DNA from: Chryseobacterium polytrichastri | GTDB lineage: Bacteria; Bacteroidota; Bacteroidia; Flavobacteriales; Weeksellaceae | Direction: 5' to 3' | NCBI RefSeq assembly: GCF_900142445.1 | Contig: NZ_FRAV01000004.1 | Span: 124,001 to 188,000 of the forward strand | DNA: 64,000 nt | Shown here: positions 1-64,000 of the stretch, piece after piece | Position numbering within the stretch: position 1 is the stretch's first letter | How the letters are laid out: each line of letters opens with the position of its first letter | Position numbers and translations under genes: made by a program | Notes under the pieces: model-generated | Told to the model about the DNA's origin: nothing | Database searches by the model: none | The model's input: only the letters and a program-made list of their open reading frames with translations

Positions 1-90
1 AAACACCGCTTTTTTTAAAGCAGATAAACGCAATATGAACTATCTTTAAAGTAATTAAAATCGTAAAATAATAATTATTAAAACTTTACT

Positions 91-1365
91 ATGTACAATT
101 ATATAAGTGCAGAAGAGGCCGTGTATACTGTAAAAAGTGGAAACCGTGTATTCTTCCATGGAAGTGCATGTACTCCGAATTATTTGATTGATGAATTGGC
201 AAGGCAATCTCACAGATTACAAAATGTAGAAATGGTTTCTATTACCCAACAAGGAAATGTAGAAATTGCCAAACCTCAGTATAAAGACAGTTTTTTCGTT
301 AACTCGTTATTTGTTTCCACTCCCGTAAGAAATGCGGTCAATTCTGAAAATGGAGATTATGTTCCCATTTTTTTAAGTGAAATCCCTATTCTTTTCAGAA
401 AAAATATTTTACCACTGGATGTTGCTTTAATTACAGTTTCTCCACCAGACAAACACGGATTTTGCACATTGGGAACTTCGGTAGATGTTGCAAGAGCTGC
501 TGTAGACACCGCTAAGTTGGTGGTAGCCATTGTGAATCCTCTAATGCCGAGAACCCACGGCGACGGTATGATCCACATTAGCAGAATTCACAAATTGGTT
601 TGGCATGAAGAAGAACTTCAAACAGTAGATTATGGTTCGAAAGTAGGTCCTGATGAAATGCTTGTCGGGAAAAATGTGGCTGAACTTATTGATGACAGAT
701 CAACCTTACAAATGGGTATCGGAACAATTCCAGATGCAGTTTTAAAATGTTTGGGAAATCATAAAGACCTTGGAGTTCACACCGAAATGTTGAGTGACGG
801 AGTTATTGATTTAATTCAAAGCGATGTTATCAACAACAAATATAAAGGCTATCACGACAACAAAACCATTACCAGTTTCTGTTTCGGAACCAGAAAACTG
901 TACGATTACGTAGATGATAATACCGTGTTTGATTTCAAAGATGTAAGTGATGTTAATTTCCCTATCAATATCATGAGGAACAACAAAATGGTTGCAATTA
1001 ATTCGGCTATTGAAATTGATCTTACAGGACAAGTCTGTGCAGATTCTATCGGAACGATGCAATATAGTGGAATTGGTGGTCAAATGGACTTTATGAGAGG
1101 TGCTGCTTTAAGTGAAGAAGGAAAACCCATCATCGCTATCACTTCAAGAACTAAAAAAGGGATTTCAAGAATTGTTCCTTTTCTTAAACAAGGTGCGGGT
1201 GTTGTTACCACAAGAGGCCATATTCATTGGGTGGTTACTGAATACGGAACCGCTTATTTATATGGTAAAAACTTACGTCAAAGAGCTCAGGAACTGATCA
1301 GTATTGCTCATCCGGATGACAGAGAAATGTTGGAAAGAGCAGCTTTTGAAAGGTTCAAATGTTAA
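91..1365 (+). CDS. Acetyl-CoA hydrolase/transferase family protein (4-hydroxybutyrate CoA-transferase type)
   Basis: This 424-residue cytosolic enzyme belongs to the acetyl-CoA hydrolase/CoA-transferase family, which moves CoA between acyl-CoA and a free carboxylic acid such as acetate, succinate or 4-hydroxybutyrate. The N-terminal half carries the first CoA-transferase fold. The C-terminal half has the glycine-rich stretch MGIGTIPDAV (about residues 210-219) and HTEMLSDG (230-237), whose Glu232 sits where the family has its catalytic glutamate. The length is usual for the 4-hydroxybutyrate CoA-transferase/succinyl-CoA:acetate branch. The substrate cannot be read from sequence. The gene stands alone, and a loose -7 word (TATCTTTA, 42-49) precedes it with one mismatch. 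A butyrate- or propionate-CoA transferase is the main alternative. Confidence 0.85.
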   Translation: MYNYISAEEAVYTVKSGNRVFFHGSACTPNYLIDELARQSHRLQNVEMVSITQQGNVEIAKPQYKDSFFVNSLFVSTPVRNAVNSENGDYVPIFLSEIPILFRKNILPLDVALITVSPPDKHGFCTLGTSVDVARAAVDTAKLVVAIVNPLMPRTHGDGMIHISRIHKLVWHEEELQTVDYGSKVGPDEMLVGKNVAELIDDRSTLQMGIGTIPDAVLKCLGNHKDLGVHTEMLSDGVIDLIQSDVINNKYKGYHDNKTITSFCFGTRKLYDYVDDNTVFDFKDVSDVNFPINIMRNNKMVAINSAIEIDLTGQVCADSIGTMQYSGIGGQMDFMRGAALSEEGKPIIAITSRTKKGISRIVPFLKQGAGVVTTRGHIHWVVTEYGTAYLYGKNLRQRAQELISIAHPDDREMLERAAFERFKC

Positions 1366-1466
1366 TATTGGAAATTATTCTTTGATTTAAATTTAATTGA
1401 TATAAAAAAAGCGTATTTTAACTTAGCATTAAAAAAATCATAAAAAAAGCCTTAAAGTTTTGGCAG

Positions 1467-1474
1467 TATTTTTG
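1467..1474 (+). promoter_or_regulatory. Bacteroidetes -7 promoter word (TATTTTTG)
   Basis: An exact TAnnTTTG match lies 26 nt before the TTG at 1501. This supports a short leader and the TTG start. No -33 TTTG is visible at normal spacing. Confidence 0.5.
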
Positions 1475-1500
1475 ATAAAATCACTTTTAAAATCTAGAAC

Positions 1501-2283
1501 TTGAAGACTATATATAATTCAATAAGAGAGGAAGTTGTAAAGCATTCTAAAGTAAATAACTCCGTGTTAGGGAATGTAGACGAATGGAAGAGAAGCCATT
1601 ATATTATTCTTTCTGAGATCATCAAAGACGAGCTCTCTGAATCTGAAGAGATGAAAGGCGGCAAAAAATTCGAAATAGGAAATACTATTTCTCACGTTAC
1701 GCTACAGCGGTTTTTCGAAAATGATTATCAGGATAAAACCCATAATGATTTAAGATTTTTAAAAACGTTAGATAAAATATGTATTTTTTTAGGCTACAAA
1801 GACCTTAATTCTTATATCCAGTTTGTAAAAGAGAAGAAACAGGAAAATGAAGCTGATGATCAAGCATTTTTAAAACAAATGGTTTTTGACTATTGTGCTA
1901 CCGTTTTTGAATTTTATAAAAAATTTCCTAATCATAAAACGGAATTATTCAAACCATTGGTATTTGATGATTCTCCATTTTTGGAAAGAGTGTCACAATT
2001 TAGCAAAGAATTATGTGAAAGAGATTTTCAGCTGGTTACCAAAAACAACCGATCCAACTTTGAAGTTTTTGATATTCATATTGTGACGGATGAACCTGAA
2101 AAAAAAATATTAGAATCTCAGGAATTTTGGAATCTTTTATTCAAGGTAGGTGAATCAGGCGAAGAACATTTTGTAAATCAACTTAATACACAAATCTATT
2201 TCATTAAAAAAATAGACAACAGTTGGAAAATTTGGGACAATTATAATCCTGATGCAGGAAGATTAAATAAAAAATCTGAATAA
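1501..2283 (+). CDS. Hypothetical protein, 260 aa, TTG start
   Basis: I do not recognise the family. The soluble, charged 260-residue product has an alpha-helical N-terminal third (to about residue 100) of the kind found in uncharacterised Bacteroidetes proteins with a putative helix-turn-helix-like start (HVTLQRFFENDY). A charged linker follows, then a C-terminal half rich in Phe, Trp and Glu. There is no signal peptide or membrane segment. The only start giving the full N-terminus is TTG at 1501. The next in-frame ATG is near residue 51 and would remove the conserved-looking helical part, and the promoter word at 1467 fits the TTG. A strong hairpin follows the stop. Function is unknown; a cytoplasmic regulator is possible. 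Confidence 0.6.
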   Translation: MKTIYNSIREEVVKHSKVNNSVLGNVDEWKRSHYIILSEIIKDELSESEEMKGGKKFEIGNTISHVTLQRFFENDYQDKTHNDLRFLKTLDKICIFLGYKDLNSYIQFVKEKKQENEADDQAFLKQMVFDYCATVFEFYKKFPNHKTELFKPLVFDDSPFLERVSQFSKELCERDFQLVTKNNRSNFEVFDIHIVTDEPEKKILESQEFWNLLFKVGESGEEHFVNQLNTQIYFIKKIDNSWKIWDNYNPDAGRLNKKSE

Positions 2284-2291
2284 TAAAATCA

Positions 2292-2321
2292 ATGAAAGCC
2301 GTAGAAATCTACGGCTTTCAT
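2292..2321 (+). terminator. Hairpin terminator after the 1501 gene
   Basis: A 14-bp perfect stem (arms 2292-2305 and 2308-2321, core GAAAGCCGTAGA/TCTACGGCTTTC, 2-nt loop) starts 8 nt after the stop codon and is followed by TATTTT. Confidence 0.75.
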
Positions 2322-2348
2322 ATTTTCGAAATACTTTTCTTTCATTTG

Positions 2349-2364
2349 ATTTGTGTACACAAAT
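2349..2364. promoter_or_regulatory. Perfect 16-bp palindrome, operator candidate
   Basis: ATTTGTGTACACAAAT is its own reverse complement. It lies in the 200-nt gap before hppD, away from the terminator, so it looks like a binding site for a dimeric regulator rather than a terminator. Which gene it serves is inference. Confidence 0.35.
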
Positions 2365-2523
2365 ATAACCAACCTTAATATAACATAAGAAACTTAAATA
2401 TACTTAAATGAACTCTTCTTTACCATTATGTTAAGTATCTGTAACGATTCGGTATTATTATTTTTAGGGTTTCAAGGATTTTTGTATTTTGCATACCTAT
2501 AAAATAAAAGTAAAAGAGAAAAT

Positions 2524-3654
2524 ATGTCAACACTTACATTTGCCGAAAAAATTGCTCAAGCAGAGAATTTTTTACCAATTAATGGTACAGATTACATTGA
2601 GTTTTATGTAGGAAATGCTAAACAGGCTGCTCATTATTATAAAACCGCTTTCGGTTTTCAGTCTGTAGCATACGCTGGTCCTGAAACAGGAGTAAGAGAC
2701 CGTGCATCTTATGTTCTTCAACAAGGAAAAATTAGACTGATCTTAACGACTGGTCTTAAGTCTGACTCACCTATCAACGAACACGTAAAAAAACATGGTG
2801 ATGGAGTAAAAGTATTGGCACTTTGGGTAGATGATGCTTATAAAGCTTTCGAAGAAACTACAAAAAGAGGTGGAAAACCATATTTAGAGCCTGTAACGTT
2901 AACAGATGAGCATGGTGAGGTAAAAATGTCCGGAGTATACACTTACGGAGAAACTGTTCACATGTTTGTAGAAAGAACAAATTACACAGGTCCTTTCATG
3001 CCTGGTTACCAAAAATGGGAAAGCGCTTATCAACCTGAGGACGCAGGTTTATTATATGTAGACCACTGCGTTGGAAATGTGGGTTGGGACAGAATGATTC
3101 CTACTGTAGAATGGTATGAAAAAGTAATGGGATTTGTAAACATTCTTTCTTTTGACGATAAACAAATTAATACAGAGTATTCTGCATTGATGTCTAAAGT
3201 AATGTCTAACGGAAACGGATTTGCAAAATTCCCTATCAATGAGCCTGCAGAAGGTAAAAAGAAATCTCAGGTAGAAGAATATCTTGATTTCTACGAAGGA
3301 GAAGGCGTACAACACATCGCGGTAGCTACAAAAGACATTATTCATACAGTAACTGAACTTAAAAAACGTGGTGTAGAGTTCCTTTCTGCTCCACCAGAAG
3401 CATACTATGACATGGTTCCTGAAAGAGTGGGCCATATTGATGAAGATCTAAAGAAATTACAGGACTTAGGTATACTTATTGATCATGATGAAGAAGGATA
3501 TCTTTTACAGATCTTTACAAAGCCTGTAGAAGACCGCCCTACTCTTTTCTTCGAAATTATTGAAAGACACGGTGCACAGAGTTTTGGTGCAGGTAACTTC
3601 AAAGCATTGTTCGAAGCACTAGAGAGAGAGCAAGAGAAAAGAGGTAATCTTTAA
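2524..3654 (+). CDS. hppD: 4-hydroxyphenylpyruvate dioxygenase
   Basis: HPPD converts 4-hydroxyphenylpyruvate to homogentisate with O2 and Fe(II), the second step of tyrosine breakdown. The 376-residue protein has the two tandem vicinal-oxygen-chelate domains of the family. The N-terminal one begins around DYIEFYVGNAKQAAHYYKTA. The catalytic C-terminal one carries the iron ligands: His181 in VDHCVGN, His264 in VQHIAVAT and Glu344 in FFEIIER. Length is normal (family about 350-400). The ATG follows an A-rich leader (AAAGAGAAAAT), usual here in place of a Shine-Dalgarno box. Fumarylacetoacetase, a later enzyme of the same pathway, lies 630 bp downstream, but the intervening enzyme homogentisate dioxygenase is not in this window. 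Confidence 0.96.
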   Translation: MSTLTFAEKIAQAENFLPINGTDYIEFYVGNAKQAAHYYKTAFGFQSVAYAGPETGVRDRASYVLQQGKIRLILTTGLKSDSPINEHVKKHGDGVKVLALWVDDAYKAFEETTKRGGKPYLEPVTLTDEHGEVKMSGVYTYGETVHMFVERTNYTGPFMPGYQKWESAYQPEDAGLLYVDHCVGNVGWDRMIPTVEWYEKVMGFVNILSFDDKQINTEYSALMSKVMSNGNGFAKFPINEPAEGKKKSQVEEYLDFYEGEGVQHIAVATKDIIHTVTELKKRGVEFLSAPPEAYYDMVPERVGHIDEDLKKLQDLGILIDHDEEGYLLQIFTKPVEDRPTLFFEIIERHGAQSFGAGNFKALFEALEREQEKRGNL

Positions 3655-3671
3655 TTTAAAAATATAATTAC

Positions 3672-3712
3672 AAGTTTTGTCAGGATTCAAAATCTTGGCA
3701 AAACTTTTTTAT
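3672..3712 (+). terminator. Terminator after hppD, close to the next start codon
   Basis: A stem of about 15-16 bp (arms 3672-3687 and 3691-3706, two G-U pairs, very short loop) is followed by T6. It ends only about 12 nt before the ATG of the next gene, so it might also affect that gene's expression. Confidence 0.75.
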
Positions 3713-3723
3713 AAACACATATT

Positions 3724-4179
3724 ATGAAAAAATTATTTATCGGGGTTTTATTTTTGGGTGCATTGGGTTTGAAAGCTCAATACGGATCAATGAATGAAAT
3801 TCTTACCATCCTTGAAGAAAAAAAAGGCATTAATCAGCATCTGGAAAATGAAAGTGTAGACAATAAAAAATTTGTTTTCATTAAAGACGCGGAAGACCAT
3901 ACAGAAAGGGATTTTATTATTATTAAAGGAAATAATGCTACCTACGTAGAGGTTTTCGATGATAAAGCTACCGGAGAAACCAGTTCAAATGTTTTCACCG
4001 GAGATATTATCAGAAAAAAGAACATTATTTCTTTACGAGCCAATATGCTTGAAAATAAAAAAGTTCCCATTCCGGTAACCAAAACTTTATTGCTTACAAA
4101 ACAAAAAGATACTTTATATCTTATTGATGTCAACACTAAAGACAGATGGATCGATGAAGCATCGTATTCAAAAAAATAA
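3724..4179 (+). CDS. Secreted hypothetical protein, 151 aa
   Basis: The protein starts with a clear Sec signal peptide (MKKLFIGVLFLGALGLKA, probable cleavage before QYG), so it is periplasmic or exported. The mature part of about 130 residues alternates charged and beta-prone segments and has no Cys and no motif I can name. It lies between hppD and fumarylacetoacetase on the same strand, but the hppD terminator and the gap after it give no strong reason to link it to tyrosine breakdown. The start is fixed by the signal peptide. Function is unknown. Confidence 0.75.
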   Translation: MKKLFIGVLFLGALGLKAQYGSMNEILTILEEKKGINQHLENESVDNKKFVFIKDAEDHTERDFIIIKGNNATYVEVFDDKATGETSSNVFTGDIIRKKNIISLRANMLENKKVPIPVTKTLLLTKQKDTLYLIDVNTKDRWIDEASYSKK

Positions 4180-4203
4180 TATTAATCTTGGAAGAACACT
4201 CTC

Positions 4204-4258
4204 GTCATTGCAAAAAGTATAATACGTTTATGCTTAGCCTGTCGAAGTAAAGCAATCT
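4204..4258. repeat. Degenerate extragenic repeat (GTCATTGC...AGCAATCT type)
   Basis: GTCATTGC at 4204 and GTCGAAGTAAAGCAATCT ending at 4258 are the two ends of an extragenic repeat. A compact copy lies at 37072-37104 in the opposite orientation. Here the middle is diverged. Confidence 0.45.
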
Positions 4259-4283
4259 TTTTAATCATCTAAATTAAATTCTT

Positions 4284-5531
4284 ATGAAATCATTTGTAGA
4301 GTATTCCTCCAATTCGGACTTTTCAATACACAATATTCCGTTCGGAGTAGCAGTTTTTAACAAAGAGTATATCGGATGTTGTACAAGAATCGGAGATCAG
4401 GTAGTTGATCTTGCGACGCTGTATGACCTTAGTTATTTTGAAGACATTGACGGATTAGAAGACAATGTTTTTGAAGCATATACCTTAAACGAATTTATTG
4501 AATTAGGAAAACCTGTAACCAATGCAGTTCGTATTAAACTTCAGGAATTATTACAGGAAGGTTCTATCTTGTCTAAAGATCAGAAAACCATTGAAGACGC
4601 TTTCTATGATTTGGATAAAGTAAAAATGATGATGCCGGTTCACATTCCGAACTACACCGATTTTTACAGCAGCATTGAACATGCAACTAACGTTGGAAAA
4701 ATGTTCCGTGATCCTGCCAATGCATTATTGCCTAACTGGAAACATTTACCTGTAGGATACCATGGGAGAGCTTCATCAATTGTAGTTTCAGGAACGGATA
4801 TCAACCGTCCTAAAGGTCAGACAAAACCTGCAGATGCAGAAAAGCCAGTTTTCGGACCTTCAAAACAATTAGATTTTGAATTAGAAATCGCTTTCATCAT
4901 CAATAAAAATACAGACATGGGCGAAAGTATCTCCACAAATGAAGCGGAAGACGCTATTTTTGGGATGATTATTTTCAACGACTGGTCTGCGAGAGACATT
5001 CAAGCTTGGGAATATGTTCCACTAGGACCATTCTTAGCTAAAAACTTTGGTTCATCAGCTTCTCCATGGGTTATTACTTTGGAAGCTTTAGAGCCTTTCA
5101 GAACAGCGTCTCCTACTCAGGATCCTGAAGTTTTAGACTATTTAAAATTTGAAGGAGATAAAAATTACGACATCAATTTAGAGGTTTATTTACAGCCTGA
5201 AAACGGTGAAGAAAACCTGATCTCTGAAAGCAATTATAAATTCATGTATTGGAACATGACGCAGCAATTGGCTCATCACACCGTAAATGGTTGTAACCTG
5301 GAAGTGGGTGACTTATATGCAAGCGGAACCATCTCAGGAAGCGATCCAAAATCTTTCGGTTCTATGCTTGAGTTGACATGGAGAGGGCAAAATCCAATCA
5401 AATTAAGCAACGGACAGGAAAGAAAATTCATCGATGATAACGACACTGTAACTATGAAAGCCTGGTCTGAAAAAGACGGCATAAGAGTTGGTTTCGGTGA
5501 AGTAAGTGGAAAAATTATTCCTACTAAATAA
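4284..5531 (+). CDS. fahA: Fumarylacetoacetase
   Basis: Fumarylacetoacetase hydrolyses 4-fumarylacetoacetate to fumarate and acetoacetate, the last step of tyrosine catabolism. The 415-residue length matches the eukaryotic-type enzyme. An N-terminal SH3-like domain (about residues 1-115) precedes the catalytic FAH domain. Visible motifs are DFYSSIEHATNVGKMFRD with His133, the position of the catalytic histidine in mouse FAH, then PVGYHGRASSIVVSG and NDWSARDIQAWEYVPLGPF. Metal-binding acidic residues are in place (ELEIAF). The gene follows hppD and the secreted hypothetical. A mobile-looking GxxExxY cassette begins only 15 bp after the stop codon. Confidence 0.95.
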   Translation: MKSFVEYSSNSDFSIHNIPFGVAVFNKEYIGCCTRIGDQVVDLATLYDLSYFEDIDGLEDNVFEAYTLNEFIELGKPVTNAVRIKLQELLQEGSILSKDQKTIEDAFYDLDKVKMMMPVHIPNYTDFYSSIEHATNVGKMFRDPANALLPNWKHLPVGYHGRASSIVVSGTDINRPKGQTKPADAEKPVFGPSKQLDFELEIAFIINKNTDMGESISTNEAEDAIFGMIIFNDWSARDIQAWEYVPLGPFLAKNFGSSASPWVITLEALEPFRTASPTQDPEVLDYLKFEGDKNYDINLEVYLQPENGEENLISESNYKFMYWNMTQQLAHHTVNGCNLEVGDLYASGTISGSDPKSFGSMLELTWRGQNPIKLSNGQERKFIDDNDTVTMKAWSEKDGIRVGFGEVSGKIIPTK

Positions 5532-5545
5532 TAAAAATAATATTT

Positions 5546-5567
5546 AACCACAAAAGTCACAAAAGAT
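5546..5567 (+). repeat. Left 22-bp terminal inverted repeat of the GxxExxY element
   Basis: It consists of AACCACAAAAG plus a near-repeat ACAAAAG, spaced by two bases. Its reverse complement differs from the right end at one base. Confidence 0.8.
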
Positions 5568-5570
5568 TTT

Positions 5571-5978
5571 ATGATTACACAATCTTATCTGACAGATTTA
5601 ACATATAAGATAAATGGCGCCTGCATAGAAGTTCACAAAATTCTTGGCGCAGGCTTATTAGAAAGTGTTTATCATAAATGTTTGGAAGAAGAATTTAGAT
5701 TGAGAAATATCAATTTTAAATCTGAATTTAAAATTCCTATAGTTTATAAAGGAAAAGAAATTAATTGTGATTTCTTTTGTGATTTTTTGGTTGAAGATTT
5801 AATTGTTGTTGAATTGAAAGCAGTTTCTATATTAAATGAAATTCATCGAGCACAACTTCTAAATTATATTAATTTGATGAAAAAGCCTAAAGGAATTTTA
5901 GTAAATTTTAATGTGAAAAATTTATACAATGACGGGCAAGAAACTTTTGTAAATAAATATTACGATATGCTTTTTTGA
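5571..5978 (+). CDS. GxxExxY protein, PD-(D/E)XK nuclease-like
   Basis: The 135-residue protein carries the family signature G28-L-L-E31-S-V-Y34 in its first helix. It then has a PD-(D/E)XK-like core: Asp71 on one strand (CDFLVED), E81-L-K83 on the next, and a following helix with HRAQLLNYI (Q95). This layout suits a small nuclease-type fold, and the catalytic residues look intact. GxxExxY proteins are widespread in Bacteroidetes and have no settled function that I know of. The gene fills the space between two 22-bp inverted repeats, which suggests that it travels or is maintained together with them. The ATG at 5571 is the natural start, immediately after the left repeat. Confidence 0.85.
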   Translation: MITQSYLTDLTYKINGACIEVHKILGAGLLESVYHKCLEEEFRLRNINFKSEFKIPIVYKGKEINCDFFCDFLVEDLIVVELKAVSILNEIHRAQLLNYINLMKKPKGILVNFNVKNLYNDGQETFVNKYYDMLF

Positions 5979-6015
5979 TCTTAAAAGAATTAAGGCTCTT
6001 CATCTTAGACTAATT

Positions 6016-6037
6016 ATCTTTTGTGTCTTTTGTGGTT
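6016..6037 (-). repeat. Right 22-bp terminal inverted repeat of the GxxExxY element
   Basis: It is the reverse complement of the left repeat with one mismatch (T against A at the eleventh base). It lies 38 bp after the GxxExxY stop codon. Confidence 0.8.
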
Positions 6038-6125
6038 CAAAATCTCATCAATACATAAGCTTTCAAACTTAAAATATTTTCTTAAAAAATAAACTTCTGC
6101 CCTTTTCTTGGTCAAAACAAAAAAT

Positions 6126-6947
6126 ATGAAAACAGTAATCCCATCCGAATTATCTTCCGTACAACTACAAACCATTATGCAGACAGCCGTTTCGCCACGA
6201 CCAATTGCATTGGCTTCAACGGTGGATAAAGACGGTAATCATAATTTATCTCCATTCAGTTTTTTTAATATGTTCAGTACGGTTCCTCCGATATTGATTT
6301 TTTCACCATCGAGAAGAGTTCGTGACAATACTACAAAACACACGTTGGAAAACGTTCTGGAAGTTCCGGAAGTGGTAATTGGGACCGTAAATTTCCCGAT
6401 TGTACAGCAAATTTCTTTAGCTTCTACAGAATATCGTGATGGAGTAAATGAATTTATCAAATCTGGCTTAACCATGAAAGACGCGGATTTTGTTCGACCG
6501 AAATTAATTGAAGAATGTCCTGTTAATTTTGAATGTAAAGTTTTAGAAATAAAATCTTTGGGAGATCAGGGTGGCGCAGGAAATCTCGTTATTTGTGAGG
6601 TTCAAAAAATCCATATCAGAGAAGAATACCTGAATGAAGAAGGAAATTTAGACCAGAAAAAACTTGATATGGTGGCTCGTCTGGGCGGTAACTGGTATTC
6701 GAGAAATAATGAAAATAATCTTTTTGAAGTACCAAAACCGTTGGTCACAAAAGGAATTGGCTTTGATATTCTCCCTGATGCCATCAAACACAGCAAAATA
6801 TTCACAGGAAACGACCTGGGAATGCTTGCCAACGTTGAGGTTTTACCTTCTGAAAACTGTCATGCAGACGAAAACATTCATCAAGAAGCTCAGAAATTAT
6901 TACTGGAAAATAACATTGAAGCAGCCTGGAAAATATTAGTCGTTTAA
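6126..6947 (+). CDS. Flavin reductase family protein (flavoredoxin-like)
   Basis: The 273-residue protein is a split-barrel FMN-binding protein of the flavin reductase/flavoredoxin (DIM6/NTAB) type. Motifs include SPRPIALASTVDKDGNHNLS near the N-terminus, the usual opening of the family, then FNMFSTVPPILIFSPSRR and the closing GNWYSR. Its substrate is unknown. Such genes often sit with tyrosine-catabolism genes in this group, which fits the hppD/fahA neighbourhood. I use the ATG at 6126; an upstream in-frame TTG at 6108 adds only six residues. A lipoprotein gene follows after 10 nt and is probably co-transcribed. Confidence 0.83.
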   Translation: MKTVIPSELSSVQLQTIMQTAVSPRPIALASTVDKDGNHNLSPFSFFNMFSTVPPILIFSPSRRVRDNTTKHTLENVLEVPEVVIGTVNFPIVQQISLASTEYRDGVNEFIKSGLTMKDADFVRPKLIEECPVNFECKVLEIKSLGDQGGAGNLVICEVQKIHIREEYLNEEGNLDQKKLDMVARLGGNWYSRNNENNLFEVPKPLVTKGIGFDILPDAIKHSKIFTGNDLGMLANVEVLPSENCHADENIHQEAQKLLLENNIEAAWKILVV

Positions 6948-6957
6948 GCAACATTAT

Positions 6958-7557
6958 ATGAAAAACTCTATTCTTTTATTTTTTGCTATTTTCACCTTAC
7001 AATCATGTGCTTATTATCCTGTAAAAAAAGATTACGGAATTTATAGTAAGTCGCTGGTCTTTTCCAAAGATCAAAAATGGTTGATCAATAGAATTTATAC
7101 AGATGTAGATTCTCATCATAGAGAAATGATGGAACAAGATGTTTTAAAATTTTTCAATACAATGAGCGATTCTAAAGCCTATACGCTCAATATGGCTAAA
7201 TCCGAAAATATCATATTAAACAGAATTCCTTTTGAGCCTGAAATTGAAGATCTTGAAACACTAAAAAGCAGCACAGATTTTAATTTTTTGGTTAACATTT
7301 CAACCATTAAAGTTCGAAAAGACCTAGATACCGAACTTGGTCAACAGACAGAATATAAAAAGAATGAAACTTTTGCGATCATGGATGTTTACGACATTCG
7401 GACTATGAAGAAAATATATTCTTTTAAAGCATCTTCTGAGTTTTCTATTGAGAAAGGAGAAAAGTCAACTATTTTCACTCCCACCAGTGAGATGATGACG
7501 ATGAAAAATTTCAGACAATTACTGAAATCTATAAAGAAGAATGCCGTAAAAAACTAA
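6958..7557 (+). CDS. Hypothetical lipoprotein, 199 aa
   Basis: A lipoprotein signal peptide ends in the lipobox LQSC (Cys17), so the mature protein should be lipidated and membrane-anchored. The rest is a mixed alpha/beta region of about 180 residues, with strands such as FNFLVNISTIKVRK and ETFAIMDVYDIRTMKKIYSFKASSEF that resemble a single beta-sheet sandwich. I do not recognise the family. It starts 10 nt after the flavin reductase gene, so both are likely on one mRNA ending at the hairpin near 7600. Confidence 0.7.
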   Translation: MKNSILLFFAIFTLQSCAYYPVKKDYGIYSKSLVFSKDQKWLINRIYTDVDSHHREMMEQDVLKFFNTMSDSKAYTLNMAKSENIILNRIPFEPEIEDLETLKSSTDFNFLVNISTIKVRKDLDTELGQQTEYKKNETFAIMDVYDIRTMKKIYSFKASSEFSIEKGEKSTIFTPTSEMMTMKNFRQLLKSIKKNAVKN

Positions 7558-7588
7558 AATTAAGAGCTTAATGGTTCAATACAATATA

Positions 7589-7615
7589 AAAGGAGTGAAA
7601 ATATTTCACTCCTTT
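7589..7615. terminator. Bidirectional hairpin terminator
   Basis: A 12-bp perfect stem (AAAGGAGTGAAA 7589-7600 with TTTCACTCCTTT 7604-7615, 3-nt loop) lies between convergent stop codons at 7557 and 7618 and can serve both genes. Confidence 0.75.
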
Positions 7616-7617
7616 AT

Positions 7618-8466
7618 TTATTCATTTACAATCTTATCATTGATAAATTGAATACATTTTTCAATGACCGTATTCAACTCTTTTGGTAAATTATTTTCTT
7701 CCCAAGGTTCTTTGGATCCAAACGTGTGATTGGCGTTTTCAATTAAAAACAATTCAGAATTCGGGTTTAAAATATGGAGGTGTTCCGCATTCTTCACGCT
7801 TACGCTTTCATCATTTGTTCCGTGAATAACTAAGACATGAGCCTTCGCCATTTCTGTAGCTCTTTCTACATCAAAACGATGTTCGTCTTTTTGAAAATCT
7901 TCATAAAATTGATAGTAATGAGGCATCTCTTGCTTTGTTCGTCCGTTCAATACATAATAAACACCTTTCGTTTTCCAGTTTTCTAATGCTTCATCTTTCG
8001 GGAAACGCTCCAATGTATCTACACTCGCCAACGTGATCAATCCGTTAATTCTTTCATCTTCAAAAGTCTTAATAATAGAGATCCCTCCTCCTCTGCTGTG
8101 GCCAATCAATATTATTTTCTGATCATCCACATTCGGATGCTTAACAAAATGATCGATCACCACGCCCAAATCAGAAAGTTCTTTAGAATAATTATTATTT
8201 CCGAAAGCTTCAAGGTCTGCAAAGTTATGAGGATCTTCAACCGTTGTTCCGTTGTGAGAAAAATTAAATGTAACAAAGAAAAATCCGGCTTCTGCAAACT
8301 TTTCAGCCATCAAACTCCAAGCTCCCCAATCTTTGTAACCTTTGTAGCCATGAACGAAAATAACCAATGGTAATTTCTCCTTAGTCTCTGGATAATAGGC
8401 ATCAGCAAGAAAGTTTTTATTTTCCTGATTTACAATCTTTACGTTACTATTTTTTATCAATTTCAT
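7618..8466 (-). CDS. Alpha/beta hydrolase (dienelactone hydrolase/acylpeptidase-like)
   Basis: The 282-residue cytosolic hydrolase shows the oxyanion-hole strand VIFVHGYKGYKDWG near residue 40, the nucleophile elbow G-H-S-R-G-G near residue 123, a late Asp in HGTNDESVS and a His in ENANHTFG near the C-terminus. These complete a Ser-Asp-His triad. There is no signal peptide. The physiological ester or peptide is not evident. It is transcribed away from the T9SS-secreted SGNH gene, with a 73-bp shared upstream region holding a small AACTCA/TGAGTT dyad (8493-8508). Confidence 0.85.
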   Translation of the reverse strand: MKLIKNSNVKIVNQENKNFLADAYYPETKEKLPLVIFVHGYKGYKDWGAWSLMAEKFAEAGFFFVTFNFSHNGTTVEDPHNFADLEAFGNNNYSKELSDLGVVIDHFVKHPNVDDQKIILIGHSRGGGISIIKTFEDERINGLITLASVDTLERFPKDEALENWKTKGVYYVLNGRTKQEMPHYYQFYEDFQKDEHRFDVERATEMAKAHVLVIHGTNDESVSVKNAEHLHILNPNSELFLIENANHTFGSKEPWEENNLPKELNTVIEKCIQFINDKIVNE

Positions 8467-8539
8467 AAAATAATATCATTTTATTTAAAACCAACTCAAT
8501 AATGAGTTATATTCGTATTCCATATTCTAAACGAAATAT

Positions 8540-9793
8540 ATGAAAAAACAACTACTTTTTTTATCTTTAATTCTCTTTTCTTTTACGTTCGGCCAAATCA
8601 CAAAAAATGTTTTTTTTGTAGGAAACAGCTATACGTACACCAATAATTTACCGGAATTAATAAAAATGATCGCAGCTTCAACAGGAGACACATTTAATCA
8701 TCAAAGTTATACCCCTGGCGGCTCCACTCTTAAACAACACTCTGCAAATCCAACCGTGCTCTCAACCATTGATCAGGGAAACTGGGATTATGTTGTACTT
8801 CAGGAGCAAAGTCAGATTCCTTCTTTTCCAAACACCTACATTCAAAGTGAAATGCTTCCCTACGCTGCTCAACTCGCAACTCGCGTGAAAAATTCTAATG
8901 CGTGTGGAAATCCTATATTTTTTATGACATGGGGGTATAAAAATGGAGATACAGGAAATTGCCAAGGAAGCTCTCCAAACTGCACCTATCAGGGAATGGA
9001 TGATTTAATCTATACCCGCTATATGAATATGGCTCAAGCTAACGAAAGCCTGACCTCACCAGTTGGAAAAGTATGGCGAACAATTATACAGCAAAATCCG
9101 ACTATGGAAATGTATTCGAGTGATGGCTCGCATCCTAGCTATTTAGGTTCAATGGCTGCAGCTTATACATTCTATACCATACTGTTTAAAAAAGATCCCA
9201 CCTTGGCTTCTTTCAACGGAACGCTTACGCCTGCAGAATCACAAACCCTGAAAAGCACCGTGAAAAATATTGTTTTCAATCAATTAGATACTTGGTATAT
9301 CCCTGCTAATGATGTTGCCAGTAGATTCAGCTATCAGAATAATAATACAAATTCGTTTCAATTTACAAATCAGACACAGAATGCAACTACTTTCTTATGG
9401 AGTTTCGGTGATGGAAACACATCTACATTAGAGCATCCAACGCATACGTATGCTGCAGCAGGCTCTTATCAGGTAAGTCTTACCACGAATGCGTGTGGAG
9501 TGAATTCCACAAAAACGAAAACAATCAATTTTAATAATTTAAGCACAGAAGAAAATTCAGTTAGTCCTGTAAAAATCTATCCCAATCCTACAGAAGATCT
9601 TATTACAATTACCACTCCCAAAAAAACATCTATTCTATCGTTTACGGATGCAAGCGGAAGGTTAATTGATTATCATCTTGAAACAACTTCATCTGGTTAC
9701 ATAATCTCTTTACGCCATCTTACGCATGGTGTTTACCTGCTAAAATATAGCATCGAACAAAAAGAATTTACTAAAAAGATTATCAAAAAATAA
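8540..9793 (+). CDS. Exported SGNH-type hydrolase with PKD domain and T9SS C-terminal sorting domain
   Basis: The 417-residue protein starts with a Sec signal peptide (ending FTFGQ). The next 250 residues resemble an SGNH/GDSL hydrolase: VFFVGNSYTY is block I with the Ser after GN, GGSTL is a block II-like turn, and DGSHPSYLG carries the Asp/His pair of block V. A PKD domain follows (WSFGDGNTSTLEHPTHTY, about residues 290-345). The end is a type IX sorting tail: KIYPNPT, then ASGRL, then GVYLLKY and KKIIKK. It should therefore be moved to the cell surface or medium, probably to act on acylated glycans or lipids. The exact substrate is unknown. Confidence 0.88.
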   Translation: MKKQLLFLSLILFSFTFGQITKNVFFVGNSYTYTNNLPELIKMIAASTGDTFNHQSYTPGGSTLKQHSANPTVLSTIDQGNWDYVVLQEQSQIPSFPNTYIQSEMLPYAAQLATRVKNSNACGNPIFFMTWGYKNGDTGNCQGSSPNCTYQGMDDLIYTRYMNMAQANESLTSPVGKVWRTIIQQNPTMEMYSSDGSHPSYLGSMAAAYTFYTILFKKDPTLASFNGTLTPAESQTLKSTVKNIVFNQLDTWYIPANDVASRFSYQNNNTNSFQFTNQTQNATTFLWSFGDGNTSTLEHPTHTYAAAGSYQVSLTTNACGVNSTKTKTINFNNLSTEENSVSPVKIYPNPTEDLITITTPKKTSILSFTDASGRLIDYHLETTSSGYIISLRHLTHGVYLLKYSIEQKEFTKKIIKK

Positions 9794-9796
9794 CCT

Positions 9797-9804
9797 TATT
9801 TTTG
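9797..9804 (+). promoter_or_regulatory. -7 promoter word (TATTTTTG) next to the HipA-like start
   Basis: An exact TAnnTTTG word ends 4 nt before the ATG at 9809. It predicts a leaderless or near-leaderless mRNA, or initiation at the internal ATG at 9836. Confidence 0.5.
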
Positions 9805-9808
9805 CGAC

Positions 9809-10582
9809 ATGTTGGATTTAAGAACAGTAACTGTAATGCGTTATATTCTGCCACTTCGCGAAGGAGGTTCTCTTCCGGCTTTGGCAGAAGCTGATGATAA
9901 TTTTAAATATGTCCTGAAATTCCGTGGCGCAGGTCATGGGGTAAAGATGTTGATCTCAGAACTCTTGGGAGGGAAGATTACCGAAGCTTTAGGGCTGCAA
10001 ATCCCTGAATTGGTTTTTGTGAATCTTGATGTTGATTTTGGACGAACGGAAGCGGATGAAGAAATTCAGGATCTGTTGAAGTTTTCAGAAGGATTAAATT
10101 TAGGATTACATTACCTTTCCGAATCCATTGCTTATGATCCTAGCGTAAAGGTTGATCCTCTTTTGGCTTCAAAAATAGTTTGGCTGGATGCTTTTATCAC
10201 CAATATCGACCGTACTTTCAGAAATACCAATCTTTTGATGTGGCATAAAGAATTATGGGTTATTGATAACGGGGCTTCTTTCTATTTTCACCATTCATGG
10301 CAGAATTTTGATACTGCTGCAAAAACACCTTTCAAATATGTGAAAGACCACGTATTGCTTCCACAGGCGAAAATGCTTGATGAAGCTGATACTTTTGCTA
10401 AGGAAGTTTTAAATGATACTGTTTTCAGAGAAATCGTTAACTTGATTCCTGAAGACTGGCTGCATTGGAATGATGCTGATGAAACACCGGAAGAAATTCG
10501 TGAGATCTATTTCAACTTTTTGAAAACACGATTAGAAAATTCTCAAATCTTTATAAACGAAGCGAAAAATGCAAGAGGATAA
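9809..10582 (+). CDS. HipA-like kinase family protein
   Basis: The 257-residue protein has a reduced HipA/PI3K-like kinase fold. A glycine-rich N-terminus with Lys in YVLKFRG (ATP binding) is followed by a catalytic loop N132-I-D134-R with a downstream Asn (FRNTNLL) and a metal-binding D153-N-G. This matches the short stand-alone HipA-type family, not full-length HipA toxin; no HipB-like HTH gene is next to it. It overlaps the DUF3037 gene by 14 bp, so translation is probably coupled. The ATG at 9809 lies 4 nt after a -7 word. ATG 9836 (MRYILPLREGG) is the alternative start. Its protein target is unknown. Confidence 0.82.
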   Translation: MLDLRTVTVMRYILPLREGGSLPALAEADDNFKYVLKFRGAGHGVKMLISELLGGKITEALGLQIPELVFVNLDVDFGRTEADEEIQDLLKFSEGLNLGLHYLSESIAYDPSVKVDPLLASKIVWLDAFITNIDRTFRNTNLLMWHKELWVIDNGASFYFHHSWQNFDTAAKTPFKYVKDHVLLPQAKMLDEADTFAKEVLNDTVFREIVNLIPEDWLHWNDADETPEEIREIYFNFLKTRLENSQIFINEAKNARG

Positions 10583-10952
10583 AATATACGAATACGCCGT
10601 AATACGCTTGGTGCCAAAGGTTGAAAGAGAAGAGTTTTTCAACATCGGACTTGCTTTATTTTCAAAAAAAGAGAAGTTTATCCGAATGGAATATTATCTA
10701 TGTCCGGATAAATTTAAACTGATGCACAGCAAACTGGATTATGAAGATCTCATTCAAAATCTGGAAAGTTTCAAAAAAATAGCACACGGTGATAAAGATG
10801 GCGGACCGATTGCTCAGTTAGAAATTCCTGAACGTTTCCGTTGGTTAACAGCCGTGAGAAGTTCTGTTGTACAAACATCAAGACCTCATCCGGGAAAATC
10901 TAAAGACTTAGAAAAGACTTTTGGTAAACTTTTTGAGGAGTTAGTAAAATAG
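10569..10952 (+). CDS. DUF3037 family protein, 127 aa
   Basis: The 127-residue protein opens with YEYAVIRLVPKVEREEFFNIGLALF, the hallmark start of DUF3037, and contains PERFRWLTAVRSSVVQTSRPHPG. It is soluble and has no signal peptide. The start codon lies inside the end of the HipA-like kinase gene (14-bp overlap), so the two are almost surely made together. HipA-like and DUF3037 genes recur as neighbours in bacteria, which points to a shared but undefined job. DUF3037 could be the partner, substrate or antidote of the kinase; nothing in the sequence decides this. Confidence 0.85.
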   Translation: MQEDKIYEYAVIRLVPKVEREEFFNIGLALFSKKEKFIRMEYYLCPDKFKLMHSKLDYEDLIQNLESFKKIAHGDKDGGPIAQLEIPERFRWLTAVRSSVVQTSRPHPGKSKDLEKTFGKLFEELVK

Positions 10953-10975
10953 CCAACTCTCAAAAAAAATATTCT

Positions 10976-12007
10976 ATGAAATCATCATCGAACAGCATAT
11001 CAATCTACAGGTTTTCAATAAACCTGTTTTTTATTTTATTTTTAAGTGTGCCTACGTTAGGGTTTTCTCAGTTTGTATTTGAACCCAAAACCGGGAAAAG
11101 TACTTTGTTGTCTGAAAAGACTACCATTTTAGAAAACATCATCTACAAAACCAATGAAAAGGGAAATTCCATGGCATTGGATATCTATACTCCAAAAGAC
11201 ACCTCAACAGAGAAACTTCCTGTCGTTATCTATGTCTACGGAGGTGGTTGGGTAAAAGGAGATAAAACCATACGCTCTGAAACCTATATTGAAGATATGT
11301 TTCTAAAGCTGGTTGAAAAGAAATATGCCGTCATTGCTATTAATTATACATTACTCGACAAAGATATTCACTTCCCACTTCCTCTTCAGGATACCAAAGA
11401 TGCCGTAAGATGGGTAAGAAAAAATGCAGAAAAGTATAATTTCGACACCAATAATATTGGATTTTTTGGAACTTCATCAGGTGCTCATCTTTCTATGTTG
11501 GCTGCTTATACTCGAGATAATGAATTCATCGGAAGTCCTGAGCTTTCAAATTATTCAGCAAAAGTAAACTATGTTGTTGATAATTATGGCCCCGCTGATC
11601 TTAACACTCTTCTGCATACCCGCATCGGTAAAGTTCCTGTATATTTTATTGGATTGATATTTTCAGATAAAATCGTGACTTTAAGAGAAAATCTGATTGA
11701 TGGAATTTCCGGATATGATATTAAAAAAGACAAAAGAAAAATAATACAAAATTTCAAAACCCTATCTCCTGTAAGTTACGTTGACACTGCCGTTCCTACT
11801 TTAATTGTACATGGTGATAAGGATAAAGTAGTCCCATTACAACAATCTAAAAAACTCAGCAGAAAGCTGAAAAAAGCCAACGTTCAGAATTCTTTGATTA
11901 TCGTAAAAGATGGAATCCATGGGTTTGGAACAACTGATAAAACATACATCCACCAAATAGATGATGAAATGGTGGATTTTATTGTTTCGCAAAAGAAAGC
12001 TAATTAA
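10976..12007 (+). CDS. Secreted alpha/beta hydrolase (esterase/lipase, BD-FAE type)
   Basis: The 343-residue protein has an N-terminal signal sequence (hydrophobic residues 13-30, cleavage near GFSQ). It is an esterase of the hormone-sensitive-lipase/BD-FAE group: the oxyanion loop is YVYGGGWVKGD, the nucleophile elbow GTSSGAH, the Asp lies in HGDKDKVVP and the His in DGIHGFG. It probably acts in the periplasm on small or polysaccharide-linked esters. It begins 23 nt after DUF3037, so it could be read from the HipA-like promoter. Its TAA stop overlaps the stop codon of the convergent phospholipase-like gene. Confidence 0.87.
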   Translation: MKSSSNSISIYRFSINLFFILFLSVPTLGFSQFVFEPKTGKSTLLSEKTTILENIIYKTNEKGNSMALDIYTPKDTSTEKLPVVIYVYGGGWVKGDKTIRSETYIEDMFLKLVEKKYAVIAINYTLLDKDIHFPLPLQDTKDAVRWVRKNAEKYNFDTNNIGFFGTSSGAHLSMLAAYTRDNEFIGSPELSNYSAKVNYVVDNYGPADLNTLLHTRIGKVPVYFIGLIFSDKIVTLRENLIDGISGYDIKKDKRKIIQNFKTLSPVSYVDTAVPTLIVHGDKDKVVPLQQSKKLSRKLKKANVQNSLIIVKDGIHGFGTTDKTYIHQIDDEMVDFIVSQKKAN

Positions 12008-12771
12008 TTTTCTAACTCTTCATACAACTGGCTTCCCCAAAACTGAATATCTCTTTCGGCTAAATTTGAATTAAAAAATAATTCCTTGACTTCCTCTATA
12101 ATTTTATGAACCGCATTGATATCTGTGGTTCTTATTCTTGTTTCATGATTTTCCTTTACTCCACTTCCTGTAAAATTAAGGGAACCTAAATACGCAATTT
12201 CATCATCGATAACGTAGATTTTACTATGGATAAAAGTTTTGTTGAAAGAATTCCCATTATTAGGCGAAACAAAAACCTTAAAAGGAAATAACTGCTTATA
12301 CGTGTAGTGATACACTTTGGTATTTTTAATTTTTTTGACCACCTGATCTCTCACAAAAAACATTAAAATGACAACGATAAAACCCAATGCGTATTTCAAA
12401 TCTTTTAGAAGATATATTAACGGGAATAAGACAATCGCCAATCCGATCATTGCAAAAAGTAGAGTTCCTGATAAACTCTCCAAATTATCTCTTTTTTCTT
12501 TTGCTTCTTCGTCAATGTGTTTATTTTGAATGATGAGCTTATGAATATTCTTTTCATATCCATAAAAATCTTCAATTTCATCACTTGTAATAAGCTTAAT
12601 GTTAATTCCTTTGGAGTGAAGAGCAATCAATTCTTTAATTAAAAAAGGAGAAAGATAGGGAGATACAATTTTCACGTTTTTCTTAGCATTCCTAATATCC
12701 TGCATGAGCTTTGCACCAGCCCCTTTCCCCATGTAGATATCACATACCGCATTGTTATAAAAAGTTCCCAT
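12004..12771 (-). CDS. Membrane-anchored phospholipase D-like protein
   Basis: With the start at 12771 the protein has 255 residues. The N-terminal part (KLMQDIRNAKKNVKIVSPYLS) is the beginning of a PLD fold. Two close membrane segments follow (about residues 101-121 and 127-140). The C-terminal part has one complete HKD motif, H182-S-K184-IYVI-D189, with GSLNFTGSG behind it. A single HKD motif suggests a dimer, as in Nuc-like nucleases; the substrate could be phospholipid or nucleic acid. The alternative start at 12846 adds 25 residues that would be encoded by the -7 word at 12826-12833, so I reject it. The stop overlaps that of the convergent esterase gene. Confidence 0.8.
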   Translation of the reverse strand: MGTFYNNAVCDIYMGKGAGAKLMQDIRNAKKNVKIVSPYLSPFLIKELIALHSKGINIKLITSDEIEDFYGYEKNIHKLIIQNKHIDEEAKEKRDNLESLSGTLLFAMIGLAIVLFPLIYLLKDLKYALGFIVVILMFFVRDQVVKKIKNTKVYHYTYKQLFPFKVFVSPNNGNSFNKTFIHSKIYVIDDEIAYLGSLNFTGSGVKENHETRIRTTDINAVHKIIEEVKELFFNSNLAERDIQFWGSQLYEELEN

Positions 12772-12825
12772 CTTTAGTAAAAATTTAGATTTTTCATTAT
12801 TTGTTGTGTTGTTTTTATTGGTCAG

Positions 12826-12833
12826 CAAAAATA
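12826..12833 (-). promoter_or_regulatory. -7 promoter word (TATTTTTG) for the PLD-like gene
   Basis: An exact word on the minus strand lies 54 nt upstream of the chosen start 12771 and downstream of the longer start at 12846, which it argues against. Confidence 0.45.
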
Positions 12834-12883
12834 GTTCAACTTTCAATATTTTAGCCCTTTAAAATGAAATCTTTTTTACTCAA

Positions 12884-12915
12884 TAAAAAAACGGATTCCG
12901 ATAAAGGAACCCGTT
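12884..12915 (-). terminator. Terminator of the TonB receptor gene
   Basis: Read leftward, a 10-bp stem with one mismatch (AACGGATTCC 12890-12899 with GGAACCCGTT 12906-12915) is followed by T7. It lies about 30 nt past the stop codon. Confidence 0.7.
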
Positions 12916-12944
12916 CAAATAATAATAGACAGTTAAAGAAATAT

Positions 12945-15641
12945 TTAAAAATTGAAATTAAGTCTTGAGAATAAGTATCTTCCATTTTGCCCAAACTGTG
13001 ACGTAGAACGTGAATAGATAAATTGTTCGTTGTTAGAAGAAACCGCAAGGTTTTTCGTTGGATAAATATCAAATAAATTGTTTACCCCTACCGTAAGTCC
13101 CACATTTTTTGTGAACTGATACACCACAGAAACATCTGTAATAATCTTGGCGGTAATTTGCTGGTGTTCATTCGGACCCACAATTCCGTCTCCATTAGCA
13201 TCTACAATATCTGCTCCGGTTACTTTTCCGAAGTACGTATTTCGTAAGTAAAAAGTAGCATTTTTCCAAGATAGATTGTGCGACAAACTCGCTTTCACAC
13301 GAGGAACCGATTCTTCTAAATACACTCTTGATTTTTCTGAAAAGAAAGTGTTTTCTAATCCTAAACTTTCCAATTTTGGTGAAGTATGAGTACTTCCCAC
13401 TTTACGCGTTTCATTTAAATTCATCGCAAAGTTATTGTCTAATTTGAAATCAGAAAATTTAGCTTTATGCGTTATTACCACATCCAAACCTTTCGTCTCT
13501 GTATCAATAGAATTCGCAAAAAACTGAGCACCGTTTACGCCTAAAGCGTTTACCAACGGCCCTGTGAATTGATCTGTTAATACAATTCTATTATCAATTC
13601 TTGTGAAATATCCATCTGCTGTAAATGTTAGATTAGCGGCAGGAACTTTATAGGTAAACCCTACACTTCCGGACTTAGAAGTCTCCTGTTTCAATTTTGG
13701 AATTCCAAAACGTTCCGCAATTTCAGAATCATTGCTGAAAGTTCCCACTTCCATAAGTTGTCCGTTTGTATATAAAGTAGACGTTACATTATAATAAATC
13801 TGATGAATTGAAGGCGCTCTAAAGCCTGTAGATCCTGCAAATCTCAAGTTAAAGTTTTTATCTAATTTTACTCTGGAAGCTAATTTATAATTAAAAGTAG
13901 AACCAAAATCAGAATAGTTTTCATATCTCGCCGCAGCATCTACTAACAACCAATCTGTAAAGTTGAATTCAACATCTGCATATCCCGCAACTGACTGTCG
14001 GTTTTTATCCACCGCATTTTCAGGTCTGAAACCTCCAAAAACCTGCGAACCTCCCGCTAAAACATTACCGAAGAAATCTGTTGGTCTTTGAGTGGTATTA
14101 TTCCAAACATTTCCATTCACATCATACGTGGCATAAGAAGCTTCTTCTCCCGCCGTAATCTTGAAGTTTTCATATCGATGCTCTGCTCCGAAAGCAATAT
14201 TTATTCCGCTCCAGACATCATACTTTTTAGAGAAATCTAAATTAATGGTATTCTGAGAAAACCTTAACCCACCTGCGCTAAATTCACTAGGAGACGCAAA
14301 TCTCAACGATGTATTTCCTGTATTCTGAATGGTATAATCAAATGAGTTTTGTCCAAAAGTATTGCTAAAATCTATATTCCAGCCTTCCCAGTTTCCTTTA
14401 ATTCCTGCAGCCAATGAAAGATCCTGAATATTGGTCCCGATTTGTGGTAAATATCCGTTGGGATATAGTCCGGTAAAAGTTCTGCTTTGATTGGGTCTTC
14501 TGTAAAAACCTCCTGAAGTACCATGTCTATAGCTGTATCCTCCAAAAGTATACACTTTCCAATTATCATTGATAGGAATTTCTATATTAGCAAAAAGCTG
14601 ATTGTTAGTCAGTTTAGATTGCCCTACCTGCATGTTGAAATCTTTTCTATCCTGCCCTCTATAGGCTAATTCCTGATCCGTAACATTTGTATTTAAAAGT
14701 CCCTGTAAAGCACCTATAGTATTGGCAGATTGTATTTGATTTTGAAAATCAGCTGAAAAATAATTTACACCCTGAGCATATTGATGAATAGAATTAATAA
14801 TCTGTTGAGAGTTGGGTGTACTTCCAATATTCGTAAAAAGAGAAGAAAGATTCACACCATTATTCAATGCGCGTTGTTCTATCGCGTTATAAGCGTTGTA
14901 AATTGTTCCACTTTCTGTTCCCGCTCTGTAAGTTGGATTCCTGAATTGTGAAGTCCATGTAATGTTATAAAAACCACCTTTTTTACCAATTTTATTTCCG
15001 TAGTTAAGATCAACCTGAATATTCTGTCCGTCAAAATCTCCGGTATGATCATTAGCTGTTGGTGTAAGATTTCCTCCATAACTTACCTGTCCGGTTAATT
15101 TTCCCGTATCTCTTTTCAATTCTAAATTGATTACCCCCGCAATCGCATCCGAACCATATTGAGCGGAAGCTCCGTCACGCAACACTTCAATCCTGGTTAA
15201 AGCAAACGATGGAATTGAGTTTAAATCTGTTCCTACACTTCCTCTTCCTGGTGATCCATTAACATTTACCAATGCTGAAGTATGTCTTCTTTTCCCATTC
15301 ACCAAAACCAAGACCTGATCCGGACCAAGACCTCTTAACTGAGCAGGATCCAAATGGTCTGTACCATCTGCATTTGTTTGAATCGTTGAGGTGAAAGATG
15401 GTGCCACTGCATTTAAAATCTGTGATATATTGGTTTGCGGAAGAATAACAGAAGATTCTTTGATATTAAATACATCTACAGGAACCGGACTGTCTACTTT
15501 AGACCTTGCCCCGCTTCTTGATCCTAAAATTACCACTTCTTCTACCTCCGCTGTCTTCACTGTATCTTTTTGTTGCGCGTATGTATAGGTTCCTAAAAAA
15601 AATAGAACCGAAGCTGAAAAGATTGTCGTTTTATTTTTCAT
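12945..15641 (-). CDS. TonB-dependent outer-membrane receptor
   Basis: The 898-residue outer-membrane protein has a Sec signal peptide (MKNKTTIFSASVLFFLGTYTYAQ). A TonB-box-like EEVVILGSRSG follows, then a plug domain with LRGLGPDQVLVLVNGKRR and RIEVLRDGASAQYGSDAIAGVINL, and then a large 22-strand-type barrel that ends in Phe (SRLNFNF), as barrels do. The N-terminal carboxypeptidase-like domain found on SusC-type receptors is absent. The transported ligand is unknown: no substrate-binding lipoprotein or siderophore gene is adjacent. The start at 15641 is fixed by the signal peptide and by the promoter at 15688-15718; an upstream in-frame ATG at 15701 lies inside that promoter. Confidence 0.93.
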   Translation of the reverse strand: MKNKTTIFSASVLFFLGTYTYAQQKDTVKTAEVEEVVILGSRSGARSKVDSPVPVDVFNIKESSVILPQTNISQILNAVAPSFTSTIQTNADGTDHLDPAQLRGLGPDQVLVLVNGKRRHTSALVNVNGSPGRGSVGTDLNSIPSFALTRIEVLRDGASAQYGSDAIAGVINLELKRDTGKLTGQVSYGGNLTPTANDHTGDFDGQNIQVDLNYGNKIGKKGGFYNITWTSQFRNPTYRAGTESGTIYNAYNAIEQRALNNGVNLSSLFTNIGSTPNSQQIINSIHQYAQGVNYFSADFQNQIQSANTIGALQGLLNTNVTDQELAYRGQDRKDFNMQVGQSKLTNNQLFANIEIPINDNWKVYTFGGYSYRHGTSGGFYRRPNQSRTFTGLYPNGYLPQIGTNIQDLSLAAGIKGNWEGWNIDFSNTFGQNSFDYTIQNTGNTSLRFASPSEFSAGGLRFSQNTINLDFSKKYDVWSGINIAFGAEHRYENFKITAGEEASYATYDVNGNVWNNTTQRPTDFFGNVLAGGSQVFGGFRPENAVDKNRQSVAGYADVEFNFTDWLLVDAAARYENYSDFGSTFNYKLASRVKLDKNFNLRFAGSTGFRAPSIHQIYYNVTSTLYTNGQLMEVGTFSNDSEIAERFGIPKLKQETSKSGSVGFTYKVPAANLTFTADGYFTRIDNRIVLTDQFTGPLVNALGVNGAQFFANSIDTETKGLDVVITHKAKFSDFKLDNNFAMNLNETRKVGSTHTSPKLESLGLENTFFSEKSRVYLEESVPRVKASLSHNLSWKNATFYLRNTYFGKVTGADIVDANGDGIVGPNEHQQITAKIITDVSVVYQFTKNVGLTVGVNNLFDIYPTKNLAVSSNNEQFIYSRSTSQFGQNGRYLFSRLNFNF

Positions 15642-15687
15642 ACACTTTTTGAAATAATTGATTAATGATTCATGTTTTTTAGAGGAG

Positions 15688-15718
15688 CAAATGTAAAACA
15701 TATTTATTAGTCTACAAA
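15688..15718 (-). promoter_or_regulatory. Complete -33/-7 promoter of the TonB receptor
   Basis: On the minus strand TTTG (15715-15718) and TACATTTG (15688-15695) are separated by exactly 19 nt, the classical Bacteroidetes arrangement. The start codon is 46 nt downstream. Confidence 0.75.
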
Positions 15719-15801
15719 ATAAGTAGAGTAATGTTTCTGAAAAATAATTATTAATTCTATCTATTAAGCAATCATCGCTTTACTTCATCATAAAAAACAA
15801 A

Positions 15802-15829
15802 AACCTGTTTTCAAAATTGAAAACAGGTT
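15802..15829 (-). terminator. Terminator of the UvrD/PcrA helicase gene
   Basis: A 13-bp perfect stem (AACCTGTTTTCAA 15802-15814 with its complement 15817-15829) lies 55 nt past the helicase stop. Leftward it is followed by TTTTGTTTTTT. Confidence 0.7.
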
Positions 15830-15883
15830 AATTATAATGTTGTGATAGCTTAATCGCTATTTTATTAAATGTATTAAAACAAG

Positions 15884-18214
15884 TTAGATCTTTGTTAGTT
15901 TTGCATATTTTAAGATTAAGTTTTTCTCCCCTTCATGCATGAAGATCACTTTTGCTTTGATATTCTGCGGATCTGTACCATCTAAGAAAGTTACTTGTCC
16001 GATTCCGAAACGATCGTGTCTTACACTGTCTCCAACTTCAATATCCTGAGAAGAAGCTCCGCTTGGATTAATAATTTTAGCAGTACTTACAGGTTTTAAT
16101 TTTCTCGGTTCAACAATTGGCTTTGAGCCTTCTGCTTTTTCAATGGTTTTCTTTTCAACCCTTTTGAAACCTTTCATTTCAGAAGGATGCTCGTCAAAAA
16201 TATTTGATTTTACACCTGCATTATTAATAAAACGTTTTTCCATAACAGGATTCACGAATTCTATAAATTCTTCATCAATCTCACTTAAGAATCTTGAAGG
16301 TTCAGCATCAGTAATTTTCCCCCACTGAAAACGTGAAACCGCATATGAGAAAAACACCTGTTTTTCAGCTCTTGTTAGGGCAACATAAAATAGACGTCTT
16401 TCTTCTTCCAGATCTTCTCTGGTTGCTGAACTCATAAAACTAGGGAAAAGATTCTCTTCCAAACCAACCAAATGAACCACCGGAAATTCCAGTCCTTTTG
16501 AAAGGTGAATGGTCATTAAAGAAACCATATCTTCCTCATCATCTTTCTTTTGAGTATCCGCCGAAAGGGCAATATTTTCAAGGAAATTAGGTAAGCTTGG
16601 GTCTCCATCTTCCAACTGCATCTGCTCTTCAATGAAACCCTGCATAGAGTTCATTAATTCCTGAACGTTTTCTACACGGGAAATTCCTTCCGGAGTCTGA
16701 TCGTCTTTTAAAAACTTAATCAAACCACTACGCTTCGCAACTTCCATTGCTACATTGTAAGCTGTTTCCGTTTTTAACAATACTTTAAATGCTTTGATCA
16801 TTGACCAGAAGTCATTTAACTTTGTTAAAACTCCATTGTTAAAGCCCAATTGTGGAGCGTACGCCGGTAAATTATCTAAAACATTAGACACAGGAACATT
16901 CTGATTATCTGCAAAAACAATCAGCTTATTCTGAGTCGTTTCTCCGATTCCTCTTGTTGGGTAATTGATGATTCTCATTAACGCTTCAGAATCATTTTCA
17001 TTAACCAATAATCGAAGATAACCAATCAAATCTTTAACCTCCTTTCTTTGGTAGAAAGATAAGCCTCCATATACTTTGTACGGAATATTTTTACGTCTCA
17101 ACGCATCTTCAAAAGCACGCGTTTGAGAGTTTGTTCTATATAAAATAGCAAAATCACTGTATTTTCTCTGATCTCTGTTTCTTAGTTCCCAAATATTTCC
17201 AGCCACAAAATTTGCTTCATCGGCATCAGAAAGTGAGCGATAAACTTTAATTTTATCTCCTTGTTCATTTTCACTGAAAACATTTTTCTTAAACTGTTGT
17301 AAGTTTTTAGCAATCACAACATTTGCAGCATTCACAATGGTCTGTGTAGAACGATAATTTTGTTCCAAAGAAACCGTTATTGCATCTGTATAATCTTTTT
17401 TAAAATTTAAGATATTGTAAATATTCGCACCACGGAAAGAGTAAATAGACTGAGCGTCATCTCCCACCACACAAATATTTTCAAATTTCGAAGCTAATGC
17501 TTTTACAATAAGGTATTGAGAGTGGTTCGTATCCTGGTACTCATCCACCAAAATATATCTGAATCTATCTTGATATTTGGCTAAAACTTCCGGAAAACGG
17601 GTTAATAATTCATTAGTTTTCAATAATAAATCATCAAAATCCATTGCCCCATTTTTGAAGCACTGCTCTACATATTTTTGATAGATTTGTCCAATAAATC
17701 TCATGTTGGCTTTTTCATCAGCCTCAATTAATTCAGGATTATTGAAATATGCTTTTACCGTAATCAGGTTATTTTTATAAGTAGAGATCCTTGACTGAAC
17801 TTTTTTAGGTTTATATAAATCAGCATCTACATTCATGTCTTTGATCACTTTTCTGATCACATTCAAAGCATCTTGCTGATCATAAATGGTAAAGTTGGAA
17901 GGGTACCCTAAATAATGCCCCTCGCTTCTCAAAATCCTCGCAAAAACCGAGTGAAAAGTTCCCATCCAAAGACTTCTTGCATTGCTTTGTCCAACCACTT
18001 TTGCAATACGCTCCTTCATTTCTTTTGCCGCCTTATTGGTAAAGGTAAGCGCCAGAATATTGAAAGGGTCTACCCCATTCGTAATCAAATGGGCAATACG
18101 CATCGTCAGTACACGTGTTTTTCCGGAACCCGCTCCCGCAAGCACCATCAGAGGTCCTTGTAAGGTGGTAACGGCTTCATATTGTGATTCATTGAGTCCT
18201 TTCAGATAATCCAT
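15884..18214 (-). CDS. UvrD/PcrA family ATP-dependent DNA helicase
   Basis: The 776-residue superfamily 1A 3'-5' DNA helicase opens with a Q-motif (LNESQYEAV) and Walker A AGAGSGKT (about residues 27-34). It then shows Walker B VDEYQDT, motif III GDDAQSIYSFRGA, motif IV QNYRST, motif V MTIHLSKGLEFPVV and motif VI VALTRAEKQVFFSY. The C-terminal tail (RHDRFGIGQVTFLDG) is the tudor-like module typical of PcrA. It should act in nucleotide-excision and mismatch repair and in removing RecA or stalled polymerase. PcrA against UvrD cannot be settled from sequence alone. A full promoter lies just upstream. Confidence 0.95.
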   Translation of the reverse strand: MDYLKGLNESQYEAVTTLQGPLMVLAGAGSGKTRVLTMRIAHLITNGVDPFNILALTFTNKAAKEMKERIAKVVGQSNARSLWMGTFHSVFARILRSEGHYLGYPSNFTIYDQQDALNVIRKVIKDMNVDADLYKPKKVQSRISTYKNNLITVKAYFNNPELIEADEKANMRFIGQIYQKYVEQCFKNGAMDFDDLLLKTNELLTRFPEVLAKYQDRFRYILVDEYQDTNHSQYLIVKALASKFENICVVGDDAQSIYSFRGANIYNILNFKKDYTDAITVSLEQNYRSTQTIVNAANVVIAKNLQQFKKNVFSENEQGDKIKVYRSLSDADEANFVAGNIWELRNRDQRKYSDFAILYRTNSQTRAFEDALRRKNIPYKVYGGLSFYQRKEVKDLIGYLRLLVNENDSEALMRIINYPTRGIGETTQNKLIVFADNQNVPVSNVLDNLPAYAPQLGFNNGVLTKLNDFWSMIKAFKVLLKTETAYNVAMEVAKRSGLIKFLKDDQTPEGISRVENVQELMNSMQGFIEEQMQLEDGDPSLPNFLENIALSADTQKKDDEEDMVSLMTIHLSKGLEFPVVHLVGLEENLFPSFMSSATREDLEEERRLFYVALTRAEKQVFFSYAVSRFQWGKITDAEPSRFLSEIDEEFIEFVNPVMEKRFINNAGVKSNIFDEHPSEMKGFKRVEKKTIEKAEGSKPIVEPRKLKPVSTAKIINPSGASSQDIEVGDSVRHDRFGIGQVTFLDGTDPQNIKAKVIFMHEGEKNLILKYAKLTKI

Positions 18215-18236
18215 ACTGCAAAAAATTTTGGGAACA

Positions 18237-18267
18237 CAAAATTAGTGTATTATATGGAGAATTCAAA
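18237..18267 (-). promoter_or_regulatory. Complete -33/-7 promoter of the helicase gene
   Basis: On the minus strand TTTG (18264-18267) and TAATTTTG (18237-18244) are separated by 19 nt. The start codon is 22 nt downstream. Confidence 0.75.
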
Positions 18268-18385
18268 TTTTTGGTTAATCATCAGTATCTATGAAATAAA
18301 ATCAATATCTCTATAAAAAAAATCATGCTTTATTTGTAACAATTCAAGTATTTTCACCACTAATTATCAAAACAATTTCTATTTT

Positions 18386-19699
18386 ATGAAAAAACGACTT
18401 CTTTCTGTTGCTGCAGTGGCTTTCTTCGGAATGGCTTTAAATGCACAACAAATTAAATTCGAAGAGTATGACCTACCAAATGGCCTTCATGTAATTCTTC
18501 ATCAGGATAATTCGGCACCGGTAGTTACAACGGGGGTAATGTATCACGTAGGTGCAAAAGATGAAGTGAAAGGAAGAACAGGTTTTGCTCACTTTTTTGA
18601 GCATCTTTTATTTGAAGGAACACCCAATATCAAAAGAGGTGAATGGTTTAAAATAGTTTCTTCAAACGGAGGTCAAAACAATGCCAACACAACCAACGAC
18701 AGAACATATTATTACGAAACTTTCCCTTCAAACAACGAACAATTAGGTCTTTGGATGGAGTCTGAAAGATTGCGTCATGCTGTGATTAACCAAGTTGGGG
18801 TAGATACTCAGAGAGAGGTTGTAAAAGAAGAAAAAAGATTAAGAATGGATAACCAACCTTATGGAAATCTATTCTCAACAGTACAGAAAAATCTATTTAC
18901 TAATCACCCATATAACTGGCCAACGATTGGTTCTATGGAAGATCTGAATTCTGCTAAACTAGAAGAATTCCAGGCATTCTATAAAAAATATTATGTTCCA
19001 AACAACGCTACTTTGGTAGTTGCAGGAGACATTAAACCGGAACAGACTAAAAAATGGATCCAGGAATATTACGGAGCAATTCCTAAAGGAACTATTTATC
19101 CGAAAAACTATCCAAAAGACGCTCCTATCACTCAGGAAAAAGAAGTTACGGCTACAGATCCTAACATCCAGCTTCCTGCCTATATTTTTGCTTACAGAAC
19201 TCCAGCTAACAAAGAAAAAGATGCTTATATCTTAGATATGCTTTCTTCTTATTTAAGCAGCGGAAAATCTTCAGTGTTATACAAAAAATTAGTAGATCAG
19301 GACAAAAAAGCACTTCAGGTGCAGGCTTTCAACCAAGGTCTTGAAGATTATGGAATTTTTGCATTTTTCGCGATCCCAATGGGACAAACAACTAAGCAAA
19401 CATTACAGACAGATATCGATGCTGAGATCAAAAAGCTTCAAACAACTCTAATTTCTCAGGAAGATTATCAAAAACTTCAAAACCAATTTGAGAATCAGTT
19501 TGTAAATCAAAATTCGAGCATTCAGGGAATTGCTGCTTCATTGGCAACAAACCACGTTTTGATGGGAGATACCAACTTAATCAACAAAGAAATAGACATC
19601 TACAGAGGTATCACAAGAGAGGATCTGCAGAATGCTGCTAAAAAGTATCTTAACCCTAACCAAAGAGTAGTTATTAATTACGTTCCTGAAAAAAAATAA
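18386..19699 (+). CDS. M16 family zinc metalloprotease, catalytically complete
   Basis: The 437-residue exported protein has a signal peptide (cleavage near LNAQQ) and the inverted zinc motif H69-F-F-E72-H73 of the insulinase/pitrilysin family, with the distal Glu in REVVKEEKR. The family folds into homologous N- and C-terminal halves; this protein has one active M16A half and one M16C-like half. It should cut short peptides in the periplasm. The next gene encodes a related protein without the zinc motif, so the two probably form a heterodimer like mitochondrial processing peptidase. The start is fixed by the signal peptide. Confidence 0.92.
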   Translation: MKKRLLSVAAVAFFGMALNAQQIKFEEYDLPNGLHVILHQDNSAPVVTTGVMYHVGAKDEVKGRTGFAHFFEHLLFEGTPNIKRGEWFKIVSSNGGQNNANTTNDRTYYYETFPSNNEQLGLWMESERLRHAVINQVGVDTQREVVKEEKRLRMDNQPYGNLFSTVQKNLFTNHPYNWPTIGSMEDLNSAKLEEFQAFYKKYYVPNNATLVVAGDIKPEQTKKWIQEYYGAIPKGTIYPKNYPKDAPITQEKEVTATDPNIQLPAYIFAYRTPANKEKDAYILDMLSSYLSSGKSSVLYKKLVDQDKKALQVQAFNQGLEDYGIFAFFAIPMGQTTKQTLQTDIDAEIKKLQTTLISQEDYQKLQNQFENQFVNQNSSIQGIAASLATNHVLMGDTNLINKEIDIYRGITREDLQNAAKKYLNPNQRVVINYVPEKK

Positions 19700-19814
19700 T
19701 TTTTAAATAGACATAAGATATTAGATTCTAGATATCAGATGAATCAATTTGTCAGACCCAAGAAATAATATCAATTGTTTAAAAGAAGAATTATTAAAAA
19801 TTAAATTTTTACAA
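19700..19814 (+). other. Gap between the two M16 genes with a short AT-rich quasi-repeat
   Basis: The 115-bp gap has no terminator. It holds a quasi-palindromic stretch (AGATATTAGATTCTAGATAT, 19717-19736) that looks like an extragenic repeat. Read-through between the two protease genes therefore seems likely. Confidence 0.3.
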
Positions 19815-21848
19815 ATGAAAAAGCAATTAACATATATAGCAGTAGCATTTTTATTCACAGGAATGCTTTCTGCCCAAAAAATAGATATTAATGCAATGCC
19901 GAAACCAGGACCTACTCCTGCGATCAACATTGCTAAGCCAAAAACTTTCCAGTTAAGCAACGGACTTACAGTAATGGTAGTTGAAAACAACAAACTACCA
20001 AGAGTAAACGCTAACCTTTCTATGGACAGACCTCCTTATTACGAAGGAAATGTAACCGGAGTAAGCGGGATCATGGCAGAACAGTTCGAAAACGGAACGA
20101 CTAACTTTAGCAAAGATGAGTTCAACAAAAAAGTTGATTTCTTAGGAGCAAACCTTAGCTTCTCTTCAAATGGAGCTTTTGCTAATTCTCTTTCAAAATA
20201 TTTCCCTGAAGTATTGGGTTTAATGGCTGATGCTATTATCAACCCTAAATTCTCTGCTGAAGAAATTCAAAACTCTAAAGAAAGAGCTATTGAAGGCTTG
20301 AAATCTGATGAGAAAAATGCTTCTTCTATCGCAAACAGAGTTTCTAACGCTTTGATGTATGGAAAAAATACAGCAAGAGGTGAATTTGAAACTGTTGAAT
20401 CAATCAATAAAATTCAATTAGCCGACGTACAGAATGTTTACAAAAAATATTACACTCCAGACAACGCTTACTTGGTTATTGTTGGAGATGTAAAATTTGA
20501 TCAGGTAAAACCGTTGATTGAAAAAGCGTTCAACAACTGGAAAAAAGCGAATACTACTTTTGCTCCTTTAGAACCAGCTTCTAATGTGGCAAAAACAGAA
20601 ATCAATGTGGTTGATGTTCCTTCTGCTGTACAATCTGTTGTTTCGGTAAGTAACCTGAACAATTTAAAAATGAAAGACGCAAACTACTTCCCAGCAACGA
20701 TGGCTAACTACATCTTAGGTGGCGGTGGTGAAGCAAGACTTTTCATGAATCTTCGTGAGAAAAACGGATTTACATACGGAGCGTATTCAAGCATGACGGC
20801 AAGCAAATACTCTCCTGAGTTTTCTGCAGAATCAAGTGTAAGAAACGAGGTTACAGATAAAGCGGTTAAAGAATTCATGAATGAACTTAACGCAATCTCA
20901 ACTGTAAAACCAGAAGAATTAGAAAATGCTAAAGCTAAATTGAAAGGTTCTTTCATTATGTCTTTAGAGAAGCCTGAAACGATTGCAAGATTTGCTTTGA
21001 ACCAAAAAGTACAGGATTTACCTTCTGATTTTTATACGAACTATTTAAAGTCAATTGATAAAGTAACTTCTGCAGATATTACCAATGCTGTAAAAGCTAC
21101 CATCTTACCAAACCAAAGCAGAATTTTCATTGCCGGTAAGGCTTCTGATATTTCTGAAGGATTGGAAAAACTAGGTTACCCGGTTAAATATTTTGACAAA
21201 GATGCTAATCCTGTTGCAAAACCAGCTGCTCAGAAAGTTGACGCCAGCGTAACAATAGGATCTGTTGCTGATAAATATATCAATGCTATCGGTGGTTTAG
21301 CGGCTGTACAAAAAGTAAATTACATCAGTACCGATGCCACTACCAAAGTTCAGGGAATGGATATGAGCATGAAAATGATTCAAGGAAAGGGCGGAAAAAT
21401 GGCAATGGACATGAAAATGATGGGTAACACCATTCAGAAGATTGTTTTTGACGGTAAAGATGGTTACATGGAAGCTCAAGGAAAGAAAGCTCCACTTAGC
21501 GACAAGCAAAAAGTGGATATGGCAAAAGACACCGAACTTTTCCCGGAACTTATTTTTGCAAAGTCTGCTGATCACAAACTAGCAGGAATTGAAAAATACA
21601 ACAACGAAGATTCTTATGTCGTAAAAGGTCCAAAAGACACGTATTACTACAGTGTAAAAACGGGCTTGAAAACGGGTGAGGTAAAAGCTGGTGAAGGAGG
21701 TTCTATCCCAACAAGCTATTCAGATTACAAAGAGGTTTCAGGTGTAAAATTCCCTTTCACAATCATTCAAAATATGGGTGGGATGGATATTAATTTAGCG
21801 GTACAATCTTACCAAATTAATCAGGCTAAAGATTCTGATTTTAAATAA
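19815..21848 (+). CDS. M16-like protein without zinc site, fused to a LolA-like C-terminal domain
   Basis: The 677-residue exported protein (signal peptide ending LSAQK) has two M16 halves. Where the active partner has HFFEH this one reads MAEQFENGT, so the zinc site is lost and it cannot be a protease by itself. It keeps the C-terminal glycine and Arg-Tyr type region (GGGGEARLFMNLREKNGFTYGAYS) that helps bind substrate in the family. From about residue 490 a third domain of about 185 residues follows (VADKYINAIGG, rich in Met and Lys), resembling LolA/outer-membrane lipoprotein-sorting-type beta-sheets. It most likely partners the active M16 gene 115 bp upstream. The ATG at 19815 precedes the signal peptide; a longer frame from 19749 has no such support. 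Confidence 0.88.
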   Translation: MKKQLTYIAVAFLFTGMLSAQKIDINAMPKPGPTPAINIAKPKTFQLSNGLTVMVVENNKLPRVNANLSMDRPPYYEGNVTGVSGIMAEQFENGTTNFSKDEFNKKVDFLGANLSFSSNGAFANSLSKYFPEVLGLMADAIINPKFSAEEIQNSKERAIEGLKSDEKNASSIANRVSNALMYGKNTARGEFETVESINKIQLADVQNVYKKYYTPDNAYLVIVGDVKFDQVKPLIEKAFNNWKKANTTFAPLEPASNVAKTEINVVDVPSAVQSVVSVSNLNNLKMKDANYFPATMANYILGGGGEARLFMNLREKNGFTYGAYSSMTASKYSPEFSAESSVRNEVTDKAVKEFMNELNAISTVKPEELENAKAKLKGSFIMSLEKPETIARFALNQKVQDLPSDFYTNYLKSIDKVTSADITNAVKATILPNQSRIFIAGKASDISEGLEKLGYPVKYFDKDANPVAKPAAQKVDASVTIGSVADKYINAIGGLAAVQKVNYISTDATTKVQGMDMSMKMIQGKGGKMAMDMKMMGNTIQKIVFDGKDGYMEAQGKKAPLSDKQKVDMAKDTELFPELIFAKSADHKLAGIEKYNNEDSYVVKGPKDTYYYSVKTGLKTGEVKAGEGGSIPTSYSDYKEVSGVKFPFTIIQNMGGMDINLAVQSYQINQAKDSDFK

Positions 21849-21867
21849 GAACAACCTATTTCATATA

Positions 21868-21898
21868 AAAAACGGCAACAATTGTTGCCGTTTTTATT
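21868..21898 (+). terminator. Terminator after the M16 pair
   Basis: A perfect palindrome (21868-21895, core ACGGCAACAATTGTTGCCGT) is flanked by A and T runs. It works in both directions and separates the protease pair from secG. Confidence 0.8.
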
Positions 21899-21925
21899 TT
21901 TATTACCATTTACTAACATCTTTTT

Positions 21926-21956
21926 TTTGCCATTCAGTAAAAAAAGATTAAATTTG
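21926..21956 (+). promoter_or_regulatory. Complete -33/-7 promoter of secG
   Basis: TTTG (21926-21929) and TAAATTTG (21949-21956) are 19 nt apart. The secG ATG is 24 nt downstream. Confidence 0.75.
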
Positions 21957-21980
21957 CCCATTCAAAAAGATATCAAATTC

Positions 21981-22328
21981 ATGGATACTATATTTATTTT
22001 ATTGATGGTTCTCACTATGATTGCTAGTGTTTTATTAGTAATCGTTGTTATGGCTCAGAACCCAAAAGGTGGAGGTCTTTCAAGTACATTCGGAGGTGCA
22101 TCTTCTGCACAGTTCGGAGTACAAAGAACCAATGACTTCATGGAAAAAGCAACATGGAGCTTAGGAGCAATTATTATCGCTCTTATTCTTATCAGCGTTG
22201 TAATTACAGGAAAGCCTACACAAGCGGCTCCCGCTCAACAGTCAATTAAGAAAGAAACGCCTGCACAATCTGCTCCGGCTTCTAAAACAGCTACTCCGGC
22301 TAACGCTCCTGCAGCACCGGCTAAATAA
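21981..22328 (+). CDS. secG: Preprotein translocase subunit SecG
   Basis: SecG joins SecYE to ease protein export across the inner membrane. The 115-residue protein shows the family layout: a first membrane helix (about residues 4-25), the cytosolic loop QNPKGGGLSSTFGG with following FGVQRTNDFMEKATW, and a second helix (about 56-75). A 40-residue Ala/Pro/Lys-rich tail follows (repeated PAQ, APA), common in Bacteroidetes SecG. The start at 21981 follows the promoter; an upstream in-frame start at 21882 would run through the terminator and promoter and is rejected. A good terminator follows. Confidence 0.95.
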   Translation: MDTIFILLMVLTMIASVLLVIVVMAQNPKGGGLSSTFGGASSAQFGVQRTNDFMEKATWSLGAIIIALILISVVITGKPTQAAPAQQSIKKETPAQSAPASKTATPANAPAAPAK

Positions 22329-22351
22329 GCAAATAATATTTTTACATATAG

Positions 22352-22383
22352 AAATAGCTCTCAAATCGAGAGCTATTTTTTTA
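22352..22383. terminator. Terminator between secG and the glycan operon
   Basis: An 11-bp stem (AAATAGCTCTC 22352-22362 with GAGAGCTATTT 22368-22378) with a T7 tail lies between convergent stop codons 22328 and 22406. Confidence 0.8.
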
Positions 22384-22405
22384 TTTATATTGTAACTACT
22401 TATTC

Positions 22406-23431
22406 TTATCTATAGGTATTCCAATATTCATCCTGGTTCTGAATAAATAAGCATTCTATAAAAGAATCCAGAGACATCATGTATAAAGTTTTTTCATCCA
22501 AATGTTCAAAATCAGTTTTAAAAAAATCTGAGTCTAGCTGAATATTATCACGATCAAGAACCAAAATATTTTTAGGATTATAAAAAGGATAATTTTTAAT
22601 ATCAGTATTCGTTGTTATCAGCTTTCTACCTGAAGCCAATACCTCAAAAGTTCTGATAGTTAAACCATATTGAAAAGGTTTATTAATATCCAGAACAGAC
22701 TTTGATTTTTGATAATAATCGATGATTTGCTGATGACTCAGTTTTTCGAAACTTAATTTATTATTATCAAACTTCTTTAGATTTTTATCAATTAGCTTTT
22801 TAATTCTAAACGCGATCTTTCCCATTGCATAATAGTAAAAGAAAGTTTTTAACTGAAGACTTTCTGCCTTAGCTTTTACCTGCTCTCCTACAATGTAACG
22901 ATCTGTATGGGCACTTCCGATAAATACAATATCATATTCAGTAGCCTTAGCGTTTTGATGTAAACTTTTATATTCATCCAAATAAAACAGCGGCCTGAAA
23001 TTCAATCCATAGGTAACCGAATCATCATATTCAAATGTAATCTTCTTGTCAAAATATTTAAGATTGGAGATCAGATTTGGATACTCCTTTAATGGATCGA
23101 AATTATAGTAGATCATTTCTATATCAGGATTCAATTCTCTAATTTTTTCAAGAAAAAAAACAGGAATAGCCTCGCCTTTTATTAATAGAAAATAATCGTA
23201 TTTTTTATGTTGAATCTCACTTACAATGTCATTGTAATATTTTGTAATCTGAGATTGATACAGTTTTTTATTTAATCGAATAATACCTTTTGAGAAATTA
23301 GAATTTGAAGGTCTTTCATCATAAAAATCAACCTCAGCACCTATCTCTGTCAATCTTTTTGCAATAGCTCTCTCATATTTGAAAAAGCTAACCGATAAAA
23401 AAAGTATTTTTTTGTCTTTTAAACCGATCAT
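22406..23431 (-). CDS. Glycosyltransferase-like protein (CgeB/RfaS-like), 341 aa
   Basis: The 341-residue soluble protein looks like a GT-B glycosyltransferase of the CgeB/spore-coat or LPS-core (RfaS-like) type. It has an N-terminal Rossmann-like start (KKILFLSVSFFKYERAIAKRLTEIG) and the C-terminal YQKSKSVLDINKPFQYGLTIRTFEVLASGRKLITTN, which resembles the nucleotide-sugar-binding E-x-x-A-x-G region. It should add a sugar to a surface polysaccharide or LPS core. It is the last gene of the leftward recR operon and overlaps the epimerase gene by 4 bp (ATGA), so translation is coupled. Donor and acceptor are unknown. Confidence 0.75.
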   Translation of the reverse strand: MIGLKDKKILFLSVSFFKYERAIAKRLTEIGAEVDFYDERPSNSNFSKGIIRLNKKLYQSQITKYYNDIVSEIQHKKYDYFLLIKGEAIPVFFLEKIRELNPDIEMIYYNFDPLKEYPNLISNLKYFDKKITFEYDDSVTYGLNFRPLFYLDEYKSLHQNAKATEYDIVFIGSAHTDRYIVGEQVKAKAESLQLKTFFYYYAMGKIAFRIKKLIDKNLKKFDNNKLSFEKLSHQQIIDYYQKSKSVLDINKPFQYGLTIRTFEVLASGRKLITTNTDIKNYPFYNPKNILVLDRDNIQLDSDFFKTDFEHLDEKTLYMMSLDSFIECLFIQNQDEYWNTYR

Positions 23432-24558
23432 TTTAAAAGTCCTTTAACCTTCATTTCTTCCAACGACTCTTTGAATTTTATATCCTGAATATTCTGTTGC
23501 AATACCCAAGTTGTAAACCTCGACATTCCTTCTTCGAAAGATATCTTTGGTTGGAAATTTAGTTTTGATTTAATTTTACTGATATCCGCAAAGTTATGCC
23601 TGATGTCTCCCAAACGGAATTGCCCCGAAACATTAATATCAAAATCTTTATTGTAAAATTTTCGTAGGTTTTCAGCAACCGCAGTTACAGCAGTAGAAAC
23701 TCCAGTTCCCACATTAAAAATTTCGCCATTAGCTTCATCACTCTCAATGCATTTTATCGTTGCTTTCACCGCATCATCTACATGTATAAAATCTCTTGAT
23801 TCTTTACCGTCTTCAAAAATATTAATATCATTTCCATTAAGAATTTGTGATGAAAAAATGGATAAAATTCCAGTATAAGGATTCAACAAAGATTGACCTT
23901 CACCATATACATTCTGAAATCTTAATGAAACAGGTTCAATCCCGATAGCAGCGCACGTTGTCATTACCATTTGCTCTTGATTCTGTTTTGTGATTCCGTA
24001 AATAGATGTAGGATGAATTTTTGATTCTTCATCTGTCGGAAGAGCTTCCAAAACTTGTCCGTCAGAATATTTCACTTCAAAATCTCCGCTCTTCATTTCT
24101 TCCACTTTCCTTGGTTTAGGATACACCAATCCTAGCTTTGGATGAAGATATTTTCCTTCGCCATAAATAGCTCTGGAAGAAGCGATAATGACTTTCTTAA
24201 CATGATGGGTTTTATTAACCAAAATATCCAGCATTTTTGCTGTTCCCGAAACATTTACTTCTGTATATTTCTCAATCTGGTACATTGATTGTCCGGTACC
24301 CGTTTCAGCTGCCAAATGGACAATTACTTCCTGATCTTCAATCGCATTTTCCCAGTCTTCACGATTGGTAACATCTCCTTTAATAAAGTTGATCTTATTC
24401 AAAATACTCTTATACAAAGGCGAATCTACCGTTGGATCTTCTCCATGAATCTGCGATGAAAGATTATCCAACACCGTTACCTCATATCCTTTTTTTGTAA
24501 GCTCTAATGATAGCTTACTTCCTATAAAACCAGCTCCACCTGTGATTAAAATCTTCAT
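23428..24558 (-). CDS. NAD-dependent sugar-nucleotide epimerase/dehydratase (SDR family)
   Basis: The 376-residue extended short-chain dehydrogenase has the NAD-binding GGAGFIGSKL at its N-terminus, HLAAETGTGQSMY in the middle, a Ser-Arg-Ala Rossmann strand VIIASSRAIYGEG and the catalytic Y-x-x-x-K in YGITKQNQEQ. Such enzymes modify UDP-, dTDP- or GDP-sugars for surface glycans; the precise sugar is unclear. I place the start at the MKILITGG codon, 24558; the neighbouring ATG at 24561 adds one Met. The gene lies 7 nt after the acyltransferase and overlaps the next glycosyltransferase by 4 bp. The longer frame to 24660 overlaps the acyltransferase and is rejected. Confidence 0.88.
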   Translation of the reverse strand: MKILITGGAGFIGSKLSLELTKKGYEVTVLDNLSSQIHGEDPTVDSPLYKSILNKINFIKGDVTNREDWENAIEDQEVIVHLAAETGTGQSMYQIEKYTEVNVSGTAKMLDILVNKTHHVKKVIIASSRAIYGEGKYLHPKLGLVYPKPRKVEEMKSGDFEVKYSDGQVLEALPTDEESKIHPTSIYGITKQNQEQMVMTTCAAIGIEPVSLRFQNVYGEGQSLLNPYTGILSIFSSQILNGNDINIFEDGKESRDFIHVDDAVKATIKCIESDEANGEIFNVGTGVSTAVTAVAENLRKFYNKDFDINVSGQFRLGDIRHNFADISKIKSKLNFQPKISFEEGMSRFTTWVLQQNIQDIKFKESLEEMKVKGLLK

Positions 24559-24565
24559 CATATGA

Positions 24566-25117
24566 TTAATTGACTTTTTCCCATTTCTGACTTTCGAGAT
24601 TATATTTTTTAACGATTCGAGCCGGAGCCCCAACGATAACACAATAATCAGGAAACTCACCTCTCACTACTGAGTTTGCCCCTACAACACATTGTTTTCC
24701 TAAAATAGTTCCCGCCAAAATTGCAGACCCCATTCCAATATAACAATTGTCGCCTATTATGGTATCTTTCACAAGATACTCTTGTTTTACCACATGCTTA
24801 CCAATCTCTTCATAATCATGATCAATATTGGTAATAAACACATTGGCTAATATTAATGAACTTTTACCAATAACCAAATTTCCGGCAGAAGTAATATGTA
24901 CGTTTTGCGAAATAACAACATCATCCTGAATACAAACTGTTCCTGAACGATGAACTTCTAGCCTTAAATGAGGAAAAATTCTTACTTTCTTACCTATAAA
25001 AACTTTTTTGATACCCATTAAAAACAAAGGTCTACCCAAATATCCCGGAAAACCAAACTTTCCGAAAAATGGAGCATACAATACAGCTCTTAATGCCCAA
25101 AAAATCTTATAGATCAT
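24566..25117 (-). CDS. Hexapeptide-repeat acyltransferase (LbH family)
   Basis: The 183-residue protein folds as a left-handed beta-helix from about residue 40. It shows repeated hexads such as IGKKVR, IQDDVV, IGKSSL, IGDNCYIGMGS and VVGANSVVRGEF, and the final GAPARIVKKY of galactoside/maltose-type O-acetyltransferases. A hydrophobic N-terminal stretch may touch the membrane. It probably O-acetylates a sugar of the glycan made by this operon using acetyl-CoA. It overlaps the upstream GT2 gene by 4 bp and precedes the epimerase by 7 nt. Confidence 0.87.
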   Translation of the reverse strand: MIYKIFWALRAVLYAPFFGKFGFPGYLGRPLFLMGIKKVFIGKKVRIFPHLRLEVHRSGTVCIQDDVVISQNVHITSAGNLVIGKSSLILANVFITNIDHDYEEIGKHVVKQEYLVKDTIIGDNCYIGMGSAILAGTILGKQCVVGANSVVRGEFPDYCVIVGAPARIVKKYNLESQKWEKVN

Positions 25118-25899
25118 ATTTTTGTTTTTAAAATCCTAACAAAAAATTTAATTTTAGAAAAGCAGAAAAAAGAAATATATTCAATAAAATTTATTCTTTT
25201 GTTTTCATACATTTCACGTAAATTTTTCTGTATCCCTTTTTCCATTTCAGGAAGATTGGCAGACAAACCTGAAACTCCAAACGATTTCTTTCCACCACCT
25301 GTAAAAACTAATTCTTCAGCTAAAATATACATCCTGTTATTCTTGGAAATTTTCATCCAATAATTAGCATCTTCAGAATATCGTTGATTTTCATCAAAAA
25401 AACCTGTATTCTCAATAACTTTACTCTTAAATATTACAGTAGAAGTTTGTCCATCCACTCTTAAAAGGAGTCTTCGTAAACTCATTTTGGCTAAATTATT
25501 CTCTCCTGTTTTATAAGGAAACCAAATCTTTTCACCGTTCCTTAAAGCAGTAATAAAATCAACTTTTTCATTTTGTAAGAAAAATAGTTGCTTTTCTGTT
25601 TTATTTGGCAACCATTCATCATCTGAATCCAATAAGGCAATATAATTTCCTTTTGCAACTTTTAATCCTACATTTCTAGCTTTAGAAACTCCTCCGTTGG
25701 GCTGATTAATCAATTGAATATTAATTTCAGTATTAGCTTTTATATAATTTTCAACTAAAATTTCACTTTGATCAGTAGATCCATCATTAATCACAATAAT
25801 CTCAAACGCCTCCAAATCATATGTTTGGAATTTAACAGAATCCAACGCTTTAAGAACTGTTTTTTCTGCATTATACATTGGGATTATTACGGAGATCAT
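25114..25899 (-). CDS. Family 2 glycosyltransferase
   Basis: The 261-residue GT-A enzyme starts directly with the nucleotide-binding strand SVIIPMYNAEKTVLKALDS. It has IVINDGSTDQS and the metal-binding D-x-D motif in ALLDSDDEW, with the acceptor-side region RYSEDANYWMKISK further on. It should transfer a sugar from a nucleotide sugar to a lipid-linked or LPS-core acceptor at the inner face of the membrane. It starts 24 nt after recR, so the glycan genes are probably transcribed from the recR promoter. Confidence 0.9.
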   Translation of the reverse strand: MISVIIPMYNAEKTVLKALDSVKFQTYDLEAFEIIVINDGSTDQSEILVENYIKANTEINIQLINQPNGGVSKARNVGLKVAKGNYIALLDSDDEWLPNKTEKQLFFLQNEKVDFITALRNGEKIWFPYKTGENNLAKMSLRRLLLRVDGQTSTVIFKSKVIENTGFFDENQRYSEDANYWMKISKNNRMYILAEELVFTGGGKKSFGVSGLSANLPEMEKGIQKNLREMYENKRINFIEYISFFCFSKIKFFVRILKTKI

Positions 25900-25923
25900 T
25901 TAAAATTAATTTAGAAATAATTA

Positions 25924-26535
25924 TTAACTTCCTTCATTATAAGGTAACCTATTGATAATTGATCTTCCCAAAGAAATTTCATCGGCATATTCCAACTCGT
26001 CTCCTACTGAAATTCCTCTTGCAATGCTTGAAAAATTCACATCAAAGTTTTTGAATTTCTTATAGATATAATACGCCGTTGTATCACCTTCCATTGTTGC
26101 ACTTAATGCAAAAATGAATTCTTTCACTTGTCCACCGTTAAGCTTTTTTTCAATACTCGAAATATTCAACTGGTTGGGTCCAATTCCTTCCATTGGAGAA
26201 ATTTTCCCACCTAAGATTAAATATTTTCCTGTATATTTCCCTGTATTTTCAATGGCAATAACATCACGAACATCTTCTACAATACAAATAACTTCGTCAT
26301 TTCGTTTATGATTACTACAAATTTCACAAATTTCAAAATCAGAAAAATTATGACATTCTTTACAGTATTTTATTTCGTTAACCAGGTTAATTAGAGAATT
26401 TCCTAAAGTTACCGCTCTAGAATTGGGCTGCTTCAATAAATGCAATGCTAAACGTAAAGCTGTTTTCCTTCCAATCCCTGGTAATCCGGAGATTTCATCC
26501 ACTGCTTTTGCCAAAACTTTACTCGGGTAATCCAT
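25924..26535 (-). CDS. recR: Recombination mediator protein RecR
   Basis: RecR works with RecF and RecO to load RecA on single-stranded gaps. The 203-residue protein has the family order: an N-terminal helix-hairpin-helix (SGLPGIGRKTALRLA), a zinc finger with Cys58, Cys61, Cys70 and Cys73, and a Toprim domain beginning IVEDVRDVIAIEN. A C-terminal Walker-B-like end closes with the conserved ARGISVGDELEYAD. Length is typical (about 200). It heads a leftward operon whose other four genes make surface glycan. A -7 word ends 5 nt before its ATG, which predicts a leaderless mRNA. Confidence 0.97.
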   Translation of the reverse strand: MDYPSKVLAKAVDEISGLPGIGRKTALRLALHLLKQPNSRAVTLGNSLINLVNEIKYCKECHNFSDFEICEICSNHKRNDEVICIVEDVRDVIAIENTGKYTGKYLILGGKISPMEGIGPNQLNISSIEKKLNGGQVKEFIFALSATMEGDTTAYYIYKKFKNFDVNFSSIARGISVGDELEYADEISLGRSIINRLPYNEGS

Positions 26536-26540
26536 ACCTA

Positions 26541-26548
26541 CAAAAATA
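26541..26548 (-). promoter_or_regulatory. -7 promoter word (TATTTTTG) next to the recR start
   Basis: The sequence reads TATTTTTG, TAGGT, then the recR ATG, so only 5 nt separate the word from the start codon. No -33 TTTG was found at usual spacing. Confidence 0.5.
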
Positions 26549-26597
26549 ATACAAAAAGATGATTTTCCGTAGTTTTACGGGGGCTAAATCCCAAGAT

Positions 26598-26627
26598 AGT
26601 TCCAATAAAACATTTATCTTTGGAACT
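26598..26627 (+). promoter_or_regulatory. -7 promoter word inside an 8-bp dyad (LURP-one-like gene)
   Basis: TATCTTTG (26615-26622) lies 35 nt before the start. The inverted repeat AGTTCCAA (26598-26605) and TTGGAACT (26620-26627) overlaps it, placing a possible operator across the promoter. Confidence 0.45.
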
Positions 26628-26657
26628 TACTATTAATTTGAGAAAAATATAAACTGA

Positions 26658-27263
26658 ATGGCACTTAATAACCTAAATTATCCACTGGATTTTAAATTTA
26701 AAATCACCACATTAGCCAGTGACTTCAATATTACGGACAAAAACGGAAACTATGTAGCCTATGTTCGCCAAAAAATGTTTAAATTGAAAGAGGATGTTCT
26801 CGTTTTCAATGATGAAAGCAAATCAAAAGAACTTTTCAGAATTCAAGCGAATAAATGGATTGATTTTAACTCTTCTTATTCACTAAATGATCTTATCGAT
26901 AAGAAAAACTACGGAAGATTGGCTAGAAAAGGAATGCGTTCTATCTGGAAATCTACTTACAACATTTTGGATGCGAATGATCAACCAAAATTTACGGTAA
27001 CAGAAGATAATGCATGGACAAAATTTTTCGACGGAATGGTAAGTGAGATCCCAATTATTGGTATGTTTACAGGATATTTCCTTAATCCGGCTTACACGGT
27101 AAAAGATGTTGACGGAAAGGAATATTTTAAACTTAAAAAAATGCCATCGTTTTTTGGAAGAAGATTTCAGCTTGACAGAATGATTGATATTGATGACGAA
27201 GACGAAAGTTTAGTTGTTCTTTCATTATTAATGATGGTTCTTCTTGAAAGAGCCCGAGGATAA
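26658..27263 (+). CDS. LURP-one-like (tubby/scramblase-fold) protein, 201 aa
   Basis: The 201-residue soluble protein resembles the LURP-one-related/tubby-C-like fold. It is a series of paired beta strands (DFNITDKNGNYVAYVRQKMFKLKEDVLVFNDE, STYNILDANDQPKFTVTEDN, YTVKDVDGKEYFKLKKMPSFFGRRFQLDR) around a hydrophobic helix, ending in a second hydrophobic helix (SLVVLSLLMMVLLERA). Bacterial members have no settled function; the fold is linked to membrane lipids in other branches. There is no signal peptide. A lipoprotein gene follows after 19 nt, suggesting a two-gene unit. Confidence 0.72.
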   Translation: MALNNLNYPLDFKFKITTLASDFNITDKNGNYVAYVRQKMFKLKEDVLVFNDESKSKELFRIQANKWIDFNSSYSLNDLIDKKNYGRLARKGMRSIWKSTYNILDANDQPKFTVTEDNAWTKFFDGMVSEIPIIGMFTGYFLNPAYTVKDVDGKEYFKLKKMPSFFGRRFQLDRMIDIDDEDESLVVLSLLMMVLLERARG

Positions 27264-27282
27264 ATAAAACAAACCACAAACA

Positions 27283-27774
27283 ATGAAATACCTAATTATT
27301 TTCTTTTCAGCGTTCTTATTGGTCGCTTGTAAAAAAGACAAAGAAACAATTTCAAATTCAGAAGCTAAAGATTCACTGAATATAGTTCAGGATTCTGCAA
27401 ATACAAATGCTTCTTCAGAAAAAATATTAGTTGAGAACTTTCCTTTTCCAAAAGAGATTAAAGAATGTTCATGTTATTTTGCCAGAAACAAAGCAGATTT
27501 TGAAGCAGAGAAATACATTTATGCGGATGATGCAGGAAAAACAGCCTACATGAAGTTGGATGGTAAAAGATTAGCAATGAATCTTATCTCGTCAAGCGAC
27601 ATGGAAGCCGATGAAGAATTGAGTAAAGAAATCGAAATTGACGATTACAAAATCTCTGTAAAAGGTAAAAAAATAAAAGGGGAAGAAGCTTTATTATTCC
27701 AAGGTACATTAACCATTGAAAAACCAGATGGCACTGTAGAAACATTGCCTATTTATGGTGAATGTGGATGTTAA
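27283..27774 (+). CDS. Hypothetical lipoprotein, 163 aa
   Basis: The signal peptide ends in the lipobox LVAC (Cys16), followed by KKDKET, a polar linker rich in Ser, Asp and Asn, and a small beta-rich domain. Cys in KECSCYFAR and a C-terminal ECGC could form disulfides or bind a metal. I do not recognise the family. It sits 19 nt downstream of the LURP-one-like gene and ends at a strong terminator, so both are likely on one mRNA. Confidence 0.72.
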   Translation: MKYLIIFFSAFLLVACKKDKETISNSEAKDSLNIVQDSANTNASSEKILVENFPFPKEIKECSCYFARNKADFEAEKYIYADDAGKTAYMKLDGKRLAMNLISSSDMEADEELSKEIEIDDYKISVKGKKIKGEEALLFQGTLTIEKPDGTVETLPIYGECGC

Positions 27775-27794
27775 ACAACTTCTAGCTTTCAGCA

Positions 27795-27830
27795 AAAAAA
27801 ATGCTTCCAGATTTACGGAAGCATTTTTTA
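27795..27830 (+). terminator. Terminator after the LURP-one/lipoprotein pair
   Basis: AAAAAATGCTTCC pairs with GGAAGCATTTTTT around an 8-nt loop (27795-27829), 21 nt after the stop. Confidence 0.8.
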
Positions 27831-27835
27831 TTTCG

Positions 27836-27843
27836 TAATTTTG
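27836..27843 (+). promoter_or_regulatory. -7 promoter word (TAATTTTG) of pepD
   Basis: An exact word lies 16 nt before the pepD ATG, immediately after the upstream terminator. Confidence 0.55.
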
Positions 27844-27859
27844 ATAAAAATAAAATTTC

Positions 27860-29305
27860 ATGGAATTATCTAATATAGAACCACAAATAGTGTGGAAAAA
27901 TTTTTCCAAACTTAATGCTGTTCCAAGACCTTCAAAAAAAGAAGAAAAAGTAATTGCTTTCATTAAAGGATTTGGTGAAGATCTAGGATTGGAAACTACG
28001 GTTGATGAAGTAGGAAATGTAATTATTAAAAAACCGGCCACTGCAGGAATGGAAAACCGCAAATCTATCGTGCTACAATCGCATTTAGATATGGTTTGTC
28101 AAAAAAATAATGATGTAAGTTTTGATTTCGAAACCGAAGGAATCAAAATGGAGATTGATGGAGATTGGGTAAAAGCAAAAGGAACAACTTTAGGAGCTGA
28201 TAACGGTTTAGGAGTGGCTACTATTATGTCTATCCTAGAAAGTTCAGATATTCCTCATCCAGCGTTGGAAGCGCTTTTCACTATTGATGAAGAAACAGGA
28301 ATGACGGGAGCAATTGGCTTGAAGCCCGGACAATTACAAGGAGAAATCTTATTAAATCTTGATACAGAAGAAGATGATGAAATTGACATCGGCTGCGCTG
28401 GTGGAATTGATGTTACGATTTCTCAAAATTATCAAACACAAGCTTCAAACGGACAAGTTGTAAGAATTGAAGTTAAAGGTTTACAAGGCGGTCACTCCGG
28501 AATGGATATCCATAAAGGCTTCGGAAATGCAAATGTTATCTTAGGAAGACTACTTTATAGCGGTTTAACAAAAGAAAACATTCAATTAATCTCTGTTGAC
28601 GGAGGTGGATTGAGAAATGCAATTCCAAGAGAAGCTTCTGCTATCGTATCTGTGAGAAATGCTCAGGAATTTATAGAAGCAGTAACCACAGGTCTTAAAA
28701 ATGAAATCTTAGAAGAATTTGCAACGGTTGAACCAGCACTTCATATCAATATTGAAAACGCAACAAGTTCTGATAAAGCTATCTCAGAAGAAGATTCAAA
28801 GAAAATCATTTTAACTTTAAAAGCGCTTCACAACGGTGTTTACAGAATGAGTCCGGATGTTAAAGATTTGGTAGAGTCTTCAAATAACGTGGCAAGAGTT
28901 GAATTAAAAGAAGGAGGATTAAAAATATTAAACCTTTCAAGATCATCGGTTGATTCTTCTAAAGATTCTGTTTCAGAACAGTTAAAATCTGTGGCAGAAT
29001 TAGCCGGAATGAATACTGAGTTCAGTGGTTCTTATCCAGGATGGAAACCAAAACCAGGTTCTGAGATCGTTCAGTTGATGGAGAAAATCTACACCGATAA
29101 ATTTAACGAAAAACCACACGTTGTAGCTTGTCATGCAGGTTTAGAATGTGGAATTATCGGAGCCAACTATCCTAAAATGGAAATGGTAAGTTTCGGACCA
29201 ACGATCAGAGGGGCTCACTCTCCTGATGAAAAAGCCAACATTCCTTCTACACAGAAATTCTGGAGTTTCCTAAAAGATATTTTAGCGAATATTCCTCAGA
29301 AATAA
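27860..29305 (+). CDS. pepD: Aminoacyl-histidine dipeptidase (Xaa-His dipeptidase, M20)
   Basis: This 481-residue cytosolic zinc dipeptidase of the M20 family splits dipeptides such as beta-Ala-His. The metal and catalytic residues are visible: His-Leu-Asp in LQSHLDMV (about residue 76), Asp in LGADNGLGVA, Glu-Glu in FTIDEETGMTG, Asp in LLNLDTEEDDE, and the late His in GAHSPDE. The dimerisation domain lies in the middle (GGHSGMDIHKGFGNAN). Length matches PepD (about 485). It has its own promoter and stands alone. Confidence 0.94.
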   Translation: MELSNIEPQIVWKNFSKLNAVPRPSKKEEKVIAFIKGFGEDLGLETTVDEVGNVIIKKPATAGMENRKSIVLQSHLDMVCQKNNDVSFDFETEGIKMEIDGDWVKAKGTTLGADNGLGVATIMSILESSDIPHPALEALFTIDEETGMTGAIGLKPGQLQGEILLNLDTEEDDEIDIGCAGGIDVTISQNYQTQASNGQVVRIEVKGLQGGHSGMDIHKGFGNANVILGRLLYSGLTKENIQLISVDGGGLRNAIPREASAIVSVRNAQEFIEAVTTGLKNEILEEFATVEPALHINIENATSSDKAISEEDSKKIILTLKALHNGVYRMSPDVKDLVESSNNVARVELKEGGLKILNLSRSSVDSSKDSVSEQLKSVAELAGMNTEFSGSYPGWKPKPGSEIVQLMEKIYTDKFNEKPHVVACHAGLECGIIGANYPKMEMVSFGPTIRGAHSPDEKANIPSTQKFWSFLKDILANIPQK

Positions 29306-29455
29306 AATAATGTAATTGCTATATTGAATATCCAAAGTCGTTTGATTTTGGATATTTTTATTTGTAATCATATCACTTATAAATCCGAAGTTTAATACAT
29401 TTGCAATAATTATTATTTTATCCCCGTTGTAAGAAATATTAAAAAATACAATTAT

Positions 29456-31606
29456 ATGAAATTAAAATTCTTATTTACTGGCTTAATCTGTTGCCAATTC
29501 TTTTCCGCTCAATATAACTATCCAGCAACGCCGGAACATCCTGTTGTAGATGATTATTTCGGAACTAAAATTATAGATAATTACCGATGGCTTGAAGATC
29601 TTAAAAGTTCCTCTGTGCAATCTTGGTTTAAAGCTGAGTCTGACTTTAGCAATACTATTATCGACAAAATTGCTCATCGTGAAGATCTTTTCAAACAAAT
29701 GAAAGATATTCAAAACATGAGCGGAGATTCTTTTGGTGTTATCATGCAAAGGCAAAATTCATATTTTTATTCAAAAACAAAAAAAGGAGAAAATCTTTCA
29801 AAACTATATTCAAAAGATATTTCTACAGGAAAAGAAGTTTTGATATTTGATCCTGAAACAATCAAAAAAGGAACTCAAATAACCAATTTCACCGTTGATC
29901 TAAAGGCTCAAAAAATTGCTTTATTACTATCAAAATCCGGAGGTGAGATTTGTGAGCTTAGAATATTAGATCTTAATACAAAAAAATTATTGAACGATAT
30001 AATTGATCCTATCTGGAGTGAATTTAATTTTGAATTTACACAAGATGGCAAGTCTATCATTTATACCAAAATGAGTACTGGAGATCCCAATAGTAATATG
30101 CTTTTAAAAGATATGAAAGCTATGCTTCACGAGATTGGTACTGATGTGAAAAATGATAAAATATTAGCTTCAAGAGTAGATTATCCCGAATTAAATGCTT
30201 TGACTGAGCAATTTACAAGTATAACATTTAGTGACGATTATAAATATATTATTCTGAGACTAAGCTCTGTAAAATCTGAAAGCCCAATCTTTGTTGCACC
30301 ATATTCAGATTTAAAAAATAAAACAATCAACTGGAAACAGATCGTAAAACCTTCTGATGATATTACGGATGTTTATATTTCTAATGATAAACTTTTCTTA
30401 CTTACCCATAAAGACGCTCCCAATTATAAAATTATACTTACAAGCTTAACAAAACCAGATTTTGCTAATGCAAAAATAGTTGTCCCAGAAAGTAAAGATG
30501 CAGTGATTATTGCAATTCACACTTCTAAAAACTATTTATATTATTCATTAGGTAATGGTATTACAAGAGATAAATATCAAGTAAATATAAATACTTTAAA
30601 TACTAAAAAGGTTCCATTGCCTTCTGGTGTAAATTCTTCATTATCATTAAATCCGCATGAAAATGACAATATTTATTGTGAGAATGTGAATTGGCTTACT
30701 CCATTAACAATTTATGATTATAACCCCGAAAAAGGCGACCCGGTAAAGAGCAAATATCTTAGTTCTGACGAAAACTATCCAGACTACAACAAGTTATATA
30801 CAGTAAAAGAAATTGAAGTAAAAAGTCACGATGGTGTAATGGTTCCGCTTTCTATTATTTATCCTAAAAACATGAAAATGGATGGCTCTTCTCCTGCTTA
30901 TATCACTGGATATGGTGGCTATGGAATCTCTTATGAACCAAGATTTTCCCAAAGATTGACCGCATTATTAGAACAAGGAGTTGTATTAGCTATTGCTCAT
31001 GTAAGAGGTGGAGGTGAAAAAGGTGAAAACTGGCATAAAACAGGTATGAAAGCGAATAAACCTAATACTTGGAAAGACTTCATAGCCTGTTCAGAATATC
31101 TAATTGCTCAAAAATACACTTCTCCTTCAAAACTTATTGGAAACGGAGTAAGTATGGGTGGAGTTCTTATCGGAAGGGCAATAACTGAAAGACCGGATCT
31201 TTTCGCTGTTGCGATTGCCGAAGTTGGTATGACGAATGCACTTCGTTCAGAAACTACCGCCAATGGTCCGAACCAAATTCCTGAAGTGGGAACCCTAAAA
31301 AATGAAGAGGATACAAAAAATTTAATGGAAATGGACGCTCAGAGTAAAGTAAAAAAAGGAGTAAAATATCCCGCTGTAATCATCCGTACCGGAATGAACG
31401 ATTCAAGGATTACGCCTTGGGAACCTGGTAAATTTGCTGCAATTTTACAAAAAAATTCAGGTTCAGGAAAACCTGTTCTATTATATGTAAATTATGAAAA
31501 CGGACATTTTACAAGTGATAAAGATGTTGTTTTCCATGAATATTCTGATATTTATGCGTTTGCTTTATGGCAAGTAGGACATCCAAAATTTCAGCCAGCA
31601 AAATAA
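29456..31606 (+). CDS. Prolyl oligopeptidase family serine peptidase (S9A)
   Basis: The 716-residue exported protein (signal peptide ending FFSAQ) has the POP opening YPATPEHPVVDDYFGTKIIDNYRWLED. A seven-bladed propeller follows, then an alpha/beta-hydrolase domain. The nucleophile elbow is GVSMGG with Ser566, where the classical enzyme has GGSNGG. The Asp is in GMNDSRITPWEPGKF and the His in NYENGHFTSD. It should cut short proline-containing peptides in the periplasm. The propeller blades look less conserved than in textbook POPs, so specificity may differ. Confidence 0.92.
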   Translation: MKLKFLFTGLICCQFFSAQYNYPATPEHPVVDDYFGTKIIDNYRWLEDLKSSSVQSWFKAESDFSNTIIDKIAHREDLFKQMKDIQNMSGDSFGVIMQRQNSYFYSKTKKGENLSKLYSKDISTGKEVLIFDPETIKKGTQITNFTVDLKAQKIALLLSKSGGEICELRILDLNTKKLLNDIIDPIWSEFNFEFTQDGKSIIYTKMSTGDPNSNMLLKDMKAMLHEIGTDVKNDKILASRVDYPELNALTEQFTSITFSDDYKYIILRLSSVKSESPIFVAPYSDLKNKTINWKQIVKPSDDITDVYISNDKLFLLTHKDAPNYKIILTSLTKPDFANAKIVVPESKDAVIIAIHTSKNYLYYSLGNGITRDKYQVNINTLNTKKVPLPSGVNSSLSLNPHENDNIYCENVNWLTPLTIYDYNPEKGDPVKSKYLSSDENYPDYNKLYTVKEIEVKSHDGVMVPLSIIYPKNMKMDGSSPAYITGYGGYGISYEPRFSQRLTALLEQGVVLAIAHVRGGGEKGENWHKTGMKANKPNTWKDFIACSEYLIAQKYTSPSKLIGNGVSMGGVLIGRAITERPDLFAVAIAEVGMTNALRSETTANGPNQIPEVGTLKNEEDTKNLMEMDAQSKVKKGVKYPAVIIRTGMNDSRITPWEPGKFAAILQKNSGSGKPVLLYVNYENGHFTSDKDVVFHEYSDIYAFALWQVGHPKFQPAK

Positions 31607-31637
31607 CGATAAAATTAAATTCATCTATAAAAACCAA

Positions 31638-31667
31638 AAACTCCCGAAGATTTTTCTTCGGGAGTTT
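31638..31667. terminator. Bidirectional terminator
   Basis: A 13-bp perfect stem (AAACTCCCGAAGA and TCTTCGGGAGTTT, loop TTTT) lies between the convergent stops at 31606 and 31690. Confidence 0.85.
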
Positions 31668-31689
31668 ATATTTTTAAAATTAAAATTTT

Positions 31690-32019
31690 CTAAGGATAAG
31701 GAGCAATCTCCACTTCAAGACCTTCCATTTCTTGAACAATATGCAACTGGCAACCCAATCTGCTATTCTCTTTCACATGGTAAGCCTCTGCAAGCATTGC
31801 ATCTTCTTCATCGCCCATTTGTACAAGTCCCGGATCACTGATCACGTATACCTGACATGAAGCGCACATCGCCATTCCTCCACAAACTCCGATTGTTCCT
31901 TCTTCTGCTAATTCATACGAACGGATGATTTCCATTAAATTCATGGACATATCCGTAGGAGCAACAATATCGTGAGTTACACCGTCTCTGTCGGTGATTT
32001 TTATATTAATATCTGACAT
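31690..32019 (-). CDS. [2Fe-2S] ferredoxin, adrenodoxin type
   Basis: The 109-residue protein binds one [2Fe-2S] cluster through Cys46, Cys52, Cys55 and Cys90 (C-X5-C-X2-C-Xn-C), the adrenodoxin/Isc-type spacing, in GVCGGMAMCASC and RLGCQLH. It carries single electrons in the cytosol. It lies 12 nt after a ferredoxin-NADP reductase gene, its likely electron donor. It is not next to isc/suf genes, so a role with oxygenases or biosynthetic enzymes is as likely as Fe-S assembly. Confidence 0.93.
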   Translation of the reverse strand: MSDINIKITDRDGVTHDIVAPTDMSMNLMEIIRSYELAEEGTIGVCGGMAMCASCQVYVISDPGLVQMGDEEDAMLAEAYHVKENSRLGCQLHIVQEMEGLEVEIAPYP

Positions 32020-32031
32020 AATTTTGCAAAA

Positions 32032-33087
32032 TTAGTCAATTTTTTTCACAACCGCTTTCTCAGCTTCTTTACGACTTCCGTCGAACCCGTCTACTCCACT
32101 TACCGTTGTATATTTTAAGACGTATTTTTTACCTGGATTTAGTCTGTTGTAAACACTTTGACACATCAATGTTGCCTCATGGAAACCACAAAGAATCAAC
32201 TTCAATTTACCCGGATAAGTGTTGATGTCTCCGATTGCGTAGATTCCATCGATGTTTGTTTGATAGTCTAATGCATTATTAACAACAATTGCATTTTTCT
32301 CGATATTCAAGCCCCACTTAGAAATATCTCCCAATTTTGGAGTCAATCCGAATAAAGGAATGAAATAATCAGTTTCAAGATCATAAGCTTCTTCACCATC
32401 TTTCACAACAGTGATTGATTCTACTTTTCCATCTCCTTTAATTCCTGTAACTTCAGCAGGCGTGATTAATTTGATCTTTCCTTGATTTTTAAGATCCTGT
32501 ACTTTTTCAACAGAATCCAAAGCTCCTCTGAACTCATTTCTTCTGTGAATTAAAGTAACTTCACTTGCAACATTTGACAAGAAAATACTCCAATCCAACG
32601 CAGAATCACCACCTCCGGCAATCACCACTTTTTTATTTCTGAAATGTTCAGGTTCTTTAACGAAATATTCAAGCCCTTTTTCTTCGTAATCAGCTACATT
32701 TTCAAAAGTTGGTTTTCTTGGTTCAAACGTTCCCAAACCACCTGCAATCGCAATTGCTTTTGCTCTGTGTACGGTTCCTTTGTTGGTAATAACCTCAAAC
32801 CACTCATCATCTACTTTAGAATAAGAAACAGCCGTTTCTCCCAATGTAAAACCAGGTTGAAACTGCTTGATCTGTTCCATTAAATTATCAATTAATTCCC
32901 CTGCATTTACTGAAGGATATCCAGGAATATCGAAAATAGGTTTTTTAGGATAAAGCTCTGTCAATTGTCCTCCCGGTTGAGGAAGTGCATCAATGATATG
33001 GCATTTCATTTTAAGCAAACCCGCTTCAAATACTGCAAAAAGTCCTGTCGGTCCTGCTCCTATAATCAATATGTCTGTAGTTATCAT
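32032..33087 (-). CDS. Ferredoxin--NADP(+) reductase (thioredoxin-reductase-like)
   Basis: The 351-residue flavoprotein has the FAD-binding GAGPTGLFAVFEAG at its start, an NADPH-binding GGGDSALDWS in the middle and the terminal FAD motif YAIGDI. It lacks the CxxC pair of thioredoxin reductase, so it belongs to the YumC-type ferredoxin-NADP reductases. The 12-nt spacing to the ferredoxin gene supports an NADPH to FNR to ferredoxin chain. A -7 word 32 nt upstream (33120-33127) is the likely promoter of both. Confidence 0.93.
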   Translation of the reverse strand: MITTDILIIGAGPTGLFAVFEAGLLKMKCHIIDALPQPGGQLTELYPKKPIFDIPGYPSVNAGELIDNLMEQIKQFQPGFTLGETAVSYSKVDDEWFEVITNKGTVHRAKAIAIAGGLGTFEPRKPTFENVADYEEKGLEYFVKEPEHFRNKKVVIAGGGDSALDWSIFLSNVASEVTLIHRRNEFRGALDSVEKVQDLKNQGKIKLITPAEVTGIKGDGKVESITVVKDGEEAYDLETDYFIPLFGLTPKLGDISKWGLNIEKNAIVVNNALDYQTNIDGIYAIGDINTYPGKLKLILCGFHEATLMCQSVYNRLNPGKKYVLKYTTVSGVDGFDGSRKEAEKAVVKKID

Positions 33088-33119
33088 AGTAAAAGATAAT
33101 TTAATTAGATGTATAGCTG

Positions 33120-33127
33120 CAAATTTA
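33120..33127 (-). promoter_or_regulatory. -7 promoter word (TAAATTTG) of the FNR/ferredoxin operon
   Basis: An exact word on the minus strand lies 32 nt before the FNR start. No clear -33 element was found. Confidence 0.5.
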
Positions 33128-33209
33128 CTAATTTTAACGCGAAGCTTCTTTAATTCAGTCTAAATAAAAAGCTGAGATTTATCAAATATCATTAAAAAGC
33201 TGGAAATGT

Positions 33210-33217
33210 TAAATTTG
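33210..33217 (+). promoter_or_regulatory. -7 promoter word (TAAATTTG) of the DUF3108 gene
   Basis: An exact word lies 26 nt before the ATG at 33244. Confidence 0.5.
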
Positions 33218-33243
33218 GCAGCCTTTTTGTTAATGCTTTTACT

Positions 33244-34014
33244 ATGAAGAAAATATTTATTATTTTAACTTTTTTCATTTTCTGTTTGGGTACCGCTCAA
33301 ATAGATAATATTGCCAACGGCGAGTCTTTAACCTTAAGAATTCACTATGGTTTTCTAAATGCCGGAACTGCCAATTTAACAACTAAAATAACAACATATC
33401 AAGGTACTCCACATTTATATGTGAAGGGAACAGGTCAAACAACGGGCGCTGTAAAGGCGTTCTTTAAAGTAGAAGATTTATATGAGAGCTTTATTAACAT
33501 ACAAACCGGACTTCCCAGTTTTTATGTAAGAAATGTAAAGGAAGGAAGTTATACACAACATTTTGAAACGGTTTTTAATCACGATAATCAGACTTTAATT
33601 TTAACTGATAAGGAAAAACCAGCAAACGGTTCTAAAGTAATAAAATCGGTAAAAGGAGTTCAGGATATGCTTTCATGTTTTTATTATTTAAGAAGTAAAA
33701 GCCCAGCTGAATTGAAGGTTGGAACTATAATCAACATGAATGTTTGGATTGATGATGAAATGTTCCCATTTCAGTTAAAAGTAACAGGAACAGAAGATTT
33801 AAAAACCAAGTTTGGAACAATTAACTGCTTAAAAATTATTCCGTCTGTAAAAAGTGGAAGAGTTTTTAAAGAGAAAGAAGGAGTAACGATGTGGGTTTCC
33901 AATGATGCGAACCATGTTCCGATGCTTTTAAAAGCTGAATTAGCCGTAGGTTCTTTAAAAGCCAGTATTGATGATTTTAAAAATGTGAAATATCCTTTGA
34001 AATTCACGAAATAA
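33244..34014 (+). CDS. DUF3108 domain-containing exported protein
   Basis: The 256-residue protein has a signal peptide (ending LGTAQ) and the DUF3108 pattern: GESLTLRIHYGFLNAGTANLTT at the start of the mature chain, FFKVEDLYESFIN, and later LRSKSPAELKVGTIINMNVWIDDEMF and MWVSNDANHVPMLLKAE. The family is a periplasmic, beta-rich, lipocalin-like fold without an assigned reaction, common in Bacteroidetes and Proteobacteria. It is divergent from the FNR/ferredoxin operon and has its own promoter and terminator. Confidence 0.87.
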   Translation: MKKIFIILTFFIFCLGTAQIDNIANGESLTLRIHYGFLNAGTANLTTKITTYQGTPHLYVKGTGQTTGAVKAFFKVEDLYESFINIQTGLPSFYVRNVKEGSYTQHFETVFNHDNQTLILTDKEKPANGSKVIKSVKGVQDMLSCFYYLRSKSPAELKVGTIINMNVWIDDEMFPFQLKVTGTEDLKTKFGTINCLKIIPSVKSGRVFKEKEGVTMWVSNDANHVPMLLKAELAVGSLKASIDDFKNVKYPLKFTK

Positions 34015-34020
34015 AAATAT

Positions 34021-34166
34021 AGTTAGTTTTTTAATTTTGAAAATGTCTGTAATATTTTTTACAGGCATTTTTGTTTTATATGTAATACTTTCAATCTATC
34101 AATTGTTATATTTATACAGTTAGTTTTTTAATTACGTTTTGTTTCTAAGGTCAGTAATTAAAAAAC
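34021..34166. repeat. Direct and inverted copies of an AGTTAGTTTTTTAATT motif
   Basis: AGTTAGTTTTTTAATT occurs identically at 34021-34036 and 34118-34133. The second copy also pairs with GTAATTAAAAAAC at 34154-34166 (13-bp inverted repeat). Their role is unknown. Confidence 0.4.
34041..34078 (+). terminator. Terminator of the DUF3108 gene
   Basis: A 12-bp stem (AAATGTCTGTAA with TTACAGGCATTT, one G-U) is followed by TTGTTTT. Confidence 0.7.
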
Positions 34167-34167
34167 A

Positions 34168-34199
34168 AAACCTCCGAAATATTTCGGAGGTTTATTTTT
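34168..34199 (-). terminator. Terminator downstream of pheS
   Basis: A 26-bp perfect palindrome (13-bp arms AAACCTCCGAAAT and complement) lies between the pheS stop and the DUF3108 side. Read leftward it leads into TTTTGTTTTTTAA. Confidence 0.75.
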
Positions 34200-34201
34200 T
34201 A

Positions 34202-35212
34202 TTATAAAGTTTTAAACTGTTCTAACGTTCGGATATCATTTTCGAAGAACATTCTGATATCGCTCATTTGGTAAAGAAGCATTGTAATTCTTTCAATACC
34301 CATTCCGAAAGCATATCCTGAATATTTCTCAGAATCAATATTCACATTTTTAAGAACGGCAGGATCTACCATTCCACAACCCATAATTTCTAACCAACCA
34401 GTTCCTTTAGTAATTCTGTAATCAGTTTCTGAGTTTAATCCCCAATATACGTCAATCTCAGCACTTGGCTCAGTAAAAGGGAAATAAGAAGGTCTCATTC
34501 TGATTTTAGACTTACCGAAAAGTTCAGTTGTAAAGAATTGGATCGTTTGCTTCATATCCGCAAAGCTTACATTCTCGTCAATATACAATCCTTCAATCTG
34601 GTGGAAAATACAGTGTGAACGTGAAGAAATAGCTTCATTTCTAAATACTCTTCCCGGAGATAAAATTCTAATCGGCGGTTGGTTTTCTTCCATGTAACGA
34701 ATTTGTACAGAAGAAGTATGCGTTCTCAACAAAAGATCAGGATTTTGCTCAATAAAGAAAGTATCCTGCATATCTCTTGCCGGATGGTATTCAGGAAGAT
34801 TTAGGGCTGTAAAGTTATGCCAGTCATCTTCAATCTCTGGTCCGTCTGCAACTGCAAATCCGATAGATTTAAAAATCTCAATAATTCTGTTCTTCACCAC
34901 ATTGATTGGATGTCTTGAGCCCAAATCTAATGGAAAAGCAGGTCTCGTAAGATCTTCTTTTTCTAAGATAATAGAAGATTCAGACGATGTTTTCAAATCT
35001 TCCAATTTTACAGCAACAGCTTGCTTTAGAGTATTGATCTTCTGTCCAAATTCTTTCTTCTGGTCGTTCGGAACTTCTTTAAATTTTTCAAAAAAATCAT
35101 TCAGAACACCTTTTTTACCATTGTACTTAATTCGGAAGTTCTCTATCTCCTCTCTAGATGTAGCATTAAAGCCATTTACTTCAACAAGTAGTTCTTCTAT
35201 CTTTTCTATCAT
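34202..35212 (-). CDS. pheS: Phenylalanyl-tRNA synthetase alpha chain
   Basis: PheS is the catalytic subunit of the heterotetrameric enzyme charging tRNA-Phe. The 336-residue length is normal. An N-terminal coiled coil (to about residue 85) binds tRNA. The class II core follows, with motif 2 [26 protein letters not shown] and motif 3 [16 protein letters not shown]. pheT is not adjacent, as is common in Bacteroidetes. It is transcribed leftward downstream of the YceI gene but separated from it by a terminator. Confidence 0.97.
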
Positions 35213-35284
35213 TATTCTACACTTTCAAAAATGTTTTGCAAAAATACGGTTTTTAAGTTTAATAATTTATTTCAAATAAAAAAA

Positions 35285-35306
35285 TCTGCCTCTTTTCGGA
35301 GGCAGA
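35285..35306 (-). terminator. Terminator of the YceI gene
   Basis: TCTGCCTC (35285-35292) and GAGGCAGA (35299-35306) form a hairpin 33 nt past the stop, with a T-rich run following leftward. Confidence 0.7.
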
Positions 35307-35338
35307 CTTCAATCACTTATTTCACTTAAATAAAAAAA

Positions 35339-35998
35339 TTATTTTTTTTCTAATGCTTTAACGTTGATCTGAAGCGTTACATCATCTTTAATAACCCCAT
35401 TTTCAGCAGGAGCCTGAAACTTCACACCAAATTCTTCTCTTTTAATATCCTTAGGTTCAGTTGCTACACTTACTTCTCCGTTTTTCACGGAAACATTTGC
35501 CTTAAACTGAACAGGTTTTGTAATCCCTTTAATTGTTAAATTACCCTCCAAAAGTGTATTGTAATCACCTTCTGCAGCGGGAGTAACTTTTGTAATTTCA
35601 TAAGAAGCTGTCGGAAATTTTTCTACTTCGAAGAAATCTCCACTTTTTAAATGGCCATTTAATTTTCCTAACTGATCTGCATTATCTTTTAAATCTACTG
35701 ATGTTAAGGAATTCATATCAGCAACGAATTTTCCACTTTCTAATTTTCCATCTTTTATGGTAACATCTCCACTTTCAAATTTTATAGTTCCAAAATGGCT
35801 TGTATTTTCAGATTTAAAAACTTTATATCCTTTCCACTCCACCTTACTGTTCAATGTATCCAGCGTATATTGGCTACCTTCTTTCGTTGTAGCAACTTCA
35901 TTACCTTCACTTGTCAGCGGTTTGTCTTTATTACAAGAAACCACTACAACTGCAGTAAAAAGAGCAGGAATAGCGAATGAAAACAGTTTTTTTCTCAT
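35339..35998 (-). CDS. YceI-like family lipoprotein
   Basis: The 219-residue protein has a lipoprotein signal ending VVSC (Cys22) and a YceI domain. The mature start QYTLDTLNSKVEWKGYKVFKSENTSHFGTIKF is followed by LKSGDFFEVEKFPTASYEITKV and GNLTIKGITKPVQFKANV. YceI proteins are lipocalin-like barrels that bind polyisoprenoids, though the bound molecule varies. The location should be the periplasmic side of a membrane. It is divergent from an orphan ABC ATPase gene across 75 bp. Confidence 0.9.
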   Translation of the reverse strand: MRKKLFSFAIPALFTAVVVVSCNKDKPLTSEGNEVATTKEGSQYTLDTLNSKVEWKGYKVFKSENTSHFGTIKFESGDVTIKDGKLESGKFVADMNSLTSVDLKDNADQLGKLNGHLKSGDFFEVEKFPTASYEITKVTPAAEGDYNTLLEGNLTIKGITKPVQFKANVSVKNGEVSVATEPKDIKREEFGVKFQAPAENGVIKDDVTLQINVKALEKK

Positions 35999-36061
35999 TT
36001 TTGATATATTTTTATTGTAACTGCTAATATAATAAAAAAAAATATTTTTTCCTAAAAATAG

Positions 36062-36069
36062 TACATTTG
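36062..36069 (+). promoter_or_regulatory. -7 promoter word (TACATTTG) next to the ABC ATPase start
   Basis: An exact word ends 4 nt before the ATG at 36074, again predicting almost no leader. Confidence 0.5.
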
Positions 36070-36073
36070 TATC

Positions 36074-37009
36074 ATGCTTTTAGAAATAAACAATTTACAC
36101 TTCTCACATACCAAAGACAAACCATTGTTTAACAACCTCAACATCAAATTTGAAGAGGGTAAAATCATTGCGCTGGCAGGGGAAAGCGGATGCGGAAAAT
36201 CTACTTTACTCAATTTGATTTACGGATTATTAGACTGGGAAAGTGGTGAAATTATCTTTAACGGTACGCAACTCTACGGTCCAAAAGGAAATCTTGTTCC
36301 CGGAGAAGCTGAAATGAAATTTGTAGCACAGAATTTTGATCTGATGCCTTACTCTACTGTGGCTGAAAATGTGGGGAAATTTATCTCTAATATTGATTTA
36401 AAAAAGAAGAAGGAAACCGTAACTGAACTTCTTGAAGTTGTTGGATTGGAAGAATTCGCTGATATTCTACCTAAATATCTAAGTGGTGGACAGCAGCAGA
36501 GAGTTGCTATTGCAAGAGCTCTTTCTGTACTTCCGAAATTATTGATTTTAGACGAACCGTTCAGTAATCTGGATTTCCCAAGAAAGATTGAACTTCGTGA
36601 AAAATTGTTCAGATATGTAAAAGAACATCATATTTCTTTAATTATATCAACTCACGAATTACAGGACATTATGCCTTGGCTTGACCAGATCGTTATTCTT
36701 CAGGAGGGAAGATTAATTCAGAATGAAAGCCCGGAAGAAACATATAAAAATCCTTACAACACTTATGTAGCAAAGCTTTTTGGAGAAGTGAATATTTTCA
36801 ATGAAAATGAAATTTCAACGTTTGGACTCTCTAAGTTTTCTTATTATCCGAAAGAAATTACAATTTCTGAAAATGGTTTTGAAGCAGAGGTTTTAGAAAG
36901 CCGATTTGCAGGAAATCATTATTGGAATAAGTTAAAAATGGAAGATAAAGAACTTGTTGTTTATACTGATGGAAAGCTAGAAAATTGGGTTAAAATTTCT
37001 TTTGATTAA
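36074..37009 (+). CDS. ABC transporter ATP-binding protein (orphan)
   Basis: The 311-residue ATPase has Walker A GESGCGKST, Q-loop VAQNFDLMPYSTV, signature LSGGQQQRVAIARAL, Walker B LLILDEPF and the switch His in STHELQD. The C-terminal 80 residues after FGEVNIF form a TOBE-like extension, as in ATPases of iron, spermidine or molybdate importers. No permease or binding-protein gene is next to it, so the transporter it drives must be encoded elsewhere. A substrate cannot be named. The start codon is 4 nt from a -7 word. Confidence 0.88.
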   Translation: MLLEINNLHFSHTKDKPLFNNLNIKFEEGKIIALAGESGCGKSTLLNLIYGLLDWESGEIIFNGTQLYGPKGNLVPGEAEMKFVAQNFDLMPYSTVAENVGKFISNIDLKKKKETVTELLEVVGLEEFADILPKYLSGGQQQRVAIARALSVLPKLLILDEPFSNLDFPRKIELREKLFRYVKEHHISLIISTHELQDIMPWLDQIVILQEGRLIQNESPEETYKNPYNTYVAKLFGEVNIFNENEISTFGLSKFSYYPKEITISENGFEAEVLESRFAGNHYWNKLKMEDKELVVYTDGKLENWVKISFD

Positions 37010-37071
37010 ATATACCGATCATTTTAAAATTTAACCATTAAGGTTTTTGTTAAGAGGTTAAGATTATTAAG

Positions 37072-37104
37072 AGATTGCTTCGTCACTTCGCTCCTCGCAA
37101 TGAC
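37072..37104 (-). repeat. Compact extragenic repeat (GTCATTGCGAGGAGCGAAG type)
   Basis: The minus strand reads GTCATTGCGAGGAGCGAAG and ends GAAGCAATCT, an extragenic repeat unit found in many bacterial genomes. A diverged copy with the same ends lies at 4204-4258. Confidence 0.65.
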
Positions 37105-37117
37105 AAATCTTGTAAAA

Positions 37118-37245
37118 ACGACTACTACCCTAGCCCAGATATAAACGGTTACCCCGCAGTAAGTTTCGGAGCGTCGGAGGGTTTAGGAGTTGGTGTGCGC
37201 TGGCACGAGGAGTATGAGTGGATAGCTGGAAATAGCTTCTTTAAA
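37118..37245. repeat. Second extragenic repeat segment, locally GC-rich
   Basis: The segment (GGTTACCCCGCAGTAAG, GAGTGGATAGCTGGAAATAG) differs in base composition from its AT-rich surroundings and resembles intergenic repeats of Chryseobacterium. Copy number must be checked in the genome. Confidence 0.4.
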
Positions 37246-37301
37246 AAAAACATAATCACCACATTTACTAACAGTTATTATTAATTTGTGGATAAAAAAG
37301 A

Positions 37302-37454
37302 TTATAATATATCAATCTTTTTCTTAGATTTGTAGTACCACAGCATAAGGAAATTTTTGGTTAATTCTCTTTCATCCATTAGACGAACATTAGCAAACTC
37401 CGCAATCAAGTCTTCGAAAGATAACACTGTCCAATTCTTTCCTTTTTTTGTGTC
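37302..37454 (-). pseudogene. Remnant of a protein-coding gene (C-terminal 50 codons)
   Basis: Read leftward, an open frame of 50 codons ends at TAA (37302-37304). It has protein-like composition: NWTVLSFEDLIAEFANVRL, then MDERELTKNF and a basic end KSKKKIDIL. Upstream the same frame meets a TAA (37455-37457) and there is no start codon, so only the 3' end of a former gene is left. It borders repeat DNA. The parent family is not recognised. Confidence 0.45.
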
Positions 37455-37468
37455 TTAATTCATAAAAA

Positions 37469-37488
37469 AATGCGCCTAAAGACGCATT
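37469..37488 (-). terminator. Terminator of the YjdM-like gene
   Basis: AATGCG and CGCATT (6-bp stem, 8-nt loop) are followed leftward by T7, 29 nt past the stop at 37517. Confidence 0.6.
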
Positions 37489-37516
37489 CTTATTATATCT
37501 ATGTAAGGTTATAAAC

Positions 37517-37861
37517 TTACGCTTTCTTTACAAATTCAGATTTTAAAGCCATTGAGCCAAAACCATCAATTTTACAATCAATATTATGATCACTGTCTGG
37601 TCTTAGACGGATATTTTTTACTTTAGTCCCAGCTTTCACCGGTTTTGGAGCTCCTTTTACTGGAAGGTCTTTCACCACTACTACAGAATCTCCATCTTGT
37701 AATTCATTTCCGTTAGCATCAAGGATTTTACCTTCGTTTGCCGCTTCAGAAGCTGCTTCCTCAGGATTCCATTCGTAAAAACATTGGGAACAAACCGTCA
37801 TATTATCGCTTGGATAAGTAAATTCGGAACCACATTTCGGACAAAGTACAGTATCACTCAT
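37517..37861 (-). CDS. YjdM/PhnA-like zinc ribbon protein
   Basis: The 114-residue protein has an N-terminal zinc ribbon ([10 protein letters not shown] and, 16 residues on, CSQCFYEW) and the PhnA/YjdM C-terminal domain: [32 protein letters not shown] and [18 protein letters not shown]. Despite the name alkylphosphonate utilisation protein, its role is unproven, and no phn genes are near. I start at 37861 because the in-frame ATG at 37879 overlaps the -7 word at 37877-37884. Confidence 0.92.
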
Positions 37862-37876
37862 ATTTTTTATTTTTTG

Positions 37877-37884
37877 CAAAGGTA
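37877..37884 (-). promoter_or_regulatory. -7 promoter word (TACCTTTG) of the YjdM-like gene
   Basis: An exact word on the minus strand, 15 nt before the chosen start codon; it decides against the longer start. Confidence 0.5.
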
Positions 37885-37992
37885 TGATTTTAAAATAAGT
37901 CGATAAATTTTGAATAAAGGAGCTATAGCCCCCTATTTAAGGTAAATTTAGAAACTCAAAAAAGGAAACTCGTATCTCTCAACTATAATTCG

Positions 37993-38000
37993 TATTTTTG
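37993..38000 (+). promoter_or_regulatory. -7 promoter word (TATTTTTG) of the rRNA methyltransferase
   Basis: An exact word lies 26 nt before the ATG. The leader contains AGGAGAAG, one of the few Shine-Dalgarno-like boxes in the window. Confidence 0.55.
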
Positions 38001-38026
38001 CAGATTCAAAACAGGAGAAGCAATTT

Positions 38027-39232
38027 ATGGAACTTATTCACAGAAACTTAGCGATCGGAATTCACGATGCTTTACAAGAAACATTTTTCGAGAAAAATAA
38101 ATACGCCGATAAAGTAATCGAAAGACTTTTAAAAGCTCACAGAAAATGGGGAAGCCAGGACAGAGCTGTTGTTTCTGAGATTTTCTATAATATCATCCGT
38201 TGGAAAAAACGTTTGGAATATTATATGGGAGAAGGTGTAAAACCAGATAATATTTACAAACTTATCATCGCATATTTACTTTGGAGCAAAACAAATTATA
38301 AAAGATTTGAAGAATTTGAAGGAATAAAAATCGCTGATATCACCACTAAGCTTAAAAAAGGAACTGTTCCTACCAAGGCAATAGAATATTCTATTCCTGA
38401 ATGGTTGGTTGAAACGTTGGAAAGAGAATTAGGTCCGATCTGGGAAAAAGAAATGAAAGCTCTGAACGAGCGCGCTCCTACCGTTTTAAGAGCGAATGCA
38501 TTAAAAACTACACCAAGAGAACTTATTTCTGACCTAGAATCTGATAATATTGTTTCTTATACTGTGAAAAATTATCCAGATGCAGTACAATTGGAAGAGA
38601 AAAAGAATGTTTTTCTTACAACTGCTTTTAAGGATGGATTATTTGAAGTTCAGGATGCTACTTCACAAAAAATCGGATATTTCCTTGATGTAAAAGAGGG
38701 TCAAAGAGTTGTGGATGCTTGCGCAGGTGCAGGTGGAAAAACACTTCACTTAGCTGCTTTGATGGGGAATAAAGGACAAATTATTGCCTTAGATATTTAT
38801 GAATGGAAGTTGGCTGAGCTAAAACGTCGTGCAAAAAGAGCTGGAGCTCACAACATTGAAACCCGTATGATTGCTGACAATAAAGTAATCAAACGTCTTC
38901 ATGAGAAAGCTGACAGATTGTTGATTGATGCGCCATGTTCAGGTCTGGGAGTTTTGAAAAGAAACCCTGACAGTAAGTGGAAAATCGACCAAGATTTTAT
39001 CGATAGAATTAAAAAAGAGCAACAGCAAATTCTTCAGGATTATTCTAAAATCCTTAAAAAAGGAGGAAAAATGGTATATGCAACATGTTCTATCCTACCT
39101 TCTGAAAACAATTTGCAGGTTGAAGAATTCTTGAAAAACAATCCGGATTTCAAAATGGTTAAAGAAGAAAAAGTAATGCCTAGCGAAGGGTATGATGGAT
39201 TCTACATGGCTTTGATCGAAAGACTTGCTTAA
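38027..39232 (+). CDS. RsmB/NOP-type rRNA (cytosine-5) methyltransferase
   Basis: The 401-residue S-adenosylmethionine-dependent enzyme methylates C5 of a cytosine in 16S rRNA. The N-terminal 130 residues are NusB/RsmB-like helices. The C-terminal Rossmann domain has motif I VVDACAGAGGKTLHLA, motif IV DAPCSGLGVLKRNP with the catalytic-cycle Cys, and motif VI YATCSILPSENN with the second Cys, both needed by RsmB-type enzymes. The Cys pair is intact. It resembles RsmB in order but is shorter at the N-terminus than the E. coli protein, so the exact target base is inferred. Confidence 0.92.
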   Translation: MELIHRNLAIGIHDALQETFFEKNKYADKVIERLLKAHRKWGSQDRAVVSEIFYNIIRWKKRLEYYMGEGVKPDNIYKLIIAYLLWSKTNYKRFEEFEGIKIADITTKLKKGTVPTKAIEYSIPEWLVETLERELGPIWEKEMKALNERAPTVLRANALKTTPRELISDLESDNIVSYTVKNYPDAVQLEEKKNVFLTTAFKDGLFEVQDATSQKIGYFLDVKEGQRVVDACAGAGGKTLHLAALMGNKGQIIALDIYEWKLAELKRRAKRAGAHNIETRMIADNKVIKRLHEKADRLLIDAPCSGLGVLKRNPDSKWKIDQDFIDRIKKEQQQILQDYSKILKKGGKMVYATCSILPSENNLQVEEFLKNNPDFKMVKEEKVMPSEGYDGFYMALIERLA

Positions 39233-39267
39233 TACATTAGCTTAACATTACATTATCAAAATACATG

Positions 39268-39297
39268 AACTACTCTATTTTTTAGAGTAGTTTTTTG
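39268..39297 (+). terminator. Terminator of the rRNA methyltransferase
   Basis: A 10-bp stem (AACTACTCTA with TAGAGTAGTT) is followed by T5 and lies 36 nt past the stop. Confidence 0.75.
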
Positions 39298-39414
39298 TTA
39301 TCTGATATTGAAAAATAGAAATTGTCTGAAAAATTAATATTCTTTACTAAGGTGTAACTTTCACAATACTATTTCATACCAATTGTTCAAAAACTATTTC
39401 TAAAAATCACAAAG

Positions 39415-39445
39415 TTGATAGTATGTCAACTAAATTTTATCTTTG
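39415..39445 (+). promoter_or_regulatory. Complete -33/-7 promoter of the PNGase F-like gene
   Basis: TTG (39415-39417) and TATCTTTG (39438-39445) are 20 nt apart. The start codon at 39468 is 22 nt downstream, so the in-frame ATG at 39423 lies upstream of transcription. Confidence 0.7.
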
Positions 39446-39467
39446 TGAAAAATCAACTTTATTAATT

Positions 39468-41132
39468 ATGTTCAAAAAAATCTTAAGCTTTTTTACTTTC
39501 TATCTATTTTGTTTGACGTTTGCTCAGACTTACGAAATTCAATACATCAGTTCGTACAATGGAAAAGTATTGACAGATCAAACTCCCACTCTAGTTTGGG
39601 CCAATGAGAAGGAAAGCTTTATCTTAAATAACAAAATAAGGGAACAGAAAAGTGATTATCCATTTGAAATCACGAAAGTTGAAAAACCATCGAACACTAT
39701 TATATCTTATGGATTTTTAAAATCAAACGAAATCATTTCAACTTCCGATGCAGAATCCATAGGAAAACAAACTTTTGAATTCACCAATGAAACAAAAAAA
39801 ATACTGGGATACAATTGCAAAAAAGCTATAACAAAAATCAATTCCAATACCATTGAGGTTTGGTATACAAACGATTTAAAAATAAAAGGCGGCCCCTCTA
39901 CGTTAGGACAAAACTTAGGTTTAGTACTAGAGGTTGAGCGTAACAAAAATTCATTGATCACAGCCAGCTCAATAAAAAAAGTGAAGAAAACTGAAATTGA
40001 AGCCTTATTAAAAGGTTCAATAAATTCTACTGATCTATTAGGATATAAAGATCTACTTTGGAAAAGTAGATTTACTACCTTAAAAGTATTTGAGAATGAG
40101 ACTATCAATTTTTCAGGTGAATCAAAATCAGATGAACAAATAAAAAGATTTGCCAACGGAACTATTATCCTTAAAAAAATAAAATTTCCAAAAATTTCAG
40201 AAGGTGAACTTATTTTCGCTGAATTAAAGCAACAATCTAACGGCGACGCCTACGACAGAACCGGAACTGTTTTCTTTATTCCGCAAGATAAATCACAATC
40301 TTTTTTTGACGGATTAGAAAAGGGAGCAAAGACACTTCCGCTTTATGACAACGGAAACGGAAAACAATATTACGGGATAGCTTCAACCGAAAATTATAAT
40401 CCAGCAATTGAAATGATGAGATTTTTCACTGCTTTCGGGACTCAAAAATTTAATCATATTGAATTAAAAGGAAAAACCTGGCAAACTATCACACCTTACC
40501 GTCAGGACATTACTGAACTGAAACCTTCTTTATCGGAAAAAGAACTGTGGATTGGTACATTTATCGGCAACTATGACAAAGGCGGCCACAAAGTGAGTTT
40601 AGAAATTACAATTCATAAAAGTGATCAAAACGTGAATAAAAACAATACGGTGATTCCTTTATTTAATACATTGAATATTATGGAAATGGCCGGACAGGAT
40701 TATTCTACCATGTTTAATACCGACAAAGGACTTTTTGTAGAATTTACCTTACAAAAAGATTTGAAAAATGCTCAGCTAAGATATACAACAACTGGCCATG
40801 GTGGTTGGGAAAACGGAGATGAATTCATTCCTAAACCTAATTCAATTTTCTTAGATAATAAAATGGCATTTACTTTTACACCTTGGAGAACAGACTGTGG
40901 TTCTTATCGTTTATACAATCCAGCTTCGGGAAATTTTCCGGATGGACTTTCATCATCAGACTTAAGCAGATCAAATTGGTGTCCCGGAACAATTACCAAT
41001 CCTAATTTTATTTCGCTTGGAGATTTAAAAGCTGGAAAACATACCATGCAGATTAAGATCCCTCAAGGGCCAACGGAAGGAACAAGTTTCAGTTCATGGA
41101 ATGTTTCGGGTACTTTAATAGGGGTCCAATAA
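39468..41132 (+). CDS. Two-part secreted PNGase F-like amidase with GLPGLI-like N-terminal domain
   Basis: The 554-residue exported protein (signal peptide ending LTFAQ) has two parts. Residues of about 20-190 look like a GLPGLI-type beta domain (ILGYNCKKAITKI, VWYTNDLKIKGGPSTLGQNL, GLVLEVERN). The rest resembles peptide-N4-glycosidase F, two jelly-roll-like domains that remove N-glycans from asparagine. Recognisable C-terminal pieces are LRYTTTGHGGWENGDEF, FTPWRTDCGSYRLYNPASG and SRSNWCPGT, the last close to the AGWCPG of Elizabethkingia PNGase F. Elizabethkingia also has a long PNGF-II form with an extra N-terminal bowl-like domain, and this protein matches that length. I infer glycan removal from host or environmental glycoproteins; the active acidic residues were not aligned. 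Confidence 0.85.
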   Translation: MFKKILSFFTFYLFCLTFAQTYEIQYISSYNGKVLTDQTPTLVWANEKESFILNNKIREQKSDYPFEITKVEKPSNTIISYGFLKSNEIISTSDAESIGKQTFEFTNETKKILGYNCKKAITKINSNTIEVWYTNDLKIKGGPSTLGQNLGLVLEVERNKNSLITASSIKKVKKTEIEALLKGSINSTDLLGYKDLLWKSRFTTLKVFENETINFSGESKSDEQIKRFANGTIILKKIKFPKISEGELIFAELKQQSNGDAYDRTGTVFFIPQDKSQSFFDGLEKGAKTLPLYDNGNGKQYYGIASTENYNPAIEMMRFFTAFGTQKFNHIELKGKTWQTITPYRQDITELKPSLSEKELWIGTFIGNYDKGGHKVSLEITIHKSDQNVNKNNTVIPLFNTLNIMEMAGQDYSTMFNTDKGLFVEFTLQKDLKNAQLRYTTTGHGGWENGDEFIPKPNSIFLDNKMAFTFTPWRTDCGSYRLYNPASGNFPDGLSSSDLSRSNWCPGTITNPNFISLGDLKAGKHTMQIKIPQGPTEGTSFSSWNVSGTLIGVQ

Positions 41133-41139
41133 AAACAAA

Positions 41140-41168
41140 ACCTTCTTACAATGGGATTGTAAGAAGGT
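41140..41168. terminator. Hairpin after the PNGase F-like gene
   Basis: ACCTTCTTACAAT (41140-41152) pairs with ATTGTAAGAAGGT (41156-41168) around GGG. The plus strand has no T run behind it, so it may stabilise the 3' end more than terminate. Confidence 0.55.
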
Positions 41169-41200
41169 AAAAACACAAATGATGAAAAAAAATTATTTCG

Positions 41201-41224
41201 AACCACAAAGTAAGGTCAAAAATT
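41201..41224 (+). repeat. Possible solo end of the AACCACAAAAG repeat family
   Basis: AACCACAAAG, then TCAAAAATT, resembles the left ends at 5546 and 52431 but is diverged and has no partner copy nearby. Confidence 0.25.
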
Positions 41225-41401
41225 CGTAGAATAAATTAACATATATTAATAAATATGTTATTTTTATTTCGTATACAAAATATCATTTATAATTCAAAGT
41301 GAAAAATATAAACAAAAACCATACTTACAACTTGAATAAGTTTAAATTTTTCTTTAAAATAATAAATTAAGTTAAAAATATTCATATTTAAATATTTTTT
41401 G

Positions 41402-41432
41402 TTGTTATTTTTAAATTACAATTCTATTTTTG
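41402..41432 (+). promoter_or_regulatory. -33/-7 promoter of asnB
   Basis: TTG (41402-41404) and TATTTTTG (41425-41432) are 20 nt apart; the ATG is 20 nt downstream. Confidence 0.65.
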
Positions 41433-41452
41433 CTTTAAATAAATGATAAAAA

Positions 41453-43123
41453 ATGTGTGGAATCGTATGTTTGTTTGATGCAAAACAAAAAACTGAGGTA
41501 TTAAGACCTCAGGTATTAGAAATGTCAAAAAAAATCCGTCATAGAGGTCCGGATTGGAGTGGCGTATTTCAAAATGAAAAAATAATTTTCTCTCACGAAA
41601 GACTTGCCATTGTAGATCCTACTTCAGGAAAGCAACCTTTATTTACAAAAGACGGAAACGTTGTGTTAGCAGTAAACGGAGAGATCTATAACCATAGAGA
41701 ATTAAAAAAGGAGTTTCCTGATTATGAATTTCAGACTGAATCTGATTGTGAAGTCATTCTAGCGCTTTACAGAAAATACGGAGAGAGTTTTATAGAAAAA
41801 CTAAACGGAATTTTTGCTTTTTCACTTTACGACATTGAAAATGATGTGTATCTGATTGCCCGCGACCATATGGGAATTTGTCCGCTATATCAAGGATGGG
41901 ATAAAAACGGCAACTATTATGTAGCTTCAGAATTAAAAGCATTGGAAGGTATTTGTAAAACCATTGAAACTTTTTTACCGGGACATTTTGTTTTCAGTAA
42001 ACAAGGAAGCGAGCTTCAACAATGGTACAAGAGAGACTGGGAAAGCTTTGACAATGTTAAAGATAATGAAACGGATATTTCAAAAATAAGAAAAGGACTT
42101 GAAGACGCTGTTCACAGACAATTGATGAGTGATGTTCCTTATGGAGTACTTTTATCAGGAGGTTTAGATTCATCTGTAATTTCTGCTATTACGGCAAAAT
42201 TTGCCCGACAAAGAATTGAAAGCGGCGATACACAGGAAGCTTGGTATCCAAGATTACACAGTTTCGCGGTAGGTTTGGTAGGTTCGCCAGATTTGATTGC
42301 AGCAAAAAAAGCAGCAGAACATATTGGGTCTATTCACCATGAGGTTAATTTTACCGTTCAAGAGGGCCTAGATGCTATTCGTGATGTAATCTATCATTTG
42401 GAAACTTATGATGTAACGACAATTCGCGCGTCTACCCCAATGTATCTTTTAGCAAGAGTCATCAAATCTATGGGGATAAAAATGGTACTTTCCGGTGAAG
42501 GTTCTGATGAATTATTCGGTGGATATTTATATTTCCATAAAGCACCGAACGCAAAAGAATTCCATGATGAAACAGTTAGAAAATTAGGAAAACTTCACCT
42601 TTACGATTGCTTGAGAGCCAACAAAGCATTAATGAGCTGGGGAATTGAAGGCCGTGTTCCTTTCTTAGATAAAGAATTTATGGATATTGCCATGGCCGTT
42701 AATCCGAAAGATAAAATGATTAACGTTTCCGAAGGAAAGATTGAAAAATGGGTATTAAGAAAAGCTTTCGAAGATTTACTTCCTGAATCTATTGCATGGA
42801 GACAGAAAGAACAGTTTTCAGACGGAGTAGGTTATTCATGGATCGACACCTTAAAAGAAGTGGCCGAAAAAGAAGTGTCTGACGAAATGATGACGAATGC
42901 AAAATTCAGATTCCCATTAAACACTCCTCAAAACAAAGAAGAATACCGTTACAGAACAATTTTTGAAGAGCATTTCCCAAGTGAAACAGCTGCTGCCACC
43001 GTTCCGTCTGTACCATCTGTTGCATGTTCTACTCCAATTGCGTTGGAATGGGATGAGGCTTTCAAAAAAATGAATGATCCAAGTGGAAGATCTATTAAGG
43101 TTCATGAAACTTCTTATGAATAA
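41453..43123 (+). CDS. asnB: Asparagine synthetase B (glutamine-hydrolysing)
   Basis: AsnB makes asparagine from aspartate, ATP and glutamine-derived ammonia. The 556-residue protein begins MCGIVCLFD, with Cys2 as the glutaminase nucleophile once Met1 is removed. The N-terminal glutaminase domain (about 1-190) shows RHRGPDWSG and NGEIYNH. The C-terminal synthetase domain has the ATP pyrophosphatase loop LLSGGLDSSV and SGEGSDELFGGYLYFHKAP. Length matches the E. coli enzyme (554). It is monocistronic with its own promoter. Confidence 0.97.
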   Translation: MCGIVCLFDAKQKTEVLRPQVLEMSKKIRHRGPDWSGVFQNEKIIFSHERLAIVDPTSGKQPLFTKDGNVVLAVNGEIYNHRELKKEFPDYEFQTESDCEVILALYRKYGESFIEKLNGIFAFSLYDIENDVYLIARDHMGICPLYQGWDKNGNYYVASELKALEGICKTIETFLPGHFVFSKQGSELQQWYKRDWESFDNVKDNETDISKIRKGLEDAVHRQLMSDVPYGVLLSGGLDSSVISAITAKFARQRIESGDTQEAWYPRLHSFAVGLVGSPDLIAAKKAAEHIGSIHHEVNFTVQEGLDAIRDVIYHLETYDVTTIRASTPMYLLARVIKSMGIKMVLSGEGSDELFGGYLYFHKAPNAKEFHDETVRKLGKLHLYDCLRANKALMSWGIEGRVPFLDKEFMDIAMAVNPKDKMINVSEGKIEKWVLRKAFEDLLPESIAWRQKEQFSDGVGYSWIDTLKEVAEKEVSDEMMTNAKFRFPLNTPQNKEEYRYRTIFEEHFPSETAAATVPSVPSVACSTPIALEWDEAFKKMNDPSGRSIKVHETSYE

Positions 43124-43125
43124 AA

Positions 43126-43195
43126 GGGTTTAGAGTTTAGGGAAAATAAAGTTTAAAACTGTAAGCTAAAAAACTTATTCCTAAGCCCTAAATCC
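43126..43195. repeat. Imperfect inverted repeat after asnB
   Basis: GGGTTTAGAGTTTAGG (43126-43141) and CCTAAGCCCTAAATCC (43180-43195) are complementary at 13 of 16 bases around a 38-bp spacer. It looks like an extragenic palindromic repeat and could also end asnB transcripts. Confidence 0.5.
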
Positions 43196-43311
43196 TATTA
43201 CCTAACAATAAAATTTATCAATCCTGTAGCAATACAGGATTTTCTTTTGAATAACCAATAATAAATTGATATAAATTAACTGACAATCAAAAATATTATC
43301 TAATAAATAAT

Positions 43312-43319
43312 TATATTTG
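43312..43319 (+). promoter_or_regulatory. -7 promoter word (TATATTTG)
   Basis: An exact word lies 26 nt before the secreted hypothetical gene at 43346. Confidence 0.5.
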
Positions 43320-43345
43320 GAAAACGAAAAATCAATTTTATAAAA

Positions 43346-44158
43346 ATGAGAAGAACCCTTACTATCTTTTTTGCTTTATTATCTATAACTTTTACCTTCG
43401 GACAAGGTAAATTTGGTAAATATCTTAACTCAAAAAAACTTGCTTTAACGTACAAAACCGTAAAGGATAATGAAAAGGATGACTATTATCAACAATTTTA
43501 CTGGTTGGCAAAAGCTGAACAATTAAAAACATACCCTCACCTTAAAGATGTAAAACCTAAGGTTCTGTATGAGTTTGTGAAAAAAGTAAACCCTCAGAAT
43601 CCAACTAAAAAACTAGATGAAAGAGGTAAAGAATTAAGAGCAACAGCTGAATTATCTTTAAATCAATATTTTAAAAATAAAAATTTCGAGAATAACAATG
43701 TCTTAATGTTAAACCTGGAGACTTATTGTGATCCTTCTCAAGGGGAATACTTCACCAAAGTAGATCCTGAAAAAATTAAAGAATTGGTACCAAAAGAATT
43801 ATTTGCATTCAACTCTTTAAACAAGAAAACTCAGGAAGAGAAGACTTATTATCTTTGGATCAACAAGAAAAAAGATGATTTCAACATTGTAGACATCATT
43901 CCTGTAGAAAAAGAAAACAAAGCTTTCTATGCAAGATTGAAACAATATCTACCTAGTTACAAATTCTCTAAATATGTACCTTCAGTTAAAAAAGGAACTA
44001 AAACAGACAAAACAGATGTAGATTATTACTATATCATGCCTTTTGAACAGAATACTGATAATATTGAATACAAAACAACGGATTTCAAAACTTATGAGCT
44101 TAGCCAATACCGAAAAGCTGGTGAAGAATGGAAAGGAGTAGAAAAGCCTAGAAAATAA
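43346..44158 (+). CDS. Secreted hypothetical protein, 270 aa
   Basis: A Sec signal peptide (MRRTLTIFFALLSITFTFGQ) precedes a strongly charged, Lys- and Glu-rich mature chain of about 250 residues with many Tyr and Phe, no membrane segment and a single Cys (ETYCDPSQGEY). I do not recognise the family. Alternating short helices and strands (for example DYYYIMPFEQNTDNIEYKTTDFKTYELSQYRK near the end) suggest a folded periplasmic protein. It has its own promoter and terminator and no functional link to its neighbours. Confidence 0.72.
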   Translation: MRRTLTIFFALLSITFTFGQGKFGKYLNSKKLALTYKTVKDNEKDDYYQQFYWLAKAEQLKTYPHLKDVKPKVLYEFVKKVNPQNPTKKLDERGKELRATAELSLNQYFKNKNFENNNVLMLNLETYCDPSQGEYFTKVDPEKIKELVPKELFAFNSLNKKTQEEKTYYLWINKKKDDFNIVDIIPVEKENKAFYARLKQYLPSYKFSKYVPSVKKGTKTDKTDVDYYYIMPFEQNTDNIEYKTTDFKTYELSQYRKAGEEWKGVEKPRK

Positions 44159-44161
44159 ATT

Positions 44162-44196
44162 AAAAAGTCTTGTGAAATATCGCAAGACTTTTTTAA
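44162..44196 (+). terminator. Terminator of the 43346 gene
   Basis: A stem of about 14 bp (core AAAAAGTCTTG with CAAGACTTTTT, loop AATA, one G-U) followed by T-rich DNA starts 3 nt past the stop. Confidence 0.8.
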
Positions 44197-44294
44197 TTTT
44201 ATATGGATTTCTTTATCTAAAGAAAAGGCTGCAGATATTGCAGTATTCTTTTTAACCCCAAATCCACTAGAAAATTAAAATTCTAGCCCCACAA

Positions 44295-45698
44295 ATGTCT
44301 GAAATAAGTTCGTCACAAACACAAGTAAAAAAAGTCTTACCACTGATTCTTGCCACTGCGATTTTCATGCAGATGTTGGATTCTACAATCTTAAATACCT
44401 CTTTGCCTTCCATAGCAAAAGACTTGGAGGAGTCTCCTCTCAACATGCAGAACGCTATTATTAGTTATGTTCTCACATTAGCGGTCTTCATGCCGGCAAG
44501 TGGTTTTTTAGCAGATCGTTTTGGAACAAAAAAGGTTTTTATTGTTTCACTGATACTTTTCAGTCTGGGTTCATTTTTTTGCGCTATTTCACAAAACCTT
44601 ACGCAACTGGTAATCTCAAGAGTATTACAAGGCGTTGGAGGAAGCTTGATGACACCTGTAGGTAAATTAGCTTTAATTAAAACTTTCGACAAAAACGAAT
44701 TATTAAAAGCGATGAACTTCGCCATTATTCCTGCATTAATCGGCCCTGTTTTAGGTCCTTTGGTTGGAGGCTATATGGTAGATTATCTTTCATGGCACTG
44801 GATTTTTTTAATTAATATTCCCTTTGGAATCATAGGAATTGTTTTAGGCGTAAAATATATGCCTAATTATAAATCTGAGGATGTAGATTTCGACTTAAAA
44901 GGCTTCATGATCTTTGCAGCAGCCTCTCTTCTACTTTCAATTTCATTAGAGCTTTTTGGGGATCTTCAAAATACAACCCCCGTTTTAGTGGTATTTATTT
45001 TAGGCTTTCTTTTCTTATATTATTACTACAAACATGCAAAAAAAAGCGGGAATCCAATTTTCCCACTAGACCTTTTCCAGGTAAGAACATTTCGGGTAGG
45101 CGTTGTAGGAAATCTGGCAACACGATTAGGAATCAGTGCTATTCCATTATTACTCCCTTTAATGATTCAGATTGCGTACAAACAATCAGCCGTAACTTCT
45201 GGGTGGATCATCGCTCCAATGGCAGTAACCGCCATGTTTGGAAAATCATATGTTATTAAAATTCTAGATACCTTTGGCTATCGAAAAACACTGATGGTCA
45301 ACACCTTCATCATTGGAACTTTGATTTGCCTATTAGCCATTCCAAACATTCACACTTCATTATACTGGTTTGTCCCGATTATTGCGGTGTTGGGATTCTT
45401 TAATTCAATACAATTCACCTCAATGAATACCATTTCTATTGCAGATCTTCGAAACTTCCAGACAAGCAGCGGAAACTCTCTAGTATCCGTTAATCAACAA
45501 CTTGCCATTGGATTTGGGATCGCATTTGGTTTAATTGTTTTAAAATTATATGAAAATACAGATCTCATTGAAGGAGAAATTCATAATGCATTCCGATATA
45601 CATTTCTTACCGTGGGAATTTTAACCATCATATCAGGATTTGTTTTCAGAAGACTGCATATTTCTGATGGAAAAAACATGAAATCGAAGGAGGAATAA
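44295..45698 (+). CDS. MFS transporter, DHA2 (EmrB/QacA-like) drug:H+ antiporter
   Basis: The 467-residue inner-membrane protein belongs to the DHA2 drug-exporter group. It has many hydrophobic helices (12-14), motif A-like DRFGTKKVF in the loop between helices 2 and 3, TM1 with FMQMLDSTILNTSLPSIA, and motif C-like ALIGPVLGPLVGGYMVD. It likely exports toxic amphiphiles with a proton gradient. No EmrA-like adaptor or TolC gene is adjacent. Substrates are unknown. Confidence 0.93.
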   Translation: MSEISSSQTQVKKVLPLILATAIFMQMLDSTILNTSLPSIAKDLEESPLNMQNAIISYVLTLAVFMPASGFLADRFGTKKVFIVSLILFSLGSFFCAISQNLTQLVISRVLQGVGGSLMTPVGKLALIKTFDKNELLKAMNFAIIPALIGPVLGPLVGGYMVDYLSWHWIFLINIPFGIIGIVLGVKYMPNYKSEDVDFDLKGFMIFAAASLLLSISLELFGDLQNTTPVLVVFILGFLFLYYYYKHAKKSGNPIFPLDLFQVRTFRVGVVGNLATRLGISAIPLLLPLMIQIAYKQSAVTSGWIIAPMAVTAMFGKSYVIKILDTFGYRKTLMVNTFIIGTLICLLAIPNIHTSLYWFVPIIAVLGFFNSIQFTSMNTISIADLRNFQTSSGNSLVSVNQQLAIGFGIAFGLIVLKLYENTDLIEGEIHNAFRYTFLTVGILTIISGFVFRRLHISDGKNMKSKEE

Positions 45699-45850
45699 AA
45701 TTTTAGATTGCATCAATTATAGTTTATATTTTTTGGAACCGTTTCACAACGTAGAACTAGCTTTACTCTTTTTTATTATTTGAAGCTATTTCGGGTAAGC
45801 ACAAAGTTTGTCATCCCGCAGAAATCTAGACTCGAATCTTTCCACACAAT

Positions 45851-45883
45851 AAACCTAACAGGTTTTGAAAACCTGTTAGGTTT
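45851..45883. repeat. Long perfect palindrome (CCTAACAGGTTTT type)
   Basis: AAACCTAACAGGTTTT (45851-45866) and its exact complement (45868-45883) are separated by one base. This palindrome is common between genes in Bacteroidetes. It may end transcripts of the exporter gene. Confidence 0.7.
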
Positions 45884-45987
45884 GGCGAAGCACTAAAAAA
45901 ATATTTTTCAACCTCTCATTTTTACTTTTTTCACCACAACAAATGCACTACTTATCACAGGTCAATGCATTTGATTTTTAACTTTAA

Positions 45988-45995
45988 TAATTTTG
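45988..45995 (+). promoter_or_regulatory. -7 promoter word (TAATTTTG) of the first pirin gene
   Basis: An exact word lies 22 nt before the ATG at 46018. Confidence 0.5.
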
Positions 45996-46017
45996 CCTAT
46001 ATAAAATCAACAATATT

Positions 46018-46893
46018 ATGGCAACTAAAAAAGTAGAAATAGTAATATCTCCAAAACCTGCACATTTCGTGGGTGACGGTTTTAGGGTGCATAATTTTAT
46101 TCCGGGTGTACAAGGATTGGATATGAAAAGAATGGATCCTTTCATTTTACTCGACTATAACTCAAAATTTCATTTTAATGGAACGGAAACTCCTAGAGGA
46201 GTTGGCGTACATCCTCACAGAGGTTTTGAAACCGTAACGATAGCCTATCAAGGTAGAGTTGAACATCACGACAGCGCAGGAGGAGGAGGAATTATTGGTG
46301 AAGGCGATGTACAATGGATGACTGCTGCAAAAGGAGTTCTTCACAAAGAATATCATGAAACTGAATGGGCAAAAACCGGTGGTATTTTCCAAATGGTTCA
46401 GCTTTGGGTAAATCTTCCTTCAGTATATAAAATGAGCTGCCCAAAATACCAGGCGATCAAAAATTCCGATATGGAAAAAGTAGACCTTGGGGATAACGGA
46501 TTTATTGAAATCATTGCCGGAGAATACAACGGTCATAAAGGTCCTGCCTTTACGTACAGTCCGGTTCATATGATGAATGCAAAATTAAAGTCAGGAGGAA
46601 AAGCAGATTTCAATTTCCCCGCTAACTTCAATACCGCAGCGCTGGTTGTGGAAGGAAGTATTATCATAAACGGTGAACAAAAAGCACCATCAGATCATTT
46701 GGTCTTATTCCAAAACGAAGGAGAAACTTTTACGATAGAAGCATCTGAAGATTCAATTCTATTAATCATCAGCGGAATGCCTTTAGACGAACCTATTTAT
46801 CCACACGGACCTTTTGTAATGAATTCAAAAGAAGAAATTATGCAGGCTTTTGAGGATTATAACTTGGGAAGATTTGGGTATTTGGCAGATTAA
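46018..46893 (+). CDS. Pirin family protein (first copy)
   Basis: The 291-residue bicupin has the metal site of pirins in the N-terminal cupin: His65 and His67 (GVHPHRGFETVTIA), then His109 and Glu111 (VLHKEYHE). Pirins bind iron and either act as quercetin-type dioxygenases or sense redox state. The C-terminal cupin lacks metal ligands, as usual. It is 400 bp upstream of a second, distinct pirin gene; the gap is filled by an inverted-repeat element. It is probably a separate transcript. Confidence 0.93.
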   Translation: MATKKVEIVISPKPAHFVGDGFRVHNFIPGVQGLDMKRMDPFILLDYNSKFHFNGTETPRGVGVHPHRGFETVTIAYQGRVEHHDSAGGGGIIGEGDVQWMTAAKGVLHKEYHETEWAKTGGIFQMVQLWVNLPSVYKMSCPKYQAIKNSDMEKVDLGDNGFIEIIAGEYNGHKGPAFTYSPVHMMNAKLKSGGKADFNFPANFNTAALVVEGSIIINGEQKAPSDHLVLFQNEGETFTIEASEDSILLIISGMPLDEPIYPHGPFVMNSKEEIMQAFEDYNLGRFGYLAD

Positions 46894-46926
46894 TTTTTAA
46901 TTATTTCGTAACTTTACTATTGAGTC

Positions 46927-47189
46927 GTTGGGCAAACGCGAAGACGCAATGTTAATTGAAAACTCATTATTTTAAGACACAAAGATTTTATCTTCGATAA
47001 AATTGATTAGGTATAAAAGTACCATCTATTTATCATTTCGTAAGAATCTTAATCTCGCAAATAAAGCAGCATCGAGATTCCTCCGGAATGGAAAGTTTGA
47101 TGGAAAGTAAAGAAATGAAAAATCTATAATTTTCTTGCGCCTTAAAACAAAATAATAAAAAATTCTTTGCGCCTTTGCGTTTATCCAAC
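46927..47189. mobile_element. Non-coding inverted-repeat element with nested arms (GCG type, 263 bp)
   Basis: The outer arms (46927-46951, core AAACGCGAAGACGCAATG, and 47165-47189, core CTTTGCGCCTTTGCGTTT) match at 20 of 25 bases when inverted. Inner arms TTTTAAGACACAAAGATTTT (46970-46989) and 47128-47147 match at 14 of 20. The middle has an extragenic repeat fragment (47074-47090) and no gene. It lies between two pirin genes. It resembles a gene-less version of the GxxExxY-type elements with a different end sequence. Confidence 0.45.
47074..47090. repeat. Extragenic repeat fragment GAGATTCCTCCGGAATG
   Basis: This segment, with ATTCC/GGAAT arms, is typical of an extragenic repeat family; it lies inside the inverted-repeat element. 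Confidence 0.4.
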
Positions 47190-47296
47190 AATTAAAACAT
47201 AAAAATTCAATCAACTTTAATTTTCATTAAAGTATCATAAGCGTTGAAAATATTAATTACATTAGCGTAAACAAAATTGAAAAAAATACTTTAGCC

Positions 47297-48199
47297 ATGT
47301 CAAACATTGGACTTATAATTGAAGAAAAATCAGCAGATATAGGAAATTTTTTAGTGGGAAGACTCTTGCCTTTCCGTGAAAAAAGAGCAGTTGGACCCTT
47401 TGTTTTTATTGACCATATGGGACCTTCTGAATTAAAAGATTATCAAAATCTTGATGTTCCACCTCATCCTCATATCGGACTTTCAACATTAACTTATCTC
47501 TTAGAAGGATCAATTTTCCACAGAGACAGTATCGGAAGCGCTCTTGAAATAAAACCAGGCGCTGTAAATTGGATGACTGCCGGAAAAGGCGTTGTACATT
47601 CAGAAAGAACCCCTGAATATTTAAGACATACCGATAAAAAGCTTCACGGATTTCAGATCTGGGTAGGCCTTCCAAAGCATTTAGAGCAAAGTGAACCTAC
47701 GTTTCATCATATTGAAGCAGATCAACTTCCTCTTTGGGAAGAAGGTGATATTCAATATAAACTTATTGCAGGAGAAGCTTTTGGAAAAACATCTCCGGTT
47801 CCTGTTCACAGTAAACTGTTTTTTATTGAAATTAAAACGAAAACTGCTCAAAAAATAAGCATCGGAAAAGATCTTTATGGTGAAGCAGCCATGTATGTTT
47901 TGGATGGAACGGTAACTACAGACGGAAATTCTTACGGCTCGAAGCAATTAATGATCGCAAAAAATACCAATCTTTGCGAATTTGAAATGAGCGAAAACGG
48001 AACCGTTTATCTTTTCGGAGGTGAGCCTTTTGATGAAGAGCGCTTTATATTCTGGAATTTCGTAAATTCAAACAAGGAAGTCATTGATGAAGCAAAAGTA
48101 AATTGGAACGACCAAAACCATGATGCTTTTCCTTTAGTTCCTGGTGACGAAGACGAATACGTTCCACTTCCTAAAGCTATTTTAAATAGAAAACCTTAG
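47297..48199 (+). CDS. Pirin family protein (second copy)
   Basis: The 300-residue bicupin carries the pirin metal ligands His57, His59 (PPHPHIGLSTLTYLLEG), His101 and Glu103 (GVVHSERTPE), at almost the same numbers as in human pirin (56, 58, 101, 103). It differs clearly from the first pirin, so this is not a recent duplication. It heads a run of six genes with gaps of 22, -1, 1, -1 and 1 nt, so it is probably the first gene of a redox-stress operon. The ATG at 47297 directly follows TACTTTAG, a -7-like word with one mismatch. Confidence 0.92.
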   Translation: MSNIGLIIEEKSADIGNFLVGRLLPFREKRAVGPFVFIDHMGPSELKDYQNLDVPPHPHIGLSTLTYLLEGSIFHRDSIGSALEIKPGAVNWMTAGKGVVHSERTPEYLRHTDKKLHGFQIWVGLPKHLEQSEPTFHHIEADQLPLWEEGDIQYKLIAGEAFGKTSPVPVHSKLFFIEIKTKTAQKISIGKDLYGEAAMYVLDGTVTTDGNSYGSKQLMIAKNTNLCEFEMSENGTVYLFGGEPFDEERFIFWNFVNSNKEVIDEAKVNWNDQNHDAFPLVPGDEDEYVPLPKAILNRKP

Positions 48200-48221
48200 G
48201 AAAAACAATAAAAAATATACG

Positions 48222-48755
48222 ATGAAAATATTAGCATTTGCAGGAAGCACCTCTTCCACTTCAATTAATAGAGAATTGGTAAAATTTGTTTTGAAAGATT
48301 TTCAGGATGAAGAAATTAATTTAATTGACCTTAATGATTTCACGATGCCTACCTTCTCTATCGATCTCGAAAAGAAAGGTTTTCCGGATGAAGCGCACAA
48401 TTTTTTAAAACAAATAGAAGAATGTGATGTAATCATTTGTTCTCTTGCAGAGCATAACAGATCTTATAGTGCTGCTTTTAAAAATGTTTTCGACTGGGCT
48501 TCAAGGATTAACGTTAAAGTTTTTCAAAACAAGCCGATGCTCTTGATGAGCACTTCTCCCGGAGGATATGGTGGCGGCAATGTAATGAACACTGCCAAGA
48601 CCTTCTTTCCTCAATTTGCAGCAGATGTAAAAGACACTTTTTCTCTGTCTAAATTTTACGAAAACTTTGATATGGAAAGCGGGGTCATCAATCCTGATAT
48701 GCTAAAAGAATTAAAAGGTAAAATAGAAAATTTTAAAATTCAGGTTAAAAACTAA
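48222..48755 (+). CDS. NADPH-dependent FMN reductase family protein
   Basis: The 177-residue flavodoxin-like protein has the FMN phosphate loop AGSTSSTSINRELV at its N-terminus, SLAEHNRSYSAAFKNVFDWASR in the middle and LMSTSPGGYGGGNVM around the flavin edge. Such proteins reduce quinones or azo compounds with NAD(P)H by two electrons, avoiding semiquinones. It lies 22 nt after the pirin gene, and its last base is the first base of the next start codon. A role in quinone or electrophile defence is inferred from the operon. Confidence 0.9.
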   Translation: MKILAFAGSTSSTSINRELVKFVLKDFQDEEINLIDLNDFTMPTFSIDLEKKGFPDEAHNFLKQIEECDVIICSLAEHNRSYSAAFKNVFDWASRINVKVFQNKPMLLMSTSPGGYGGGNVMNTAKTFFPQFAADVKDTFSLSKFYENFDMESGVINPDMLKELKGKIENFKIQVKN

Positions 48756-49333
48756 TGACAAAAGGAAGATTAGAGGCTTTCAGTGACGGTGTTCTAGCCG
48801 TTATTATTACAATTATGGTGCTTGAATTAAAAGTACCGGAAGGAAATAATTGGGAAAGTTTGAAACCTCTTATTCCAAAGTTTTTGGCTTATATTTTCAG
48901 TTTTCTGTATATCGGAATTTATTGGAACAACCATCATCATTTGTTTCAGGCTGTAAAAAAAGTGAACGGAAGTATTCTTTGGGCCAATCTTCATTTGTTG
49001 TTCTGGCTTTCATTAATGCCCGTCGCAACAGAGTGGATCGGAGAAACTCATTTTGCCAAAAATCCCGTAACAGTTTATGGCATAGGATTGATAATGTCCG
49101 GGATTGCGTATACCATTCTGGAAAATTTAATTATAAAAAATGAAGGCGAAAACTCGAAGATAAAAGAAGCCATATCTTCTAAATTTAAAGAGTATATGTC
49201 GATTATTTTTTATATTTCAGGGATCGTGACTTCGTTTTTTTATCCTTATATTGCAATAGGTTTTTATTACGCCTCTGCTTTATTATGGCTCATTCCCGAC
49301 AAAAGAATTGAAAAATCATTAAAAGAAGATTAG
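48755..49333 (+). CDS. TMEM175-family (DUF1211) potassium channel-like protein
   Basis: The 192-residue membrane protein has six predicted helices and begins with the family's pore signature, RLEAFSDGVLAVIITIMVLEL, whose FSDG and following Ile/Leu residues line the ion path in bacterial TMEM175 channels. Bacterial members form homotetramers conducting K+ in the inner membrane. The gene shares one base with the FMN reductase gene and is followed one base later by the YjdI gene. A K+ channel beside electrophile-defence genes recalls the logic of glutathione-gated K+ efflux, but that link is inference. Confidence 0.9.
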   Translation: MTKGRLEAFSDGVLAVIITIMVLELKVPEGNNWESLKPLIPKFLAYIFSFLYIGIYWNNHHHLFQAVKKVNGSILWANLHLLFWLSLMPVATEWIGETHFAKNPVTVYGIGLIMSGIAYTILENLIIKNEGENSKIKEAISSKFKEYMSIIFYISGIVTSFFYPYIAIGFYYASALLWLIPDKRIEKSLKED

Positions 49334-49334
49334 T

Positions 49335-49553
49335 ATGGAAACACACGAATACATCAATGGAGAAATCACTGTTATCTGGCAACCTCAAAAATGTATCCAT
49401 TCAACAGTTTGCGTGAAAACTCTTCCAAAAGTTTATAATCCAAAAGAAAGACCCTGGATAAAAGTTGAAAATGCAACTCCTCAGGAACTTAAAAATCAAA
49501 TAGACCTGTGCCCATCCGGAGCATTAAGTTATAAATTCAAGACACAACAATAA
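49335..49553 (+). CDS. YjdI-like (4Fe-4S) ferredoxin-type protein, 72 aa
   Basis: The 72-residue protein matches the YjdI family (single Fe-S cluster): Cys20 and Cys26 in QPQKCIHSTVCVKTLP, the phrase RPWIKVENATPQEL and Cys59 in DLCPSGALSYK. Three Cys are visible, so a [3Fe-4S] cluster or a fourth, non-Cys ligand is possible. It starts one base after the TMEM175 gene and its last base is the first of the OsmC gene. In E. coli yjdI neighbours yjdJ, a small acetyltransferase; here a similar acetyltransferase follows after OsmC. Confidence 0.88.
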   Translation: METHEYINGEITVIWQPQKCIHSTVCVKTLPKVYNPKERPWIKVENATPQELKNQIDLCPSGALSYKFKTQQ

Positions 49554-49948
49554 TGGGAGTAACCGTAAAAGCAGTTTTAGGAAAAGAAAAATATTACACT
49601 GAAGTAACGGCTGGTGAAAATCAACTGATTACAGATGAACCTGTAGATAAAGGTGGACAGAATAAAGGTTTCAATCCTTTTGAAATTCTGGCAACATCAC
49701 TGGCAAGTTGTACTGCAGCCACTTTAAAAATGTACATCGACAGAAAAGAATGGGCGGTTGAAGAAATACATGTAGAAGTAGAACTAGAAAATTATCCATT
49801 AACTAAAAGGGCGGTCTTCACGAGAAACATCAGTTTTGAAGGAACTATTGATGAAGAACAGCTAAAAAGGCTACATACCATTGCAGATGCTTGCCCCGTA
49901 CATAAATTATTAACAAACGATATAGAAATTCAAACCAAATATTCATAA
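49553..49948 (+). CDS. OsmC family peroxiredoxin-like protein
   Basis: The 131-residue protein has the two redox Cys of the OsmC/Ohr superfamily: Cys53 in TSLASCTAATLKMY and Cys114 in ADACPVHKLL. These reduce organic hydroperoxides by forming a disulfide. The YhfA/OsmC-like subgroup fits better than Ohr. It overlaps the YjdI gene by one base and is followed by the GNAT gene after one base, so all are one translational unit. Confidence 0.92.
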   Translation: MGVTVKAVLGKEKYYTEVTAGENQLITDEPVDKGGQNKGFNPFEILATSLASCTAATLKMYIDRKEWAVEEIHVEVELENYPLTKRAVFTRNISFEGTIDEEQLKRLHTIADACPVHKLLTNDIEIQTKYS

Positions 49949-49949
49949 T

Positions 49950-50237
49950 ATGATAGAAGTAAAGCAAAACAACGACGAAAAACACGGAAGTTTTGAGGCT
50001 TTCATAGACGGAATCTCAGCAGGAAAAATGACCTACACTTGGGCAGGTGAAGAAAGATTCATCATAGATCATACCGAGGTAGGTGAAGAACACAACGGAA
50101 AAGGTGTGGGTAAAGAAATGCTTTTAGCAGCGGTAGACTTTGCCAGAAAAAACGGAAAGAAGATTATTCCACTTTGTCCGTTTGCAAAAGCAAGTTTCCA
50201 AAAAAGTGAAGAACTTCAGGATGTTTTAGTTAATTAA
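49950..50237 (+). CDS. GNAT family N-acetyltransferase (YjdJ-like), 95 aa
   Basis: The short protein has the compact GNAT fold of the YjdJ/Gtn group. FEAFIDGISAGKMTYTW is followed by FIIDHTEVGEEHNGKGVGKEMLLAAVDFARK, which includes the acetyl-CoA loop (HNGKGVGK), then KIIPLCPFAKASFQK. The substrate is unknown. It is the last gene of the run from the second pirin and ends at a strong terminator. Presence next to a YjdI-type ferredoxin matches the E. coli yjdIJ pair. Confidence 0.9.
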   Translation: MIEVKQNNDEKHGSFEAFIDGISAGKMTYTWAGEERFIIDHTEVGEEHNGKGVGKEMLLAAVDFARKNGKKIIPLCPFAKASFQKSEELQDVLVN

Positions 50238-50263
50238 GTTCAACTAAATACAGAAAATACATC

Positions 50264-50300
50264 AACCTTTCAGAACTCAACTCTGAAAGGTTTTTTTTAT
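50264..50300 (+). terminator. Terminator of the redox operon
   Basis: An 11-bp perfect stem (AACCTTTCAGA with TCTGAAAGGTT, 7-nt loop) is followed by T8, 27 nt after the GNAT stop. Confidence 0.85.
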
Positions 50301-50418
50301 CAATATAATGAATGTAATCTGCAATAAAATCGCTAAATTACTCTTTCAAAATTAGTTATGGTTTTGTATTTGTAGCACTACACATCTATTCACTATATAA
50401 AAACTTAAACAAATAGTA

Positions 50419-50781
50419 ATGAAAAAAACAAGCAGCATTTTTAAAAAGAATCCCGACAAACACGATTACCCTGCAGCAAAAGATTATTTAGAACTCATCT
50501 ATGACGAACAAAAAACTGCCGGAATTATTAAAAAATTAACAGAAGCCACAACCATTTATAAAAAATGTAAGGATGTCTTTCGGGCAAGCGAGCTTCCTTT
50601 ATTGCCGCGCGAAAACAAATACGTTCAGGAAGATCTACAGAAAATAAAAAAAGAAATAAAGCTCTCCCCTATTTTACTCGTTCGTGGCAATAACAAACTC
50701 ATCATTGCAGACGGGTATCACAGAATGTGCGCAAGCTATCATCTTAACGAAGATCTGGAACTTCCCTGCAGATTAGTTTGA
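50419..50781 (+). CDS. ParB/sulfiredoxin-fold-like protein, 120 aa
   Basis: The 120-residue soluble, basic protein ends with KLSPILLVRGNNKLIIADGYHRMCASYHLNEDLELPCRLV-like structure, in which LIIADGYHRMCA matches the ParB/Srx nucleotide-binding signature (G-x-H-R). The N-terminal half is helical and lysine-rich. It lacks the HTH and dimer domains of chromosome-partition ParB and stands alone, so a partition role is unlikely; a small NTPase, nuclease or sulfiredoxin-like function is possible. No operon partner is visible. Confidence 0.65.
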   Translation: MKKTSSIFKKNPDKHDYPAAKDYLELIYDEQKTAGIIKKLTEATTIYKKCKDVFRASELPLLPRENKYVQEDLQKIKKEIKLSPILLVRGNNKLIIADGYHRMCASYHLNEDLELPCRLV

Positions 50782-50841
50782 CCTTTCGCACTCTGTAATT
50801 TCAAAAACGAAATTGCTTTTAAAAAATTTCTTTAAAAAAAC

Positions 50842-50849
50842 TATATTTG
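50842..50849 (+). promoter_or_regulatory. -7 promoter word (TATATTTG) of the symporter gene
   Basis: An exact word lies 22 nt before the ATG at 50872. Confidence 0.55.
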
Positions 50850-50871
50850 TGAAATTTAAAAATTTACAAAT

Positions 50872-52386
50872 ATGTCGCCGTATCTATTACTGGTTATCAT
50901 TATCGCCTATTTCGCACTGCTACTTTGGGTAGCTTATAAAACTGGAAAAGGAAGTGATAATGAAAGTTTCTTCATTGGAAACCGTAAAAGTAATTGGATG
51001 CTCGTTGCATTTGGGATGATTGGGACATCGCTTTCTGGCGTTACCTTCGTGAGCGTTCCCGGTGCTGTTGGGAAAGACAGTTTTTCTTATTTACAAATCA
51101 CTTTAGGATATCTTATCGGATATATTGTGGTTGCATACGTCTTACTTCCTTTATACTATCGGTTAAAATTAACCTCAATTTATGGCTATCTTCAACAAAG
51201 GATGGGGCAACTTTCTTATAAATCGGGAGCATGGATTTTCATTGTATCAAGATTGGTTGGAGCCACCGCGAGATTATATCTGGTTGTTAATATTCTTCAG
51301 ATTACTATTTTAGATAGTTTAGGAGTTCCTTTTATTGTAACGACCTTAATTATATTGATCATGATTATCCTTTATACTTATGAAGGAGGGGTAAAAACCA
51401 TTGTCTGGACTGATACTTTACAGACTTCTTGTATGCTTTTAGGACTGATCATTTGTACGGTTTATATGTTGAATCACTTAGACCTAAGTGTAGGACAGAG
51501 TTTGACCGCAATGAGCGATAAAGGTTATACTAAGGTATTTGAATTCGATATCAATTCACCAGGATTTTTCCTCAAACAGATTCTTGCCGGAGCATTCATA
51601 ACCATTACCATGACAGGAATTGATCAGGAAATGATGCAGAAAAGTCTTTCTGTTACGAAGCTGAAAGATTCCCAGAAGAATATGGTAACCCTTGGCTTTA
51701 TCTTATTAGGCGTAATTTCCCTATTCCTTTATATGGGTGGACTTTTATACCTTTTCGGGCAAAGCGAAGGTGGTCAAATCACAGAAATCATTAAAGACGG
51801 AATTCCTAAAAAAGAATTTTTATTAAACGGAAAAGACATTTTCGGAGATAAAATTTTCCCTGAGGTAGCTTTAAATCATATGCCGGGCTTTATTTCAATT
51901 ATATTTATAATCGCCTTAATTTCAGCTTTATTCCCGAGTGCTGATGGTGCTATGACTGCGCTTACCTCATCATTATGCATCGATATTGTTGGAATGAAAG
52001 ACAAGCCTTGGGATACTAAAAAGAAAGAAAAATTCAGAAAAAACGTTCACTTGCTCGTTGCTGCTTCTTTCTTAGTGATGGTTGTTATATTTAAAATTAT
52101 TAATGATAATTCCATGATTGGCCTAATTCTTAAATTGGCCGGATTCACTTACGGTCCACTATTAGGACTCTTTGCATTTGGAATTTTCACAAAATATAAA
52201 GTTGAAGATAAGTTGGTTCCTTACGTTTGTATTGCAGCTCCTATTATCTCTTATTTTATCGATAAATATCAGGCTACTCTTTTTGGAGATTTCAAAATCG
52301 GATTAGAGCTATTAATCATTAATGGATTACTGACGTTCTTTGGACTTTGGTTGATTAGAAAGAAACCTGATCTTTTAAAGCGATAA
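50872..52386 (+). CDS. Sodium:solute symporter family protein
   Basis: The 504-residue inner-membrane protein has about 13 hydrophobic helices in the SSS (LeuT-type) pattern. TM1 is followed by SFFIGNRKSNWMLVAFGMIGTSLSGVTFVSVPG (Na+ site region), and later by SRLVGATARLYL, YTYEGGVKTIVWTD and ALISALFPSADGAMTALTSSL, the SSS signature. It takes up a small solute with Na+; substrates in this family range from sugars to sialic acid, proline and iodide, and I cannot choose. It has its own promoter; an inverted-repeat element lies 44 bp downstream. Confidence 0.92.
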   Translation: MSPYLLLVIIIAYFALLLWVAYKTGKGSDNESFFIGNRKSNWMLVAFGMIGTSLSGVTFVSVPGAVGKDSFSYLQITLGYLIGYIVVAYVLLPLYYRLKLTSIYGYLQQRMGQLSYKSGAWIFIVSRLVGATARLYLVVNILQITILDSLGVPFIVTTLIILIMIILYTYEGGVKTIVWTDTLQTSCMLLGLIICTVYMLNHLDLSVGQSLTAMSDKGYTKVFEFDINSPGFFLKQILAGAFITITMTGIDQEMMQKSLSVTKLKDSQKNMVTLGFILLGVISLFLYMGGLLYLFGQSEGGQITEIIKDGIPKKEFLLNGKDIFGDKIFPEVALNHMPGFISIIFIIALISALFPSADGAMTALTSSLCIDIVGMKDKPWDTKKKEKFRKNVHLLVAASFLVMVVIFKIINDNSMIGLILKLAGFTYGPLLGLFAFGIFTKYKVEDKLVPYVCIAAPIISYFIDKYQATLFGDFKIGLELLIINGLLTFFGLWLIRKKPDLLKR

Positions 52387-52430
52387 GCTTTAAATTTATT
52401 ATTAAGCATGTTTAAGGTAACTTAAAAACT

Positions 52431-52618
52431 AACCACAAAAGGTACAAAAGCTATTATTGAATCATTTAAAGTTTAGCTTTTTTGAAAACAAAGCTTGCAA
52501 AAGAATAATATTTCGACTCCGCTCAATATGCAAAGATTTTTTTACTTGTGTGTTCTTGTTTGCATTTTATGATGAACTTCAATAACTCAAGTGTTAATCT
52601 TTTGCCTCTTTTGTGGTT
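52431..52618. mobile_element. Gene-less inverted-repeat element related to the GxxExxY element (188 bp)
   Basis: The left end (52431-52452, AACCACAAAAGGTACAAAAG...) matches the GxxExxY element's left end at 19 of 22 bases. The right end (52597-52618, ending CTCTTTTGTGGTT) matches its right end at 20 of 22. The two ends match each other inverted at 18 of 22. Between them are 144 bp without a gene, including TTTCGACTCCGCTCAATATG, another repeat-like phrase. It may be a deletion derivative of the same element. Confidence 0.5.
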
Positions 52619-52660
52619 AAAATAAAAATTTAAATATTCATTATCAAAAAACTATTTACC

Positions 52661-53179
52661 ATGAAAAAAATTATTCAACTATACTTATTTGTATTGGCTT
52701 GTAGCTTTATCTCGGCTCAGGATTTTGAAGTTTCCACTTTAAGAATGGGACCTTATAAAATTTCTATGGAACAAGCAGAGGTTGAAAAAACGTCAGGAAC
52801 AAAAATGAAGGTCATTGATGGAACCGCTAAAAATGCAATCAAATATGGTGGAGAAATCTTATCAATAGATTTTTATTCAACCTATATGATAGACACCAAA
52901 AAAGATATTGTCAGCGTTTTAGGAATCTCAACAACAAGCAAAAAATTTAAAACAAAAAGTGGAATCGGAGTTGGAAGTACAAGAGATGATTTAATTAATG
53001 CTTTCAGAAATCATTCCAGTTTCAGCGTTAGCCCCAGTTGGGACGAAGATGGTAAAAGAAGCCCTCAGGATACCGGATATTTTGTTCTGAATGATGAAAC
53101 TGCAGGAACCAATTTATCTTTTAAATTTGTAAATAATGTGGTGACAGAGATTTCAGTATCCTTTAGTGCAGGCGGTTAA
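52661..53179 (+). CDS. Secreted hypothetical protein, 172 aa
   Basis: The signal peptide (MKKIIQLYLFVLACSFISA, cleavage before QDF; its Cys lacks a proper lipobox) is followed by about 150 residues of beta-rich sequence. The GIGVGSTRDDLINAF phrase, a pattern typical of periplasmic domains in which a short helix follows GxxxxxxxxxxF, and LSFKFVNNVVTEISVSF near the end recall BLIP-like or PepSY-like small periplasmic folds. I cannot assign a function. It ends at a strong terminator. Confidence 0.72.
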   Translation: MKKIIQLYLFVLACSFISAQDFEVSTLRMGPYKISMEQAEVEKTSGTKMKVIDGTAKNAIKYGGEILSIDFYSTYMIDTKKDIVSVLGISTTSKKFKTKSGIGVGSTRDDLINAFRNHSSFSVSPSWDEDGKRSPQDTGYFVLNDETAGTNLSFKFVNNVVTEISVSFSAGG

Positions 53180-53205
53180 ATCCATCTGTTTGTATAAAAA
53201 AATTA

Positions 53206-53232
53206 AAATCCGGGCCAAAAACCCGGATTTTT
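53206..53232 (+). terminator. Terminator of the 52661 gene
   Basis: A 9-bp GC-rich stem (AAATCCGGG with CCCGGATTT, 7-nt loop) is followed by TT, 27 nt past the stop. Confidence 0.8.
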
Positions 53233-53259
53233 GCATTTCCGTAAGCCATTAAAAAATTG

Positions 53260-53267
53260 TAAATTTG
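53260..53267 (+). promoter_or_regulatory. -7 promoter word (TAAATTTG) of the transketolase operon
   Basis: An exact word lies 21 nt before the ATG at 53289. It overlaps an in-frame TTG at 53265, which is therefore not the start. Confidence 0.6.
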
Positions 53268-53288
53268 TGTGCAAATAAATCAGAAATA

Positions 53289-54140
53289 ATGAGTAAAAGT
53301 ATCGAAGAGTTGAAATCTCTTACTACACAAATCAGAAGAGACATTTTAAGAATGGTTCATGCTGTAAATTCAGGTCACCCAGGCGGAAGTTTAGGTTGTA
53401 CAGAATTTTTCACAGCGCTTTACGGTAAGGTAATGAACTATAACCTTCCTTTCACAATGGAAGGAAAAAATGAAGATCATTTTTATCTTTCAAACGGGCA
53501 CATTTCACCGGTATTCTATTCTACTTTGGCAAGATTCGGATTTTTCCCTGTTGAAGAACTGAGTACTTTCAGAAAATTAGATTCAAGATTACAAGGACAC
53601 CCAACTACTCATGAAGGTCTTCCTGGAATTCGTATCGCTTCCGGATCTCTTGGTCAGGGACTTTCTGTAGCTTTAGGAGTAGCTCAAGGTAAAAAACTAG
53701 ACGGCGATAGCTCTTTGGTATATACTTTACATGGAGATGGAGAATTGCAGGAAGGTCAAAACTGGGAAGCTTTGATGTATGCTTCTGCTAAAAAAGTGGA
53801 TAACATTATTTCTACCATTGATTATAACGGACAACAAATTGACGGAAGTACAGAACACGTACTTTCATTAGGAAATCTTCATGCAAAATTGGAGGCTTTC
53901 GGATGGATTGTTTTGGAAGAGAAAAACGGGAATGACCTTGAAGCAGTAACTGCAATCCTTGAGAAAGCAAAAACTGAGACAGGAAAAGGAAAACCAGTTG
54001 TTATTCTTCTTCATACAGAGATGGGTGCTGGTGTAGATTTCATGATGGGATCTCATGCTTGGCATGGAAAAGCTCCTAATGATGAGCAATTGGCTACAGC
54101 AATGAAAGAATTATACTTAGAAGCTCCGGCAGACTATTAA
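53289..54140 (+). CDS. Transketolase, N-terminal subunit
   Basis: The 283-residue protein is the thiamine-diphosphate-binding half of a split transketolase, which moves two-carbon units in the non-oxidative pentose phosphate pathway. It shows NSGHPGGSLGCTEFFTALYG, the active-site LSNGHISPVFYS, the TPP motif GDGELQEGQNWEALMYA with the later NxQQIDG, and the closing HGKAPNDEQ. It needs the C-terminal subunit encoded 1.1 kb downstream. The ATG at 53289 follows the promoter; an upstream TTG at 53265 lies inside it. Confidence 0.95.
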   Translation: MSKSIEELKSLTTQIRRDILRMVHAVNSGHPGGSLGCTEFFTALYGKVMNYNLPFTMEGKNEDHFYLSNGHISPVFYSTLARFGFFPVEELSTFRKLDSRLQGHPTTHEGLPGIRIASGSLGQGLSVALGVAQGKKLDGDSSLVYTLHGDGELQEGQNWEALMYASAKKVDNIISTIDYNGQQIDGSTEHVLSLGNLHAKLEAFGWIVLEEKNGNDLEAVTAILEKAKTETGKGKPVVILLHTEMGAGVDFMMGSHAWHGKAPNDEQLATAMKELYLEAPADY

Positions 54141-54171
54141 TATCTTACTGATCACTTTTTATCAAGTTTTC

Positions 54172-55257
54172 ATGAAAAAGTTCGTCTCAATCTGTTTTTT
54201 TTCAAGCTTTATTTTGGGGTTTGCTCAGCAAAAGAAAATTTCTTTTGTAAAGGAATTCGATTATCAGCAAGTTGAAAAAAAATCAGTTTCAGAAGGAATA
54301 AAAATTTATGCAAGTAAGAGCAATGAATTTCTATCTAAAATCATTGTAAATTCTAGCCCTGCATATTTTTTCACAGATATACTGGGAACAAGCTCTGTAA
54401 ATTTAGACGCAAGAAATTATCTTGCCTCATCTGATTCTGATCTATCTGATTTTGATAAAAACGGATATACTTTTTCAGCTAAAAAACTTACTACAAAAGA
54501 GAATATCTTAGGAATTCCGTGTACTCATTATCTTATTAATTATATGGCTGATGATAAAACACCAACTCAAAACCTGAAAGTTTGTATTGATGAAAAATCA
54601 ACATATAATAATATTAATATTCTTAACGGGTTATTAGCACGATACCTTGGAATTGCAGAAATTAAAAATGCTAATCTAAAAGGTTTTATCCTAAAAGCCG
54701 GTCTGGAAAATAAGTATGATACAGAATATTTTGTATTGTCATCCATACAAGATACAAAAGACGTCGTTTTTTTCGATCATAAAAAAGCTATTGCAGATCT
54801 ACAAAAAAAGCAGGATTCTATCAAACGTACTCAAAAAGAAGTCTATATAGAAAAACAACTGCCCAATGATTCTGTAAAAGCACCTATGTACGGATATTAC
54901 AATAACTATTATGTTCCCGAATATATATCTGAGTATAAAAAATCAGTAATTAATAAGGAAAACTTAGCGATAAACAATATTTCTAGTGAGCTTATGTGGA
55001 AAGGACTTCCTAACCACTGTAGAAACATTGATAAGAATTTGCCTGAATTTAAAAACAGTGAATTGAAAGGTCACTTAAAAAACTATGTAGGGCAAGTATG
55101 CGATATGTATCTTAAAAGATCACCAAATAGTAGTGTAAACGTTAAAGAAACGTTGGACCAGATACGATACGAAGTTTTGTACTTCAATGAAATTCAGGGA
55201 AAACTTGATCAGGCTGATCAAAAGAAATTAAACAATTATTTACAAAATCTTGATTAA
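54172..55257 (+). CDS. Secreted hypothetical protein (GLPGLI-like), 361 aa, between transketolase halves
   Basis: The signal peptide ends GFAQQ. The first 190 mature residues resemble GLPGLI-type beta proteins (LTTKENILGIPCTHYLINYMAD, LKVCIDEKSTYNN, LLARYLGIAEIKNANLKGFILKAG). A charged linker with Tyr-rich YGYYNNYYVPEYISEY follows, and then a helical C-terminus with two Cys (HCRNID, QVCDMYLKR). I cannot assign a function. It starts 31 nt after the transketolase N gene and ends 10 nt before the transketolase C gene, so all three are probably one mRNA, an odd arrangement for a cytosolic enzyme. Confidence 0.72.
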   Translation: MKKFVSICFFSSFILGFAQQKKISFVKEFDYQQVEKKSVSEGIKIYASKSNEFLSKIIVNSSPAYFFTDILGTSSVNLDARNYLASSDSDLSDFDKNGYTFSAKKLTTKENILGIPCTHYLINYMADDKTPTQNLKVCIDEKSTYNNINILNGLLARYLGIAEIKNANLKGFILKAGLENKYDTEYFVLSSIQDTKDVVFFDHKKAIADLQKKQDSIKRTQKEVYIEKQLPNDSVKAPMYGYYNNYYVPEYISEYKKSVINKENLAINNISSELMWKGLPNHCRNIDKNLPEFKNSELKGHLKNYVGQVCDMYLKRSPNSSVNVKETLDQIRYEVLYFNEIQGKLDQADQKKLNNYLQNLD

Positions 55258-55267
55258 AAAAATAAAA

Positions 55268-56215
55268 ATGAAATATACATATACAGAAAAAAAAGATACC
55301 CGTTCAGGATTTGGAGCTGGATTAGCTGAACTTGCTGACACAAACCCTAATGTAGTAGCACTTTGTGCAGACCTTATCGGTTCTTTGAAAATGGAAAAAT
55401 TCATTGAAAAAGCACCAGAAAGATTCTTTCAGATAGGTATTGCTGAAGCGAACATGATAGGTATTGCTGCAGGTCTTAGTATTACAGGAAAAATTCCTTT
55501 CACAGGAACTTTCGCTAACTTCTCTACTTCAAGAGTGTATGACCAGATCCGTCAGTCAGTAGCTTATTCTGATAAAAATGTAAAAATATGTGCTTCTCAC
55601 GCAGGTCTTACTTTGGGTGAAGATGGCGCTACTCACCAGGTATTGGAAGATATCGGGATGATGAAAATGCTTCCGGGAATGACTGTAATCAATACTTGTG
55701 ATTATAATCAAACTAAAGCAGCAACTTTAGCAATCGCTGATTTTGAAGGACCGGTTTACCTAAGATTCGGAAGACCTGTAGTTCCTGTTTTCATTCCGGA
55801 AGATATGCCTTTCGAAATCGGGAAAGGAATTCTTTTACAAGAAGGTACCGATGTAACGATTGTTGCAACAGGTCACTTGGTTTGGGAATCTCTTGTAGCT
55901 GCAGATGAGCTTGAAAAAGAAGGTATCTCTTGTGAGGTAATCAATATCCACACCATTAAACCTTTGGACGAAGAGATCATCTTAAAATCTGTTGAAAAAA
56001 CAGGAAAAATTGTTACGGCTGAAGAACATAACTACATTGGTGGTTTAGGTGAATCTATTGCTGGAATGTTAGCTAGAAAAAGACCTACAAGACAGGAATT
56101 CGTAGCGGTAAATGATTCTTTCGGAGAATCTGCAACTCCTGCTGAATTAATGAAAAAATATAAAATAGATTCTACAGCTGTGAAAGAAGCTGTGAAGAGA
56201 ATTTTAGAGAAATAA
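55268..56215 (+). CDS. Transketolase, C-terminal subunit
   Basis: The 315-residue protein supplies the pyrimidine-binding and C-terminal domains of the split transketolase. Landmarks are RSGFGAGLAELADTNPNVVALCADLIGS, FFQIGIAEANMIGIAAGLSITG with the TPP-activating Glu, CASHAGLTLGEDGATHQ and the transketolase C domain beginning VTIVATGHLVWESLVAA. The start at 55268 gives the usual MKYTYTEKKDTR opening; a TTG at 55250 would overlap the upstream gene. It is followed by a terminator. Confidence 0.95.
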   Translation: MKYTYTEKKDTRSGFGAGLAELADTNPNVVALCADLIGSLKMEKFIEKAPERFFQIGIAEANMIGIAAGLSITGKIPFTGTFANFSTSRVYDQIRQSVAYSDKNVKICASHAGLTLGEDGATHQVLEDIGMMKMLPGMTVINTCDYNQTKAATLAIADFEGPVYLRFGRPVVPVFIPEDMPFEIGKGILLQEGTDVTIVATGHLVWESLVAADELEKEGISCEVINIHTIKPLDEEIILKSVEKTGKIVTAEEHNYIGGLGESIAGMLARKRPTRQEFVAVNDSFGESATPAELMKKYKIDSTAVKEAVKRILEK

Positions 56216-56235
56216 GATCATCTTTTTTGATATAG

Positions 56236-56266
56236 AAAAATGCCTCAATATTTTGAGGCATTTTTT
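56236..56266. terminator. Terminator of the transketolase operon
   Basis: A 13-bp perfect stem (AAAAATGCCTCAA with its complement, loop TATT) lies between convergent stops at 56215 and 56291. Confidence 0.85.
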
Positions 56267-56290
56267 ATTTAAGACTTATATCAGTTATAA

Positions 56291-56836
56291 CTATTGATAC
56301 CGTTCGTTAATTTCGTCTGTATTTATAGTCTCCATGGAATGTAAATCGGTTTTAAAATACGTATCGTGAATAGAAAAATAAGCGTCGACTTCCACTTTAG
56401 TTTGTTCTGTTGCTTTTTTCCAACATTCTAAAAACCAGCTTTCAAACAATTCGTATTTCTCCGTATTATATTCGTCCAGAATATCATCAAAATCATCATC
56501 TTCATAGGTGTCTTCAAAATCCGCAGCAGCTTCCCAAATCTGTTTTGGAATTAACGCACTCCACTCTTCATCTATTCTATCGATCTTCTTTGAAGGCAAC
56601 CTAATTAGTTCAGTAATCCTTTCCCCCGCTTGATCAACCGACCAAAATATGATGTCTAAATAATCATATTGATATTCAAAATACAATGCTTTACAATTAT
56701 TCTTCGATTTATTATTGAGATAATTTATGTTCTTATCATTAATTAGATCTGTTAAATCAACAATAAGCTGTGGACTTATTTGTTCCAGATATTTTTTTAA
56801 CTCAATATTTAAATGTTGAAGATTCTCCACAAGCAC
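56291..56836 (-). CDS. Hypothetical acidic protein, 181 aa
   Basis: I do not recognise the family. The soluble product is strongly acidic in its second half (EDTYEDDDFDDILDEYNTEKYELFES) and carries Trp-rich pieces (FESWFLECWKKATEQTKVE). There is no signal peptide or membrane segment. Acidic proteins with this look occur as immunity or scaffold proteins, but nothing else here points to a toxin. It ends the leftward group of small genes behind the Lrp regulator and lies 17 nt after the membrane protein gene. Confidence 0.68.
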   Translation of the reverse strand: MLVENLQHLNIELKKYLEQISPQLIVDLTDLINDKNINYLNNKSKNNCKALYFEYQYDYLDIIFWSVDQAGERITELIRLPSKKIDRIDEEWSALIPKQIWEAAADFEDTYEDDDFDDILDEYNTEKYELFESWFLECWKKATEQTKVEVDAYFSIHDTYFKTDLHSMETINTDEINERYQ

Positions 56837-56853
56837 GTTATTTTTTTAGAAAT

Positions 56854-57237
56854 CTAGATTAATTTAAAAAATTTCCATTTTGGGATAATTGCCAGCATTC
56901 CAAATCCTGTAAAAAGGAATAAATTGGTAACATCTGTATATAAGAATGTTGATAAATAATAGTTGTGCATAAAGAAGTGCAGAACCAATAATACAGGGAA
57001 TATATAGATGCCTATCTTTTTATAAAAGAACATTAACACTAAACTGATTATCATTAATGCATCAATTGAGAAAATAACGTAAAAATACCACCTTGGGATA
57101 TTAAGAAACTCATGCTGTAGGTATTCATCTACATCAATTCCCAATCCCATTATCGTAAACAACATTAAAGAAGCAAATGCTGCAATAAAGCCCCATCCTT
57201 TCTTCGGATCCTCGTCAAAGTAACTGTATTCTTCCAT
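56854..57237 (-). CDS. Small membrane hypothetical protein, 127 aa
   Basis: The 127-residue protein has four predicted membrane helices (about residues 16-35, 50-68, 73-90 and 100-117) after an acidic start MEEYSYFDEDPKKGWGF. A function is not evident; DUF2569-like small membrane proteins are similar in outline only. Its ATG is 5 nt from a -7 word, so its mRNA is probably leaderless. The following acidic-protein gene starts 17 nt after its stop, suggesting one transcript. Confidence 0.68.
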   Translation of the reverse strand: MEEYSYFDEDPKKGWGFIAAFASLMLFTIMGLGIDVDEYLQHEFLNIPRWYFYVIFSIDALMIISLVLMFFYKKIGIYIFPVLLVLHFFMHNYYLSTFLYTDVTNLFLFTGFGMLAIIPKWKFFKLI

Positions 57238-57242
57238 AGGTA

Positions 57243-57250
57243 CAAAAATA
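57243..57250 (-). promoter_or_regulatory. -7 promoter word (TATTTTTG) next to a start codon
   Basis: Minus strand: the word, then TACCT, then ATG at 57237. The hairpin at 57251-57280 abuts it, so the promoter lies directly behind the lrp terminator. Confidence 0.5.
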
Positions 57251-57280
57251 AAGAACTTATGAGAGATTTCATAAGTTCTT
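57251..57280 (-). terminator. Terminator of the Lrp gene
   Basis: A 12-bp stem (AAGAACTTATGA with its complement, 6-nt loop) lies 27 nt past the lrp stop. It is followed leftward by TTTATTTTTG, which also supplies the next promoter. Confidence 0.65.
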
Positions 57281-57306
57281 TTATAGTAATTCGTTTTAAA
57301 ATTTGA

Positions 57307-57777
57307 TTAAATAGAAATAGCGTTGATCAATCTATTTTTATCACTTAAGAATTCCTCCATAGAGATCATACTTTCAGTTCTCATAACATCTTGGATGTCA
57401 TCAATCTGATAAATGATTCTTTTAGCATCTTCCGTATTCTTAGCTCTTACTTTACAGAAAATGTTGTATTTTCCTGAAATAACGCTAGCTTCGATTACGT
57501 TAGGAATACTTGTTAATTCTTTCAATACCTCTTGTGTGCGGTTTGATTTCGTTAAAAGAATTCCGATAAAAGCTGTAAAATGATAGTCTAACTTACCATA
57601 ATCGATATTAAGGGATGATCCCAAAATAATACCTGCATCCTCCATTTTTTTCACTCTTACGTGAATTGTACCCGCAGAAACGTCCATCTGCTTAGCAATT
57701 TCTGTAAAGGGCATTCTTGTGTTTTCTACTAAGAAGTCAAGAATCTTCTTGTCTATTTCGTCCAGTTGATAGTTCAT
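57307..57777 (-). CDS. Lrp/AsnC family transcriptional regulator
   Basis: The 156-residue protein has the family order: an N-terminal winged helix (MNYQLDEIDKKILDFLVENTRMPFTEIAKQMDVSAGTIHVRVKKMEDAGIILG, described by its key positions) and a C-terminal RAM domain (about residues 65-145, ending MSMEEF-like) that binds an amino acid and forms octamers. It senses amino acids and rearranges transcription. Its regulon is not shown by the sequence; neighbouring hypothetical genes may be among its targets. A -7 word lies 44 nt upstream. Confidence 0.93.
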   Translation of the reverse strand: MNYQLDEIDKKILDFLVENTRMPFTEIAKQMDVSAGTIHVRVKKMEDAGIILGSSLNIDYGKLDYHFTAFIGILLTKSNRTQEVLKELTSIPNVIEASVISGKYNIFCKVRAKNTEDAKRIIYQIDDIQDVMRTESMISMEEFLSDKNRLINAISI

Positions 57778-57821
57778 ATTAGTTAAATTACAATTTCCTT
57801 AAAAATTCTATGTATTCTTTG

Positions 57822-57829
57822 CAAATTTA
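57822..57829 (-). promoter_or_regulatory. -7 promoter word (TAAATTTG) of lrp
   Basis: An exact word on the minus strand, 44 nt before the ATG; no -33 box found at usual spacing. Confidence 0.5.
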
Positions 57830-57911
57830 GAAAAAATAATTTAACCATGAAAATTATATCAAATATTAACAATAATTAACACGTATGATAAAAATCATTA
57901 AAACATTCTGA

Positions 57912-60900
57912 TTATTTACCCCCTGTTTTTACAGAATCTGTTTTTATTTCTGTTTTGGCTTCTGTCTGTTTTTTGTCTTTTCTCTTCTTTTTAAACAAAG
58001 AATTAAAACTTTTACTCCATACAATCCCCCCTCCATAGGCTTGATTAGCAGAACCGTTAGTCCCTGCCCCTAGGCTCATTCCGATGTTGCTCGGCTTAGA
58101 ATATCCTCTTAAAATTAAGCTCCCGTCATTCTTTTTAGATACATCATATTCTATTGATCCTTCCCCCGAAAGATAGTTAGCCTCAGTACTTTCCGTTTTT
58201 GTTAAAGGAATTCCAAGCCCTGTTTTCACATTGATTCTAGGTGAAAGCGCAAAGCTTACCCCTGCATTGGCTCGGTCTCCTGTATTAGAGTTCTGATCTC
58301 CCTTCACATAATTAAGGTCAATCTGAAATTCGTTACTCATTGTATTAAGAACTGAACCCAATTGTTTTAAAAGTAAGTTATATCCGGAAGATTCTGCAAC
58401 CCCGGCAACATCCACATCTACTCCACCCGTATTGGAAACGTTGAAACTGTTTAACAAAAGAACAGAACCAAACTGTAATACTTTTTCTCCCTCCTGACTC
58501 ATCTTTGCAGCTAAAGTTTCCTTCACCTGACTTGAAACGTCCAAAGCCGAAACATTAAGATCAATTTTAGGATCTGTAAGAGATTGTGTGATATTTGCCT
58601 GAAGTAAAATACTGATTGGCTGGAGAGTTCCCATACTCAAATACTCTCCTGCATTGGAAACCATTCTTACATAATTGGCTTTAATATCCAGCGCAGGTTT
58701 CATGGCATCACCATCCCAACGAATACTACTTCCTTTGTCTATCTGGAAGGTTTTATTAAGGATTGCTTTAGAAACAAAAGTTCCGTTATCAACTTTATAA
58801 GTACCACTCATCCCAATACTTCCCTGTCTGCTCATCTGGAACCTCAAATTATCAGCAATTCCTTTTACAGTAATATTTCCTACATCATCCCCGATTAATA
58901 CATTCACCGTTGTTCCTCTATCAACATCCAGATCGAAATCAATATTCATATTGGCTCCTGTTTTTTTCTTTTCTTCCAGTGTGACTAATCCATCTTTTCC
59001 TTCTTTTAGGAATCTCAACATTTTAAACTCTTCAACATTTGATGTAGAACTAGAGTTGAAAGTAAATGTACTTCCATTCAGTGCTTTCATATTGGGCGTT
59101 GAAATACTTAATCCGGAAACAGGTCCGTCAACATATAAATCTCCTTGTCCGTAAATCCTTCCCCAAAACAGATCATAATCTTTTTGCGTGGTATTCAGCA
59201 TTAACAGATTATCTGCTCTCATTACAAGGTTGACCCCCATTGAAGAAAGCGTTTCAAACTGAATCGCTCCGGAAATTGTTCCCTGTGAATTGGATCTTCC
59301 GTCATGAACTCTTATATTGTTAAGAACAGCCAATCCTTTAGATAAAGGAATTACCGTATCATCAAATGAATAATCTACCCCTGTGAATAAAAGCTTTAAG
59401 CCAAAACTTTTCATCGCAATATCACCGCTATAATCAAGGTTATTAAACTTCCCGTTGATTTTAAGATCTCCGGTTGCTTTTCCTCTTAAGTTTCCAAAAA
59501 CAGACTGTACGAATTGTTGAGCAAAAGAAACATCAAATTCACGCATTTGCGCCGTTAAATCGATAGTAGGTGACGAGGTGTTATTATTAACAGTTCCTGT
59601 AAGATCCAAATTATTACCACCAAGTACTCCGGCTGAAGTTACTTTTACATCTACATCATATACATTCAATGAAAAACCATTCGTTGCCGAAATCGTAAGG
59701 TCTCCCATATCATTACCATTCATCATGATATTATCAACTGTAAGATCTACCAAAGGCTGAAGTGTACTTTTATCCATTTTGATCTTTACACTTCCATTAG
59801 CAAGACCTTTAATATCCATGGAATTACCACCAGACTGCATTTCCAACAACTTCTCAATAGAAAAGTCGGTAATATCTGCATCTACATAAAAATCTTTAGC
59901 AGATTTAAACTGGGCTTCCTTAATAAACAAGCTGCTTTTATCAGAATACACCTTTAAATTTCTAATATCAAAATCAGCTGTTGCCTTTCGATAGGTAATA
60001 GAATGATCCAGCTCAGGACTCGTATCTATTGCCCAGGTAACGTTCCCAAATTTAACTTCTGTTGGTTCAAATTTAAAAACAAAATCTCCTGTAGCATTCG
60101 TAGATTGATTTACATTGATCGCATATTCTTTCAATTGATCATTCAAATCATCCTCCGGACTTCCATGTTTAAATTTGGTTGCTAAATGAAGGGTTGTATT
60201 ATTTTCATTTCTGCCACTTAAAGTAATATCCCTTAAAATATTTTTATTGTATACAACCTTATTTATCTTAGCGTAAATCTGCTCATCAAGATTAGCCGTA
60301 TTAATTCTTACCATAACACTGTCCACCATCGCGCTGTCTCTGGTAACATTATCTCTATCATTAATTTTATAGTCAGGATTTGCTTCGGCTAAGGCTTTAT
60401 CAGCTTCCGTTATTTCCTCCTTCTTCATCATGATATACTGCAACGAAGCTGTATCGAGATTTAAAATTAAATTATTTGAATCACCATCATATTTCCCATC
60501 AACTATCGCTCCTTTAGGAAGCTTGAGATCTGGCAGAAAATAGCTTACCAATCCCTGCTGAACATCAAAGTTCATGGTAAAGTTCTGGCCTCTGTATAAT
60601 TTTCTCGGTGGTGGACCTACTAATATTCTTCCAATCCCGTTTTCTACCATTCCTACCAGATCTGCCAAATTATATCTTCCGGAAATCTTTCCATTTACCG
60701 CTCCCGGTGCATCAACATCAATGACACGACCTCCAGCCTCCAAGAACGTTTTTATTTTAGCATTAGGAACAACATATTTCTGAGTAGCTGTAGCAAAATT
60801 AATATTATTTGCTTCCACATCAAGATTAAGATCATTAATAGAGGTCATCGCCATCTTACCAACTACTTTTCCGCTCACGATCTGACTTCCCGGTTTATCC

Positions 60901-62705
60901 GTAAAATAGTTCATGTTTAGATGATCAACGTCAGCATCCACATTCATGGATATTTTTGGAGTACTGAAATCTATTAAACCTTTGATGCTTGCCTTTGCCT
61001 GCTCATCATTGATTGTGATTAACCCATTATACTTTCTATGATCCAACAGACCATCCAAATAAAGATTGTTAATTTCTTTATTCATGATCTCAATCTTAGA
61101 AATCTGAGATTTTGTAGTTAAACGCATCGTATTAACATCAAAACTCTGACCATCAATATCAAACTTTCCAGAAATTAACCCAACTGTTTTGCTCTTCGTA
61201 ATGACAGAAGTATTTAAATCGTTAACTTCAGCATAACCAGAATATTTTGGAACAGGCGTACTATATCCTGTAAGAGAAAATTTAGTAATTTTTGCCTGCC
61301 CAATTCCTGTCATTAAATTTCCGGCAGCTACATATACTTGCTCTGGTGTAACCCTTGCAGCCCCGTTATATTTTAATTTCCCGAAATCATCGGCAAAATT
61401 TTTCATTTTTGTAGCAATAAATGAAGGCATCATTGCTTTTAAATCTTTATATGTAAAGTCTGTTGAAAGATTATTGGTTTCAATTAAAAAATTACCTTTC
61501 AAGAGATTATCAACTCTCATAGTTTGAGTCGCAATATTCACATCAGGGTTTCGGATCAGGAAATTTTCAAGGTGAAATTTATTCAAAGGTCCCGTCATTT
61601 TTCCGGATACATTGAATGGTTTATAATTATCCCAATTGGTAACGAAATAGCTAATATCATATCCACTCAACTGGCTTCCCTGCTCAAGATTCATATCCCA
61701 ACGGACTTTATTCGTAAAGTCTGACCATGACCCTTTATGAAGATGAAACTTAATATTTCCTTGTAAAAGAGTATGATCTGTATTTAACGTTAAATCTTTA
61801 AGCGAAAAAAAATCTTCTGTCATAGAAAGCTCTGTAGAGAAAGTATCTACAATATGAGATTTCCCCCATCTTGTTGTGATGAAGGACATATTATTAATTA
61901 AAGCAGAAATATTAACTCCATTTACTTTAACATTCGGAGCTTTTAGATTAAACTTTGTGGCAGTCAACCATTTTCCGTGATCGCCAGGCGAATTTTGATT
62001 AATTATTGAAACTTTAGAATCAATAATCTGCAATCTTGAATTCAGTTGAAAAGGAGGTTTGCTTGGATCTCTTTTTTTACCATTGTCAAACAATTGGGTA
62101 AATCGGATAAAATTTGAAATACTGTCTCCTTTATATGTAATGACTTTTATATCCGCATTTTTCAGCGTTAAAGAATTAAAGCTTAAAGAATTGTGTTTGC
62201 CTATATTGGTAATAAGTGAAAACCAGTCTGAGTTGGCTGTAAACTCTTTTACTTTAATAAATTCAAGCCCTTTATAGTCTTTTACTTTTAAACCTTTAAT
62301 CTCTACATTACCAAAGAAATTAACATTTACGCTTTCGCTAGACATATCTGCTTTAAAATCCTGATTAACGATTTGTAAAGCCTGATCGGCAGCCCATTGT
62401 TTAGTAGCAGGAAGATTAATGATAATAACAACCAACGTAATAAGTCCCAAGACCAACCAGAATAAAATCAAAATAAGCTTTGCCCACCAAGTATAGCTGG
62501 TAACATCTTTTACCGCTTGTTTCCCAAATTCTTCGGCAGTTTCAATAGGATGATGGATGGCATCTGAAGCCAGTTCAGATGCTTCTTTAACGGTTTCCTT
62601 TACTACTCCTTCTACATCCTCAACAGTTTTTTGTACCTGATCACTTAAGTTTCCAGCTACTGATTTTTTGTTCTCATTCTCGTTATTATTCTCTAACTTT
62701 GCCAT
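57912..62705 (-). CDS. tamB: TamB-like translocation and assembly module protein (DUF748/AsmA-like)
   Basis: The 1597-residue protein has a short acidic/coiled N-terminal region (about residues 1-70), one membrane helix (about 78-103, WAKLILILFWLVLGLITLVV) and a very long chain of beta-strand repeats. It ends in the TamB C-terminal (DUF490) domain, which includes SVLLLNSFN and LNYVKGDQNSNTGDRANAGV. TamB is anchored in the inner membrane and spans the periplasm, helping to move phospholipids or outer-membrane proteins. Length exceeds the E. coli protein (1259), as is usual in Bacteroidetes. I place the start at 62705; an in-frame ATG at 62798 would enter tsaD. No TamA gene is adjacent. Confidence 0.9.
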   Translation of the reverse strand: MAKLENNNENENKKSVAGNLSDQVQKTVEDVEGVVKETVKEASELASDAIHHPIETAEEFGKQAVKDVTSYTWWAKLILILFWLVLGLITLVVIIINLPATKQWAADQALQIVNQDFKADMSSESVNVNFFGNVEIKGLKVKDYKGLEFIKVKEFTANSDWFSLITNIGKHNSLSFNSLTLKNADIKVITYKGDSISNFIRFTQLFDNGKKRDPSKPPFQLNSRLQIIDSKVSIINQNSPGDHGKWLTATKFNLKAPNVKVNGVNISALINNMSFITTRWGKSHIVDTFSTELSMTEDFFSLKDLTLNTDHTLLQGNIKFHLHKGSWSDFTNKVRWDMNLEQGSQLSGYDISYFVTNWDNYKPFNVSGKMTGPLNKFHLENFLIRNPDVNIATQTMRVDNLLKGNFLIETNNLSTDFTYKDLKAMMPSFIATKMKNFADDFGKLKYNGAARVTPEQVYVAAGNLMTGIGQAKITKFSLTGYSTPVPKYSGYAEVNDLNTSVITKSKTVGLISGKFDIDGQSFDVNTMRLTTKSQISKIEIMNKEINNLYLDGLLDHRKYNGLITINDEQAKASIKGLIDFSTPKISMNVDADVDHLNMNYFTDKPGSQIVSGKVVGKMAMTSINDLNLDVEANNINFATATQKYVVPNAKIKTFLEAGGRVIDVDAPGAVNGKISGRYNLADLVGMVENGIGRILVGPPPRKLYRGQNFTMNFDVQQGLVSYFLPDLKLPKGAIVDGKYDGDSNNLILNLDTASLQYIMMKKEEITEADKALAEANPDYKINDRDNVTRDSAMVDSVMVRINTANLDEQIYAKINKVVYNKNILRDITLSGRNENNTTLHLATKFKHGSPEDDLNDQLKEYAINVNQSTNATGDFVFKFEPTEVKFGNVTWAIDTSPELDHSITYRKATADFDIRNLKVYSDKSSLFIKEAQFKSAKDFYVDADITDFSIEKLLEMQSGGNSMDIKGLANGSVKIKMDKSTLQPLVDLTVDNIMMNGNDMGDLTISATNGFSLNVYDVDVKVTSAGVLGGNNLDLTGTVNNNTSSPTIDLTAQMREFDVSFAQQFVQSVFGNLRGKATGDLKINGKFNNLDYSGDIAMKSFGLKLLFTGVDYSFDDTVIPLSKGLAVLNNIRVHDGRSNSQGTISGAIQFETLSSMGVNLVMRADNLLMLNTTQKDYDLFWGRIYGQGDLYVDGPVSGLSISTPNMKALNGSTFTFNSSSTSNVEEFKMLRFLKEGKDGLVTLEEKKKTGANMNIDFDLDVDRGTTVNVLIGDDVGNITVKGIADNLRFQMSRQGSIGMSGTYKVDNGTFVSKAILNKTFQIDKGSSIRWDGDAMKPALDIKANYVRMVSNAGEYLSMGTLQPISILLQANITQSLTDPKIDLNVSALDVSSQVKETLAAKMSQEGEKVLQFGSVLLLNSFNVSNTGGVDVDVAGVAESSGYNLLLKQLGSVLNTMSNEFQIDLNYVKGDQNSNTGDRANAGVSFALSPRINVKTGLGIPLTKTESTEANYLSGEGSIEYDVSKKNDGSLILRGYSKPSNIGMSLGAGTNGSANQAYGGGIVWSKSFNSLFKKKRKDKKQTEAKTEIKTDSVKTGGK
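62667..62701 (+). promoter_or_regulatory. Promoter of tsaD inside the tamB 5' coding end
   Basis: TTTG (62667-62670) and TAACTTTG (62694-62701) are 23 nt apart, and the -7 word ends 8 nt before the tsaD ATG at 62710. Both lie within the coding sequence of the first codons of tamB on the other strand. Confidence 0.6.
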
Positions 62706-62709
62706 TATT

Positions 62710-63726
62710 ATGAGCGACTCTATAATTTTAGGTATTGAATCGTCTTGCGACGACACATCAGCAGCTATCATCAAGGGAAATTCTATTCTGTCTAACATCG
62801 CAGCGAATCAGGAAATCCATAAAGAATATGGTGGTGTAGTCCCTGAATTAGCTTCACGCGCACATCAGCAAAATATAATACCCGTAGTTGAAAAATCTTT
62901 AACTAAAGCAAATATACAACAAAATGCTATCTCTGCTATAGGATTTACTCGTGGACCCGGACTTTTGGGTTCTCTTCTCGTAGGAACCTCATTTGCTAAA
63001 TCTTTGGCAATGAGTTTAGACGTTCCTTTGATTGAAGTAAACCATCTCCAGGCGCACATTTTAGCACATTTCATCGAGGATGCAAATCCTATGCCGCCAA
63101 AATTTCCGTTCCTATGCCTTACGGTAAGTGGTGGACATACCATGATTGTTTTGGTGAAGGATTATTTCGATATGGAAATCCTTGGCAAAACCATTGATGA
63201 TGCCGCAGGAGAAGCATTTGACAAGATAGGAAAGATCTTTGATCTGGATTATCCAGCTGGCCCAATCATTGACCGATTAGCAAAAGAAGGAAACCCTGAA
63301 GCGTTTAAATTTAATAAACCAAAACTAGAGAATTACGATTATTCTTTCAGTGGAATCAAGACTTCTGTATTATATTTTATACAAAAAGAAGTTAAAAAGA
63401 ATCCAGATTTTATTAAAGATAACTTAAATGATCTTTGTGCTTCTGTTCAGAGATCAATTGTTGAAATTTTGATGGCCAAGCTTGAGAAAGCAGCCAAAGA
63501 ATTAGAAATAAAAGAAGTTGCTATTGCTGGTGGAGTTTCTGCCAATTCTGCGTTAAGAAAAGCAATGCAGGACAATAACGAGAAATTAGGCTGGAATATT
63601 TATATTCCAAAATTTGAATATACAACCGATAATGCGGCAATGATCGCGATGGTTGCTCAATTAAAATTTGAGCGAGGTGAATTTACAGATCTGAGAACTT
63701 CCGCAACCGCAAAATACGATTTATGA
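62710..63726 (+). CDS. tsaD: tRNA threonylcarbamoyladenosine synthesis protein TsaD
   Basis: TsaD transfers the threonylcarbamoyl group to A37 of tRNAs reading ANN codons. The 338-residue protein has the ASKHA-type fold: the opening ILGIESSCDDTSAAI, the metal-binding H112-LQA-H116 in VNHLQAHILAHF, the phosphate motif GGHTMIVLV and the closing EFTDLRTSATAKYDL. The start at 62710 gives MSDSIILGIESS. An in-frame ATG at 62668 would run through the first codons of tamB and the promoter, so it is rejected. The stop overlaps the next start by 4 bp (ATGA). Confidence 0.96.
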   Translation: MSDSIILGIESSCDDTSAAIIKGNSILSNIAANQEIHKEYGGVVPELASRAHQQNIIPVVEKSLTKANIQQNAISAIGFTRGPGLLGSLLVGTSFAKSLAMSLDVPLIEVNHLQAHILAHFIEDANPMPPKFPFLCLTVSGGHTMIVLVKDYFDMEILGKTIDDAAGEAFDKIGKIFDLDYPAGPIIDRLAKEGNPEAFKFNKPKLENYDYSFSGIKTSVLYFIQKEVKKNPDFIKDNLNDLCASVQRSIVEILMAKLEKAAKELEIKEVAIAGGVSANSALRKAMQDNNEKLGWNIYIPKFEYTTDNAAMIAMVAQLKFERGEFTDLRTSATAKYDL

Positions 63727-64000
63727 AAATATTATTAGAAGAAAAAATACTTGGAACACAATCTAAAAAGAACTCAAAATATTACTGGGTTTTAGAAACC
63801 ATTGTTGGAAAAAATGAAGTGACAGAAAAATCTGAAGATGAAGATTATTTAATGATAAGTTCAGAAATTGGATATGTTCAAAATATAAAAGAAGAGATCG
63901 TAGAGAAAATAAATTCAGAAAATGTATTTAGTTTTACTTACGAACCCAAAGAAGGAGATTTTTTATCTATCAAAAATAATTTAAGAAAAAACGAATATCT
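63723..64000 (+). CDS. Partial hypothetical protein, continuing past the window
   Basis: The start codon at 63723 overlaps the tsaD stop (ATGA) and at least 92 codons are open to the edge of the window. The translated start (MKILLEEKILG, then acidic residues and DYLMISSEIGYVQNI) has no motif I recognise. Overlap with tsaD implies translational coupling. Only the N-terminal part is seen. Confidence 0.6.
   Translation, partial: MKILLEEKILGTQSKKNSKYYWVLETIVGKNEVTEKSEDEDYLMISSEIGYVQNIKEEIVEKINSENVFSFTYEPKEGDFLSIKNNLRKNEY

Follow-up and report, generated by a model that had tools for sequence, protein, structure and literature searches.

The closest described counterpart of the locus presented here is the RAYT/REPIN arrangement, whose features we take from excerpts of PMC2817692 and PMC8049555. 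In these accounts the RAYT gene lies between two inverted repeats that co-diverge with its protein, the presence of the gene tracks the abundance of its cognate repeat, and the gene is single-copy, vertically inherited, almost never carried on plasmids and quicker to change than its neighbours, with gene-less repeats occurring as inverted doublets as well as in tandem and solitary copies. The RAYT protein is a Y1/HUH tyrosine transposase, and the REP is an imperfect palindrome headed by GT(A/G)G. Excerpts of PMC3733652 describe GTAG- and CGTC-tagged REPs as palindromic repeats that are scattered and frequently paired in inverted orientation, Planctomycetes included, and say of the CGTC-tagged class that it is without a dedicated transposase. 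Further points of comparison are offered by IS4/5 elements and MITEs, with their terminal inverted repeats and target duplications, and by the Cas4/RecB-like nucleases.

Our analysis concerns a 64,000-nucleotide stretch of the Chryseobacterium polytrichastri genome, hereafter the window, in which a gene of the GxxExxY family (PF13366) sits between inverted arms. In the literature searched, which comprised titles, abstract openings and text passages, with subscription papers and preprints outside its scope, no assigned role was found for this large family and no paper tied it to repeats. Gene and repeats appear to be complementary parts of a single, so far undescribed system. As far as the excerpts describe RAYTs, GxxExxY is not one, yet it is arranged like one, because the features of arrangement and inheritance are found here and the enzyme class and the REP head are not.

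Inverted arms around GxxExxY genes

The first-pass annotation had reported near-perfect 22-bp inverted repeats enclosing a single small GxxExxY gene with apparently intact active-site residues, and each part of that description held. The left arm (AACCACAAAAGTCACAAAAGAT) and the right arm (given as its reverse complement, AACCACAAAAGACACAAAAGAT) agree at 21 of 22 positions, and the repeat tool lengthens the pair to 28 nt at 89% identity (Table 1). Between them lies one intact ORF, its start codon just inside the left arm, that matches PF13366 at 1.7e-38 and TIGR04256 (GxxExxY) at 6.7e-40 and retains D71, E81 and K83; PF13366 is the sole domain detected in the protein, and the Y1/HUH tyrosine transposase domain (PF01797) was not found in it. 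Aligning the upstream with the downstream flank gives a score of 26, against a top score of 24 among 324 shifted controls, and ACCACAAAAGNCACAAAAG at up to three mismatches has four matches within the window against 0.14 expected. The regulated hairpin suggested in the first-pass annotation may exist: the 512-nt region of the locus folds with its own two arms pairing (z -4.64), though inverted repeats tend to pair by construction.

Table 1. Positions, within the window, of the GxxExxY gene, its arms and two gene-less elements
Feature	Position	Strand	Remarks
Left arm of gene-bearing unit	5546..5567	+	inverted repeat reaches 5540-5567; 99% pairwise identity, 12 orthologous loci
GxxExxY gene, 135 aa, PD-(D/E)XK (PF13366, TIGR04256)	5571..5978	+	Cas4-like fold by prediction
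Right arm of gene-bearing unit	6016..6037	-	inverted repeat reaches 6016-6043; 97% pairwise identity, 12 orthologous loci
Gene-less element, arms resembling another GxxExxY family of the same genome (L005 type)	46927..47189		limits by eye
Gene-less element, same arms as the window gene (52431-52450, 52599-52618)	52404..52641		limits by eye

Bracketing is widespread in the genus. In 40 genomes, 37 of which hold a match above the family cut-off, 129 loci with a tblastn match were reduced by duplicate removal to 119 distinct genes or fragments, most fragments below about 110 bits being left out, and 300 nt upstream were compared with 300 nt downstream; 324 shifted windows supplied the control, their 99th percentile serving as threshold. 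Sixty-eight of the 119 exceed this threshold. When flanks of unlike loci are mispaired (952 pairs), the scores tail off more slowly and their 99th percentile rises to 31.5, which we read as same-clade genes sharing arms; a cruder first test that took mispaired flanks as its control placed 6 of 34 loci above its 99th percentile. Because orthologues are not independent, loci were counted as well as genes: the 110 intact genes occupy 14 loci, at 13 of which at least one gene passes, and arm-type repeats were counted at 12, the q5 locus being left out because 1 of its 16 genes passes and that one is not arm-like. None of the three q6c genes passes. One GxxExxY clade (MTENELSYKIIGAA...), present at a single locus in 16 genomes of the genus, is without arm-type repeats and is a candidate for a gene that lost its arms or never needed them. 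The C. polytrichastri genome itself holds five GxxExxY genes, each between inverted arms of different sequence and all above threshold. One of its genes (L004 1486-1866) has an in-frame stop and is still bracketed by well matched arms.

The arrangement extends well beyond the genus. Among the best 80 of 580 matches, which represent 80 named loci and in which the closest named relatives are from Chryseobacterium, 78 loci were testable with at least 150 nt on each side; 54 of these lie above the 99th percentile of 301 controls (28 above the highest control) and 24 below it. Passing loci belong to Bacteroidota, Planctomycetota, Verrucomicrobiota, Chloroflexota, Acidobacteriota, Desulfobacteraceae, Gammaproteobacteria, Cloacimonadota, Sumerlaeota, TA06, Methanothrix and a Methanosarcinales archaeon, while neither of the two cyanobacterial loci scanned passes, one having too little sequence on one flank. 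A Planctomycetota set yielded 30 loci, 5 of which were skipped because contig ends cut them; of the 25 left, 23 score above the 99th percentile of 100 controls and 20 above the maximum control. It is in these proportions, at many loci and not at all, that GxxExxY shares with the RAYT of the excerpts a place between two inverted repeats, and its occurrence in archaea and many phyla differs from what they describe. The first-pass annotation had suggested that repeat and protein may form one unit, a proposal that would have collapsed into coincidence had other GxxExxY loci been free of the repeat. Inverted arms were instead found at many loci, both within the genus and in remote phyla, and copies without a gene lie scattered besides, which supports the view that repeat and protein belong together.

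Arm sequences and inheritance of the gene

The arms share a grammar, namely ACC followed by two or three units, with the inverse on the other side. The units, for example CACAGAG, CACGAAG, CGCAGAG, CACATAG and CATATAAG, recur with a period of about 8-10 nt; several genus families fit this grammar only loosely, and the q1c and q1d arms contain an extra small palindrome. These direct units beginning with ACC differ from the palindromic REP and its GT(A/G)G head as characterised in the excerpts, GTGG being confined, in the arms, to the outermost part of the other strand. The arms likewise carry neither the GTAG nor the CGTC tag in the place that the excerpts of PMC3733652 describe, whereas dispersal and frequent inverted pairing, Planctomycetes included, are common to both.

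Arm sequences differ from one protein clade to the next, and at the window locus three protein lineages across species carry three different arms, two of these lineages being 54-59% identical to the window protein and possessing nested outer and inner arms. This is the form taken here by the co-divergence of repeat and protein that the excerpts report for RAYTs. Both arms were located at 12 of 13 orthologous loci, the thirteenth having a decayed left arm. Across the 12, the left arm is 99% and the right arm 97% pairwise identical, values whose divergence is capped by a search motif allowing 2 mismatches, and the adjoining 20-30 nt are 41-51% identical in ungapped comparison. At this one orthologous locus, then, the arms stay conserved while the spacers drift, with the left arm lying anywhere from 23 to 193 nt upstream of the start.

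Within the genus GxxExxY is a resident gene that stays at its loci. Each arm clade occupies one orthologous place, and the mobile unit envisaged in the first-pass annotation was, in the sense of a recently mobile gene unit, rejected for the genus on the ground that genes of the same arm clade share flanking genes; the purifying selection, near-absence from plasmids and absence from phages described below contradict it further. Older duplication or movement between loci may have occurred, the nearest proteins at different loci being 65-78% identical. In the window lineage ten orthologues have a median dN/dS of about 0.04 (synonymous substitutions have reached saturation in 14 of the 45 pairs), which on these sequence comparisons indicates purifying selection. 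At this one locus, 17 of 20 species show lower conservation for the GxxExxY protein than for either neighbour, a likeness to the fast-changing RAYT gene of the excerpts. Of 72,556 plasmid records only 8 gave a GxxExxY match, so that the single-copy, vertically inherited and almost plasmid-free character reported there for RAYTs has its parallel here, as regards vertical inheritance in the genus. None of 50,697 phage records matched a query that was a Bacteroidaceae relative, and an excerpt of PMC12085832 lists one algal virus as encoding a GxxExxY protein.

Across 40 species the window locus holds the gene in many, a decayed gene in some and none in others. Of the survey of flanks and empty sites that the first-pass annotation had proposed, the first half turned up inverted repeats at many loci. 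At the window locus, gene-free species hold scars or other repeats in place of a readable clean empty site or a target duplication of the gene-bearing copy; species are mostly some 74-86% identical there at the DNA level. The fah intergenic region of nine sequences examined, from species lacking the GxxExxY gene, holds another dispersed repeat family, GATGCTTCGAC...CATGACA...GAAGCATC.

Gene-less copies and their movement

The arms also occur on their own. In the window an inverted arm pair with the arms of the gene (52431-52618), which makes up the other two of the four ACCACAAAAGNCACAAAAG matches, has no GxxExxY gene inside; folded as DNA, the element reaches z -2.36, with 5 of 200 shuffles equally good, and its outer ends, whose limits were set by eye, correspond to degenerate versions of the AARCYTGTTTAAACT-like termini that bound the recent copies discussed below. 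The second gene-less element of the window has three matches to q4 arm motifs at up to three mismatches, against none for the reversed control. Throughout the C. polytrichastri genome AACCACAAARGNNACAAAAG is found at one mismatch 130 times (68 + 62), and the backwards pattern not at all. Among 20 genomes or loci chosen mainly for arms fitting CRCRRAGNNCRCRRAG, 13 were enriched in gene-less copies (at least 15 matches and three times the reversed control) and 7 had little excess. A Methanosarcinales genome has 117 arm matches against 4 for the reversed control; of 20 sites picked there, for closely spaced inverted matches and with the gene itself included, 19 are gene-less and fold as hairpins, and three gene-less sites folded as DNA gave z -5.25, -3.30 and -5.75. 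Three archaeal hairpins (L303, L304, L306) occupy an identical position within surroundings that are themselves repeated, their flanks being almost the same. In a gammaproteobacterial genome, where PF13366 finds a single match, the arms score 372 matches against 2. Gene-less copies are laid out as inverted doublets, tandem arrays and solitary units, as reported for REPs in the RAYT/REPIN excerpts. In genome G026 the q2 family forms inverted pairs in only two of 20 stretches, many copies being solitary or tandem, and in six of its sequences q2-family arms are lined up in arrays of one orientation, spaced about 136 to 300 nt apart.

Copy number follows the gene. Across 149 Planctomycetota genomes the median excess of arm matches is 13.5 with a GxxExxY match (n=74) and 2.0 without one (n=75; p=1.9e-6), control counts being alike at 8 and 9, and strong enrichment is seen in 27 of 74 gene-positive against 5 of 75 gene-negative genomes. 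Within the genus, copies of three arm families are commoner where the gene is present (p=0.008, 0.001 and 0.0001, with gene holders assigned by us); in both correlations the genomes are related and not independent. Two genus genomes without a GxxExxY gene have 0 matches against 0 in the control (G029) and 12 against 3 (G019). This tracking of repeat abundance by gene presence resembles that reported for RAYTs in the excerpts, with exceptions: G017 has 74 q1-type matches and no q1-type gene, and five repeat-rich planctomycetes (G107, G095, G118, G158 and G173) have no gene by PF13366 search, a result that disposes of missed genes as the cause. Gene loss after establishment of the repeats would, we infer, explain all six. 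One of the five planctomycetes, G107, has 225 arm-type matches against 0 in the control; here the gene may have been lost, or the repeats may be served by another partner.

Some gene-less copies are transposed units. In the C. polytrichastri genome 22 of them are bounded by AARCYTGTTTAAACT-like ends and flanked by 3-bp duplications, which agree at 70% of positions where mispaired sites agree at 38% and were equalled in 0 of 100 permutations, whereas other gene-less copies of the same genome are without these ends. The same ends stand just before a DUF4096 IS4/5-family transposase gene that is cut by two contig ends (fragments L275 1-312 on C83 and L276 1-320 on C50, with AAACCTGTTTAAACT ends), the second fragment scoring just below the Pfam cut-off, and this transposase is the likely mover of the recent copies. 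A 45-bp near-perfect palindrome at about L278 1725-1769 consists of two IS ends of that kind alone. In an archaeon, 378,431 bases contain nine units with GAGACTTTTT-type ends and 8-bp duplications that match at 8, 8, 8, 8, 7, 6, 6, 3 and 3 positions (mispaired mean 1.85, maximum 6), two of the nine lacking a matching duplication, and the G017 copies have TTGTTTAAACTTTTT ends in common. From organism to organism, then, ends and duplication lengths change, whereas the inner arms go with the clade of the GxxExxY protein, and such MITE-like ends are absent around the gene-bearing copies in which they were sought, the window flanks and the archaeal gene copy, where an old gene-bearing copy may have lost them. 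Because ends and duplications differ by organism and are unseen at those gene-bearing copies, we do not claim GxxExxY as their transposase, and GxxExxY as the sole mover is weakened by the IS4/5-type ends and by the 3-bp and 8-bp duplications. As regards the mobile-unit idea of the first-pass annotation, movement did occur for a part of the gene-less copies, but in two genomes it took place within MITE-like units, and the ends of these units were not found flanking the gene. MITE-like copies with target duplications are also a departure from RAYT/REPIN as the excerpts present it.

A predicted Cas4-like nuclease and its arms

The AlphaFold2 model of the window protein has a mean pLDDT of 96.7. 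Its closest solved chain is SSO0001 (4ic1), which we take to be a Cas4, at a Foldseek E of 0.0091, probability 1.00 and TM 0.53; no Foldseek match to the model fell under E 0.001. VIA gave the same chain Z 9.3 over 102 residues, the sole chain at Z 8 or more, and a fold missing from the structural comparisons made could still be nearer. Weak agreement comes from sequence profiles, in which 4ic1 is reached at E 0.94 and the PADLOC Cas4 models at E 2.7e-4. The active site is well kept among 108 intact genus genes, with D71 in 105, E81 in 108 and K83, Q95 and Y99 in 107 each, the last two presumably forming the QxxxY motif of RecB/Cas4 type. GxxExxY thus resembles Cas4/RecB-like nucleases in predicted fold and in its D-E-K and QxxxY residues, and differs from them in its length of about 110-140 aa, its bracketing by arms and its want of a conserved cysteine, none occurring in an invariant or nearly invariant column of 76 aligned proteins. 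Cas4 has iron-sulphur cluster cysteines. Judged by the model, a nicking or trimming activity of Cas4/RecB type is the natural expectation. In enzyme class, as a PD-(D/E)XK nuclease, the protein stands apart from the tyrosine transposase that the excerpts describe for RAYTs, and unlike the transposases of IS4/5 elements it is no DDE enzyme.

Taken together, we lean towards reading GxxExxY and its arms as a resident system of nuclease and hairpin repeats that works like RAYT/REPIN with an unrelated enzyme, and we consider it somewhat probable that the resident nuclease acts on its own arm family. The protein, probably acting as a multimer, would recognise the arm units of 8-10 nt, and would probably do so when inverted arms form a hairpin; its predicted Cas4/RecB-like site would nick or trim at the arms, which could keep arms and protein matched and could help gene-less copies to persist or be copied, sometimes together with ordinary transposases. 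Tentatively, and at a little short of an even chance, GxxExxY nucleases and CACAGAG-type arms may be a second, independently built counterpart of RAYT/REPIN across bacteria and archaea, in which a Cas4-like nuclease recognises and maintains its own hairpin repeats and resident DDE transposases help some copies along.

The most serious competing account, which we regard as unlikely while keeping it in view, is that DDE transposases moved the gene-less copies as classical MITEs, with GxxExxY a passenger or accessory nuclease of the inner arms that does not maintain them. Likeness to IS4/5 elements and MITEs in terminal inverted repeats and target duplications speaks for it, as do the 22 C. polytrichastri copies, the DUF4096 gene preceded by their ends, the nine archaeal units and the shared ends in G017. 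It fits less well with ends and duplication lengths that are organism-specific while inner arms track the protein clade, with the lack of such ends at the gene-bearing copies checked and at other gene-less copies of the C. polytrichastri genome, with the solitary and tandem copies of G026 and with a copy number that goes with gene presence. The arms could also regulate the gene that they flank, as an operator or a protein-bound mRNA hairpin, leaving dispersed copies as by-products or a regulon. Their position near the start codon and past the stop, their conservation beside drifting spacers and the pairing of arms in the folded transcript region would suit such a role, which we nevertheless hold to be improbable, since the variable distance of the left arm from the start is unusual for an operator and self-regulation alone does not predict dispersed gene-less copies.

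A defence nuclease for which the arms mark self or serve as guides is more remote again: the Cas4-like fold and the weak PADLOC matches point in that direction, but those matches are to the acquisition nuclease Cas4 and to no dedicated GxxExxY system. That chance or low sequence complexity produced the inverted repeats as an artefact seems scarcely credible. The arms are short, purine-rich and partly simple, and a sizeable fraction of loci does not pass the threshold, yet the reversed-pattern and shifted-window controls, the high-GC planctomycete cases and the target duplications of gene-less units all speak against an artefact.

The link between GxxExxY and the arms provides a testable substrate for the protein and a candidate partner for the repeats, in bacteria and archaea alike. 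CACAGAG- and CACGAAG-type repeats are scattered over many genomes, with dozens to hundreds of gene-free copies in many gene carriers. If the protein acts on its arms, a REPIN-like arrangement would have arisen at least twice with unrelated enzymes, resident nucleases with populations of hairpin repeats would be a recurrent trait of chromosomes, and a Cas4-like core would be at work outside CRISPR adaptation.
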